Assembly (NCBI GenBank): GCA_023489435.1
Contig: JAMDCA010000024.1
Coordinates: forward strand, 1 to 47,612
DNA: 47,612 bases
Direction of reading: 5' to 3'
From: Thermoplasmatota archaeon
Lineage (GTDB): Archaea > Thermoplasmatota > Thermoplasmata > Thermoplasmatales > Thermoplasmataceae
Within the stretch, counting starts at the first letter, position 1. Every line of letters begins with the position of its first letter. The translations under genes and the position numbers were made by a program. Positions 1-47,612 of this stretch are shown here, one piece after another. Below the pieces are notes generated by a model. The model was not told the DNA's origin. It did no database searches and saw nothing but the letters and a program-made list of their open reading frames with translations.

Positions 1-1404
1 GGAGCCTTTGGTGTGTTCATGAGGGTGAGCCTCTTTGATCCGAATCCGGTGATAATTAAGCCCATAATTTACAATATCCTCATGACCCAGCACGCAACCC
101 TCATGATCTACATGTTTGCAATAGGCGCTGCACTGGGATTTGGATATTATCTGCTTCCAGCACAACTCAGGCTTAAGAGGGACAACATGGGGCATCTCTC
201 ATCCGTTGCCTACTGGCTCTGGGTTCTCGGCGGAGCACTATTCGTCCTGTCAAGGTCAAGCATGCGATGGTATCTCTACCCCCCGCTCTCACTACAGCTT
301 ACACCAACGGGTGCCGGGGCTTTCAACTGGCTTGCCATAATCGCAATGGAACTCATATTCGTTGGAATAACTATGGCCAGTGTCATTGTCCTGAAAGTGA
401 TTTTCATTGACCGTGCAGATAACATTCCCCTCTCTAAGATGCCTGTTTTTGCCTGGGCTGTCGTTTTCACATTAATTATGCTCCTGTCATCGGATGAGCC
501 ATTGATGGTAGGACTTGGAATGCTCTTTTACGACTTCTTCAATCCTATTTTCTTTACAGGGACAACCAGCACTCCCCTTACCTTTGCTGTGCTGTTCTGG
601 TTCTGGGGCCATCCAATTGTGTACATCGCTGTGCTTCCATACTTCGGTTTGATGTATGATATCATCACAAGATTCACCAAGACGCCAGTATACAGTTATT
701 TCTCGGGGGTATTCTCCCTTGGACTTCTGATGATCCTGAGCGAACTCGTCTGGGGACATCACCTTCTCAATTCTGGCCTTGGAATAGACTGGGTATTGTT
801 CTTCACATCTGCATCGTTCCTGGTTGTGATACCTTCAGCACTGACCATTTTCAATATGATCGGTACTTTGTGGAAAGCTGAAAAGATACGCTTGACAACC
901 CCTATGATGTTCGTCATCAATGCTATCCTTGACTTTATCATCGGTGGCGTAACCGGGGTAATGCTTGCAAATCAGTCCGTAAACGAAGTTGCCCATGGAA
1001 CTTACTTTGTGACAGCACACTTCCATTTCATATTCGTGGGATTGACACTTGGAGTAACAATGGCAGCCTTTTACCTTCTGTATCCGTCATTCTCCAATGG
1101 AAGGGTGTACGATGAGAGGCTTGCAAAGTGGCACTTCTACATTACAGCGTTCGGGTCACTGCTGATGTCTTTTTCATGGGCAGTGGGTGGATATCAGGGT
1201 ATGCCCCGGGCCGTAGCAGGATACTTTGCACAGTTCCAGGTATATCAGGACAGCGCCATTATCGGTGGAGTGATTATTGGTATCGGGCAGCTTGTATTCC
1301 TTTACAACATAGCGAAGAGCTGGCTGGCACAGCCTACTACTGATCCATATAATATCCTGGAATACAGGAACGAGACTAACCAGGAAATCGGAGGTGGCCA
1401 GTAA
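1..1404 (+). CDS. Haem-copper terminal oxidase subunit I, B-type (5' end outside window)
   Basis: Frame is open to base 1. Motifs TQHATLMIY, WFWGHPIVYIAVLP, VWGHHLL and GTYFVTAHFHFIFVGLTLG (haem/CuB histidines). HPIVY lacks the Glu of A-type HPEVY. Confidence 0.93.
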   Translation, partial: GAFGVFMRVSLFDPNPVIIKPIIYNILMTQHATLMIYMFAIGAALGFGYYLLPAQLRLKRDNMGHLSSVAYWLWVLGGALFVLSRSSMRWYLYPPLSLQLTPTGAGAFNWLAIIAMELIFVGITMASVIVLKVIFIDRADNIPLSKMPVFAWAVVFTLIMLLSSDEPLMVGLGMLFYDFFNPIFFTGTTSTPLTFAVLFWFWGHPIVYIAVLPYFGLMYDIITRFTKTPVYSYFSGVFSLGLLMILSELVWGHHLLNSGLGIDWVLFFTSASFLVVIPSALTIFNMIGTLWKAEKIRLTTPMMFVINAILDFIIGGVTGVMLANQSVNEVAHGTYFVTAHFHFIFVGLTLGVTMAAFYLLYPSFSNGRVYDERLAKWHFYITAFGSLLMSFSWAVGGYQGMPRAVAGYFAQFQVYQDSAIIGGVIIGIGQLVFLYNIAKSWLAQPTTDPYNILEYRNETNQEIGGGQ

Positions 1405-2067
1405 ATGGCATCCAACAAAGGCGGAGTAACCTTCGCGCTCATCATCATACTTATGATTTCCATGGCCTTCGGATACGTTCTTACAAGCCCAACTGGAGGA
1501 GGGCTGCATAAATCCAGTTCTCCCACAAAAAACACGCAGTACATCAATCTCGGGGCAGATGCAGCAGGTTGGGAGTACAACTACAACAAGAGTGACCTGA
1601 ACCGTGTCCTCAATGTCAATTTGAGCACAACGGTATATTTCAATGTCACTGAAGAGGACGGTGCTCCGCACAACCTGTTTATAGCATATGACGGGAGTTA
1701 TTCCGCTTCTGCCTTTGCCAAGTATATGTCTGACCTCAGTTCAAATCCCAAGAGTGTTGAAGGTTCCAACAACTACCAGGTGCTCAGCACATCACAAATT
1801 ACCCAAACAATAGGCCACAAGACACAGGGCAGCTTCCCGTTCGTCGGTTCAAGTATGGTGGGCATATACACGTACTGGTGTTCTGTTCACTATACAACTA
1901 TGGTAGGGCTCCTCATAGTGAATGCCACCTCAGGATCTGCGTCACTGGGTTCATTGCATGTTTACCATGGGGCTTCACCGTCACACGTAAATAATCAATC
2001 AACATATTCGGCACACGTATCCAACGTCCTTATGACAATGGAAACGGCCATCAAGACGGTCGAGTAA
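1405..2067 (+). CDS. Oxidase subunit II-like / membrane-anchored cupredoxin
   Basis: N-terminal TM, upstream His in GAPHNLFI, then YWCSVHYTTMVG (Cys-x2-His-x3-Met). Starts immediately after subunit I. Confidence 0.8.
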   Translation: MASNKGGVTFALIIILMISMAFGYVLTSPTGGGLHKSSSPTKNTQYINLGADAAGWEYNYNKSDLNRVLNVNLSTTVYFNVTEEDGAPHNLFIAYDGSYSASAFAKYMSDLSSNPKSVEGSNNYQVLSTSQITQTIGHKTQGSFPFVGSSMVGIYTYWCSVHYTTMVGLLIVNATSGSASLGSLHVYHGASPSHVNNQSTYSAHVSNVLMTMETAIKTVE

Positions 2068-2068
2068 T

Positions 2069-2935
2069 TTGAATGGGAAGGAATTCGTAAAAATCTCTAA
2101 ACTGGAGATCACATTTCTTGTTGATCTCGTTGCTTTGGCTGGATTCCTTTCCAACCCAATCTTTTATTCAAAGCTAATGCTTCTAATCCCGCTTTTAGTG
2201 GCAGGCAGTCTAGGCTCAATGTCTGCAGCTTTCTTCAACAATCTGTACGATATGGATATCGACAGTTCCATGATGAGGACCAGCTACAGAACTGACATTG
2301 TGAACAAGAGCAGTTACTGGCGTTTGTTCGCATATGGTATTTTAATGCTTGTAGCCTCCATGCTGATTGCCTATTTTGCAATCAACCTTCTTACCGCTCT
2401 TTTCATTTTCCTGGGTTTCCTGAGTTATGTATTCCTTTACACCATCTTCCTGAAAAGGCGAACCACCTGGAATATAGTCATTGGCGGGATAGCTGGGAGT
2501 TTCCCGGCATTTGCTGGCTGGGCTGCTGTTAGCGACGCAATTTCCCCAACTGCTGCTTTCATAGCTTTCCTCGTCTTCCTCTGGACTCCAACCCATTTCT
2601 GGTCACTGGCAACTGGAAATTCTGAAGACTACCAGAACGCAAAAGTTCCTATGCTCCCAGCCGTTGTAGGGGCCCAGAAAAGTTCACGTTATATCATTGC
2701 AAACACGGTGATTCTGTTCGTGTACTCCATACTTCCAATCTTCATAAGGCAAATCAACGTGGGGCCGGCTTACTATGTCATGGCAGTGGTGCTGGGGCTT
2801 ATCCTGCTCTATTACACAATCCTGCCGTTCCGGTCAGGGTTTTCAAAGCAGTCTTACAAGAAGGCTTTCCATTTCTCCAACTATTACCTTATGATACTTC
2901 TGGTTGCAATATGTCTGGTGAATTTCATTCATTAG
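2069..2935 (+). CDS. ctaB: Protoheme IX farnesyltransferase (UbiA superfamily)
   Basis: FNNLYDMDIDSSMMRTSYR prenyltransferase motif, polytopic membrane protein, oxidase operon context. TTG start. Confidence 0.9.
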   Translation: MNGKEFVKISKLEITFLVDLVALAGFLSNPIFYSKLMLLIPLLVAGSLGSMSAAFFNNLYDMDIDSSMMRTSYRTDIVNKSSYWRLFAYGILMLVASMLIAYFAINLLTALFIFLGFLSYVFLYTIFLKRRTTWNIVIGGIAGSFPAFAGWAAVSDAISPTAAFIAFLVFLWTPTHFWSLATGNSEDYQNAKVPMLPAVVGAQKSSRYIIANTVILFVYSILPIFIRQINVGPAYYVMAVVLGLILLYYTILPFRSGFSKQSYKKAFHFSNYYLMILLVAICLVNFIH

Positions 2936-4377
2936 ATCACAGGTCTTATCACGTTCTAGTCTTTCACCTGCTTGGTTTAGTAGCAACCATAATCGCAGCG
3001 GAAATTGGGTTGTTTTCAAACACCATTATTGTGGACTATAACGTTCAGCTGCAGTTTTATGCTATTTTCGCAATACTTTTTGCGGTTATACTCACTTTAT
3101 GGCTTGTCTCCTGGGATAAGCTCAAAATATTTCTTTCGGCCGCGCTAATTTTATTCTATGGGATCCTGTCGGTATTCTCAATCCCCTATTACAATCTCAC
3201 AATCCTTTTTGCCATTGCGCTTATACTGGAAATCAGGGAGTTCCACAGGCTCTATGGTTTCAGGTCCCGGGAAGGGATCTGGCTTGCCTCTCTCATAACT
3301 GCACTGATGGCAATGATCCTTCTCTCCGGTTTATTGAGGGTGCTCCCCTCTGCACAGGGAATAGGCCTGCTTGTTGCATCCATTGCAGATGACGTGACCT
3401 CAGGCGGGACCCCCGTTCTATTCATGGGAGGCCTTGTTTTTTTCACGCAGTATCTTGTTTTCTCAATAAGCATTCAGGCTCTCCTTATGTTTTCAATCCT
3501 TTCATTTCTGCTGGTTGAAAACTATTTCCTCATCATATCGTTCATCAGGGGCAACTCAAAGAGCATTATCGGTGGGCAGGTGTCAGGTGCACTCACTGTG
3601 CTGAGCTGCCAGTGCGAGAGCATAACCGCGGTCTTTCCATCCATTGTATCTCTAGTACTGACTGCTTCAATTATACCCCTGATTTTTGAAAGCATCTTCC
3701 TTGTCTTTCTCACCAATATCCTGCTCAGGCGGCGATATCTGCTGGGAAAGCGTTCACCGTTGCTGGATTCCATTTACCCGGTGAAAAATGCCAATGCCTT
3801 CATTGTTCTGGCTTCGGCAACAATCATTGCTCTGCCATTGATCGAAACCATCGGTGTGTTTTACGGTCTCCAGTCAAACCTTTATTTCTTCGGTTCACTG
3901 GATTTCCTGATGCTCGTAGCTGGGATTCTTGTGGTATTAATTGTGGAAAAGTCAGGAATGATTCGGCTGCACATCAGGAACATAACGGCCATAATAACTG
4001 GGCTGACTGTTTCAGCAGTCTCAATGTTTGCCTGGTTTTATCCCCCATTTGCGCTGTACGCCATAAGCAACGGTTTGGTCTTTGCTTTGATGAGCATCAC
4101 TAGCTTTGCAGGCGGCCTAGTGGCAGGACTGGTTTACATTGGCGTCGGCAAGGAGGGAAAAAAGCTCTTTCTCGAATTTATGGCCATGATGTTCACTATG
4201 TTTGCCATAGTGGTATTCTATGTGTCCATTCTCACAGGCTACTCTATCTGGGGTTTCTTCGGGATAACTGAACAGGTGATTTTCAGCATTGCAGTATGGG
4301 TCGTAACACTGCCTTTCATGTGGTTTGCCACAAATATAGCCCTTAACAGTTCAGTAAGGAAGGGGGCAACGCCTTAG
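2911..4377 (+). CDS. Polytopic membrane protein of unknown function
   Basis: 488 aa, many hydrophobic segments, overlaps ctaB 3' end; central VLSCQCESITAVFPSIV motif. Confidence 0.75.
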   Translation: MSGEFHSLDHRSYHVLVFHLLGLVATIIAAEIGLFSNTIIVDYNVQLQFYAIFAILFAVILTLWLVSWDKLKIFLSAALILFYGILSVFSIPYYNLTILFAIALILEIREFHRLYGFRSREGIWLASLITALMAMILLSGLLRVLPSAQGIGLLVASIADDVTSGGTPVLFMGGLVFFTQYLVFSISIQALLMFSILSFLLVENYFLIISFIRGNSKSIIGGQVSGALTVLSCQCESITAVFPSIVSLVLTASIIPLIFESIFLVFLTNILLRRRYLLGKRSPLLDSIYPVKNANAFIVLASATIIALPLIETIGVFYGLQSNLYFFGSLDFLMLVAGILVVLIVEKSGMIRLHIRNITAIITGLTVSAVSMFAWFYPPFALYAISNGLVFALMSITSFAGGLVAGLVYIGVGKEGKKLFLEFMAMMFTMFAIVVFYVSILTGYSIWGFFGITEQVIFSIAVWVVTLPFMWFATNIALNSSVRKGATP

Positions 4378-4992
4378 ATGCGCCTGAATATTGAAAAGTT
4401 TCTCCCTTTCCTTCTCGAGGCTGCAATTTTTGCCATGTTCTACCTCATTCAGGTGAACGTGTACTTTTATTATCTTTACATAGGGGCAACACCGCTGATC
4501 TTTATTTTCTCATCAGTTCATTTCAGTGATGTCAGGGGTGCGATTTACAAAGTGCTGCTCAACAATGATCTCGTGATTCTGGCCACAGCCATTCTCTTAT
4601 GGCTCTTCCTTTTTGCAGCGACTCACAATGGTCCTCTGTACGTGTTTGAAACCGCTTATTATCCTGTCTTTCTGGAAGAATTCAATTTCAGGTTCCTTCT
4701 CATCACTTTCCTTAGAAGGAAATACAGCCTCGGGCAGTCGATAGTCATTCAGGGAGTCCTGTATGCCCTATTCTATTCCAGTTTCCTGCTGTTTTATCCC
4801 ACTGGCTATCCCGGTGTATTCTTTGAACTATTCATCATAGACAATTTCAGCATGGCTATAGTATATGGATTGCTGTATTACCTCAGGAAGAATTTCTACA
4901 TAGCTGCCACACTACATCTGAGCCTTTACTTGATTTCAGTTTTCCTTCCAGCATCTCTTGGCTGGTTTCCACAGATAACAACCCCGGTTTAG
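4378..4992 (+). CDS. CPBP-family-like intramembrane protease homologue (possibly degenerate)
   Basis: EEFNFRFLL matches EExxxR motif 1; later TM with TLHLSLYL His; abuts the preceding gene. Confidence 0.55.
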   Translation: MRLNIEKFLPFLLEAAIFAMFYLIQVNVYFYYLYIGATPLIFIFSSVHFSDVRGAIYKVLLNNDLVILATAILLWLFLFAATHNGPLYVFETAYYPVFLEEFNFRFLLITFLRRKYSLGQSIVIQGVLYALFYSSFLLFYPTGYPGVFFELFIIDNFSMAIVYGLLYYLRKNFYIAATLHLSLYLISVFLPASLGWFPQITTPV

Positions 4993-5381
4993 GCTTTCAG
5001 CATTCTCAGTTCGTCCGGAACCCTGGCTGGTTTCCTGTTCTCATCAATGGAAACTGCAATGATCTTTCCCACTGCATATAATATTGAAGCATCCTGGTTT
5101 GTAATCCTGTGAAGAAAAGTGAAGCTGGTGTTCCCTATGGAATCAAGAGATGTATCAAGGTATATCCTGTCATCCATAGTGATGGATTTTTTGAATTCTA
5201 CCTCGGCTTTTGCTATGACAAACCTGACGTTACTTGCATCGAAGGAAGGCAGGTATTTTTTGAAATACATGACCCTTCCAAGCTCAAAATATGTAAGGTA
5301 AACCGCATTGTTTACGTGGCCCAGGGTGTCCAGGTCTCCATACCTGACCTGTAATTCAATCCTTATGGAAGAATCAGTCAT
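4989..5381 (-). CDS. Acyl-CoA thioesterase, 4HBT/YbgC-like hotdog fold
   Basis: VRYGDLDTLGHVNNAVYLTYFELGR motif. Confidence 0.88.
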   Translation of the reverse strand: MTDSSIRIELQVRYGDLDTLGHVNNAVYLTYFELGRVMYFKKYLPSFDASNVRFVIAKAEVEFKKSITMDDRIYLDTSLDSIGNTSFTFLHRITNQDASILYAVGKIIAVSIDENRKPARVPDELRMLKA

Positions 5382-5943
5382 TTGACAGAAATCTCTGAAT
5401 TGAATTAAATGATTGCGTGAATCTCTTATAAATGGGGTTGCCCTGGATTCCTCTCACATATGCAATTGAGGAGCCAGAAATGAGATCATGGTACTTTACT
5501 GCATCCGGGTCGTGGTCCAGGTTTCCGGGGGTGGAAGTCAACACTAATACCTGAACTTCAAATGCGGCCATCTTGGTTGAAATATCCGCACGGTAAGTGG
5601 GATTCACAAAAACAAGCTTGCCAACCTTCCCCAAATGGTTGAAATTTTCAACCAGGAATGGTGCGTATCCTCCCATGGAAACTATCACTACTTTGCCGGG
5701 AAGCAAATTCAGTGCAGTGAGCACAGATGAATAATCCATACTTGAATCCAAAAGATTCTTTTTTCCAGGAACAACCAGAAGAATCTCACTGCCAAGTTTG
5801 TGAAAATTCTCAAGAAGTTTCAGTTCCTGGTTTTCCACAACACTGTCACAGAGAATCAGGATTGAATATTCCTTCCCTGGATCGCCAGGATGATGCAGCA
5901 ACCTGAATGGCCCCGAGCCGTTTTCTTTCTCCACGAATGGCAT
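5374..5943 (-). CDS. Alpha/beta-hydrolase-like protein, function unknown
   Basis: VVIVSMGGYAP resembles a nucleophile elbow but lacks the first Gly; late LVLTSTPGNLDHDPDA. Overlaps thioesterase start by 8 nt. Confidence 0.5.
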   Translation of the reverse strand: MPFVEKENGSGPFRLLHHPGDPGKEYSILILCDSVVENQELKLLENFHKLGSEILLVVPGKKNLLDSSMDYSSVLTALNLLPGKVVIVSMGGYAPFLVENFNHLGKVGKLVFVNPTYRADISTKMAAFEVQVLVLTSTPGNLDHDPDAVKYHDLISGSSIAYVRGIQGNPIYKRFTQSFNSIQRFLSND

Positions 5944-5961
5944 TTGATCTGATTTTACTGT

Positions 5962-6399
5962 TCAGGAAGAAAGCTTCTTTTCCAGATTGTCAAAGAGTTC
6001 CTTGATGATCTTCTGGGCCTGTCCGCCAATAAGCCTCTGGCCCATGGAACCAAGCTTTCCACCAACCTTAGCATCGGCTTTCCAGTCCATCTTGGTTTTT
6101 CCATCTGCTTCCGAGAGATCCATTATGGCTTCGAGATCGACTGTTCCTCCAAGCCCCTGTCCGTTTCCGCTAAGTTTTGCATGCTTGTTGGCTTCCTTTT
6201 CAACAACTTTGAACTTGATGTTGAAGTCTCCCTTGATGAATGCTATGCCCACTCTCACAACAACAGAGTATTCTTCAGGAGAAATTACATTGAGGCTTTT
6301 GAAGCCGGGAATGCAGGAAGAAACCTCATTTGGGTCCATGACTGTGTTAAATACTTTCTCACTTGTGGCATTTACTTCAAACGTACCATCAAAATTCAT
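5962..6399 (-). CDS. CoxG-like SRPBCC protein (CO dehydrogenase subunit G family)
   Basis: MNFDGTFEVNATSEKVFNTVMDPNEVSSCIPGFKSL with C-terminal GGKLGSMGQRLIGGQAQKIIKELFDNLE. Confidence 0.85.
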   Translation of the reverse strand: MNFDGTFEVNATSEKVFNTVMDPNEVSSCIPGFKSLNVISPEEYSVVVRVGIAFIKGDFNIKFKVVEKEANKHAKLSGNGQGLGGTVDLEAIMDLSEADGKTKMDWKADAKVGGKLGSMGQRLIGGQAQKIIKELFDNLEKKLSS

Positions 6400-6485
6400 A
6401 GCAATCCTCCACTGGGAATCTAAGCAACTTTTAAAAACTATTGTAGTAGGAATTTATCTCGTATGGTAATCAGCAGAGGCATAAA

Positions 6486-8321
6486 ATGAATCCAAAACCA
6501 TCGTCATTAGACTTTTACGCATTCATACAGAACTATTCTTCCATAATATCAGGTTCGTTCATAAAGAAAGTATACCAGGTTGACGAGACAGACTTTCTTT
6601 TACAGCTCTACAGCTCAACATCAGGAAAGAACTACCTCCTAATCTCACTCAAGAAAGGACTGGTATTTTATGAGGCGGAACGTCCTGAAGCCGCGACTCC
6701 CCTCTCCATGCTGCTCAGAAAATCTCTTTCTGAAAGGCGCATTGTGTCCGTGGAACAGATCAATTTTGACAGGGTTGTGAAATTTACTCTACACACTGGC
6801 CAGGAGATAATCCTGGAACTCTTCAGGGATGGCAATTTTATCATCACAAACGAGAAGAAGATAGAGTTTGCATCTGACCAGCGCGAATGGAAGAACAGGA
6901 AGATACTCAAAGGTGAGCCATACGTCCCCCCTTCCGCCAATAATCCACTGGAAATAGATGACAACCAGTTTGGGGAAGTGCTGGAACAGAGCAAAGCATC
7001 ACTGGTGCAGACCCTTGCAACCCGGCTCAACCTTGGAGGAGACATGGCAGAAGAGGTGCTCTTCAGGCTTGGAATTAACAAGGACCTGCCCGCTAAATCG
7101 TCTCTTGAGCACGTTCACAATATAAGAAACGGAATCGGTGAATTACTCTCTGAAACGGGGAAGCGCAAATCTTACTTTTACCAGGAGCAGGGCCTGCTGT
7201 CGCCCGTACCCATGCTGCACCTCAAAAATGAGCCTGACATCGAATACGATGACCTGAACAAGGGGATGCTGGATTACCTTCAAAAACACTATCCCTCGGG
7301 TGAGGCTAAAGATCCCATAACCAGAAGGATAGAGTCCATGGAGAAGAGCATTGAGGAATTTCAGAGGCAGCGCGAACTCAATTTCCAGCGTGGAAATTCC
7401 ATAATGCAGTCCCTGACCAGGTTTGACAGCGTACTGAGAAAATTATCAAGAGCCAAGGATACCCAGGATCTTTCCAAAATCAAGGAATTCGATGGATTCA
7501 TGGTTTCATCTTACAATTCAGCTACCAAGGAGATAGGACTTGAAGAGGCTGGCAATTCCATAGTTCTCGATATTAACATAACTGCGGGGCAGAATGCAAA
7601 CAACTACTTCCAGAAATCCAAGGATTTCAAGTCAAAAATAGAAGGCGCTTACAGGGCCATTGAAGAAACAAAGGCAAAGCGCGTTACAGAGAAAAAAGAA
7701 ACTTCAAAGAAGAAGAAAAGGGAATGGTTCGAAATCTATCACTGGTTCATATCTTCTGAGGATTTTCTTGTTATTTCCGGCAGGGATGCCAAAAGCAATG
7801 AGAGAATTGTGAAGAAGCACCTCAAGGACAAGGATCTCTATGTGCATGCAGACGTATACGGGGCTCCAAGTACCATTATAAAGATTGAAGGAACCAAGGT
7901 ACCAACCGAACAGACTATCAGGGAAGCCTGTGCGTTCGCCATTTCGTTCTCAAGGGCCTGGCCTGCCGGGGTATCCTCAGGGGCTGCCTACTGGGTTCTT
8001 CCTTCCCAGGTCAGCAAAACGCCGGAATCTGGTGAATATGTATCCACTGGTTCATGGATCGTAAGAGGGAAAAGGAACTATCTTTTCGATCTTCCCATGC
8101 GACTTGCTATTCTTATCAAGGAATATAAGGGAGAACAGAAGGTCATGTCTTTCCCGGCTCTTCAGGATGCTCAGTTGCCTGCGGATTCTATTGTTATCAC
8201 TCCTGGCGATGAGAAGAGGAATTTGGTTTCCCAGAAGATTTCCAGGAAGCTTGGGGTGCCCATGGAGGATGTTGACCCTATACTGCCGCCGGGAAATTCT
8301 TCCATAATATCAGGACTTTAG
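6486..8321 (+). CDS. Rqc2/NEMF (NFACT) family ribosome quality control protein
   Basis: N-terminal NFACT-N-like SLDFYAFIQNYSSIISGSFIKKVYQ, central coiled coil, NFACT-R WFEIYHWFISSEDFLVISGRDAKSNERIVKKHL. Confidence 0.92.
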   Translation: MNPKPSSLDFYAFIQNYSSIISGSFIKKVYQVDETDFLLQLYSSTSGKNYLLISLKKGLVFYEAERPEAATPLSMLLRKSLSERRIVSVEQINFDRVVKFTLHTGQEIILELFRDGNFIITNEKKIEFASDQREWKNRKILKGEPYVPPSANNPLEIDDNQFGEVLEQSKASLVQTLATRLNLGGDMAEEVLFRLGINKDLPAKSSLEHVHNIRNGIGELLSETGKRKSYFYQEQGLLSPVPMLHLKNEPDIEYDDLNKGMLDYLQKHYPSGEAKDPITRRIESMEKSIEEFQRQRELNFQRGNSIMQSLTRFDSVLRKLSRAKDTQDLSKIKEFDGFMVSSYNSATKEIGLEEAGNSIVLDINITAGQNANNYFQKSKDFKSKIEGAYRAIEETKAKRVTEKKETSKKKKREWFEIYHWFISSEDFLVISGRDAKSNERIVKKHLKDKDLYVHADVYGAPSTIIKIEGTKVPTEQTIREACAFAISFSRAWPAGVSSGAAYWVLPSQVSKTPESGEYVSTGSWIVRGKRNYLFDLPMRLAILIKEYKGEQKVMSFPALQDAQLPADSIVITPGDEKRNLVSQKISRKLGVPMEDVDPILPPGNSSIISGL

Positions 8322-9236
8322 CTTTTCCTTAAGCTCTGTGATGACTGAAACATCCTCAGGATCTATTTTCCGTAATTTTCCCAAGTGGTAAGATGTGTAG
8401 TCACCTGCATGGATGAGATAAAACATCTTTTCCAGGATGGTCTCTCCTTTTGGCTCTACTGTAATGAATTCAGTTGATGTTATTTCAGAAGTGAATCTGA
8501 CTCTCTTTTCAATCTGGCCTGTTGAGCCTCCAAAAACAATGAAGGAGAATTTATCCTTGCCATATGTGTGTTTGAATGGGATTGCATCGTTATGATCCAG
8601 TTCCGGAAAATAAGAGGAAAACGCAAGCAGCTTTGAATTCTCATTGAACTGGGTTTTCCAGCGGTAGGCAACCCATCTGAATGGTGGATAACCCAAGACA
8701 TACGGGATGCTGTTCTTTCCGTATATTTTATCTGCAGTCGCCTTTTCCATGGAATTGTCAGTTTCCATTTCCGACATCATGGATGAAATTCTCTCGTAAA
8801 CTTTTGGGTCTGAAGTGATGAATGAGTTCAGAAAAGGCTTGATAAGGTAACCCAGAGCTGCCCTTGGCTGGAAACCCTTTGGAACCAGCACCGTTTCCGG
8901 GCCAAGTTCTGAAAGTTCGCCACCAGACGTAACAAGGCGGATCTGACACTTGCGTTTCATGGCTTCTCTGGTTACACTGACCGTCTCCTCAGTATTGCCG
9001 GAATAACTGATCCCGACAAAAAGAGTGTCTCTGTCAGCGTAAGCAGGGAGTTCATAATCGCTCACAACCTGAACCGGAGCCTTGTCATACAATTCTGAAA
9101 AAATACTTCCCGCAATGCCGGACCCACCCATTCCAGATATGATGATATTCTTGAACGGACTTAATTTGCCAAAGTTTGCATTGAATAAAACCTGACTGCT
9201 GAAGTCCTTCAACTGGTCCTCAAAATTCATGTACAT
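8310..9236 (-). CDS. Bifunctional phosphoglucose/phosphomannose isomerase
   Basis: SIS-domain GMGGSGIAGSIFSELY and GISYSGNTEETVS; C-terminal FNENSKLLAFSSYFPELDHND. Confidence 0.9.
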   Translation of the reverse strand: MYMNFEDQLKDFSSQVLFNANFGKLSPFKNIIISGMGGSGIAGSIFSELYDKAPVQVVSDYELPAYADRDTLFVGISYSGNTEETVSVTREAMKRKCQIRLVTSGGELSELGPETVLVPKGFQPRAALGYLIKPFLNSFITSDPKVYERISSMMSEMETDNSMEKATADKIYGKNSIPYVLGYPPFRWVAYRWKTQFNENSKLLAFSSYFPELDHNDAIPFKHTYGKDKFSFIVFGGSTGQIEKRVRFTSEITSTEFITVEPKGETILEKMFYLIHAGDYTSYHLGKLRKIDPEDVSVITELKEKLKS

Positions 9237-9293
9237 TCATAGGAACTGGATATAATATATTTGACAGTGAAAGGCGAAGAAATGATTAGAAAC

Positions 9294-9386
9294 TTAGAAT
9301 GGATTTATAACAATTGAGTAGCCAAAAGCGGCTGTTACTATTGCCGTAACTACGATTACCAGTTTTATCTTATTGTCTGCAGTCAT
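9294..9386 (-). CDS. Short single-TM peptide MTADNKIKLVIVVTAIVTAAFGYSIVINPF (30 aa)
   Basis: ATG-to-TAA ORF in the intergenic space; one hydrophobic segment; AT-rich TATA-like element (AATAAATATG) about 25 nt upstream on the minus strand. Confidence 0.5.
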   Translation of the reverse strand: MTADNKIKLVIVVTAIVTAAFGYSIVINPF

Positions 9387-9474
9387 TGTTATGAAATATT
9401 TGTAACATATTTATTGGTTTTCCATAAATATTGAATCCCGCTGCATCAAGATATGGCGCAACCCCAAGTAGTGG

Positions 9475-10248
9475 TCATTTGATAAGGTGGGCCAATAACA
9501 TGCCAAAGTAGTGTTCAATATAATGGTAGTCAAGAACGGCCTTCATTCCTGTGTGGTCCATTATACCTTTTAGAATGATCATGTTCCAGTAGCTGTCGGG
9601 CTTGGCTTTTTCTATGAAGTCCCTGGTGAGTTCCAACAGCGGTGTGAAGTCTGACGTTATGACGCATTTCTCAACCAGATCCTCATAAGGCTTGGCCTCC
9701 GGGGCATAGCCGTACACACCATCTGGTGCATGGGTGTGGGCCTGGTCAGCACTTATTATAATGGTAACTTTTCCCTCGTATCCTTCTGCAATTTTTGCAA
9801 GTGCTTTCCCAAAATCAATGAGACCCTCCAGGTTCCAGATACGAGGCTGGCCTATGGATACGAGTCTTTTCTTCCTGAAGAAAGTGAGCGGTATCACTGA
9901 TCCAAAATCCAGGGGAAATACTGACATTGGTCCATCGTTTGTCACAAAAGAGACTTCCTGTGTTAAAGGACTTGAGGCAGCAATGGTCGATGCTAATTTT
10001 CTGTCAGTCTCATATTTCCTGTTAATTCTTCTTGTCTTCAGTTTAAGTTGTCCATAGAGATACTGTGTATTTATCACGCCGATAGAATTGCTGAGTTTCA
10101 GTCCGTGCGGGCTTATTATTACAACAGTATGGGACAAATCATGTGAAGTGACGGCCCTTATTCTTTCCGAGAGTTCCGCACTTTCCCTGTTGGGGTGATC
10201 AATTATCTCATCGCCGTGTGGAATCACAAAAACATTTTCAAGAGGCAA
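9475..10248 (-). CDS. LigB/MEMO-type extradiol-dioxygenase-like protein
   Basis: VFVIPHGDEII, VVIISPHGLKLSN, IISADQAHTHAPDGVYGYAPEAKPYEDLV. Confidence 0.7.
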   Translation of the reverse strand: MPLENVFVIPHGDEIIDHPNRESAELSERIRAVTSHDLSHTVVIISPHGLKLSNSIGVINTQYLYGQLKLKTRRINRKYETDRKLASTIAASSPLTQEVSFVTNDGPMSVFPLDFGSVIPLTFFRKKRLVSIGQPRIWNLEGLIDFGKALAKIAEGYEGKVTIIISADQAHTHAPDGVYGYAPEAKPYEDLVEKCVITSDFTPLLELTRDFIEKAKPDSYWNMIILKGIMDHTGMKAVLDYHYIEHYFGMLLAHLIK

Positions 10249-10436
10249 TGACAGATCATAAAAATGACACTTATTAAGAGATTGCTGACAATGAGGCGGA
10301 ACAATTTCTTCTTTTGGAACCTGCCAGCGGTGTATTTCAGGTTAATTCCAAGTAACTCCTATCTTGAAAAAGTCTATATATGCTGCAAAGCATTCCGGTA
10401 AGGTCTTAAGGGTCCAATCCAAAGAAGATTAAAGCC

Positions 10437-10445
10437 CTTATATGC
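10437..10445 (+). promoter_or_regulatory. TATA-box-like element upstream of EF-1A
   Basis: CTTATATGC about 40 nt upstream of ATG; RBS-like GGTGA at about 10471. Confidence 0.5.
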
Positions 10446-10482
10446 AAAAACCATATCTAGGTAAAAGATTAGGTGAAAATAA

Positions 10483-11757
10483 ATGGCACAAGCAAAACCA
10501 CACGTAAACTTGGTAACTATCGGTCATGTAGATCATGGAAAGTCCACCCTTGTGGGAAGACTTCTCTTTGAACATGGTGAGATTCCAGCCCATATTATTG
10601 AAGAATACAAGAAGCAGTCAGAAGAAAAGGGAAAGGCAACTTTCGAGTTCGCCTGGGTAATGGATAAGTACAAGGAAGAGAGAGAAAGAGGAGTTACAAT
10701 CGACCTTTCACACAGAAAGTTCGAGACAGACAAATACTACTTTACGATTATTGACGCACCCGGCCACAGGGACTTTGTCAAGAATATGATTACCGGAACC
10801 AGCCAGGCAGATGCTGCAATGCTCGTAGTTTCAGCCAGAGAAGGAGAGGGAATCATGGCACAGACTAGGGAACACGCTTTCCTGTCAAGAACCCTCGGTG
10901 TCCAGCAGCTCATTGTCATTATCAACAAAATGGACGCAGTCCAGCCTCCTTACAACCAGAACAGGTATGAGGAAGTCAAGAAAGACGTCGAGAAATTGCT
11001 CGCATCCATTGGGTACAAGAATGTACCTATCATACCAATCAGCGGATACAAGGGCGACAACATCCTGAAGAAATCGGAAAATCTCAAGTGGTACAACGGA
11101 CCAACACTCATTGAGGCCCTTGACAACCTGAAGCTTCCGGAGAAGCCAATTGCAAAGCCTCTCAGACTTCCAATACAGGATGTCTATTCAATCACGGGAA
11201 TTGGAACAGTACCTGTGGGAAGAGTGGAGACAGGTGTCATAAAGATCGGAGACAAGGTTGTATTCCAGCCGGCAGACAAGCAGGGTGAAGTAAAGTCAAT
11301 TGAAATGCACCATGAAAACATGCCCTCTGCAGAGCCAGGAGATAACATAGGTTTCAACGTAAGGGGAATCGCAAAGAACGATATCAAGAGGGGAGACGTC
11401 TGTGGACCAGTCAGCAACCCACCAACCGTTGTGAAATCATTCACAGCCCAGGTAGTTGTCCTGAACCACCCAAGCGTCATCGCCAACGGATACAAGCCGG
11501 TTTTCCATATTCACACAACACAGATAGCCTGCAGGTTTGAACACATCGTTAAGACTCTGAACCCCAAGGATGGAACGACACTGAAAGAGAACCCTGACTT
11601 CATCAAGACAGGTGACATCGCAATTGTCAAGGTTGTACCAGACCGCCCATTCGTGATTGAAAAGGTTTCAGATATACCACAGCTTGGAAGGTTTGCCATT
11701 AGGGATATGGGTCAGACCGTCGCTGCTGGACAGTGTGTTGACGTAGAAGTTAAGTAA
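10483..11757 (+). CDS. tuf: Translation elongation factor 1-alpha
   Basis: [32 protein letters not shown] GTPase motifs. Confidence 0.98.
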
Positions 11758-11769
11758 AGGTGACTGGAA

Positions 11770-12084
11770 TTGGCGTCATACAAGGCTAGAATTTCCCTTA
11801 GTGGAACTGAGCACAAAATAGTAGACATAGTTTGCAACGAGATCAAGGGAATAGCCTCAAGGACCGGAGTGGAAGTGCACGGTCCTGTGCCTCTTCCAAC
11901 GAAGAGACTGGTGGTCCCGGTTAGAAAGAGCCCCGATGGAGAAGGTACATCCACATGGGATCGCTGGGAAATGAGAATCCACAAGAGGCTAATCGACGTT
12001 GATGCAGATGAAAGAACCCTCAGGCAATTAATGAGAATACCCATACCTGACGGCGTTCAGATCGAAATCCAAATAAAATCCTAA
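11770..12084 (+). CDS. rpsJ: 30S ribosomal protein S10
   Basis: [24 protein letters not shown]...[56 protein letters not shown] start after GGTGA. Confidence 0.97.
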
Positions 12085-12142
12085 TCCCTTCTTTTACAAG
12101 GGAACACCTAATCCAATCAACATATGCCTAAAACCAAGGCAT
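12085..12142 (+). terminator. Two small stem-loops followed by T-rich tract downstream of rpsJ
   Basis: TCCCTT-cttttac-AAGGGA (12085-12103) and ATGCCT-aaaacca-AGGCAT (12124-12142), then TTTTACATTTTT. Confidence 0.4.
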
Positions 12143-12317
12143 TTTACATTTTTCTGCCCAACACAAAGTAGCTAAAGCTTCCAGTTAATGCCTCAATTTG
12201 AATTTGAATGCATAAAATCTAACAGAACAGAAGAGGAAAATAATTACAGGCATGTACCGGGAGTTCCATTCAGGGGGTTCGACAGACATTTTTCTCCCTC
12301 TCAAGTTCTTGGACATT

Positions 12318-12327
12318 GTTATATAAT
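12318..12327 (+). promoter_or_regulatory. TATA-box-like element upstream of EF-2
   Basis: GTTATATAATG about 45 nt upstream of ATG. Confidence 0.5.
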
Positions 12328-12368
12328 GCTTTCTAATTACCTTCTGTAACTCTAACAGTTGATGTAGT

Positions 12369-14573
12369 ATGGGTCGAAAAGAAGACAATATTGCAAAAGC
12401 AATGAAATTAATTGAAAATCCGGTACAAATAAGGAACATGGGGATTGCAGCCCATATTGATCATGGCAAGACTACCCTTAGTGATAACCTTATAGCTGGG
12501 GCAGGAATGATGAGCGAGGAGCTCGCAGGGAAGCAGCTGATGCTGGACTTTGACGAGCAGGAACAGGCAAGAGGAATCACTATTAACGCTGCCACAGCTT
12601 CAATGGTGCACCCATTTGATGGCGGGGAATACCTCATTAACCTTATTGACACACCGGGCCACGTGGACTTTGGTGGAGACGTAACAAGGGCAATGAGGGC
12701 AGTCGACGGTGCCGTAATAGTTGTAGATGCAGTTGAAGGTGTCATGCCGCAGACAGAAACTGTCATCAGGCAGGCACTCAGGGAGAAAGTCAAGCCAGTG
12801 CTCTTCATCAACAAGGTTGACCGTCTAATAAATGAACTCAAGCTAAACGGCGACGAGATGCAGAAGCGTTTTCTCAGAGTTATTACTGACGTCAACAAGC
12901 TCATTTCAAAATATGCCCCTAAGGAATTCCAGGCAGCCTGGCAGGTAAATGTTCAGGATGGCAGAGTGGCTTTCGGGTCGGCATATAATAATTGGGCAAT
13001 TTCGGTCCCGGCAATGAAGACATTCGGTGTCACATTCAAGGATATCGTAGACTTGGTCCAGAACGGCCATCAGAAAGATCTTGCAAAGAAGGCCCAACTT
13101 CACAAGATCATACTGAACATGGTTATCAGGCATCTGCCAAACCCACTTGAGGCCCAGAAATACAGGATTCCACAGATATGGAAAGGTGACCTGGAATCAG
13201 AAATCGGAAAGACTATGATGGCCTGTAATTTCCACGGGCCTGTTAGCATGATGATCACTAAAATTATCATCGACCCGCATGCCGGTGAAATCGCTGTTGG
13301 AAGAGTTTTCAGCGGTACTATCAGAAAAGGAAGTGAATTATACATAGTGGGGCAGGGAACCACAAAATTCAAGGTTCAGCTCCTTTCAATGATGGTCGGC
13401 CCTGACAGGATCTCAGTAGATGAGATGGCTGCAGGAAACATAGCCGCTATTGTGGGGCTTAAGGCTGCAATTGCGGGCTCAACCGTTTCTTCCATAACAA
13501 ATATGGATCCATTCGAGCCAATGCAGCATTACACTGACCCTGTTGTTACACTTGCTATCGAGGCGAAGCATACTGCGGATCTTCCAAAGCTTATTGATGT
13601 ACTGAGAAGCGTTTCAAAAGCTGATCCTTCGATCCAGGTTGAAATTAACCAGGAAACTGGGGAACACTTGATTTCTGGTATGGGAGAACTCCATCTGGAA
13701 GTTACTATGTACAGAATAAAGAACGATTACAAGGTCGAAGTCCAGACATCGGATCCACTGGTCGTCTACAGGGAAACCATTGACCATAAAGGCGGGCCAT
13801 TTGAAGGCAAGTCTCCAAACAAGCATAACAGGTTCTACTTTGAAGTCGAGCCGCTGCCAGAGGCTGTGATTCAGCTCATCAAAGACGGAGTAGTTCCACA
13901 GGGTGCTAAATTCAAAGACAAGAAGACAATTCAGGAAGAGCTCGAAAAAGCAGGCTTCTCTAGGGAAGAGGCAAGAGGCATTGTTGTGGTCGAAGGAAAC
14001 AACGTCATGACTGATGTCACAAAAGGTATCCAGTACCTTGATGAGACAATGGAACTTTTAATTGAAGGATTCCTTGAGGTCATGCGGAAGGGCCCGCTTG
14101 CCAACGAGAAGGTCTATGGGCTCAAGGCAAGGCTTGTTGATGCAAAACTTCACGAAGATAGTATACACAGGGGACCAGCCCAGGTCATACCTGCTGGAAG
14201 GAACTCAGTTTACGGTGCAATGACTCTGGCAAAGCGTGTTCTTATGGAACCAATGCAGAAAGTCTTCATCAATGTGCCTCAGGAAATCATGGGTTCAGTT
14301 ACAAATGAGATCCAGCAGAGAAGGGGCGTTGTGGAAGAGATGAACCAGGAAGGCGATGACCTTGTCATCGTGTCAAAGATTCCTGTTTCCGGAATGTTTG
14401 GTTTCGCCTCAGCAATCAGGAGCGCCACTGGTGGAAAAGTTCTCTGGAGTTCAGAGAATCATGGATACCAGAGAGTGCCTCAGGAAATCCAGAAGGAAGT
14501 CGTAGGCAAGATCAGAGAGAGGAAAGGACTCAAGGCCGAGCCATACGACGAAGCGTATTACGCTTCCCTCTAA
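12369..14573 (+). CDS. fusA: Translation elongation factor 2
   Basis: AAHIDHGKTTLSDNLI, DTPGHVDFGGDV, NKVD; C-terminal EDSIHRGPAQVIPA diphthamide region. Confidence 0.98.
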   Translation: MGRKEDNIAKAMKLIENPVQIRNMGIAAHIDHGKTTLSDNLIAGAGMMSEELAGKQLMLDFDEQEQARGITINAATASMVHPFDGGEYLINLIDTPGHVDFGGDVTRAMRAVDGAVIVVDAVEGVMPQTETVIRQALREKVKPVLFINKVDRLINELKLNGDEMQKRFLRVITDVNKLISKYAPKEFQAAWQVNVQDGRVAFGSAYNNWAISVPAMKTFGVTFKDIVDLVQNGHQKDLAKKAQLHKIILNMVIRHLPNPLEAQKYRIPQIWKGDLESEIGKTMMACNFHGPVSMMITKIIIDPHAGEIAVGRVFSGTIRKGSELYIVGQGTTKFKVQLLSMMVGPDRISVDEMAAGNIAAIVGLKAAIAGSTVSSITNMDPFEPMQHYTDPVVTLAIEAKHTADLPKLIDVLRSVSKADPSIQVEINQETGEHLISGMGELHLEVTMYRIKNDYKVEVQTSDPLVVYRETIDHKGGPFEGKSPNKHNRFYFEVEPLPEAVIQLIKDGVVPQGAKFKDKKTIQEELEKAGFSREEARGIVVVEGNNVMTDVTKGIQYLDETMELLIEGFLEVMRKGPLANEKVYGLKARLVDAKLHEDSIHRGPAQVIPAGRNSVYGAMTLAKRVLMEPMQKVFINVPQEIMGSVTNEIQQRRGVVEEMNQEGDDLVIVSKIPVSGMFGFASAIRSATGGKVLWSSENHGYQRVPQEIQKEVVGKIRERKGLKAEPYDEAYYASL

Positions 14574-14606
14574 TTTTTTTTTCAAATTTCTCTTTTATTT
14601 TTACTT
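14574..14606 (+). terminator. T-rich archaeal-type terminator after EF-2
   Basis: ATTTTTTTTTCAAATTTCTCTTTTATTTTTAC immediately after the stop codon. Confidence 0.5.
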
Positions 14607-14907
14607 ATAATCGGACTTTCGAGTGCATTCTATCAGATTAGAAAGTAAGGACAACCTGTTTTTCTTCGGATAAATGTATTTTTAGGAAATCTGCAATATT
14701 AAATCTTGGTCATACTAAAAAATCAGTTGAATAGAGCAATTCCGACTATTTGTTGAACATGTTTACCAAGCGAAACGGGATAATATTCCCTTTATTCGAT
14801 ATAGGTTCTATTTTGATAACAATTAGGAATAGTAATATTATATAAAATATCTAATTTAATGCTAATCCCATAAAATTTTAATAATAAATCATGCAATACC
14901 AAACCAT

Positions 14908-15750
14908 ATGTCCAGCAGAGTTAATTGGAAGTATTTTCTGCTAGTTGTTCCTACAATTATTTATGTTCTGGCCCTTTCCATCTATCCCGCCCTTTCAGTA
15001 GTATACCAAAGTTTTCAGACTCCCAGTGGACATTATACCGTCTCTAACTACACGGCCCTGGGATACTATGGACTTCAGTCAGCACTTATCGATACATTAA
15101 TAGTGAGTATTGCTGCACTGGTTTTGCAGCTTTTCCTTGCCCTTTTCATTGCAATGATTATGATGAAGCCCTTTAAGGGGAGCAAGGCTTTTTCAACCAT
15201 TGTGGTCGTTCCATTCGGCGTTGCCACTGTGGTTAGCGCCTTTGTGTTCTCTCAGATATTTAGTCCGGTGGGAGGATACGCAAATTCATTCCTTGTGGGA
15301 TTTGGTTTAAATCCAGTGAATTGGGCGGGTACTTCTGTAACTCAACTGGGTATTGTTGTATTCTCCGATTACTGGAAAAATACCCCTCTCGTCGCACTTA
15401 TTCTATTTTCAGGGTTAAGTGGACTTTCTCCTTCCATGTTCGATGCGGCCACTGTGGACGGAGCGGGACCAATGAGGAGGTTTCTCCACATAACTCTGCC
15501 TAATATGGCTCCGATAATGTCCATTGCCCTTCTCATCAGGGGAGTGAGCGAATTCAACATTTTTGCTCTGCCACTAGTGCTCATCGGATACCATCCACCA
15601 CTTATCAACACTCTAGTGTATGAGTTCTATACGACCACTTCAGGCACCATATATTATTCCTATGCAGCTGCAACAATTCTACTCGTAATCATCATGGTTT
15701 ACGCCATGTTCGTGCTTTGGAGAGGGGGTGCAAAAAACTATGCCCTCTAA
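14908..15750 (+). CDS. Sugar ABC transporter permease (MalF/UgpA type)
   Basis: Polytopic; EAA-like DAATVDGAGPMRRFLHITLPNMAPI loop. Confidence 0.9.
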   Translation: MSSRVNWKYFLLVVPTIIYVLALSIYPALSVVYQSFQTPSGHYTVSNYTALGYYGLQSALIDTLIVSIAALVLQLFLALFIAMIMMKPFKGSKAFSTIVVVPFGVATVVSAFVFSQIFSPVGGYANSFLVGFGLNPVNWAGTSVTQLGIVVFSDYWKNTPLVALILFSGLSGLSPSMFDAATVDGAGPMRRFLHITLPNMAPIMSIALLIRGVSEFNIFALPLVLIGYHPPLINTLVYEFYTTTSGTIYYSYAAATILLVIIMVYAMFVLWRGGAKNYAL

Positions 15751-16552
15751 GGTTAATTATGCAACTTACATCGGGGCAGTTCTTCTGGCAATAATCTTCC
15801 TTTACCCCCTTTACATACTTTTCATGATTACATTTGTTCCAACGTTCTACACCTTCGGGCAGTTATATCCCCCACAACTGCCCATGGGATTCACCCTCAG
15901 CAATGTTTACCAGTCCATAACCCAGTTGAATTTGATTAAGCCTGTGTTTAGAAGTACAATAGTGGCGTTCATCGTAGGCGGGCTTAGCCTTGTCCTCGGC
16001 ATTCCTGCTGCCTATGGCCTTTCCAAGCTCGGGGCACGGGTCTCGAACAAAATCATTGTACTGCTTTTTCTAATCAACATGATGCCGGGAATTGTCGTTG
16101 CAATACCAATTTCTGTGGACTTCCTCAGCCTTGGCCTGGCAAACATATATGGAGTAGCATTAGCTCAGGAGCTTGTAGTTTTACCACTGTCAGTGTTCAT
16201 AATGCTAGGTGGTTTCAGGGCACTTCCCAGGGACCTGGAGAATCAGGCAAGAGTTGACGGGGCATCATTGGGAACCACCATGTTAAGGGTTCTGATACCA
16301 CTTAACCGGGCCCCCATTATCGTGGCATTCCTGCTTTCATGGATGACATCATGGGATGAGTTCACCTACGCAGTGATCATATCTCCAACAAGTTCCACGT
16401 TCCCGGTTCAGCTTTATAATTATGTCACGAGGGGCGTTCCCTATGAAGCATCGGCCATCTCCCTTATCGTGACAATTCCTGTGATAATAATTGCTGCAGT
16501 GCTCCAGAAGTATCTTAAAAGTCAGTATTTAACAGGAGGCATGACCATATGA
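15728..16552 (+). CDS. Sugar ABC transporter permease (MalG/UgpE type)
   Basis: ENQARVDGASLGTTMLRVLIPLNRAPI EAA loop; overlaps upstream permease. Confidence 0.9.
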   Translation: MQKTMPSKVNYATYIGAVLLAIIFLYPLYILFMITFVPTFYTFGQLYPPQLPMGFTLSNVYQSITQLNLIKPVFRSTIVAFIVGGLSLVLGIPAAYGLSKLGARVSNKIIVLLFLINMMPGIVVAIPISVDFLSLGLANIYGVALAQELVVLPLSVFIMLGGFRALPRDLENQARVDGASLGTTMLRVLIPLNRAPIIVAFLLSWMTSWDEFTYAVIISPTSSTFPVQLYNYVTRGVPYEASAISLIVTIPVIIIAAVLQKYLKSQYLTGGMTI

Positions 16553-17538
16553 CCGCAAAATTGGAATTGGTAGAAGTCAGCAAATCGTTTCGTTCTAAGC
16601 AGGTACTCAAAAAACTTTCACTTGAGGTTGAAGACGGGGAATTTCTCGTTATCCTTGGTCCGTCAGGTATGGGGAAGAGCACTTTGCTCAGATCCATTGT
16701 TGGAATTGAACCTGTTGACGGCGGAAAAGTTTTGGTAGATGGAGAGGACGTGACCAACAGGCCGGCAAACAAGAGGAATATTGCAATGGTATTCCAGAAT
16801 TATGCGCTTTATCCCACAATGTCAGTATATAAAAATATAGCATTTCCATTGAAAATGGCAGGTTACACCCGGGATAAGATCGACAAGAAGGTAAGAGAGA
16901 TTGCAGAGACCCTCAAAATCACTGAGGCACTTTCACAGAATGTTACCACATTAAGCGGAGGTCAGAAACAGAGGGTTGCTCTTGCCAGGGCCCTTGTTAG
17001 AGATCCGAAGCTCTTTCTCCTGGACGAACCACTGAGCAACCTGGACGCCAGGGTAAGATATGCTGCAAGGCAGGAACTTAAGACACTCCAGAGGGAATTG
17101 GGACACACTTTTGTCTATGTGACACATGACCAGGCTGAGGCACAGACGCTAGCGGACCGGGTTGCTGTTCTGCATAACGGAAATATTGAGCAGATAGGAA
17201 CCTACGAGGATCTCTACGAACATCCCGGGACAGAATGGCTCGGGGACTTCTTAGGAGACTATCCCATGAATTTCATAAACGGCAGCCTGGTGGGCAAAGA
17301 TGGATACAATGTGGGCTTTCGCACGAACTGGATCTCAGAAGGGAAAGCAGGCCTGAAAAGTGAAGTGGAACTTTGCCAGGCTACTGATGTAGGATACTTT
17401 GTGAGCTGTACTATTGACGGCAAACCAATAGTTGTCCAGACCTCCAGGAAATATAAGATCGGGGCAGAAGTGAAGTTTTCACTTGAAAGATTCAACCTGT
17501 ATAAAGATGGTAAACTAGAGGAAGGGACTACCGAATAA
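16549..17538 (+). CDS. Sugar ABC transporter ATP-binding protein (MalK/UgpC type)
   Basis: Walker A GPSGMGKST, LSGGQKQRVALARAL signature, LFLLDEPLSNLD Walker B. Confidence 0.95.
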   Translation: MTAKLELVEVSKSFRSKQVLKKLSLEVEDGEFLVILGPSGMGKSTLLRSIVGIEPVDGGKVLVDGEDVTNRPANKRNIAMVFQNYALYPTMSVYKNIAFPLKMAGYTRDKIDKKVREIAETLKITEALSQNVTTLSGGQKQRVALARALVRDPKLFLLDEPLSNLDARVRYAARQELKTLQRELGHTFVYVTHDQAEAQTLADRVAVLHNGNIEQIGTYEDLYEHPGTEWLGDFLGDYPMNFINGSLVGKDGYNVGFRTNWISEGKAGLKSEVELCQATDVGYFVSCTIDGKPIVVQTSRKYKIGAEVKFSLERFNLYKDGKLEEGTTE

Positions 17539-17541
17539 TAC

Positions 17542-17569
17542 ATATTTAAATTTAGTGCTATTTAAATAT
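17542..17569. repeat. Perfect 10-bp inverted repeat ATATTTAAAT-8 nt-ATTTAAATAT
   Basis: Between the ABC ATPase stop and the binding-protein promoter. Confidence 0.6.
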
Positions 17570-17594
17570 TGATTGAAATATTCTAGGAAAATAT

Positions 17595-17604
17595 TTTATA
17601 TAAT
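17595..17604 (+). promoter_or_regulatory. TATA-box-like element of the solute-binding protein gene
   Basis: TTTATATAAT about 20-27 nt before ATG, consistent with a leaderless transcript. Confidence 0.55.
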
Positions 17605-17621
17605 GATTTACCTGTGACCAG

Positions 17622-19034
17622 ATGGACAATCCACAAGAACCAAAACCAAAGGCAAAGAAGACCACTTTAATCGCAATTATTGCGGTAGTGGTTGTAGTGA
17701 TTGTAATTGGATCTGTTCTGGCATTGGACCCCGGTTTATATACACCTAAGACTACTACCAACGCAGCAACCCAAAAGATTTTTGTATATTCCGGACCAGG
17801 TGGCCAGAAAAACTCCGAACACCTCCTTGGAGGAGATGTTATAGCCGCAGCCCAAACAAACACCAACTCTTCCCAGAATGAAGCAATGTATCAGTTTATG
17901 GCTTACATGATGTCTGGGTCAGTACAGCAGCAATACCTCGTGCATACTGGATTCATACCAGTTGACAACTACAACGGTTCATCATCAGGGCAAGCAGTGC
18001 ATTCGTTCTATTCCAGCAGCAATGCAACAATCTCCCTGACCTATTACGATGATATAGCACCCAGTGACAGTTCGTTCGTGCAGGGAGTCATAAGCCAGTT
18101 TGAGCATGCATATCCGAACATAAAGGTAAACTACGTGAACACCGTGGCAACCTCCATACTGAGCAGCGTGGAATCTCACGTGCACACCACAAGTGCAATT
18201 GTCATGAGTATTGATAACCTCGATGTTGGCGCACTTGTCTACGGCCATTACCTGAAGAACCTTAATAACACTGCAAGCAAAATAAACCCGGCAACAACCA
18301 TAAGTTCAATCACAAACCTGACAAACTATGAGACAAAAGCATTCGGCGGAATATTTTTCCTCACAGAGAGAGTAAACATACCCCTTGTCTGGATAAACTA
18401 CTCAGCAATGCAGAAGGCAGGAATTAACACACCACCAACCACAGATGCCCAGCTTTTGCAGGATGCCAAGACCATGTACACCTACTACAAGACAGGCATG
18501 GTTAATTTCCAGGGTCACGGCGGAGCTAGCACAGCAACAGAACTTTACCAGTGGTTCGTACAGGCAGGAGGTAACCCTATGGTGTTCAACGGCACGGGTG
18601 ATATACAGGCAATGCAGTTCATATACAACCTGAGCAAGTACTTCAGCCCGGAATACAAAACATCATACTGGGCAACCTACAAGGGCCTTGCATCAAACAA
18701 GTACACCATGATGGATTACCAGTGGCCCGGTTCAGTTAACCTAACTGCACTTGGTATGCAGCCATACAATGCATCCAACACCGCATCCAATGCATCAGCC
18801 ACTGCAATAAAACAGGGAGTGTTCCTGAGAACACCAGTTCCATGGATCAGCGAGTGGCAGACCCTGATGGATAACGCCTGGACATCACTTATAGTGAACA
18901 ATGGCAACTATTCGTCAATAGCCCATGTGCTTGGAACAGAGAACGCAGCCATGTACAACTATCTCCTGACAAACTATAACTACACCGTGGCACAGAACTA
19001 TGAGAATGGAACTTACGCTCCAATTGTGAGCTAA
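17622..19034 (+). CDS. ABC transporter sugar-binding protein, membrane-anchored, with apparently rearranged segment order
   Basis: N-terminal TM anchor; LTYYDD...FVQGVISQFEHAYPNIKVNYVNT (family 1 SBP N-lobe); RTPVPWISEWQTLMDNAW (SBP C-terminus); GGDVIAAAQTNTNSSQNEAMYQFMAYMMSGSVQQQYLVHTGFIPVDNY found near the N-terminus. Confidence 0.85.
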   Translation: MDNPQEPKPKAKKTTLIAIIAVVVVVIVIGSVLALDPGLYTPKTTTNAATQKIFVYSGPGGQKNSEHLLGGDVIAAAQTNTNSSQNEAMYQFMAYMMSGSVQQQYLVHTGFIPVDNYNGSSSGQAVHSFYSSSNATISLTYYDDIAPSDSSFVQGVISQFEHAYPNIKVNYVNTVATSILSSVESHVHTTSAIVMSIDNLDVGALVYGHYLKNLNNTASKINPATTISSITNLTNYETKAFGGIFFLTERVNIPLVWINYSAMQKAGINTPPTTDAQLLQDAKTMYTYYKTGMVNFQGHGGASTATELYQWFVQAGGNPMVFNGTGDIQAMQFIYNLSKYFSPEYKTSYWATYKGLASNKYTMMDYQWPGSVNLTALGMQPYNASNTASNASATAIKQGVFLRTPVPWISEWQTLMDNAWTSLIVNNGNYSSIAHVLGTENAAMYNYLLTNYNYTVAQNYENGTYAPIVS

Positions 19035-19038
19035 TTTC

Positions 19039-19075
19039 CAAAATTTTTTATTTTTTAAACCAATTCTTTTTTTGT
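19039..19075 (+). terminator. T-rich terminator after the ABC operon
   Basis: AAAATTTTTTATTTTTTAAACCAATTCTTTTTTTG. Confidence 0.45.
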
Positions 19076-19081
19076 TACATC

Positions 19082-20257
19082 TTGACTTTTATGCATATAG
19101 ACAGCTCAGTAGAGAAACTGAAAACCCCAGAGGGATCACTCTATGCAGGGCTTCCTAAATTCAAAGCCCTGTTCGGGCGGGATTCACTCATCTCCTCAAT
19201 TGCTTTACTTGATTATGACAGCAGTATTGCCCTGTCCACACTGAAATCACTCTGCGGGCTTCAGGGAATGAAAATCAATGACATGACGCTGGAAGAACCT
19301 GGCAAGATCATACATGAAATCCAGCAGGATGCAGATCTCATAAATTCAAGAAACAGGGATGTGCCTTGGCTGAAGCAAGGCAGGAATTACTTCTCTGTTG
19401 ACAGTACTCCTCTTTATGTTATACTTTACCACAGGTTGATGGAAAAGGACCCTGCCCTGTTCAATGACATGGTGCTGCGGAATTCAGTGTTAGACGCCCT
19501 CACGTGGATTGTTGACTATGGCTTCAAAGGCAACTTTTTATGTTACAACAAAGCATCGAAAGGCCGGGGCCTGCAGTCACAATCATGGCGGGACGGCATT
19601 GGCGCAGTTCTTGAAAACCTCAAGGATCCTGTTGCAGTTGTTGGAGTTCAAGGATACGCCTACTCTGCATTGAAAATCGGGCTCAAAATCCTTGAAAGGT
19701 CGGGATTAAGGGAAAGCAAGAGCGAATTATATGACAAAATTGAAAATACCGTTGAAAAGCTCAGAGGTCACTTCCAGGACAACTTTTTCCTTGAGGAAAC
19801 AGGTTATTATGCTTTGGCGACAGATGGCGACGGCATTGCGGAAAAAACTATTTCCAGCGACCCTGGCCATCTTCTTTTTTCAGGCATTCTCCACAAGAAC
19901 GAAGAACGAATAGTCATTGACAGGCTCTTTGAAAGCGACCTTATGACTGACTACGGGATCAGGTGCCTTTCTTCCAAGTCACAGTATTTTGATGCCAAAG
20001 CTTACCAGAGGGGAAGCGTATGGCCCCATGATAATTTTCTTATAGCCATGGGTCTCGAGGAAAGAGAATACCACCAACAGGCAGGAGAAATTGGAAAGAG
20101 GGTTTCAGAGGCTCTCGAACTAATTGACGGGTTCCCGGAATATTATGGTGTGGACATGAACGGTAAGCTCATACCTTCCAAAAAGATGAGGATTGTGCCC
20201 TGTGATCCACAGGCGTGGACTGCAGGTGCTTACTATTATTTCAACAGGGGGCATTGA
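19082..20257 (+). CDS. Amylo-alpha-1,6-glucosidase / glycogen-debranching C-domain-like glycosidase
   Basis: LPKFKALFGRDSLISSIALL...EEPGKIIHEIQ, GLQSQSWRDG, RGSVWPHDNFLIAMGL. Confidence 0.82.
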   Translation: MTFMHIDSSVEKLKTPEGSLYAGLPKFKALFGRDSLISSIALLDYDSSIALSTLKSLCGLQGMKINDMTLEEPGKIIHEIQQDADLINSRNRDVPWLKQGRNYFSVDSTPLYVILYHRLMEKDPALFNDMVLRNSVLDALTWIVDYGFKGNFLCYNKASKGRGLQSQSWRDGIGAVLENLKDPVAVVGVQGYAYSALKIGLKILERSGLRESKSELYDKIENTVEKLRGHFQDNFFLEETGYYALATDGDGIAEKTISSDPGHLLFSGILHKNEERIVIDRLFESDLMTDYGIRCLSSKSQYFDAKAYQRGSVWPHDNFLIAMGLEEREYHQQAGEIGKRVSEALELIDGFPEYYGVDMNGKLIPSKKMRIVPCDPQAWTAGAYYYFNRGH

Positions 20258-21276
20258 TGAAGGCAAGATGCACAAATTGTGGTGAGGCTCGCAACAGTGG
20301 AGCTTTGGCTTATCTTTGCAATTGCGGAGGTATCTATCGTTATGAACCTGATTTCAAATACAAAGATGGGGGATATCTTGCCAATTACCCATACCTCAAC
20401 CATGCAGTGAGTATTGGGGAAACAAAGACACCAATAGTGGAGATGGGCAATCTAATGCTTAAACTGGAATATTTCTCACCCACATTTTCCTATAAGGACA
20501 GGGGAACAAAAGCACTCATTTCTTTCCTGAAGGGACAGCTTCCTGCTGGATCCAGGATAAATGAGGATTCATCAGGAAACGCAGGGGCTTCTATTTCTGC
20601 TTATGGGGGAGCTGCAGGCTTTGATGTCAATATTTTTGTTCCCGAAAAAACCGTTGTTTCAAAGGTCAAGCAGATAGGGCTTTATGGTGCAACCATACAC
20701 AAGATTACCGGATCAAGGGAAGATGTTTCCGCTGCTGCCAGAACGGCAGAGGGCTATTTTGCCAGTCACGTGTACAATCCTGAATTCAGGGACGGAATGA
20801 GGGAGATCAGCTACGAGATTTTCCAGCAGGCAGAAAAAATGCCTGATTATATCTTTATCCCAGTTTCGGCAGGAACTCTGCTGCTTGGAGTTATATCTGG
20901 ATTCCAGCACCTGCTGGATTCCGGTGAAATCTCCAAACTGCCCAAATTCGTGGCAGTCCAGACCGAAGCTGTAATGCCGCTCTGCGCCAGGATGAATAAA
21001 CTACCCTTTGACCCGAAGGCAAGCGTTCCTTCAATTGCAGATGCCCTGGTTTCAAGGGAACCTCCGCTTCTTGAACTGATGCATAAAGCCATGCTAGAGA
21101 ACGGTGCCTGCATTACGGTTTCTGAGGAAGAAATAGTTCTTGCCAGGAATGAGCTTGCCACAGCAGGGATACTTGTGGAATACAGTTCGGCAACAGTTTA
21201 TGCGGCGCAGAAAAAATTCGGGGGAGATGGAAAAAGGCTCCTGATAATGACCGGAAACGGCCTCAAGAATTTGTGA
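20257..21276 (+). CDS. Threonine-synthase-like PLP-dependent enzyme
   Basis: Zinc-ribbon-like CTNCGE...CNCGG, SPTFSYKDRGT PLP lysine, DSSGNAGAS; ATGA overlap with upstream gene (ORF track start 20215 is an extension). Confidence 0.8.
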   Translation: MKARCTNCGEARNSGALAYLCNCGGIYRYEPDFKYKDGGYLANYPYLNHAVSIGETKTPIVEMGNLMLKLEYFSPTFSYKDRGTKALISFLKGQLPAGSRINEDSSGNAGASISAYGGAAGFDVNIFVPEKTVVSKVKQIGLYGATIHKITGSREDVSAAARTAEGYFASHVYNPEFRDGMREISYEIFQQAEKMPDYIFIPVSAGTLLLGVISGFQHLLDSGEISKLPKFVAVQTEAVMPLCARMNKLPFDPKASVPSIADALVSREPPLLELMHKAMLENGACITVSEEEIVLARNELATAGILVEYSSATVYAAQKKFGGDGKRLLIMTGNGLKNL

Positions 21277-21278
21277 AG

Positions 21279-21737
21279 TTACGCGGGAGAAGCAACAGCT
21301 TCTTCCGGAACTCTTTCCGTATCAATGTTCTTGTTGTTGATTGTAAGGGAATATCTCAGGTCCGCTCCGCCTCTTTTTACTATAATTGACACACTGCAGT
21401 ATTTGGTAAGGGATAAGCCGATTGCCTTCCTGGCTTTTTCAGGATCAACGTCACCCTCCAGGATGTAATGGATATTTACATGAGTAAGGGTCTTGGGGTG
21501 CTCTTCAGCCCTCTCTCCAGTTACCTCACAGCGAAAGCTCCTGAAGCCAACCTTCATTTTATTTAGGATTCCAACCACATCATCGCTGGAGCATCCCCCC
21601 ATTGCGATCAGAAGGTGTTCTGTGGGAGAAAAATTTTCCGTGTTGTTGGCTATGGAATTCTTCAGTGTGATCGGTACCTTGTCTGGCACATCGCTCTGAA
21701 AACCACCATTTTCAACATACTTAAAAGAGACTTTCAT
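21279..21737 (-). CDS. OsmC-family protein
   Basis: FSPTEHLLIAMGGCSSDDVVGIL and SLTKYCSVSIIVKRGG (two conserved Cys). Confidence 0.9.
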   Translation of the reverse strand: MKVSFKYVENGGFQSDVPDKVPITLKNSIANNTENFSPTEHLLIAMGGCSSDDVVGILNKMKVGFRSFRCEVTGERAEEHPKTLTHVNIHYILEGDVDPEKARKAIGLSLTKYCSVSIIVKRGGADLRYSLTINNKNIDTERVPEEAVASPA

Positions 21738-21800
21738 GCCTTTAAAGATTGTAAAATTGTATTTAGAGTTTGGGAAGTCCCAAACTGGCTTAAAAAATGG

Positions 21801-22301
21801 CTACTCTTCAGGTACCTTTTTCAGGGCGCTTCCCACAGCCTTAAGGGCGTAAAGGGCAGCAGTCAGGCCCGCTGAAATATCTGGGTCCTTTAGCATCGCA
21901 TACAACCTGAGCAAGGAGGTCGCTTCCGGATTCTTGGCACCGTCGACCATTCCGTCCCAAAGTTCATCGCTGTTGAACAGTATGGCTTTTATTGCATCAG
22001 ATGCCTTTTCGCTGGAAAGTGAGTGTGAAAGTGCTGAAACCACATTCATTGTTTTCACAAACCCATACAGGAAATCCCTGGAAGTCATGAAGCTCGAAAG
22101 AAACTCAATGTCGCTTGGGAGGAACTCCGAGGAAAGATTTTCAAGTGCTGATATTAGACCTGAGTCCTTCACTTTGCCAAAAAGGTTGAGCAGTGCCTCA
22201 AAGGAATCCCTGTTCTCAATGAGTCCCTCAATAAGAGGTTCAAGGTCATCCTGGTCATTTCCTGAACTTAACTTCTTTTTTCCTTCTGTTTTCTCTACCA
22301 T
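21801..22301 (-). CDS. DUF1641-like helical protein
   Basis: Short all-helical protein with LIEGLIENRDSFEALLNLFGKVKDSGLISALENL; coupled to an SQR-like flavoprotein. Confidence 0.7.
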   Translation of the reverse strand: MVEKTEGKKKLSSGNDQDDLEPLIEGLIENRDSFEALLNLFGKVKDSGLISALENLSSEFLPSDIEFLSSFMTSRDFLYGFVKTMNVVSALSHSLSSEKASDAIKAILFNSDELWDGMVDGAKNPEATSLLRLYAMLKDPDISAGLTAALYALKAVGSALKKVPEE

Positions 22302-22304
22302 TGT

Positions 22305-23447
22305 TTACACCATCCCTCTTACTATTGTGGAGAAGTAAGTGTCATTGGATGTCCATCTGAGCATGAAATCGCCCTTGTTCTCCGTTATAGCTTTAACTCG
22401 GGCTTCGGGAGTTCCGAGGTACGAAAAAGCCCTGTCCTTGCCGGTGATGTTTATCTGAGGAGCAACCGAAGTGTATTCGTCATCAGAGAGCCCACCCACA
22501 GCATCTGTAATAATTCTAGAGGAAGCAAATGACGCCTCGAGATATCCTGAAGTGGCAAGTTTCCTCTCGAAGAGGTTGTTCGAATCTCCAACTGCATAGA
22601 CTGATCCGTTCCCCTTCAAAGTAAGGGTCTTGGGATCCACTTCTATATATCCGGACTCTCCTGCGAGGCCAGACTGTGTCATCGTCTGCTGTCCCTTGTG
22701 CGGCGGGACCAGAACAAGCAGGTTGTACTTGAACTTGGATTCATCTGCTGCGTTCACCTCCTTGTTCTTCTGGTTCACTGATGTGACAGTTACACTGGGG
22801 TGAAATTCAATATTCTTTTCCTGAAGCCTGTCTCTGATGAATCCTGTAAGGTTTGAGTCGGTTCCAATGTTTTCCGATGGGGCAAGATACGTGATTTCTG
22901 TCTTCTCTCTCAGGCCCTTTGCTGTCAGGAACGAGTCAAGAAGAAATGCAAATTCATAAAGTGCCTGAGGGTACTGAATTGTTGAGCCTGTACTGCCAAT
23001 GACAACATTTCCGCCATGGAATCCTTTGAGGTTTTCCCTCAGCTCGAGGGCTTTCTGAAGATCGTAAAAATGCTTTGCCTCCCCGCTGTATCCTGGAATT
23101 TCCTCTGGCGCATACCTGTTGCCTGTGGCGATTACCAGGTAATCTGCCATGTAACTCTTGCCTGACTTGAGGAACACTATGTGTTCGTCTGCGTTTATCC
23201 TTATTACCTCATCATGGATGTACTGGATTCCACCATTGAGCAGGAATTCAACAGGCTTCACGCTTTTTCTGTAATTCTTATAGCCAAATGGAATGAATAG
23301 CCCGTCAGGTTTGTAAAAATGCCTTGTGGTATTGCCCACAACCAAAATCTCGAGTTCCTTTTCTGTTGCGTGGAATCTCAGCTTGTTGGCAGCCACAAGC
23401 CCAGAAGGGCCGTCGCCAATCACTATAACTCTTTTAGCAACTACCAT
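22305..23447 (-). CDS. SQR-like NAD(P)/FAD-dependent oxidoreductase lacking cysteines
   Basis: VIVIGDGPSGLVAANKLR, DYLVIATGNR, GSVYAVGDSNN; ALYEFAFLLDSFL SQR-like segment. Start MVVAKR preferred over the longer ORF. Confidence 0.85.
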   Translation of the reverse strand: MVVAKRVIVIGDGPSGLVAANKLRFHATEKELEILVVGNTTRHFYKPDGLFIPFGYKNYRKSVKPVEFLLNGGIQYIHDEVIRINADEHIVFLKSGKSYMADYLVIATGNRYAPEEIPGYSGEAKHFYDLQKALELRENLKGFHGGNVVIGSTGSTIQYPQALYEFAFLLDSFLTAKGLREKTEITYLAPSENIGTDSNLTGFIRDRLQEKNIEFHPSVTVTSVNQKNKEVNAADESKFKYNLLVLVPPHKGQQTMTQSGLAGESGYIEVDPKTLTLKGNGSVYAVGDSNNLFERKLATSGYLEASFASSRIITDAVGGLSDDEYTSVAPQINITGKDRAFSYLGTPEARVKAITENKGDFMLRWTSNDTYFSTIVRGMV

Positions 23448-23730
23448 ATTAATCACTCTTTCAAATATCCGTGAATATGTTTCCATAACCTGAAATCCGG
23501 GGTTCTATGGATTTTCCTGATGTGCCATAACTGGTTTCCGACCCTGCTGGGGTCACAAATTCCCGGTTGAAATTCAGGCTAATTCGCACTGCAAATTATC
23601 GTTACTTGTTATTAGTATTTTTTTGTTAATTTCGAATTTATGCCTGCGGGCTAATCTCCCGAAAATTAAAATCATACAGCAACTGCGATTCAAAGTGGAA
23701 AGAATAAATAGTTATCTAACATAAACCTGC

Positions 23731-24030
23731 ATGGACTCCCAGTTAAGGGTTCTCAGCAAGGAAAAGACCACAATCACCCTTGAAATGCTCAATTACGACA
23801 ACACAATTCTCAGGCCGCTTGTAGATGAAATTCTGAAGGATGAGCAGGTAGAAGAGACAAGATACTACATTAAGCACCCTATTATTGACAATCCAGAGAT
23901 ATTCGTAAAGGTTAAAACTGGCAAGCCGCAGGCTGCTGTCAAGAGATCAATCAAGAGGCTCAGCAAGATATACGAAAACCTTGGGACTGATCTCACAAAA
24001 GAGCAGAAGAGACTCGCGGAATCAAGCTAG
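23731..24030 (+). CDS. rpoL: DNA-directed RNA polymerase subunit L
   Basis: NYDNTILRPLVDEILKDEQVEETRYYIKHPIIDNPEIFVKVKTG. Confidence 0.92.
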   Translation: MDSQLRVLSKEKTTITLEMLNYDNTILRPLVDEILKDEQVEETRYYIKHPIIDNPEIFVKVKTGKPQAAVKRSIKRLSKIYENLGTDLTKEQKRLAESS

Positions 24031-24034
24031 TTAA

Positions 24035-25000
24035 ATGGTTGGCAATTATCTGGTGGAACTTCTCCAGGATATACCTGAGGCTCCCCAGTACGAACTCCAG
24101 TCGCTGAGTGAATCTGGAAATTTTAAAATTCTGAAGAATTCTGGAAGCTTTTTCCTTATAAATGGCAGTTGGGACATTCTGAGAAATGCTGCCTACGTTA
24201 GACGAGTGGTAAATGTACTGTCCAACTCAGCAGAAATGGAAGGCCTGGCCGGCTCTTTTCTCCCGGATGGAAAATTTTACGTTCGCTTTCAGGACAGTTC
24301 AGATTGCCATGATTCCAGCATAGAACCCAGTATTGGCGATTTACTGGGAGGGAAGGGCAGGGTTTCCTTCAAGGACCCGGATTTTGTTGTCAGGGTTTAC
24401 CATCTTGACAGTTGGTATGCGGGTGTTGAGATATTCTCTGGCATAGGAAAGGAACTTCATTCGAGAAGAGCTCCAATGAGGCCGTTCTTCTCCCCCATAT
24501 CAATAGACCCGAGGCATGCCAGGTTTATGGTAAATATTGCAGGCACAAAAGAAGGCGAAACAATTCTCGATCCTTTCTGCGGGACAGGAGGAATACTTCT
24601 TGAAGCCGGATTGATGGGTCGGAAAGTCCTAGGCAACGACTGGTCACTCCAAATGACCACAGGTGCAAGGCTTAACCTGAAATATTTTGGGGTGCGGGAT
24701 TACATTATAGGCAACGATGATTTTCTTGAAATGGAGATCAGGGAACCTGTGGCTGCCATAGTAACTGACTTCCCCTACGGCAAAAATTCACGCTTGTCAC
24801 AAAAGAACCTGGAACAACTTTATGGTGCAAGCTTCAGAAAATTTCATGCAATATTGCAAGAAGGCAGAAAGGGTGTTGTAGTTGTTTCAGAAAGGAAACT
24901 CCTTGATTTGGCGAAAGATTATTTTCACATCGAGAAGATCTTCCAGTTCAGGGTGCATCGTTCTTTAACAAGGTATTTCGCTGTGCTTAAGAGAAAGTAA
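24035..25000 (+). CDS. THUMP/TrmG10-like tRNA (guanine-N2) methyltransferase
   Basis: LDPFCGTGGILLEAGLMGRKVLGND and TDFPYG catalytic motif. Confidence 0.85.
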   Translation: MVGNYLVELLQDIPEAPQYELQSLSESGNFKILKNSGSFFLINGSWDILRNAAYVRRVVNVLSNSAEMEGLAGSFLPDGKFYVRFQDSSDCHDSSIEPSIGDLLGGKGRVSFKDPDFVVRVYHLDSWYAGVEIFSGIGKELHSRRAPMRPFFSPISIDPRHARFMVNIAGTKEGETILDPFCGTGGILLEAGLMGRKVLGNDWSLQMTTGARLNLKYFGVRDYIIGNDDFLEMEIREPVAAIVTDFPYGKNSRLSQKNLEQLYGASFRKFHAILQEGRKGVVVVSERKLLDLAKDYFHIEKIFQFRVHRSLTRYFAVLKRK

Positions 25001-25050
25001 CACTTCGGTTACCTGTTGTATTTATATAGAAGAACAAATTTACTTGTGCA

Positions 25051-25593
25051 ATGTCTGCCCAATCCTCGAAGAACAGCAAACTTAGAAATCCGCTGGCTGA
25101 CGAAGCAGTCACAAGCAGAAGCAGGGCTCTTACCAGAGACCACCTGCGTCTCGTAAGGCTTGACAGGGAACTTTCAGAAGCCAATTCACAGCTTGCAAAG
25201 TACAAGGAACTTTACATGAGGCAGAGGGCAGAAATGGAGAACTATTCCAAAGCCATGGAGAGGGAAAAAACTCTCATAACAAAGAATGCAAGCAGAAATG
25301 TGATAAAGGATCTGCTGCCCCTTCTGGATTCCTTTGATTCTGCAATAAGTGCATCAAAGGGTGATGGAAACATCGTCGCCATGCACAATCAGCTCATGAA
25401 AATTCTTTCTGCATATGGATTCAGTTCCATTGATGCAAAGGGCAAAAAATTTGATCCTTATCAGCATGAGGTAATTGCAGTGAATCAGTCAAATGAAGAT
25501 GGAACAGTTCTTGAAGAAGTTCAGAAGGGCTATAAATTGAATGAAGAAATAATCAGAACATCAAAAGTCATTGTAGGAAAAAAAGGTGAATAA
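25051..25593 (+). CDS. grpE: Nucleotide exchange factor GrpE
   Basis: Coiled coil followed by [13 protein letters not shown]...[22 protein letters not shown]; precedes dnaK. Confidence 0.93.
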
Positions 25594-25595
25594 AA

Positions 25596-27440
25596 ATGTC
25601 AAAGATCATTGGTATTGATTTGGGAACAAGTAACTCGGCTGCAGCAGTTGTAATCTCCGGTAAACCCACAGTAATTCCCAGTGCAGAGGGTGTTTCAATT
25701 GGGGGAAAGGCATTTCCAAGCTACGTTGCCTTCACAAAGGAAGGAGATCTCCTGGTTGGTGAACCTGCGAAGAGACAGGCACTTCTCAACCCGGAAGGCA
25801 CAATTTACGCTGCTAAGAGAAAGATGGGAACAGACCACAAGTTCAAGGTTAAGAATAAGGAATACACTCCTCAGCAGATATCTGCATTTATACTCCAGAA
25901 GATAAAGAGAGATGCAGAGGCATTCCTTGGTGAAGAAGTGAAGGAAGCTGTCATCACAGTGCCCGCTTACTTCGACGATAACCAGAGGCAGGCAACAAAG
26001 GATGCTGGGCTCATAGCAGGCCTGGAAGTAAAGAGAATCATAAACGAACCTACCGCAGCTTCCCTGGCTTATGGCATTGACAAGCTCAACGAATCCCAGA
26101 AGATTCTGGTTTTCGATCTTGGAGGAGGCACTCTTGATGTCACCATAATGGACTTTGGTGAGGGAGTTTTCGAAGTTGTATCAACTTCTGGAGACACGCA
26201 TCTTGGAGGCACAGACATGGATGAGGCAATAATCAAGTATCTCCTTGACGACTTCAAGAGCAAGGAAGGTGTGGACCTCTCAAAGGACAAAAACGCATAC
26301 ATCAGGCTCAAGGATGCTGCCGAAAAGGCCAAGATTGAACTTTCTTCAACCGCGACCACTGAGATAAACCTGCCTTACATTACAGCTAACCAGGATGGCC
26401 CGAAGCACCTGCAGCTCAATATGAGCCGGTCAAAGCTTGAGGAACTCATTAGCCCGATTGTTGAAAAATGCAAAGCTCCTATAGAGAATGCACTCAAGGG
26501 CGGGAAGCTCTCAAAGGGAGACGTAACCAAGATCATACTCGTTGGTGGACCTACCAGAATACCATTAGTGAGGAAATTCGTCGAAGACTTCTTCGGAAGA
26601 AAGGTGGAAGGAGGAGTTGACCCAATGGAGTGTGTTGCCATAGGCGCTTCAATACAGGGTGCAGTTCTTTCCGGTGAAATCAAGGATATTGTGCTTCTTG
26701 ATGTCACGCCGCTTACTCTGGGCATTGAGACACTTGGTGGTGTTGCAACCCCGCTTATACAGGCAAACACTACAATTCCCACAAAGAAATCGCAGATATT
26801 CACAACTGCCGGAGACATGCAGACGGCTGTCACAATACACGTTGTGCAGGGAGAGAGGGCCATGGCCGCAGACAACGTTTCACTGGGAATGTTCAATCTC
26901 GTTGGAATCCCTCCTGCAGCAAGGGGCATTCCTCAGATCGAAGTTACCTTTGATATTGATGCCAATGGAATCCTGAACGTATCAGCAACGGACAAGGGGT
27001 CTGGAAAGAAACAGAGCATTTCCATAACCGCATCAACAAAGCTGTCCAAGGAAGAGATTGACAAGATGAAAAAGCAGGCAGAGGAATTTGCTGAGCAGGA
27101 CAGGAAGCGGAAAGAGGAAGTTGAAAAATTCAACACAGCAGAGACACTTGCATATACCGTTGAGTCGACCCTAAACGATGCAGGAGACAAAGTGGATGAG
27201 GGCACCAAGAAAGAAGTGAAGGAAAAAGTCAAGGAACTCAGGGATGCTGTGACTGCCAAGGACTTAGCAAAAGTTGAATCCCTGACAGAGGAACTTACAA
27301 AGAAGATACAGGAAATCGGCGCAAAGATGTATCAGGAACAACCAGGAGAGCAACAGGCCTCTCAGGGCGAGCAACAGCATGCCCAGGGAGACAAGCAGGA
27401 CAATGAACAGACTGTGGACGCAGACTTCAAGGAACAGTAA
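25596..27440 (+). CDS. dnaK: Chaperone DnaK (Hsp70)
   Basis: [41 protein letters not shown]. Confidence 0.98.
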
Positions 27441-27462
27441 TCTGTCGGGGACCAAGTAATAA

Positions 27463-28569
27463 ATGGCCAAGGACTACTACGAAACTCTAGGGGTGGCAAA
27501 GAGTGCTACCCAGGACGAAATCAAGAAGGCATTCAGGGGACTTGCAAGGAAATATCATCCTGATACAAACCCTGACAATAAGGAAGCAGCTGAAGCTAAA
27601 TTCAAGGAAATCAGTGAAGCCTACGAAGTCCTCTCTGATGAAAGTAAGAGGAGAATGTACGACCAGACCGGGAGCGTCGATTTCGGTTCTGGGAGATCTG
27701 ATTTCACTTGGCAGGACTTCTCCCATTTCAATGATTTCAGTGACCTCGGTGATGTCTTCAGGAATATTTTCGGCGGCAATTTTGGCTTCGGAGGCTCATC
27801 TGATTTTGCTTCAGGCTTTGGCAGGCAGGAAGAAAACCTTGATTTGGTCACCAATCTCAGGGTAACACTGGAAGAGACGTACTACGGTGCCTCTAAAAAT
27901 ATAAAATACAGGCGCAACGAGATATGTACACATTGCAAAGGAACGGGTTCTGACGACGGCAAGCTACACACATGTTCAGTCTGCAATGGAACTGGCCAGC
28001 AGAGGGTTGTTCAGGGACAGGGTTTCTTCAGAATGGTTTCTGTTACTGTGTGCAACACGTGTGGAGGCCGGGGAAAGATTCCCAGCAAGCCTTGCGGTAC
28101 CTGCAGGGGCGTAGGTTCAGTTCCAGTAACCGAAAATCTGGAAATACACATACCGAAAGGTTCTCCTGATCACCTCAGGCTCAGAGTGAAAGGCAAAGGG
28201 CAGTCAAATATGGGAAGAACTGGGGACCTCTTTGTAATCCTGAACATACAGGAACCCAACGGCATGAAAAGGATGAACGATGACATTTACCTCCAGTCTG
28301 AAATCAGTTTTCCTGAAGCTGCACTAGGGGCAGAGAAAGAAATACCACTCTTCAAGGAGAAACTGACCCTCAAAATTCCTCCCGGAACTCAACCCGGCGA
28401 AATCATAAGGATCAAGAATGCAGGAATACCCCATGTAAATGGGCACGGTTCCGGGGACCTGCTTATTGAAACTAAAGTTGTGGTTCCAAAACACCTCTCG
28501 GCTTCGCAAAAGGAGCTCATTGCAAAACTTGAAGAGGAAAACGACAAGAAACACTCCTGGTTCAAATGA
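27463..28569 (+). CDS. dnaJ: Chaperone DnaJ (Hsp40)
   Basis: J domain [19 protein letters not shown] region, four CxxCxGxG-like zinc motifs. Confidence 0.98.
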
Positions 28570-28676
28570 AGCTTAAATGACTTAACTGGCAGACTTCACC
28601 GGAAAATTTGGCAGACAAAGTATGAATCAGGCTCATGAACCGAAACTTATAAATTTGCTTAAACTAATATTTGCCC

Positions 28677-29111
28677 ATGAAGTTCCTAGTTGCTTTCGAC
28701 AATTCCGATGGTGCAAAGAAAGCTCTCAAATTTGCTATGAAGTTTAAAGGCATATCTGATGAGTACATTATCTGCTATATATCGCCCCTTGTTATGGGGG
28801 CAGGGCCAAACTTTGATGCATATGTGCCACCCTCTCTATATAAGAAAAGTGACGAAACCTCTGACGTGGTGCTGAATGCTGCCAAAGAACTCATAGAAAA
28901 GGAGAACGTCAATGCCATTTTCCTGAAGCTCGATGCCCCTGGCGAACAGATAGCCAGAGCGATGGCGAATCAGGCCAAGGAAAGGGGAGTTGATATTATA
29001 ATAACCGGAACGAGGAAGCTTTCAGGCTTCAGCAAGATGCTCCTGGGCTCAGTGAGTTCAGAAGTGGTAAAGCTCAGCACTGTGCCTGTTCTAGTAGTAC
29101 CTCCGGATTAG
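28677..29111 (+). CDS. Universal stress protein (UspA family)
   Basis: MKFLVAFDNSDGAKKAL...ITGTRKLSGFSKMLLGSVSSEVVKLSTVPVLVV. Confidence 0.92.
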   Translation: MKFLVAFDNSDGAKKALKFAMKFKGISDEYIICYISPLVMGAGPNFDAYVPPSLYKKSDETSDVVLNAAKELIEKENVNAIFLKLDAPGEQIARAMANQAKERGVDIIITGTRKLSGFSKMLLGSVSSEVVKLSTVPVLVVPPD

Positions 29112-29152
29112 CTGGCAAGATATTTATAAGGATTACGCATTCTTGGACACCT

Positions 29153-29395
29153 ATGGGAAGCATAAGGCCATCAAATATCAAGAGAATCGCAATAGAACTG
29201 GTTGAAAAGAACCAGGGAACATTCAACGTAAACTTTGACAAGAACAAGGCAATTCTGAAGACCTCCCTTTCAGGCGTTTCCAAGAGAACGCTTAACCTAA
29301 TTGCCGGATATGTTACAAGATATGTATTGAAAAAACAGTCCAGGCTCAAGAAGGAGATCGAGGAAGGCACTGTTGTTGCCCCTCCAGCCTCCTGA
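29153..29395 (+). CDS. rps17e: 30S ribosomal protein S17e
   Basis: MGSIRPSNIKRIAIELVEKNQGTFNVNFDKNK...NLIAGYVTRYV. Confidence 0.9.
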   Translation: MGSIRPSNIKRIAIELVEKNQGTFNVNFDKNKAILKTSLSGVSKRTLNLIAGYVTRYVLKKQSRLKKEIEEGTVVAPPAS

Positions 29396-29457
29396 TTTTT
29401 ACCAAATATTGGCAATAAACATATTTATTAATTCACAGCATCAGGCATAGTGATTTC

Positions 29458-30624
29458 ATGAGAAAGGTCTATGTCATTGATGCCAAGAGAACTCCTATTG
29501 GAAAGTTTGGCAAATCACTGTCAACAATCAGTGCACCCGAACTTGGTGCGCACGTCATCAGGCAAATAGTGCAGGAGACCCGCCTTCCGACACAGTATAT
29601 CGAGGAAGTAATTATGGGGAACGTTATCCAGGCAGGCGTGGGCCAAAACCCTGCGGGACAGGCATCCACCCTCGCTGGGCTTTCTGATGAAGTCGTAAAA
29701 TACACTGTGAATACAGTATGCGCCTCAGGCATGCTGGCTGTAGAAAACGCTTCAAGGGAAATATTTCTGGGAGAGCGTGATCTGATTATCGCCGGGGGGA
29801 TGGAATGCATGAGCAACACCCCCCTTCTCATGCCTTCAGCAGCGAGATGGGGAGTTCGCCAGCTCCTGGACAAAGAACTGAAGATGCAGGATTCCATGCT
29901 TACCGATGGGCTCATAGACGCCTTTTACCATGAGCACATGGGCTATTCAGCTGAAGCTTCCGGCCGCAAATTCGGGATCACGAGGAAAGAAGCGGACCAA
30001 TTTTCAGTCAGAAGCCAGGAACTCGCAAACAGGGCTTGGGAATCCGGCGAATTCAGAAATGAGGTAATCCCCATGAAGGAACTTTCAAAAGATGAGGGTA
30101 TCAGGACCACAACCATTGAAGCACTGGGTGCACTCCATTCAGCATTTGCTGAGAACGGAATACTCACTGCAGGAAATTCTTCCCAGCTAAGTGACGGTGC
30201 ATCTGCGCTGGTTCTTGCATCAGAAAAGGCAGTCAATGAGTTTTCATTGAAACCCATAGCAGAAATAACAGGATTCCAGGCGGCTTCACTTTCACCAAAG
30301 GATTTTGTGGAGGCTCCCGTCCCTGCCACAAGAAAACTCCTTGACCGGCTCGGAAAACCCATTGGTTACTTTGACTTAGTGGAGCATAACGAAGCATTTT
30401 CAGTTGCTTCTCTGATTGTCCAGAGAGAACTTGGCATTGAGGATTCGAAGTTCAATGTCAACGGTGGTGCAATCGCAATGGGCCATCCACTGGGAAATTC
30501 TGGCTCAAGGATTATGGTTACCATGATAAATGCCCTCAAACACAGGAAAATGGAACACGGTCTCGCGACTATCTGTCATGGCGGTGGTGGAGGCCACAGC
30601 ATATCCCTGGAGATGGTTTATTGA
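29458..30624 (+). CDS. Acetyl-CoA C-acetyltransferase (thiolase)
   Basis: VCASGMLAVENA active Cys, NVNGGAIAMGHPLGNSG, ATICHGGGGG. Confidence 0.95.
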   Translation: MRKVYVIDAKRTPIGKFGKSLSTISAPELGAHVIRQIVQETRLPTQYIEEVIMGNVIQAGVGQNPAGQASTLAGLSDEVVKYTVNTVCASGMLAVENASREIFLGERDLIIAGGMECMSNTPLLMPSAARWGVRQLLDKELKMQDSMLTDGLIDAFYHEHMGYSAEASGRKFGITRKEADQFSVRSQELANRAWESGEFRNEVIPMKELSKDEGIRTTTIEALGALHSAFAENGILTAGNSSQLSDGASALVLASEKAVNEFSLKPIAEITGFQAASLSPKDFVEAPVPATRKLLDRLGKPIGYFDLVEHNEAFSVASLIVQRELGIEDSKFNVNGGAIAMGHPLGNSGSRIMVTMINALKHRKMEHGLATICHGGGGGHSISLEMVY

Positions 30625-31457
30625 AGGTAACTGTCATAGGCGCAGGCACTATGGGCAGAGGAATCGCCCAGGTCTTTGCACAGGCTGGCAATGAAGTGGT
30701 TCTTACGGATGTATACCATAAGGCGTTGGAAACTGCCTCAGGCGAAATCCAGAAGTCTCTGGGGAAGCTTCACTCCAAGGGTGTAATTTCAGAGGACCCT
30801 GAACTGGTCTATGGCAGGATTGAATTCACAGGAGACCTGTCGCAGGGAAGAGACGCGGATATATTCATAGAAGCAGTGCTTGAAAAGTTGGAAATTAAAG
30901 AAGCGCTGTACAGGCAGCTTAACGAAATTGCAGGTGAAAACGCCATCATCGCAAGCAACACATCATCAATTTCAATTAACGCCCTCTCTGCTGCAGTCAA
31001 AAAACCCGAGAATTTCCTTGGCCTCCATTTCTTCAATCCCGTTCCAATCATGAAACTGGTTGAAGTAATTAAGGGGGTTCGGACCAGCCCATCCGTGGTT
31101 GAAAAAGCCATTGAGATCACCAAGCAGTTGGGCAAGGAGCCCGTAACATCGCAGGATTTCCCGGGATTCATATCAAACAGGATACTTATGCCGCTCATAC
31201 GTGAGGCAATTCTCACGCTTGAGGAAGGCGTTTCATCCAGGGAGGATATTGACAAGACCCTGAAACTTGGAATGAATCATCCCATGGGGCCGCTGGAGCT
31301 TGCAGACTTCATCGGGCTGGATGTGGTACAAGACATAATGGCTGTCCTTTACGGAGAATTTGGCGATCCAAGATTTAAGCCTCCCGTTACTCTTAGGAAT
31401 CTAGTCAATGCAAGGAAACTTGGAAGGAAATCCGGCGAAGGCTTTTACAAATATTGA
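30621..31457 (+). CDS. 3-hydroxybutyryl-CoA dehydrogenase
   Basis: VIGAGTMGRGIAQVFAQAG Rossmann, GLHFFNPVPIMKLVEVI; TTG start overlapping the thiolase stop. Confidence 0.94.
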   Translation: MKVTVIGAGTMGRGIAQVFAQAGNEVVLTDVYHKALETASGEIQKSLGKLHSKGVISEDPELVYGRIEFTGDLSQGRDADIFIEAVLEKLEIKEALYRQLNEIAGENAIIASNTSSISINALSAAVKKPENFLGLHFFNPVPIMKLVEVIKGVRTSPSVVEKAIEITKQLGKEPVTSQDFPGFISNRILMPLIREAILTLEEGVSSREDIDKTLKLGMNHPMGPLELADFIGLDVVQDIMAVLYGEFGDPRFKPPVTLRNLVNARKLGRKSGEGFYKY

Positions 31458-31469
31458 GGGGTGGTAAGA

Positions 31470-32216
31470 ATGGGATATGAAAACATACTGGTAAATGACA
31501 AAGGAAAAGTAAGGACAGTAACTCTGAACAGGAAATCTCCGTTAAATCCGTTGGATATGGATACACTGAGAGAGGTGAAGGATGCAATCCTAGATTCAGG
31601 AAACAGGGTAATATTGCTGCATGGTGCCAACAAGGCATTTTCGGCTGGAGCTGACATCAACAATTTCATGAAGCTCACCAACGACACGGCCGGGATATTC
31701 GCAAAAGAGGGGCATGACATAATGAATGCCATTGCCAGCTACCCTAGACCGGTAATAGTAGCTTTGCATGGGTACTGCCTGGGTGGAGGGTTTGAGCTCG
31801 CTCTTGCCTGTGACCTCAGGATAGCACATCCGGATACAATATTCGGGCTTCCGGAAGTTAATCTCGGAATACTCCCAGGATTCGGCGGCACCCAGAGGCT
31901 GAGACACATAGTAGGAGAGACTGTTGCTTTCGGGCTCATCTCTACAGGGAAGCGATTCAAGGCGGACGAAGCTTACAGGCTTGGGTTTTTGAATGAAGTT
32001 TCCGAGAAATATCTTGAAGTTGCAGAGAAACTTGCAGAGGATCTGTCCAAGAAACCCAAGGAATCCTTGAGATTAATCAAGCATCTTGTTAGGGTCGCAC
32101 CGGATGAAATGTTTGAGGAGGAGATAGACGCTTTCGGGGAAGTATTTGGGCATCCTGATAGAGAAGAGGGAGTCAGGGCTTTCCTTGAAAAAAGGGAAGC
32201 CAACTTCAAGGATTAA
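31470..32216 (+). CDS. Enoyl-CoA hydratase/isomerase
   Basis: AFSAGADINNF and GGGFELALACDLRIA, LPEVNLGILPGFGGTQRL. Confidence 0.94.
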   Translation: MGYENILVNDKGKVRTVTLNRKSPLNPLDMDTLREVKDAILDSGNRVILLHGANKAFSAGADINNFMKLTNDTAGIFAKEGHDIMNAIASYPRPVIVALHGYCLGGGFELALACDLRIAHPDTIFGLPEVNLGILPGFGGTQRLRHIVGETVAFGLISTGKRFKADEAYRLGFLNEVSEKYLEVAEKLAEDLSKKPKESLRLIKHLVRVAPDEMFEEEIDAFGEVFGHPDREEGVRAFLEKREANFKD

Positions 32217-32432
32217 TATCAAACAGCGACCTTCATCTGTTATTTTTTATTTCTCTCATTTTCATTAGAATCTGTATTTTTTCGGCATATCTCAAAGCTT
32301 TTATTCCATAATTGATTTTTGAGGGCATAATGAAGGGCCAAATCCATTGGATACGAAAGAAAGCGCCTTTCAAGCATGGTTTCGATTTGCTAAAAATAAA
32401 AATACTTAAATATAGACTAGTCGTTAAAGAGA

Positions 32433-32444
32433 TGACAATTGTCA
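32433..32444. promoter_or_regulatory. 12-bp perfect palindrome TGACAATTGTCA between TATA-like element and smc start
   Basis: Downstream of TATA-like CTTAAATATA (about 32404-32413), 14 nt before ATG. Confidence 0.4.
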
Positions 32445-32457
32445 GACAGGTTTAAAC

Positions 32458-35400
32458 ATGCATCTGGAATCTCTTGAATTGGATAACTTCAAATCGTTTG
32501 GAAACCGCAAGAAGATCATGTTCAAGAATGGCTTCACAGTGATCAGCGGCCCCAACGGAAGCGGTAAGAGCAACATAGGGGATTCTCTCCTTTTTGTCCT
32601 GGGAACTAGATCATCAAAGACCGTAAGAGCCGACAGGCTGGGCGATCTTGTCCACAAAGCCTCCAATGAGAAAAGGAACAGGAATTACTGCAGCGTTACC
32701 GTTACGCTTGACAAGGATGACAGTGATGCACCTGAAGACCAGAGGAAGATTGTGCTTAAAAGGGAGCTTGTGGCAGACACTGAAGGATACAAGTCAAATT
32801 ACTATTTAAACGGCGGAAGGGTCAGGCATACTGATGTCGCCAACCTCCTGGACTCGCTTCACATTTATCTGGACTCATACAGTTTTGTCCTCCAGGGGGA
32901 CATCAACAACATCGTGAAGATGACTGGATTCGAGCGGAGAAAACTCCTGGAGTCCATTTCAGGCATAGAAAGCTTTGATACCCAGATTGACAAGGCAAAG
33001 GTGGAAATTGATGCCATAATGGAAAACCTGTCCAGGCTTGAAGTTCTCACTGAAGAGACAAGGAAGAGAAGAGACCAGCTTGAGGTGGAAAAGAAAAGCG
33101 CTGAACGCTATCTGGAACTCGCAGACAGGCTGGCAAACCTGAGGAAGACCCTTCTCAACATGGAAATTGAAGGGCTAGGGCGTGAACAGAGATCGTACAC
33201 AGACAATCTGGATAAACTGGAGCTTGAAATCACTTCTATTAATGCCTCTATATCAGAATTGGAAGGTCAGCTTGAAAAGAGAAGGGCCAGAGAGGCAGAG
33301 CTCAAGCACAAGCTGGAAGTATCGGGGAACTCGCAACTCAATGAGATCAGGGAGCAGATCGACGGGAAGAGAGTCAGAATTGCAGAGCTGGGTGTAAGCA
33401 TTGAAAACGCCAAGGATCGTGCAGCAGAACTCAAGGAAGAGCTTGAAGAGAGTGTAGATACAATCAAGAAGTCAAAGAAGAAAATTGAATGGCTGGAATC
33501 CAACCGGAACGAAAACGGCCAGACCCTGGAAAAGATAAGGAAGGATATCCAGGAAAGGGCAAATGAGCTTCGTATTCTCAAGGATAAATCCAGCAAGAGC
33601 AATACGCAGATACTGGAAAGGCAGGAGAAAATCAGGGCAAAGGATCTGGAGATTAGGAACCTTGTTTCAGAAATATCTGCGCTTCAGGATTCAAAACAGG
33701 GCAAAACCTCTGAGAGATCACAGATTATTTCCCAGCTGGGGAGCATAGAGGAAAGAAAGAAAGATCTGGAATTCAACATAAGGGATGCGCTTTGGAGACT
33801 CAAGGACATTGAAAAGGAAGTTGGGGGAAATAAGAGAAGTTACGAGGACCTCAATGCAAGATATTACAAGCTGAAGAACAGGCTGGACGATCTGAGGAAA
33901 CGAAAAGACCAGATTCAGCAGGAACTGAACAGGATAGGGAGAGAGCATGCCCAGCTTCAGGCCACAACTTCCACAAAGTCAGGAATCCAGAACAGGGCAC
34001 TCACAACCGTGATGAATGCAAGGAACAGGAACAGCATAAGCGGAATCCACGGCACAATCAGAGAACTTATTAATTTTGACGACGAATTCAGGTCCGCTAT
34101 AGAAGCCTCTGCAGGTTCCAGGCTCAACTCTGTTGTGGTTGAGGATGATGGGGTTGCAGAAGAGTGCCTTAATCTCCTGAAAACAGAAAAATCGGGAAAG
34201 CTTACTTTTCTCCCAATCAACAAGGTACTTCCAGGCAGGCCAAGAGGAAAGGCAATTACCGTTCACCAGTCCGAAGGCTCAAGAGGCTATGTATTCGAGA
34301 AGGTATCATTTGATCAGAAGTACCAGGGAATAATCTGGTACGCATTCCAGGATACAGTCATAATCCAGGATGTTAAGACTGCAAGGAGGTATATGGTCGG
34401 GGTACGCCTCGTTACCATGGACGGCGATATTTTCGAGGCAAGCGGAGCAATAACCGGCGGGTACATGGACAAGACCCGGTCTGCTGCAGATATCGAACAG
34501 AAGATGGGGAAACTGTCCACAGAAATGAGGGAGCTTTCCCTTGAACTTGAAGGCCTTGATTCTGAGATAAACAGCATGGAGTCGGAATTTGAGACTGTAT
34601 CGCAGCAGCTCAGGGAAACTTCGAGAGACGAAGGCTCAAGGCAGACAGAGATCCAACAGTACAGGAAAATCTCCGAAGAAGGCAAAGGGCAGATTGACCA
34701 GTTCAATGCAAGCATAGAAAAACTTTCCCAGGGCCTTAAGATTTCAGAAGAGGGCATAAGGCACATTGAACACGATATCAAAGAACTGCAGGATAAGTCA
34801 GAAACCATTGACAGTGAAAAGACCAGGCTTTTCGAGGAAATAAGGGAACTATCGCCGAAATATGCTGAAAGGGAATCCGCACTTGAGGAAAGCCTTTCAG
34901 GATTGAGGGAGAAAGAGACAGAATTTTCCTCGGAACTGAGCAGGATTAATGCTGACATAAACAACATCAATGAGAGAATTCAGGAGCTGGAAGTAAAGAA
35001 CAGTGAAATGACTTCTGACATTTCAAAGCTTCAGGAACAGAAGAAATCCACAGAAATAGAAGTGAAGGTGGAGAATGAGGAACTTTCAAAACTAAGGGCA
35101 GTGGAAGCAGAAATATCAGAAAAATCCAGAGAGATTGTGGAAGCGCTCAACAGCAATGAAACCGAGATGAGAAAGACAGAGGAGCGCATAGAGATCAACA
35201 ATTCAAATATCTCTGCTAAAAGGGAAATTATACTCTCGCTGCAGATCAAGATAGAAAATATAGAATCCAAGATTGTGGAAGTGAAGCTGGAGATGGAGAC
35301 TGTTGGGGGCAGAGTCCTGGAAGACAGAAAGTCCACTCCCGAAATCAAGAGGGAAATTGAAGGATGCAACATTTCAATTGCAGAGCTTGGTCCAGTAAAC

Positions 35401-36000
35401 CAGAGAGCCATTGAGGATTACGGAATTGTATCAAAGGACCTGGAGGCCCTTGTATCTGAAGTTGGGAACATGAATTCTGAGAAGGCGGATCTGGAAGCCC
35501 TCACAGCCAAATTGAACGAACAGAAAACACGGGCATTCATGGAAATGTACCACGCCATCAACGATAACATGAAGATCATTTACAGGGAAATTTCAGGGGG
35601 CGGAGAAGCACTCCTTGAGATGTCTGATGAAAGCGATCCCCTAAATTCGGAAGTGCACATCAGGGCGAGGCCCAAGGGAACAAACTTCTCAAAGATCGAA
35701 GCATTGAGCGGTGGGGAAAAGAGCCTCACAGCACTTTCATTCATACTGGCAGTGCAGAGAATTAACCCGTCACCAATTTATTACCTTGACGAGGTGGATA
35801 TGTTCCTTGACGGAGCCAATGCCGAAAGAGTGGGCAAGATGTTCAGGTCAAACTCCAACACGTCCCAGGTGTTTGCCGTTTCTCTGAGGAAAGCCATGCT
35901 CAAGTATGCGGACAATGTCATTGGTGTAACGAGCTTTGACCAGGAGAACACGGAGGTTTTTGAGAAGTATGTGGGCAGTGACCAGGAGGCATTAACGTGA
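32458..36000 (+). CDS. smc: Chromosome segregation ATPase SMC
   Basis: GPNGSGKSNIGDSLLFVLG, long coiled coils, hinge, ALSGGEKSLTALSFILA, YYLDEVDMFLD. Confidence 0.98.
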   Translation: MHLESLELDNFKSFGNRKKIMFKNGFTVISGPNGSGKSNIGDSLLFVLGTRSSKTVRADRLGDLVHKASNEKRNRNYCSVTVTLDKDDSDAPEDQRKIVLKRELVADTEGYKSNYYLNGGRVRHTDVANLLDSLHIYLDSYSFVLQGDINNIVKMTGFERRKLLESISGIESFDTQIDKAKVEIDAIMENLSRLEVLTEETRKRRDQLEVEKKSAERYLELADRLANLRKTLLNMEIEGLGREQRSYTDNLDKLELEITSINASISELEGQLEKRRAREAELKHKLEVSGNSQLNEIREQIDGKRVRIAELGVSIENAKDRAAELKEELEESVDTIKKSKKKIEWLESNRNENGQTLEKIRKDIQERANELRILKDKSSKSNTQILERQEKIRAKDLEIRNLVSEISALQDSKQGKTSERSQIISQLGSIEERKKDLEFNIRDALWRLKDIEKEVGGNKRSYEDLNARYYKLKNRLDDLRKRKDQIQQELNRIGREHAQLQATTSTKSGIQNRALTTVMNARNRNSISGIHGTIRELINFDDEFRSAIEASAGSRLNSVVVEDDGVAEECLNLLKTEKSGKLTFLPINKVLPGRPRGKAITVHQSEGSRGYVFEKVSFDQKYQGIIWYAFQDTVIIQDVKTARRYMVGVRLVTMDGDIFEASGAITGGYMDKTRSAADIEQKMGKLSTEMRELSLELEGLDSEINSMESEFETVSQQLRETSRDEGSRQTEIQQYRKISEEGKGQIDQFNASIEKLSQGLKISEEGIRHIEHDIKELQDKSETIDSEKTRLFEEIRELSPKYAERESALEESLSGLREKETEFSSELSRINADINNINERIQELEVKNSEMTSDISKLQEQKKSTEIEVKVENEELSKLRAVEAEISEKSREIVEALNSNETEMRKTEERIEINNSNISAKREIILSLQIKIENIESKIVEVKLEMETVGGRVLEDRKSTPEIKREIEGCNISIAELGPVNQRAIEDYGIVSKDLEALVSEVGNMNSEKADLEALTAKLNEQKTRAFMEMYHAINDNMKIIYREISGGGEALLEMSDESDPLNSEVHIRARPKGTNFSKIEALSGGEKSLTALSFILAVQRINPSPIYYLDEVDMFLDGANAERVGKMFRSNSNTSQVFAVSLRKAMLKYADNVIGVTSFDQENTEVFEKYVGSDQEALT

Positions 36001-36770
36001 ATCAGGCTGAGGTAATGCAGAGCCTTGTCGTGCAGGGGACACTTCTCGAGAGTGACACCAAGTACTATGTTGAACTCCTGAATCACGACGTATCGGCTGT
36101 TGAATACAAGGACCCTGTGGAAAGGACGGTAGCATCGGTATTCAAGATGTGCCTTGATGGATCCATTGATCCATGGGACATTGACCTCAAAGCCTTTGTA
36201 AAAGTCTTCTCAGAAATAGTGGATGAGAACTTCAGGGACTTTGGCGCGGCTGGTTACCTCATATACCAGGCGTGGAAGATCCTCAATGTGAAAACCGTAA
36301 ATTCCCTGCAAAAGAGGCTTGTATTTGAAAATGGGGAAGAGAACGGGGAATATCCTGATGAAATTGAACAATTCTTCGAACCCCTTGAACTTTCAGTGAG
36401 GGAGCCTGTGAAGCATCAGGAGAAACGCAAGGTTTTCCTGGTTGAGTTGCTGGACGCAATGCGTGACGCTTACCGTGTAACACCGCATCATGGGCAGAAG
36501 AAGGAAATTCTCAGGGTTGAGCACACTGAAACAACCATTGAGGAGATCGTTTCAGGCATGCACGCGGAGGAGCCTGAGGAGGAGATCAACAGTGTCTACC
36601 AGACTCTTCTTCAGCATGGAATAGACGGTTTCATGGAAGAGTTATGGAACCTTTCCGAACTTAGCAGGGGGTCATTCTTCGTTTACTGCATGTTCCTCAT
36701 GAGAGAGAAGAAAATCCGCCTTTCTCAGGAAGTTCCATATGGGGTAATACGCATTGAAAAGCCGGAATAA
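35997..36770 (+). CDS. scpA: Segregation and condensation protein A (kleisin)
   Basis: ATGA-type overlap with smc; IDPWDIDLKAFVKVF, GYLIYQAWKIL. Confidence 0.88.
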   Translation: MNQAEVMQSLVVQGTLLESDTKYYVELLNHDVSAVEYKDPVERTVASVFKMCLDGSIDPWDIDLKAFVKVFSEIVDENFRDFGAAGYLIYQAWKILNVKTVNSLQKRLVFENGEENGEYPDEIEQFFEPLELSVREPVKHQEKRKVFLVELLDAMRDAYRVTPHHGQKKEILRVEHTETTIEEIVSGMHAEEPEEEINSVYQTLLQHGIDGFMEELWNLSELSRGSFFVYCMFLMREKKIRLSQEVPYGVIRIEKPE

Positions 36771-37014
36771 TCCTGCTGCTGATCAGGAATTCATCAGCGC
36801 TTCTGAAATCTCAAAGTACGTTTTCTGCAATGTTTCGTGGTACCTTGATAAAGAGGGGGCCCCAAGGAATCCCGGTTCGGGGATCAGGATGCAGAGGGGA
36901 GTCCAGTCACACTCATCACTGAAGAAAAGGCACAGGATAACTCAAATTGCAACATATGCAGTCATTCTGGTTGCACTTGTGATTTCCGGATATATTTTCA
37001 TCTCACTTTACTGA
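36754..37014 (+). CDS. N-terminal part of a split membrane-anchored Cas4-like nuclease
   Basis: ISASEISKYVFCNVSWYLD (Cas4 N-terminal Cys) and RGVQSH (GxxxH motif), then KKRHR and a TM helix. Confidence 0.65.
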   Translation: MKSRNNPAADQEFISASEISKYVFCNVSWYLDKEGAPRNPGSGIRMQRGVQSHSSLKKRHRITQIATYAVILVALVISGYIFISLY

Positions 37015-37015
37015 T

Positions 37016-37537
37016 ATGTCTTCCTTCTGGCTTATTCTGCTCCTTCTGATTCTTCTGGTGCTTCTTTTTGCAGGTGGAAAGCTAAGGAAAAAGGAAAAAA
37101 GCTATGCCATACCAAAAGGCAAGGAAGTGTACGAGGATCTCGAGACAAAGGGCAAGATATTGCGCTCATACAGGTATGGACTTTCGGGAAAACCTGACAT
37201 GATCAAAAGGAAGGGCAACTTGCTCATTCCATATGAATACAAGACCACCGATGCCAAAGTTCCTAGGGACGGACACATCTACCAGATGGTTGCTTATTTC
37301 ATCATTCTCGCCGATCTTTACCCTCACCTAGATATCCCTTACGGGGTGCTAAAATACAAGAACCAGGCATTCAGGATAGACAATCTTCCGGAGAACAGGA
37401 ACCGGGTCCTCAGAATAATGGATGAGATGCGGATGACCCACATGGAACCTGCAAGGATCCACAATAATTCCGGCAGGTGCTTCAAGTGTTCATATAATGG
37501 TATTTGCCAGCAAAAATTAATTAGTTCCAAACAATAG
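37016..37537 (+). CDS. C-terminal part of a split membrane-anchored Cas4-like nuclease (RecB-like)
   Basis: N-terminal TM, then GLSGKPDMI, LIPYEYKT, HIYQMVAYFIIL and CFKCSYNGIC (PD-(D/E)XK motifs plus three Cys). Confidence 0.75.
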   Translation: MSSFWLILLLLILLVLLFAGGKLRKKEKSYAIPKGKEVYEDLETKGKILRSYRYGLSGKPDMIKRKGNLLIPYEYKTTDAKVPRDGHIYQMVAYFIILADLYPHLDIPYGVLKYKNQAFRIDNLPENRNRVLRIMDEMRMTHMEPARIHNNSGRCFKCSYNGICQQKLISSKQ

Positions 37538-37549
37538 TCGAACCTCTAT

Positions 37550-38536
37550 ATGCCGCTACTGGAAGCCCTTTCAAGAAACATGGAGGAAGTTATCACCCAT
37601 GAGGAAATCAAAGCTCTCAAGAACACTGGTGCAAAGGCATATTTTGGCATAGAGCCATCTGGACTGCCCCATATTGCAACTGGTTTCCTCTGGGCAAAGA
37701 AGATGACGGAAGTCTACAACCAGGGTATTGAAACAATTATATTTCTCGCAGACTGGCACGCCATGATAAATGACAAGCTTGACGGGGACCTCGAAAAGAT
37801 AAGGCAGAGCGGGGAAACCATATTGAAAACCATGAAAGCATTCGGCCTTCCGGATGGAGTAAAGTTTGTGTGGGCAAAGGATCTTGTTGCAAATTCTGAT
37901 TACTGGAAACTGCTTCTGCAGGTGGCAAAGAACTCAAACCTTTCAAGGGTCACCAGGGCACTCCCAATTATGGGGAGAAGCGAGGAGGACGCGGAGAAGG
38001 ATTTCAGCAAATTCATTTACCCTCTTATGCAGGTAACTGACATATTCTACATGGATCTGGATATCGCCTTTGGTGGCATGGATCAAAGGCATGCTCACAT
38101 GCTTGCCAGAGACATTGCCGAAAAGATGGGCAAGAAGAAAGTCATATCGATTCACGGTCCCCTGCTGGGCAGCCTCAAAGGGTCCGGCAGGATGGACACT
38201 TTCAAGAAGATGTCCAAGAGTGATCCGGATTCGGCTATATTCATATCAGACTCAAGAGAAGAGGTCAACCGCAAGCTAAAAGGTGCCTTCTGTCCCACAG
38301 GGCAGGTTGATGGAAACCCTGTCATGGATTTGTTCAAGCATGTGGTTTTTCCTTACATAGGGCACGAGATAACCATACACCGGCCTCCAAGCAAGGGCGG
38401 GGAGCTTCAGGTAAACACTTTCGATGAACTGAAGACGCGATTTCTCAAAAATGAGATCCATCCAATGGATCTAAAAACAGCGGCAGCCGACTCTTTGAAC
38501 GAAATGATTGAACCTGGAAGAGCAGTTTTCAGGTGA
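37550..38536 (+). CDS. tyrS: Tyrosyl-tRNA synthetase
   Basis: YFGIEPSGLPHIATG (HIGH-like), GGMDQRHAHMLARD, KMSKS. Confidence 0.9.
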   Translation: MPLLEALSRNMEEVITHEEIKALKNTGAKAYFGIEPSGLPHIATGFLWAKKMTEVYNQGIETIIFLADWHAMINDKLDGDLEKIRQSGETILKTMKAFGLPDGVKFVWAKDLVANSDYWKLLLQVAKNSNLSRVTRALPIMGRSEEDAEKDFSKFIYPLMQVTDIFYMDLDIAFGGMDQRHAHMLARDIAEKMGKKKVISIHGPLLGSLKGSGRMDTFKKMSKSDPDSAIFISDSREEVNRKLKGAFCPTGQVDGNPVMDLFKHVVFPYIGHEITIHRPPSKGGELQVNTFDELKTRFLKNEIHPMDLKTAAADSLNEMIEPGRAVFR

Positions 38537-38540
38537 TCCT

Positions 38541-38690
38541 TTATTTCATTTTTTCCAGAATGACGGCATCACCATCAAAGTAGTATCCCAGAATGTCCTC
38601 AGGATTAATCCCAAGCCTTTCTGACACTTTTCTGGGAAGTGTAATTCTCAGTGAGCTACCCCTTTTTGAAACGTGCGAAACATCAAGCAA
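38541..38690 (-). CDS. AbrB/SpoVT-like swapped-hairpin DNA-binding protein (49 aa)
   Basis: MLDVSHVSKRGSSLRITLPRKVSERLGINPEDILGYYFDGDAVILEKMK with TTG start; TATA-like TTTATATA at about 38735-38742 on the minus strand. Confidence 0.72.
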   Translation of the reverse strand: MLDVSHVSKRGSSLRITLPRKVSERLGINPEDILGYYFDGDAVILEKMK

Positions 38691-38848
38691 TATCTTAGTT
38701 TTCTCAGCCGTAAAGAATGTATCCCCGTTAAGGTATATAAACTAATTGCATCATTGTAAGTTGTTTGCAACATTTCTAATGATGAACTAATTCTTATAAT
38801 TCCCGTTGTGGTTATGATAAAGAATAGGTAAAATGTTCAATTTGGCAC

Positions 38849-39868
38849 TCAGAAAAAAGAGTCAAGGCTCTTCTGGGATTGTTTATGTTGCAGGTCCTGC
38901 AGTGTTCCAATATAGTTTTCTATTCTGTTGAAGGCAAATCCATGTTCGCTGCAGAGGAAATCCACTATTTTTGACGGTTCCGGCTTCTGCATCTGAACAT
39001 TTGCACCTTCATCGTAAGGTGGATTCCTGAAAAGGTCAAGAATCTGCTCTAAATTGTCTATTGATGCTTCTTTTGCCTTCAGTGCGCCGTAAATATCACC
39101 GTGTTTCCTTATAAGGTTCAGTGCGGTTTTGGCGCCAACCTTGTATATGCCTCTGTTGAAATCCGTGCCAACGAGTATTCCGATGTGAATCAGTTGCTCG
39201 TGAGTTATCTGAAGTTTCTCAAGATTCTCCCCAAGGTCCATGTACTCCGGAACCACATTTATGTACATGTTTCTCCCAGGTACTTTTCTCCTCCCAAAAT
39301 ACGTGAAATTCCTGAAGACTCTCTTTGCGCCAAACATGAGGCAGTCATAGTCCTGGGACACAACACCGTCAACTAGACCCTTCTTCGACATCATTGAAGC
39401 CTGTGCCTCTCCTTCTGATGGGGCGACCAGATTGGGGACACCCATGTAGTCTAGCAGGGTGCGTGCCTCATTAACCATCTCCCGCGTAAGATGGCTTGTG
39501 CGTGCAGAGAGCGATCGGACTCTCTCCTCATTTCCTGCAGCTCTGGCCTCCTCCAGCTCCAACTTGGCTTTCTCTTTCATAAGGACTCTTGCCTCTATGG
39601 TCCTGTTCTTCAGCTCCGAAGGCTTTCCGTCAAATACGTAAACAGGCTTGATTCCAGCTTCAATCATGTTGATGGTCCTGTAGAATATCCCGGAGAGGTG
39701 GGAGGTTACCCTGCCCATGGAATCCATTAGTGGAGTGCCATCAGGTTGCCTGATGCTGCTTAAAAACTGGTAAAGTATGTTATAGCCGTCTATGCTGAGA
39801 GTCATGCCGCCCTGTTCTTTCAGGGAAGTCTGGTGCTTCACAAGTATCCCGGAAATATCTACTCCCAT
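38849..39868 (-). CDS. fen: Flap endonuclease 1
   Basis: MGVDISGILVKHQ, YVFDGKPSELK, APSEGEAQASMM; C-terminal PIP-like QKSLDSFF. Confidence 0.96.
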   Translation of the reverse strand: MGVDISGILVKHQTSLKEQGGMTLSIDGYNILYQFLSSIRQPDGTPLMDSMGRVTSHLSGIFYRTINMIEAGIKPVYVFDGKPSELKNRTIEARVLMKEKAKLELEEARAAGNEERVRSLSARTSHLTREMVNEARTLLDYMGVPNLVAPSEGEAQASMMSKKGLVDGVVSQDYDCLMFGAKRVFRNFTYFGRRKVPGRNMYINVVPEYMDLGENLEKLQITHEQLIHIGILVGTDFNRGIYKVGAKTALNLIRKHGDIYGALKAKEASIDNLEQILDLFRNPPYDEGANVQMQKPEPSKIVDFLCSEHGFAFNRIENYIGTLQDLQHKQSQKSLDSFF

Positions 39869-39873
39869 ATGCA

Positions 39874-40569
39874 TCACTCACATGACAGGCCGTACTCTGT
39901 GATCTTGAATTCTTTTGCTGTCCCTTCCTTGATTGACCTGTGCTTGACCACCACTAGCCTTCTCTTTCCGTCCTTGGTTTTTTCAACCCTGTAGATTGCT
40001 TTCATCACATGATCGATGACGTAGCCCCCGAAGGGATGCAAGTTCCCGGAGTCAGGGCTCTGGTATATCTGGTTGGTCAGCAGGACAGGTACCCTGAACT
40101 TCAGGGCAGAAGCAGCAAGGCTGCTCAATTCCTTCTGGAAACCTGCAGCGCGGGTCACTGCATCACCTGATGCTTCAAGGCGGAAGTATTCCGTAAATGA
40201 GTCTATGATTATGAGCCTGACTTTCCTCGACTTCTCCAGAATCTTTGGTACCCTGAGAATTGCAAGATCCTGGTCTTCCAGGGACGATACCCTGTAAAGG
40301 ATAAGCCCGTCTGCCATTGAACTGTCTCCTCCTGAAATCTGGAGAAAACGTTCAACGGAAAAGCCCTCTGTATCAAGATAAAGAACCTGGCCCCCTTCCC
40401 TGATGGTGGAAATTGCAAACTGCATGCTGATGTTTGTCTTGCCAGCTCCGCCCTCTCCAAATATTTCTGTAATCACCTCTGATTCAAGGCCGCCGCCGGT
40501 CAGTTCATCCAGACAGCTGATTCCAATGGGAATCTTACCGGGCAGAGAGGACAGATCAACTTTTTCCAT
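39874..40569 (-). CDS. radB: DNA repair and recombination protein RadB
   Basis: GISCLDELTGGGLESEVITEIFGEGGAGKTNISMQFA Walker A, RLIIIDSFTEYFR Walker B; short RecA core without HhH domain. Confidence 0.93.
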   Translation of the reverse strand: MEKVDLSSLPGKIPIGISCLDELTGGGLESEVITEIFGEGGAGKTNISMQFAISTIREGGQVLYLDTEGFSVERFLQISGGDSSMADGLILYRVSSLEDQDLAILRVPKILEKSRKVRLIIIDSFTEYFRLEASGDAVTRAAGFQKELSSLAASALKFRVPVLLTNQIYQSPDSGNLHPFGGYVIDHVMKAIYRVEKTKDGKRRLVVVKHRSIKEGTAKEFKITEYGLSCE

Positions 40570-40619
40570 CTACCACTAAATTGACTGCATGTTATAAATA
40601 ATACTATGCCGGAAGCGTT

Positions 40620-41276
40620 TTACTGCTTTTGAATCTGCTCTAGAACTGCCCTTAAATCATTTCCTGTAAGGGTAATTGAGGCATTCTTGATCATGGAATG
40701 TTCGTGGGGGTTGAAAGCGATTGAGTATCCCGAATGCCTGAAAAGGGCCACATCCTGAAGCGTGTCCCCAACACTGAAGGTTTCCTCCTCTGTAATCCCG
40801 AGGCGTTTCTGGAGGTCCTGGAGTATCAGGTCTTTTCTTTTCGGGTCCACCATAACGGTACCATCCGGAATGATTTCACCGTTTCCACTGGTTTTGATGA
40901 TGTTTGCGTGAATCTCATTAAACTCGCCTATTTTTCCAATTCTTTCAGCAAGCCAGTATATCCCCCCTGAAATTATGGCAGTCCTAATACCGTCTCTTCT
41001 CAGTGATGACATAGTTTCAGTTATTCCATTTCTCAGCGGAACCTTTTCGAGTATATCTTTCACCAAACTGGAAGGAACAGTGCCCATTTTTTTAATCCAG
41101 AGTTCCACGTCGCTTCGGAGAAATTCTATGTAGGGCAGTTCACCTTTCCTGTAAAGGGACAGGTTCATGAGGTTGTCAACGCCAATCTCCCTGTGGACAA
41201 ATTCCCAGCTGCTGGGTATCTGTGTAAGAACCCCGTCCATGTCGAATACTGCCAGTTTGAAATTTGTTCTTTCCAT
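40620..41276 (-). CDS. HAD-family phosphatase (SerB-like)
   Basis: AVFDMDGVLT, AIISGGI, FSVGDTLQDVALF. Confidence 0.88.
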   Translation of the reverse strand: MERTNFKLAVFDMDGVLTQIPSSWEFVHREIGVDNLMNLSLYRKGELPYIEFLRSDVELWIKKMGTVPSSLVKDILEKVPLRNGITETMSSLRRDGIRTAIISGGIYWLAERIGKIGEFNEIHANIIKTSGNGEIIPDGTVMVDPKRKDLILQDLQKRLGITEEETFSVGDTLQDVALFRHSGYSIAFNPHEHSMIKNASITLTGNDLRAVLEQIQKQ

Positions 41277-41282
41277 TTCAGT

Positions 41283-42680
41283 CTAATATGATCTGGAGAA
41301 AGTACCGTTCCTGCCAGGTTTACCGCAGACTATGCATTTCTTCTCTTCTGTGTCGTCCGGAGAGATCCCAAGTGTTCCAAATTCGTAGCGTTCTTCTATT
41401 TTTGAAGCGCATTCTTGGTCTCCGCACCAGCCAGCGATGACAAAGCCTTCTGCCTTGGCAAGGTCATCTAATTTCCCTATATGGTGCTTATTCTCCCCGA
41501 AGTATTTGCCTGCCCTTTCTGTGAGTGTATCCTTAACCCCTTGGAGGATAGTGCTTGTCCATTCAGCAACTTCGCCTATCGGGACCTTTGTCTTTTTCCT
41601 GTCATGTCTTGAAACCAGTACTGCAGTGCCTGAATTAACTTCCCTCTCGCCTATTTCAATCCTCATTGGGACACCCCTCATTTCCCAGTCGTTATACTTG
41701 AACCCGGGTGTATAGTTCTCCCTGTCATCAATTGTGCACCTGAAACCCTGGGATAGAAGCGTCTGCTGGATTTCCTTTGCAAAAGCGCCAGTGTCAACTT
41801 TCTTTGAAGGTATGGGTACCACTACCACCTGTGTCGGAGCTACATCAGGGGGGAATATGAGCCCGTGGTCATCGCCGTGAATTCCTATGACTGCTGCCAG
41901 CAGCCTCTCACTGAGTCCAAATGTAGTCTGGTTCGCGTATTCATGCTCCCCGTCATCCTTAAGGTACTTTATATCGTAAGTCTTTGAGAAATTGGTTCCG
42001 TACTGGTGTATCGTACCCACCTGCAAACTTCTTCCTCCGGGGAGAAGTGTATCAAAGGCAAGGGTGTACCTCGCTCCCGGGAACTTGTCCCAGTCTGGTC
42101 TCTGGTGCACTTCGAAGGGCAGGCATAGCCTTGAGCTGATTTCACCCCATATTTCCATGTATTGGTGCATCTGGCGTTCAGCATCCTCATAGGTGTCATG
42201 TGCAGTGTGTGCCTCGAAGAAATGGATCTCCCTGATCCTGATGAACGACCTGGTGTGCTTGGTTTCGTACCTGTAGACATTAACAATCTGGTACAAGCGT
42301 AAAGGAAGGTCTGCATGGGACCTTATCCACAGGGAGTACATTCCATACATGGCAGCTTCGCTTGTGGGCCTGAGAGCCATTTCCACATCCAGTGGTTCCA
42401 TTCCACCACGGGTTACCCAGAACACTTCTTTCTCGAATCCTTTCACGTGTTCAAATTCCACGGAAAGCTGGTCTCTAGTGATAAGAACTGGAAATTGGAC
42501 CTCCTGAAAATTCCTGGAATCAACGCTTTCCCGGATGGTTCTGTCTATATTCTGCATGGCTTTCAGGCCATATGGCATCCAGACATTCATTCCCTTTATA
42601 GGGTAACGCTTGTCGCTGAGTCCGCTGATCTCTATGATCTCATTGTACCATTCACTGAAGTTGCTCTTTTTGTTCTCCAT
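41283..42680 (-). CDS. proS: Prolyl-tRNA synthetase (archaeal/eukaryotic type)
   Basis: LRPTSEAAMYGMYSLWIRSHADLPLRLYQIVNVYRYE; zinc-binding C-terminus ending RSY. Confidence 0.96.
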   Translation of the reverse strand: MENKKSNFSEWYNEIIEISGLSDKRYPIKGMNVWMPYGLKAMQNIDRTIRESVDSRNFQEVQFPVLITRDQLSVEFEHVKGFEKEVFWVTRGGMEPLDVEMALRPTSEAAMYGMYSLWIRSHADLPLRLYQIVNVYRYETKHTRSFIRIREIHFFEAHTAHDTYEDAERQMHQYMEIWGEISSRLCLPFEVHQRPDWDKFPGARYTLAFDTLLPGGRSLQVGTIHQYGTNFSKTYDIKYLKDDGEHEYANQTTFGLSERLLAAVIGIHGDDHGLIFPPDVAPTQVVVVPIPSKKVDTGAFAKEIQQTLLSQGFRCTIDDRENYTPGFKYNDWEMRGVPMRIEIGEREVNSGTAVLVSRHDRKKTKVPIGEVAEWTSTILQGVKDTLTERAGKYFGENKHHIGKLDDLAKAEGFVIAGWCGDQECASKIEERYEFGTLGISPDDTEEKKCIVCGKPGRNGTFSRSY

Positions 42681-42787
42681 GTGCAGCGGATCAATGCCAT
42701 TACTCTAAATAACCTTTTTAACCTTCATTTGAAGGTGCTTTGACCTCTTAGGGCACCGCCCTGTGTTGAAATTTTGAAAGAAATTAT

Positions 42788-44014
42788 ATGGCTACTCTGC
42801 GATACCAAGGCATGCCTGTTAAACTAAAGGAATTATCAGACGAGGAATTCATCAAGGAAGTGGTGAATAGGATTATTCCCATCGAGTCAATTTCTCCGGC
42901 CTCTGGAGGCAAGGGAGAGAAGGAGAGGTCTGATGAAATCTGCAAAATTCTGGAAGAACTTGGTTACCCAAATTACAATAGGTATGATGTAACAGATAAA
43001 TCCGGGGCCGTAAGATCTAATGTTGTCCTTCGGATAGGAAACATGAGCCAGACTTTCTGGATTGTGCCACATACTGACACAGTTCCTGTTGGCGATCTGT
43101 CACTTTGGACGAAACCTCCATTCAAGCCTACCCTGGAGGGTGACAGGATATACGGCAGAGGAACATCAGATGACGGGCAGGCCATATGGCTTTCGCTGCT
43201 TATTCTAAAGAACCTTGACGCTTCGAAGCTGAAGTATAGCCTTGGACTTGCATTCGTTGCAGATGAGGAAGTGGGAAGCACCTATGGAATCCAGCATCTT
43301 CTTGACTTGAACATCTTCAAGAAAGACGATATGATAATTGTGCCGGACGCGGGCACCGCAGACGGCCTTCAAATTGAGATCGCCGAAAAAAGCATCATGT
43401 GGATTAAATTCAAAATAATGGGCAAGCAGTATCATGCGAGCATGCCTTTCATGGCCGTTAACGCCAACAGGGAAGCAATGAAATTTGTCCTGAAGCTGGA
43501 CGATGCTCTTCACCGGGAATACAGTGCCATAAACGAAATCTTCTCACCGCCAGGATCGACTTTCGAACCAACCAAGCATGACAAGAATGTGGACAATGTG
43601 AACACTATTCCCGGCACTGAAGTCCAGTATCTAGACTGCAGGATCCTTCCAAAATACGATCTCGATAATGTTGTGGATTTCATAGATTCCCAGATCAGGG
43701 AATTCCAGAGAGGAAGCAAGGCAACAATAACTTATGAATTCGTCCAGCGCGAACAGGCGCCACTCCCCACAAGAATGGATGCACCAGTGGTGGTTGAATT
43801 GAAAAGGGCCATCAAGGATCTACGTGGGACTGATCCGTCTGCTGTGGGAATCGGTGGAGGAACATGCGCTGCTTTCTTCAGAAGGAAGGGCTACAATGCA
43901 GTGGTGTGGAGCACTACGGTACCCGAAGTTGCGCACCAGGCTGATGAATATGTTCACATCTCCCATGTCCTGAAGGACAGGGATATCATCCTGAAAATAG
44001 TCTACAAGAACTAA
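42788..44014 (+). CDS. M20-family metallopeptidase (ArgE/DapE-like)
   Basis: VPHTDTVPVGD, GRGTSDDGQ, ADEEVGS, GGGTCAAFFR, VAHQADEYVH. Confidence 0.9.
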   Translation: MATLRYQGMPVKLKELSDEEFIKEVVNRIIPIESISPASGGKGEKERSDEICKILEELGYPNYNRYDVTDKSGAVRSNVVLRIGNMSQTFWIVPHTDTVPVGDLSLWTKPPFKPTLEGDRIYGRGTSDDGQAIWLSLLILKNLDASKLKYSLGLAFVADEEVGSTYGIQHLLDLNIFKKDDMIIVPDAGTADGLQIEIAEKSIMWIKFKIMGKQYHASMPFMAVNANREAMKFVLKLDDALHREYSAINEIFSPPGSTFEPTKHDKNVDNVNTIPGTEVQYLDCRILPKYDLDNVVDFIDSQIREFQRGSKATITYEFVQREQAPLPTRMDAPVVVELKRAIKDLRGTDPSAVGIGGGTCAAFFRRKGYNAVVWSTTVPEVAHQADEYVHISHVLKDRDIILKIVYKN

Positions 44015-44550
44015 ATAACGTCCTCATCATTTTTGGACAGGTCTATAAGGCGGTTAACACCGTCAATTTCTTCTATTATTTCCCAAACTGGCTGAGGAAC
44101 ATCATCCTTCCAGTTTTCCCGCTTGAGAATTTTTTCCCTGATATGGGTTCCCGACCAGGAAACTCTGTTCATAAGTTCCATGGAATGCACATCATATCCT
44201 TTCTCTCCAAAAAGCCTCCTGACCAAGGGATTGTTGGTGTACACTTTGTTGAACTTTGGGGTGAGCGATTCAACGTGTGCAACCCACAGAGGATTAGAGT
44301 TTACGTCTTCTATTGGAACAAGGTAGAACTGGTAGATACCCTCAGATTCAAGTGTGGAGGAAATCATCAAGTGCCGCTCACCTGCAGTGAACGGATCTTT
44401 AAGGGTATGGGAATACTGTGCGCTCCCAATTCCGATGATGACTGAATCATTGTCTTTAAGAATCTGCTTGATCAGCTTGAGGTGGCCATAATGGAAAGGC
44501 TGAAACCGTCCGACTATGAATGCCCTGTTTCCATCTGGAATTTTAACCAT
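44011..44550 (-). CDS. nadM: Nicotinamide-nucleotide adenylyltransferase (archaeal NadM)
   Basis: AFIVGRFQPFHYGHLKLI and VSWSGTHIREKIL. Confidence 0.93.
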   Translation of the reverse strand: MVKIPDGNRAFIVGRFQPFHYGHLKLIKQILKDNDSVIIGIGSAQYSHTLKDPFTAGERHLMISSTLESEGIYQFYLVPIEDVNSNPLWVAHVESLTPKFNKVYTNNPLVRRLFGEKGYDVHSMELMNRVSWSGTHIREKILKRENWKDDVPQPVWEIIEEIDGVNRLIDLSKNDEDVI

Positions 44551-47500
44551 TCAAATCGCCTTTACCCATATCAGGACCTTGTCACCGTCAATATCCCACT
44601 CTTTGGCATCTTCTCTCTTTTCCCTGTTGAGGCTCGCGGCCAGGGTCTCTGTCTTTATCCAATCACCATACTCGCCCAGTACGACATTAAGGTTACTATC
44701 TCCGTTTACTGATAAATCTATCCTCTGATCGTACTGGAGGTCCAGCTCCTTTCTCATTACCTGTATTCTTCTCACTATTTCCCTTGCCAGGCCCTCATTC
44801 TGCAGTTTCGTGTCTATGGCAAGGTTCAGGAATACTTCAACGGAAAGCTTGGCATCACTGGATGTTGCAAAACCGGTGTTTGGCATCTCCACAATTTCCA
44901 GGAATTCAGGTGGAAGGATTTCGTTTTCCAGTTCCAATTTTCCATTCTTTTCCAGCTGAGTCACAAGAGCGCCCTGATCATTTTCCACCTGGGCCTTTAT
45001 TTTCTGGAGCTTGCCTTTCAGTACTGGGGCAGCTTTCTGAAGAATGAGCCTCATTTTTCTTGTAACTGGCCTCTCATAATCTTCGATGAACCTTATGTCC
45101 TTGGAATTTAGCTCCGGAGCTATGGCAGAAAGTATCTCCTCTGAAAGTTTTGTGCCGGATTTGACAAGTACTTCGGTAACTGGCTGCCTTCCTTTTATTG
45201 AATTCTCCTGCCTGAGCCTCCTGACGATTTCCATGATTGATCCGGCTACGCTCATTTCATTCTGAAGCCCGGTGTTTATGAATTTCTCTTCTACAACGGG
45301 ATATTTCTGAAGATGAACGCTCACCCCGTCAGGCATAAGTTTCAGGTAAAGATAATCAGCAAAGAATGGTGTGAGGGGTGCAAGCATGAGAAGAACCCTC
45401 TCTATGGAATATCCAAGTGCAGCATAGGCATCCGCTTTTTCCTTGTTGAAATCATCAGACCAGAACCTTCTCCTTGAAAGCCTTAAATAGAAATTTGACA
45501 GGTCATCTATGAGTTCCGAGATGCTTCTAAAAGCAAGATGCATGTTGAAAGAATCCATATACGATACGACCTGTTTGAGAACCGTATTGGTCCTCGACAC
45601 GATCCACCTGTCAAGCAGATTGTTGGAACCCCCGTATTCTTCATAGTGGTATCCATCAAGATTAGCATTTGAGGCGAAGAACGAATATATGTTGGCCAGT
45701 GTGCCGAAAACTTTCCTGGATGTCTCATTTATGAGCTTTTTGTCAATGGCTTTGGCTCTCCATGGAACACCTGACAGGAAGAAAGCCCTCACAGGATCCG
45801 GGCCATGTTCATTGAGGAAGTCAAGTGCGAACACAGAGTTTCCCTTGCTCTTGCTCATTTTCCTGCCCTGTTCATCCAGTATAAAATCTATGGAGAGTGC
45901 GTTCTTGTATGCATTCTGATCGAAAAGGAGTGAAGAAATCACGTGGAGCGTATAGAACCAGCCTCTGGTCTGGTCTATGGCCTCCGTTATGAAGTTTATT
46001 GGGAAGTTGTTGTCAAGGGTCCCGGTATCAAATGGGAAGTGAAGTGCGGCATAGGTTGCGCTTCCAGAGTCAAACCATGTGTCAATTACATACGGCTCCC
46101 GAGTCATGGTTTTACCGCATTTCGAACACTTGAAAGTTATCTCATCTATATACGGCCGGTGCAGGTCCTTTGGTTTCTTTCCAGAGATTTTCTCCAGCTC
46201 AGCAACGCTCCCGACTGCAACCATATGGTCATTTTCGCACATCCAAACAGGAAGGGTTGTCCCCCAGTATCTGTTTCTGCTTAGAGACCAGTCCTTAGCT
46301 TCTGACAGGAAATTCCCGAATCTTCCTTCCTTTAAGTGTTCAGGAAGCCAGTTTATTTTCTGGTTGTTTTCCAGTAGTTTTTGCCTGAAGGTTGAAACCT
46401 TTATGAACCAGGCCTGAAGTGGATAATAAATGAGCGCAGTGCCACACCTGTAGCAGAACGGATAGGAGTGAGTAATTTTCTCAGATTTCAGGAGCTTGTT
46501 CTCCTTTTTAAGGAGGATAGTTATGTCAAGGTCTGCATCCTTGAAGAATTTCCCGTTCCATGGGAGGCGTTCATCATTGAATTTGCCCGATGCATTTATT
46601 GGATTGAGCATTTCGACCCCGAACTTTTTTCCCACTTCGAAGTCCTCCGCACCAAATGCAGGCGAAGTGTGAACAATTCCTGTACCCTCATCGACATTTA
46701 CATGGTCCCCGGAAACTACAAAAAGTGTGTTCCTGGGTGCCTTCAAAAAGGGTATCAGCTGTTCATATTTCCTTTTGAGTAGCTCCTTTCCCGTGAATCT
46801 CTTAACAACCTTGGCATTTTCACCAAATATTCTCTTCGCTACCGCAGATGCAACATAGAAGAATTCATCTTGGTGTTCAACGAGGGAATACTCTATATTC
46901 TCATTAACCGCGAGGAACTGGTTGGACGGCAGTGTCCAGGGAGTGGTAGTCCAAGCCAGGAAGTATGTGTTCTCATGGCCGGTTTCCTTGAATTTTACAT
47001 AAACGGAGGGATCCTTGACGTCATCATATCCCTGGGAAACTTCATGCGAACTTAAAGAGGTCTCACACCTTGGGCAGTAAGGCACGATCTTGTAATCCCT
47101 TATAAGCAGCCCCTTGTCAAAAAGGGACTTCAGTGCCCACCATTCACTCTCTATGTATTCATTTCTCAGGGTAACGTAAGATTTTTCGTGGTCAACCCAG
47201 AATCCTATCCTCTGGTCAGCCTCTATCCACTCGTCTATGTACCTGAATACACTTTCCCTGCAGTATTCATTGAACTTCGCTATGCCGAAATCCTCTATCT
47301 CTTTCTTTATCTTGAAACCGAAGTGTTTTTCAGCTTCTATCTCTACGGGCAGGCCGTGGCAGTCCCACCCGCCAGTTCTTCTATGTATGTCGTAACCTGC
47401 CATATAGTGGTATCTTAAAACCGAATCCTTCATGGTCCTGGTCATAGCGTGCCCGACATGTGGCCTTCCGTTTGCGGTTGGAGGTCCTTCAAGAAATACA

Positions 47501-47612
47501 AATGGCTTATTGCCCAGTGAAGATGTTAAGGTTTTCTGAATAATTCCAGCCTCGTTCCAGTGGGTTCGCATTTCGTCCCCTATGGCTTTCAGGCTCTTGT
47601 TTACCTGGATCT
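44551..47612 (-). CDS. ileS: Isoleucyl-tRNA synthetase (5' end outside window)
   Basis: PPTANGRPHVGHAMTRT, GWDCHGLPVE, KMSKSKG; frame open to the window edge (IQVNKSLKAIGDEMRTHWNE). Confidence 0.96.
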   Translation of the reverse strand, partial: IQVNKSLKAIGDEMRTHWNEAGIIQKTLTSSLGNKPFVFLEGPPTANGRPHVGHAMTRTMKDSVLRYHYMAGYDIHRRTGGWDCHGLPVEIEAEKHFGFKIKKEIEDFGIAKFNEYCRESVFRYIDEWIEADQRIGFWVDHEKSYVTLRNEYIESEWWALKSLFDKGLLIRDYKIVPYCPRCETSLSSHEVSQGYDDVKDPSVYVKFKETGHENTYFLAWTTTPWTLPSNQFLAVNENIEYSLVEHQDEFFYVASAVAKRIFGENAKVVKRFTGKELLKRKYEQLIPFLKAPRNTLFVVSGDHVNVDEGTGIVHTSPAFGAEDFEVGKKFGVEMLNPINASGKFNDERLPWNGKFFKDADLDITILLKKENKLLKSEKITHSYPFCYRCGTALIYYPLQAWFIKVSTFRQKLLENNQKINWLPEHLKEGRFGNFLSEAKDWSLSRNRYWGTTLPVWMCENDHMVAVGSVAELEKISGKKPKDLHRPYIDEITFKCSKCGKTMTREPYVIDTWFDSGSATYAALHFPFDTGTLDNNFPINFITEAIDQTRGWFYTLHVISSLLFDQNAYKNALSIDFILDEQGRKMSKSKGNSVFALDFLNEHGPDPVRAFFLSGVPWRAKAIDKKLINETSRKVFGTLANIYSFFASNANLDGYHYEEYGGSNNLLDRWIVSRTNTVLKQVVSYMDSFNMHLAFRSISELIDDLSNFYLRLSRRRFWSDDFNKEKADAYAALGYSIERVLLMLAPLTPFFADYLYLKLMPDGVSVHLQKYPVVEEKFINTGLQNEMSVAGSIMEIVRRLRQENSIKGRQPVTEVLVKSGTKLSEEILSAIAPELNSKDIRFIEDYERPVTRKMRLILQKAAPVLKGKLQKIKAQVENDQGALVTQLEKNGKLELENEILPPEFLEIVEMPNTGFATSSDAKLSVEVFLNLAIDTKLQNEGLAREIVRRIQVMRKELDLQYDQRIDLSVNGDSNLNVVLGEYGDWIKTETLAASLNREKREDAKEWDIDGDKVLIWVKAI

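Follow-up and report, generated by a model that had tools for sequence, protein, structure and literature searches.

Is the solute-binding protein (SBP) encoded at positions 17622–19034 of the window (the whole stretch of archaeal DNA analysed here, 47,612 nucleotides long) built in the order usual for its class, or has a part of it been moved? The first-pass annotation, comparing the sequence with the usual family pattern, described a family-1-type ABC sugar-binding protein in which a segment normally close to the C-terminus (here called C) follows directly on the membrane anchor, so that the four segments read C-A-B-D, with no second C between B and D and in an order that is not a simple circular permutation. 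Every sequence test applied here upheld the relocation. The explanation that we favor, with a probability of roughly 0.85, is that the gene encodes the membrane-tethered sugar SBP of a saccharide importer, in which segment C was relocated once and the fold was most likely kept, with only the threading of the chain changed. The coordinates of the gene, the segments of its product and the neighboring genes are collected in Table 1.

Table 1. Location of the permuted gene, its segments and the adjacent genes in the window.
Feature	Position (nt)	Strand	Remarks
Permuted solute-binding protein gene	17622..19034	+	470 aa; segment order anchor-C-A-B-D
N-terminal membrane anchor, residues 13-35	17658..17726	+	hydrophobic stretch; helix 13-34 in low-confidence model
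Relocated segment C, residues 50-117	17769..17972	+	canonical-only HMM E = 3e-15; hhalign; PDB matches
New C-to-A linker, residues 118-132	17973..18017	+	length 11-19 residues, variable among relatives
Segment A, residues 133-250, corresponding to N-I	18018..18371	+	HMM E = 6e-29; PDB 9xf5 match
Segment B, residues 251-379, corresponding to C-I minus its last strand	18372..18758	+	HMM E = 1e-53
New B-to-D junction, residues 380-396; site of C in canonical relatives	18759..18809	+	hhalign gap; reinsertion optimum
Segment D, residues 397-470, hinge-III arginine (R403) and C-II	18810..19031	+	HMM E = 3e-29
ABC permease 1	14908..15750	+	Pfam BPD_transp_1 E = 1.4e-7
ABC permease 2	15728..16552	+	Pfam BPD_transp_1 E = 9.4e-13
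ABC transporter ATPase, UgpC/MalK-like	16549..17538	+	Pfam ABC_tran E = 3.6e-37; UgpC model below cut-off
Glycoside hydrolase, GH63/MGH1-like	19082..20257	+	Pfam MGH1-like_GH E = 2.2e-9

Order of the segments

The protein starts with a short basic tail, continues with a single transmembrane helix and is soluble over the remainder of its length. Hidden Markov models (HMMs) of segments A, B, C and D, built from canonical proteins only, located C at residues 50–115 of the window protein, A at 134–240, B at 241–370 and D at 394–469 (E-values in Table 1). The same models yielded the order C-A-B-D in all 26 proteins of the permuted clade and A-B-C-D in all 24 canonical relatives, while composition-shuffled proteins gave no matches to any of them. 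In the canonical relatives this C motif, YPGPxGPVNxxHLLGGDV, is found between B and D. Their matches fell into three distinct blocks, which lie on the DNA in the order A-B, C, D.

The permuted order differs from the A-B-C-D order of the family-1 SBPs (Pfam SBP_bac_1 and SBP_bac_8), which the canonical sisters match with E-values from 8e-16 to 3e-24. The window protein alone matches no Pfam and no NCBIfam model, and profile annotation can thus miss permuted SBPs; SBP_bac_1 is matched by 19 of 23 permuted members (best E-value 6e-12) and SBP_bac_8 by 17. No rotation of A-B-C-D yields C-A-B-D, so the arrangement is not a circular permutation of the whole protein. When the N-lobe is considered alone, its two parts are circularly permuted.

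Profile-profile alignment with hhalign matched segment C to canonical positions 305–375 (E = 4.9e-18), confirming that residues 50–117 do correspond to the C-terminal SBP segment, and aligned A-B-D (residues 133–470) with canonical positions 55–465, leaving a gap of ~70 columns at the old site of C. Neither the canonical HMMs nor hhalign detected a second copy of C between B and D in the window protein. In a separate test, C was excised and put back in silico at every second position, and each resulting sequence was scored against the canonical model by its best single domain. The score rose from 293.9 bits for the native order to 452.3 bits, with the peak at native residue 386, the junction of B and D. 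Since C is matched by the canonical HMMs and its reinsertion at the B/D junction maximizes the score, C is the segment that is missing there. These comparisons, together with the trees described below, establish the relocation of C. The alignment fixes the start and end of the moved piece only to within several residues; in several relatives C can be extended by alignment to about residue 130 (nt 18011), and residues 50–117 probably understate its length slightly.

Distribution and origin

Among 117 genomes of the order, a search with the whole protein found full-length relatives in 26 and fragments in six more, all in the window's own family. The 26 full-length permuted genes span 10 genera of this one family within the Thermoplasmata. 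Named records among the carriers include the Thermoplasmata metagenome-assembled genomes JAKAYK, JAKAWU, JAKATM and JAJZXS and the Ferroplasmaceae archaeon UBA567. No permuted protein was found outside the family in 400 class-level and 390 phylum-level genomes, and no relatives were found on viral contigs. The window comes from a draft genome of 52 contigs, which might raise the suspicion of an assembly artefact or of a chance likeness of motifs. We regard both as practically negligible and reject them, as the same order occurs in 26 genomes, two of them single-contig (G017 and G099), and as the hhalign E-value and the shuffled controls given above argue against chance.

Individual genomes add two observations. 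One genome of the window's genus (G004) encodes a permuted SBP alongside a canonical relative (L007 and L026). In another, half-complete genome the permuted copy is broken over three open frames (G012:C8:85777-87212; L019, L027), which points to decay of the gene or to errors in sequencing.

In a tree of segments A, B and D, with canonical proteins as outgroups, the permuted proteins form one clade (support 100/99), which requires one change of order; they again form one clade in a tree of C alone, which is based on only 83 columns. The nearest canonical group to the permuted clade was not singled out by the tree. With all permuted genes in one clade a single event suffices, and the outgroups give its direction: the canonical order is ancestral. 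In the ancestor of the clade, a segment of about 70–80 residues left the B/D site and came to lie between the membrane anchor and A, either by duplication and partial loss or by transposing directly within the gene. A protein carrying C at both sites, as an intermediate would, was absent from the 50 proteins and was not seen in the class-level (400) and phylum-level (390) genomes, and the edges show no clear overlap of the kind that duplication and deletion might leave (C is alignable to canonical position ~380, and D restarts at ~383).

Selection on the relocated segment

Pairwise comparison of permuted genes gave pN values far lower than pS in segment C, as in A, B and D; in the pair L047/L049, for example, C has a pN of 0.014 compared to a pS of 0.684. 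The new linker between C and A is the fastest-changing part in most gene pairs. Segment C is therefore under purifying selection. The rearrangement is real, the product of a single event, under selection and common to many genera.

The pN and pS values also bear on the idea that the N-terminal C serves only as a spacer or is a functionless remnant, in a protein that works with an incomplete N-lobe. This idea draws on the divergence of C, which is the segment least similar to its canonical counterparts (E-values from 1e-10 to 4e-22, compared to about 1e-50 for B) and sets the permuted proteins on a long branch (0.92) in the C tree. The low pN in C and the presence of C in 26 of 26 full-length genes make it very improbable.

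Correspondence with solved structures

Among solved structures, the profile of the permuted proteins finds SBPs of the MalE/UgpB type, but not collinearly; the best matches are PDB entries 9lff and 9xf5. The A-B part aligns with positions 35–196 of 9lff and C with 317–376; in 9xf5 the A-B part (A and the start of B) aligns with 38–208 and C with 310–376. These matches require a profile, as segment C used as a single sequence (phmmer) had no match in the PDB. The published limits for 9xf5 are N-I 53–168, hinge I 169–171, C-I 172–315, hinge II 316–319, N-II 320–385, hinge III 386–393 and C-II 394–432 (PMC13084667). UgpB of Phaeobacter MED193, which from its description we take to be entry 9lff, consists of domain I (23–142 and 303–373) and domain II (147–283 and 388–433) (PMC12718374). 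Mapped onto these limits, segment C would start with the final C-I strand, continue through hinge II and take in most of N-II. A purely N-lobe origin of C was considered and dropped, as the 9xf5 mapping includes the last C-lobe strand and hinge II.

The GG-D/C motif of C aligns with Gly320-Gly321-Glu322 of 9xf5, where Glu322 contacts the sugar (PMC13084667), and the window protein has N252, R403 and D72 at positions aligned with ligand contacts. Residue 72 (nt 17835–17837), which aligns with Glu322, is Asp (GGD) in the window protein and the canonical proteins and Cys (GGC) in many permuted relatives.

Structure prediction with AlphaFold, using 8-sequence alignments for both the full protein and the protein without its anchor, gave mean pLDDT values of 41 and 40, and a Foldseek search with the low-confidence model of the full protein returned no match at E ≤ 0.001. 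These models do not place C with confidence, and the new linker is variable (11–19 residues), as might be expected if C did not dock in its old place in its own chain and the protein instead formed a swapped dimer or had a different topology. We consider this unlikely, given that C retains the canonical motifs, including the position aligned with Glu322, and evolves under constraint like the remaining segments.

A fold that is most likely kept, with threading alone altered, has several consequences that can be read from the segment order. The moved piece (last C-I strand, hinge II and N-II) would lead through the linker into N-I, making the N-lobe one continuous stretch, and B (C-I) would be followed immediately by the hinge-III/C-II end. 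The chain would still cross between the lobes at hinges I and II, while hinge III would be severed, which predicts two covalent crossings instead of the three hinge segments of cluster D (type II) SBPs. The membrane tether would now lead into a C-lobe strand. These consequences of re-threading for hinge and tether are likely. It is fairly probable, though less so than the relocation with a conserved fold, that this is a cluster D SBP permuted naturally in a non-circular way and retained by selection, which has a contiguous N-lobe, has lost one of three hinge crossings and has its tether moved from the N-lobe to a C-lobe strand, with hinge mechanics and docking changed by re-threading alone.

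Genomic context

The order of genes in the window is two permeases, ATPase, permuted SBP and glycoside hydrolase, and the SBP gene occupies the position expected for the solute-binding protein of a sugar importer. The adjoining permease and ATPase genes agree with the assignment to the family-1-type ABC sugar SBPs. A permease pair and an ATPase adjoin the permuted gene in all 10 loci examined (among which L034 and L097 probably represent one contig), and canonical relatives have the same permease and ATPase neighbors. The SBP gene follows the permease and ATPase genes on the same strand in the window, L033 and L034, and lies on the strand opposite to them in L088–L091, L035, L037 and L039. Judging from the operon and the conservation, the Venus flytrap action is probably retained and the sugar would be passed to the adjacent permease pair. 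A glycoside hydrolase gene is also found near several permuted and canonical relatives; the one in the window, which may be a pointer to the transported sugar, has only weak matches to models of glucosylglycerate hydrolase and archaeal debranching enzyme.

Comparison with known systems

SBPs are classified by the chain crossings between their lobes. This clade appears to have altered the crossing of the lobes in one event, and its canonical sisters are available for comparison at 39–52% identity over A-B. The effect of the number of crossings on opening, closing and transport thus becomes testable, as does the question of how non-circular permutations arise in nature. With a moved piece of about 70–80 amino acids, the clade also offers a natural experiment on the extent to which a functional fold tolerates re-threading. 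Searches of the open-access literature turned up no MalE-type SBP with a non-circular permutation, and no permuted MalE-type or archaeal SBP at all.

The closest comparison is with the canonical SBPs of the same class (L079–L087 and L012–L026; SBP_bac_1, PF01547), which are homologous to the permuted proteins over A, B, C and D and share the N-terminal membrane anchor, but are ordered A-B-C-D. The best solved relatives by profile, TdCIBP (9xf5) and UgpB (9lff) of cluster D, align with both C and A-B; they too have the canonical order, and three hinges (PMC13084667, PMC12718374).

Natural permutation is also known from TpMglB-2 (Tp0684; Type Ic / Cluster Bc), the membrane-tethered sugar SBP of another ABC importer. 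It is a type I glucose-binding protein with a circular permutation in which N-lobe strands moved to the C-terminus and a fourth crossing was added; its authors suggested tethering as a possible reason for the permutation (PMC4990184). TpMglB-2 has a type I fold and a true circular permutation, whereas the window SBP is of the MalE type (cluster D) by profile match and its permutation is non-circular. TpMglB-2 gained a crossing where the window SBP would have lost one, and the piece moved in the window SBP went towards the N-terminus. The cluster D matches and this opposite direction rule out a Type Ic / Cluster Bc protein of the TpMglB-2 kind.

Natural non-circular permutations of known folds have been described elsewhere. 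The major capsid protein of BPP-1 is such a variant of the HK97 fold (PMC3863775), and a non-cyclic permutation was proposed to relate AML1/CBF and riboflavin synthase (PMC2096629). The capsid protein has an unrelated fold and its permutation is known from structure, and the AML1/CBF case rests on a structural alignment of 42 residues, whereas the permutation of the window SBP is read against homologous, unpermuted sisters that are recognizable by sequence.

Follow-up and report, generated by a model that had tools for sequence, protein, structure and literature searches.

Cas4 proteins outside CRISPR systems are common in archaea, and an Fe-S staple occurs in AddB and Dna2. Cas4 enzymes cut single-stranded DNA, and motif II, motif III and the QhxxY motif are needed for this activity (PMC3466216, PMC4176176); mutants in the RecB and QhxxY motifs lose activity (PMC4176176). 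Proteins of the Cas4 family (DUF83) are soluble and consist of one chain of about 170-220 aa, whereas the locus described here carries the parts of a putative Cas4-like nuclease on two open reading frames with one transmembrane (TM) helix each. Literature searches found no description of a split or TM-bearing Cas4, and the main text of a phylogenomic Cas4 survey mentions no transmembrane, split or smc-linked forms (PMC5704561).

The window, a stretch of 47,612 nucleotides from a Thermoplasmatota archaeon, carries both frames on the forward strand. ORF1 (36754..37014) starts with TTG at 36754, stops with TGA at 37012-37014 and encodes 86 aa; ORF2 (37016..37537) starts with ATG at 37016, lies in frame +1 relative to ORF1 and encodes 173 aa. 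At the junction TGATATG (37012..37018) a single base separates the ORF1 stop from the ORF2 start. The N-terminal half on ORF1 presents the first Fe-S ligand, Cys25 (codon 36826..36828), the histidine of motif I (GxxxH), His53 (36910..36912), both placed by the relatives' alignment A1, and a C-terminal TM helix at approximately 36937..37011. The C-terminal half on ORF2 begins with a TM helix at approximately 37025..37078, followed, in alignment A2, by the stretch 37196..37243 with Asp61 of motif II (GKPD, 37196-37198) and Glu74 and Lys76 of motif III (EYK, 37235-37243), by the QhxxY motif from Gln90 to Tyr94 (QMxxY, 37283..37297) and by a CxxCx5C motif with Cys155, Cys158 and Cys164 as Fe-S ligands 2-4 (37478..37507). 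All RecB motifs of Cas4, I (His), II (Asp) and III (Glu-x-Lys), and QhxxY were thus present, spread over two ORFs. The sequence-only reading had the coordinates and reading of both ORFs right; it had assigned the catalytic core to ORF2, which held for motifs II and III and QMxxY, but had overlooked the motif I histidine (GVQSH) on ORF1. Therefore, the active site, and not the Fe-S site alone, is divided.

Domain searches assigned ORF2 to Pfam Cas_Cas4 (PF01930; 3.3e-9, score 37.5 against a cut-off of 22.7) and to NCBIfam TIGR00372 (Cas4; 67 bits, cut-off 65), with a further match to PDDEXK_1. ORF1 alone, owing to its small size, reached no significance in Pfam and gave weak matches to PDDEXK_1 (0.028), TIGR00372 (0.094) and the PADLOC Cas4 model (9e-5); it matches the start of the Cas4 models. 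The conserved columns among its relatives were the Fe-S cysteine, a tryptophan and GxxxH, and a profile of fused homologues placed the ORF1 stretch on the first cysteine and the GxxxH motif of the Cas4 structure 8d3l, a match that is weak for ORF1 alone. A helicase-like domain of the AddB type was absent from both ORFs. A second, weak PF01930 match in the genome of the window (L002, G000:C8:55872-56030) stayed under the cut-off.

Both hydrophobic segments were conserved over the family, in agreement with the earlier claim that a Cas4-like nuclease is divided inside a TM hairpin. The mean 19-residue Kyte-Doolittle values were 2.9 for TM1 and 3.0 for TM2. Among 27 relatives used for hydropathy and charge, a net positive charge preceded TM1 in 25 and followed TM2 in all 27, and the tails on the opposite side of the membrane comprise about 1-3 residues. 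Both soluble parts should hence be cytosolic, as had been predicted from the flanking charges. For structure prediction a natural member with in-frame halves separated by one TGA (L018) was modelled as a single chain; the TGA was translated as Trp, and the 54-row alignment used (A5) had its N fragments trimmed before the TM helix. The model (pLDDT 91, pTM 0.85) contained helices at residues 33-81 and 87-114, corresponding to TM1 and TM2. Its best PDB match was Cas4 of a type I-C complex (8d3l_I, E 3.5e-7), with 275 alignment columns, an rmsd of 7.6 and a TM-score of 0.67 on the target; further matches were other Cas4 proteins (SSO0001, Pcal_0546) and AdnA, MGME1, Dna2 and ACE1 structures. As a single-chain model it supports a two-chain assembly without proving it.

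On this basis ORF1 and ORF2 probably are two subunits of one putative membrane-anchored Cas4-like PD-(D/E)XK Fe-S nuclease. Each chain has one TM helix and a soluble part predicted to be cytosolic; ORF1 supplies the first cluster cysteine and the motif I histidine, ORF2 the aspartate, glutamate, lysine, glutamine and the other three cysteines. The chains would probably be made by coupled translation and may meet as a TM hairpin, whereby one active site and one cluster are completed at the membrane. The product would be an exonuclease for single-stranded DNA that depends on metal and, close to the membrane, trims DNA ends or degrades them.

The C-terminal half was present in 51 of 77 genomes and 13 of 19 genera of the window's family (f1), a count that includes a few weak matches in longer reading frames, which are other Cas4-type genes. 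Named carriers were MAGs and assemblies of Thermoplasmata, including E-plasma and a Cuniculiplasma MAG. After removal of duplicates, 50 pairs with both halves remained in the order, 47 in the window's family and three in families f3/f4. The pair was not found in genus g18, nor in the genomes taken as Thermoplasma (G028 and G091, by our assumption) and Ferroplasma; thus it is dispensable. Two further genomes, G017 and G040, are presumably Cuniculiplasma divulgatum S5 and Aciduliprofundum boonei; with this assignment, a cultivated organism (Cuniculiplasma) appears to carry the pair. Where computable, dN/dS was 0.03-0.16 for ORF1 and 0.03-0.09 for ORF2, values that show strong purifying selection on each half.

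Upstream of the pair lie smc (32458..36000, forward strand; TIGR02169, 897 bits), with synteny in the named loci that reach far enough upstream, and a gene for an scpA-like kleisin (35997..36770, forward strand). The kleisin assignment is weak (SMC_ScpA 0.064) but supported by synteny and by a homologue (SMC_ScpA 1.9e-4, Rad21_Rec8 0.016). The 3' end of scpA at 36770 overlaps the 5' end of ORF1, as noted before, by 17 nt. Downstream follows trpS (37550..38536, forward strand; tRNA-synt_1b 7e-48). The order smc-scpA-N-C-trpS was conserved in 34/34 named loci of the family where the contig extends far enough; neighbours within the family were smc, scpA, trpS, fen1 and radB, none of them cas1 or cas2. 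The constant position and the overlap with scpA would suit a nuclease that is tethered to the membrane and acts as a partner of SMC-ScpA when chromosomes are segregated or repaired. We regard such a partnership as unlikely, since genomes without the pair retain smc-scpA at other locations and since the smc-scpA neighbourhood was seen beside neither the pairs of f3/f4 and f48 nor the fused homologues, all of which have other neighbours. A subunit of SMC-ScpA condensin would be expected next to smc-scpA wherever its gene occurs; here the linkage is confined to one family and may reflect inherited gene order instead of function. The condensin link proposed by the sequence-only reading is thereby weakened. 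In four members of the family for which no pair was found (L123, L124, L127, L128), smc and scpA lie together, inverted relative to trpS; absence of the pair accompanies the rearrangement in these loci.

All four cysteines were present in 50/50 pairs, one on the first and three on the second chain, as claimed from the single locus. The complete set, Cys and His on ORF1 and Asp, Glu, Lys, Gln, Tyr and three Cys on ORF2, was found in 45 of the 50. The five exceptions form two separate lineages in the tree, G036 (L026) and the clade of L143, L144, L147 and L148. All five lost Glu and Lys of motif III and retained every cysteine and the TM helices; in motif I four lost the histidine, while L143 keeps the histidine and lost its glycine. 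These five are apparently inactive versions. The loss of motif III together with loss or decay of motif I, although it rests on two events, would fit a shared active site and a later loss of catalysis and is suggestive; as a counter-example, the second copy in genome G138 (L203) lost the motif I histidine and keeps Glu and Lys. The same two lineages could indicate a structural or scaffold protein, for which the Fe-S fold and the membrane anchor matter and catalysis does not, the more so as cysteine mutants of Pcal_0546 showed that cluster and catalysis are separable (PMC4176176). Against the 45 complete pairs and the equally complete active sites of the f48 pairs, a purely structural or scaffold role seems quite doubtful.

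In the window's family 47/47 pairs were split and none was fused, and in the whole order the halves were separate ORFs in 50/50 pairs. The start of ORF2 lies between -7 and +4 nt from the ORF1 stop in 46 of the 47 pairs of the family. This constant junction, the few ORF2 copies without an ATG, GTG or TTG start, and the well-folded read-through model of L018 could speak for joined translation, in which stop read-through or a programmed frameshift yields one working chain. However, the relative frame varied among the 50 pairs (-1 in 24, +1 in 22, in frame with one stop between in 4), so that no one mechanism would suffice and -1 shifts, +1 shifts and read-through would each have to occur. Inspection by eye of the f48 junctions revealed no common slippery sequence; an SD-like GGTGAT was found there, with AUA, TTG or ATG overlapping the stop. 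Joined translation is therefore very unlikely. As to the start codons themselves, ORF2 of three loci in genus g3 (L016, L017, L065) apparently starts with a CTG that overlaps the ORF1 stop (CTGA), and the junction contains neither ATG nor GTG nor TTG. In f48 (L171-L186, L191) ORF2 often lacks these three codons at the junction, and AUA overlaps the ORF1 stop; the SD-like motif (GAGGTGAT or GGGGTGAT) precedes the AUA, with ATG or TTG in the other loci. This suggests a conserved AUA start for the f48 ORF2.

The score of ORF2 above the NCBIfam Cas4 cut-off might point to a Cas4 that serves CRISPR adaptation in trans. We consider this highly improbable: of 18 near-complete genomes with the pair, 8 yielded no cas1, nor did the genome of the window (82% complete), thus CRISPR is not required, and Cuniculiplasma S5 possesses its own Cas4 and Cas1 (PMC5155288). 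A sequencing error or a decaying pseudogene, an idea fed by the predominance of MAGs, has a negligible probability in view of about 78 independent conserved pairs, single-contig genomes included, in three frames and with low dN/dS; these pairs rule out the frameshift error that the sequence-only reading had considered, and, judged from the sequences, the two-gene architecture is genuine.

A viral or mobile origin was likewise considered and rejected, as no relatives were found in the viral contigs searched. The conserved position, the strong selection and the lack of viral relatives suggest that the two-subunit nuclease has a cellular role and processes DNA at the membrane. The enzyme would act independently of CRISPR and was probably inherited vertically.

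A single-ORF homologue with a membrane insertion is widespread across the class and the phylum. These fused proteins have 2-8 hydrophobic segments at the same insertion point; with some dependence on the threshold, the insert has four hydrophobic helices in most, two in two, eight in one and three in two proteins. Even numbers would leave both nuclease parts on one side of the membrane. The eight or so segments belong to L190 (G440), a fused homologue about 506 aa long, in which they lie between the first Cys and GxPD. The structure model of a fused protein was less certain (pLDDT 82, pTM 0.68) and matched Cas4 mainly over the nuclease core. The gene neighbours of the fused form, GlmS/GlmU-type, TPD-domain and other genes, differed between lineages, with none in common, and a shared neighbourhood was therefore rejected. 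At L136:5771-9733, presumably from Aciduliprofundum boonei, the fused gene lies upstream of genes for a metallo-beta-lactamase-fold protein, a DUF3198 protein and a PLD protein with a lamin tail domain.

The same split recurred, in other gene contexts, with 18 pairs in f48, which belongs to another class of the phylum, and with 10 pairs in f15, of the same class. Genome G138 contains two split-pair copies (L199, L203), the latter being the one without the motif I histidine. In an unrooted tree, limited by few columns and long branches, a supported branch set f1/f3/f4 together with f48 on one side, whereas f15 was located among the fused proteins. One old fission common to f1/f3/f4 and f48 and a further one in f15 are likely. 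The ancestor would have been a single-chain Cas4-like protein in which the membrane hairpin already lay between motifs I and II.

The split, present in many acidophilic archaea and maintained over long evolutionary times, is a real, conserved variant of a Cas4-like nuclease, for which the proposed mechanism is likely. A large set of Cas4-like proteins is linked to the membrane, and in several lineages the division runs through the active site itself. More tentatively, these proteins may represent a phylum-wide class of membrane-embedded Cas4-like nucleases in Thermoplasmatota, with a membrane hairpin between motif I and motifs II-III; fission into two genes would have happened more than once in this class, and the two chains would be active only when they meet in the membrane. 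If so, membrane-dependent assembly would act as a switch for a DNA nuclease. The split offers a clean genetic test, as each half alone should be dead, and the anchoring directs the search for a function to the membrane. Automatic annotation would label ORF2 'Cas4' and may overlook the other half.

Among known systems, the pair shares with Cas4 (DUF83, PF01930; TIGR00372), in particular the solo-Cas4 group, RecB motifs I-III, QhxxY, one N-terminal and three C-terminal cysteines and the modelled fold; it differs in the membrane hairpin between motifs I and II and in the lack of cas neighbours. The nuclease domains of AddB, AdnA, Dna2 and MGME1 have the same PD-(D/E)XK fold, and AdnA, Dna2 and MGME1 were among the model matches; however, the pair has no helicase domain, and the AddB group are neither membrane proteins nor split. 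The Argonaute-associated Cas4 family (ACE1; 9iab, 9iac), also a model match, represents a Cas4-like fold outside CRISPR; it is Argonaute-associated by name, with no TM insertion or split indicated. No description of the single-chain TM-inserted Cas4-like proteins of Thermoplasmatota was found in the papers searched. These proteins (e.g. L136) are the nearest relatives of the pair: they have the same motifs and the same insertion point, but consist of one ORF, mostly with four TM helices, and have other neighbours.
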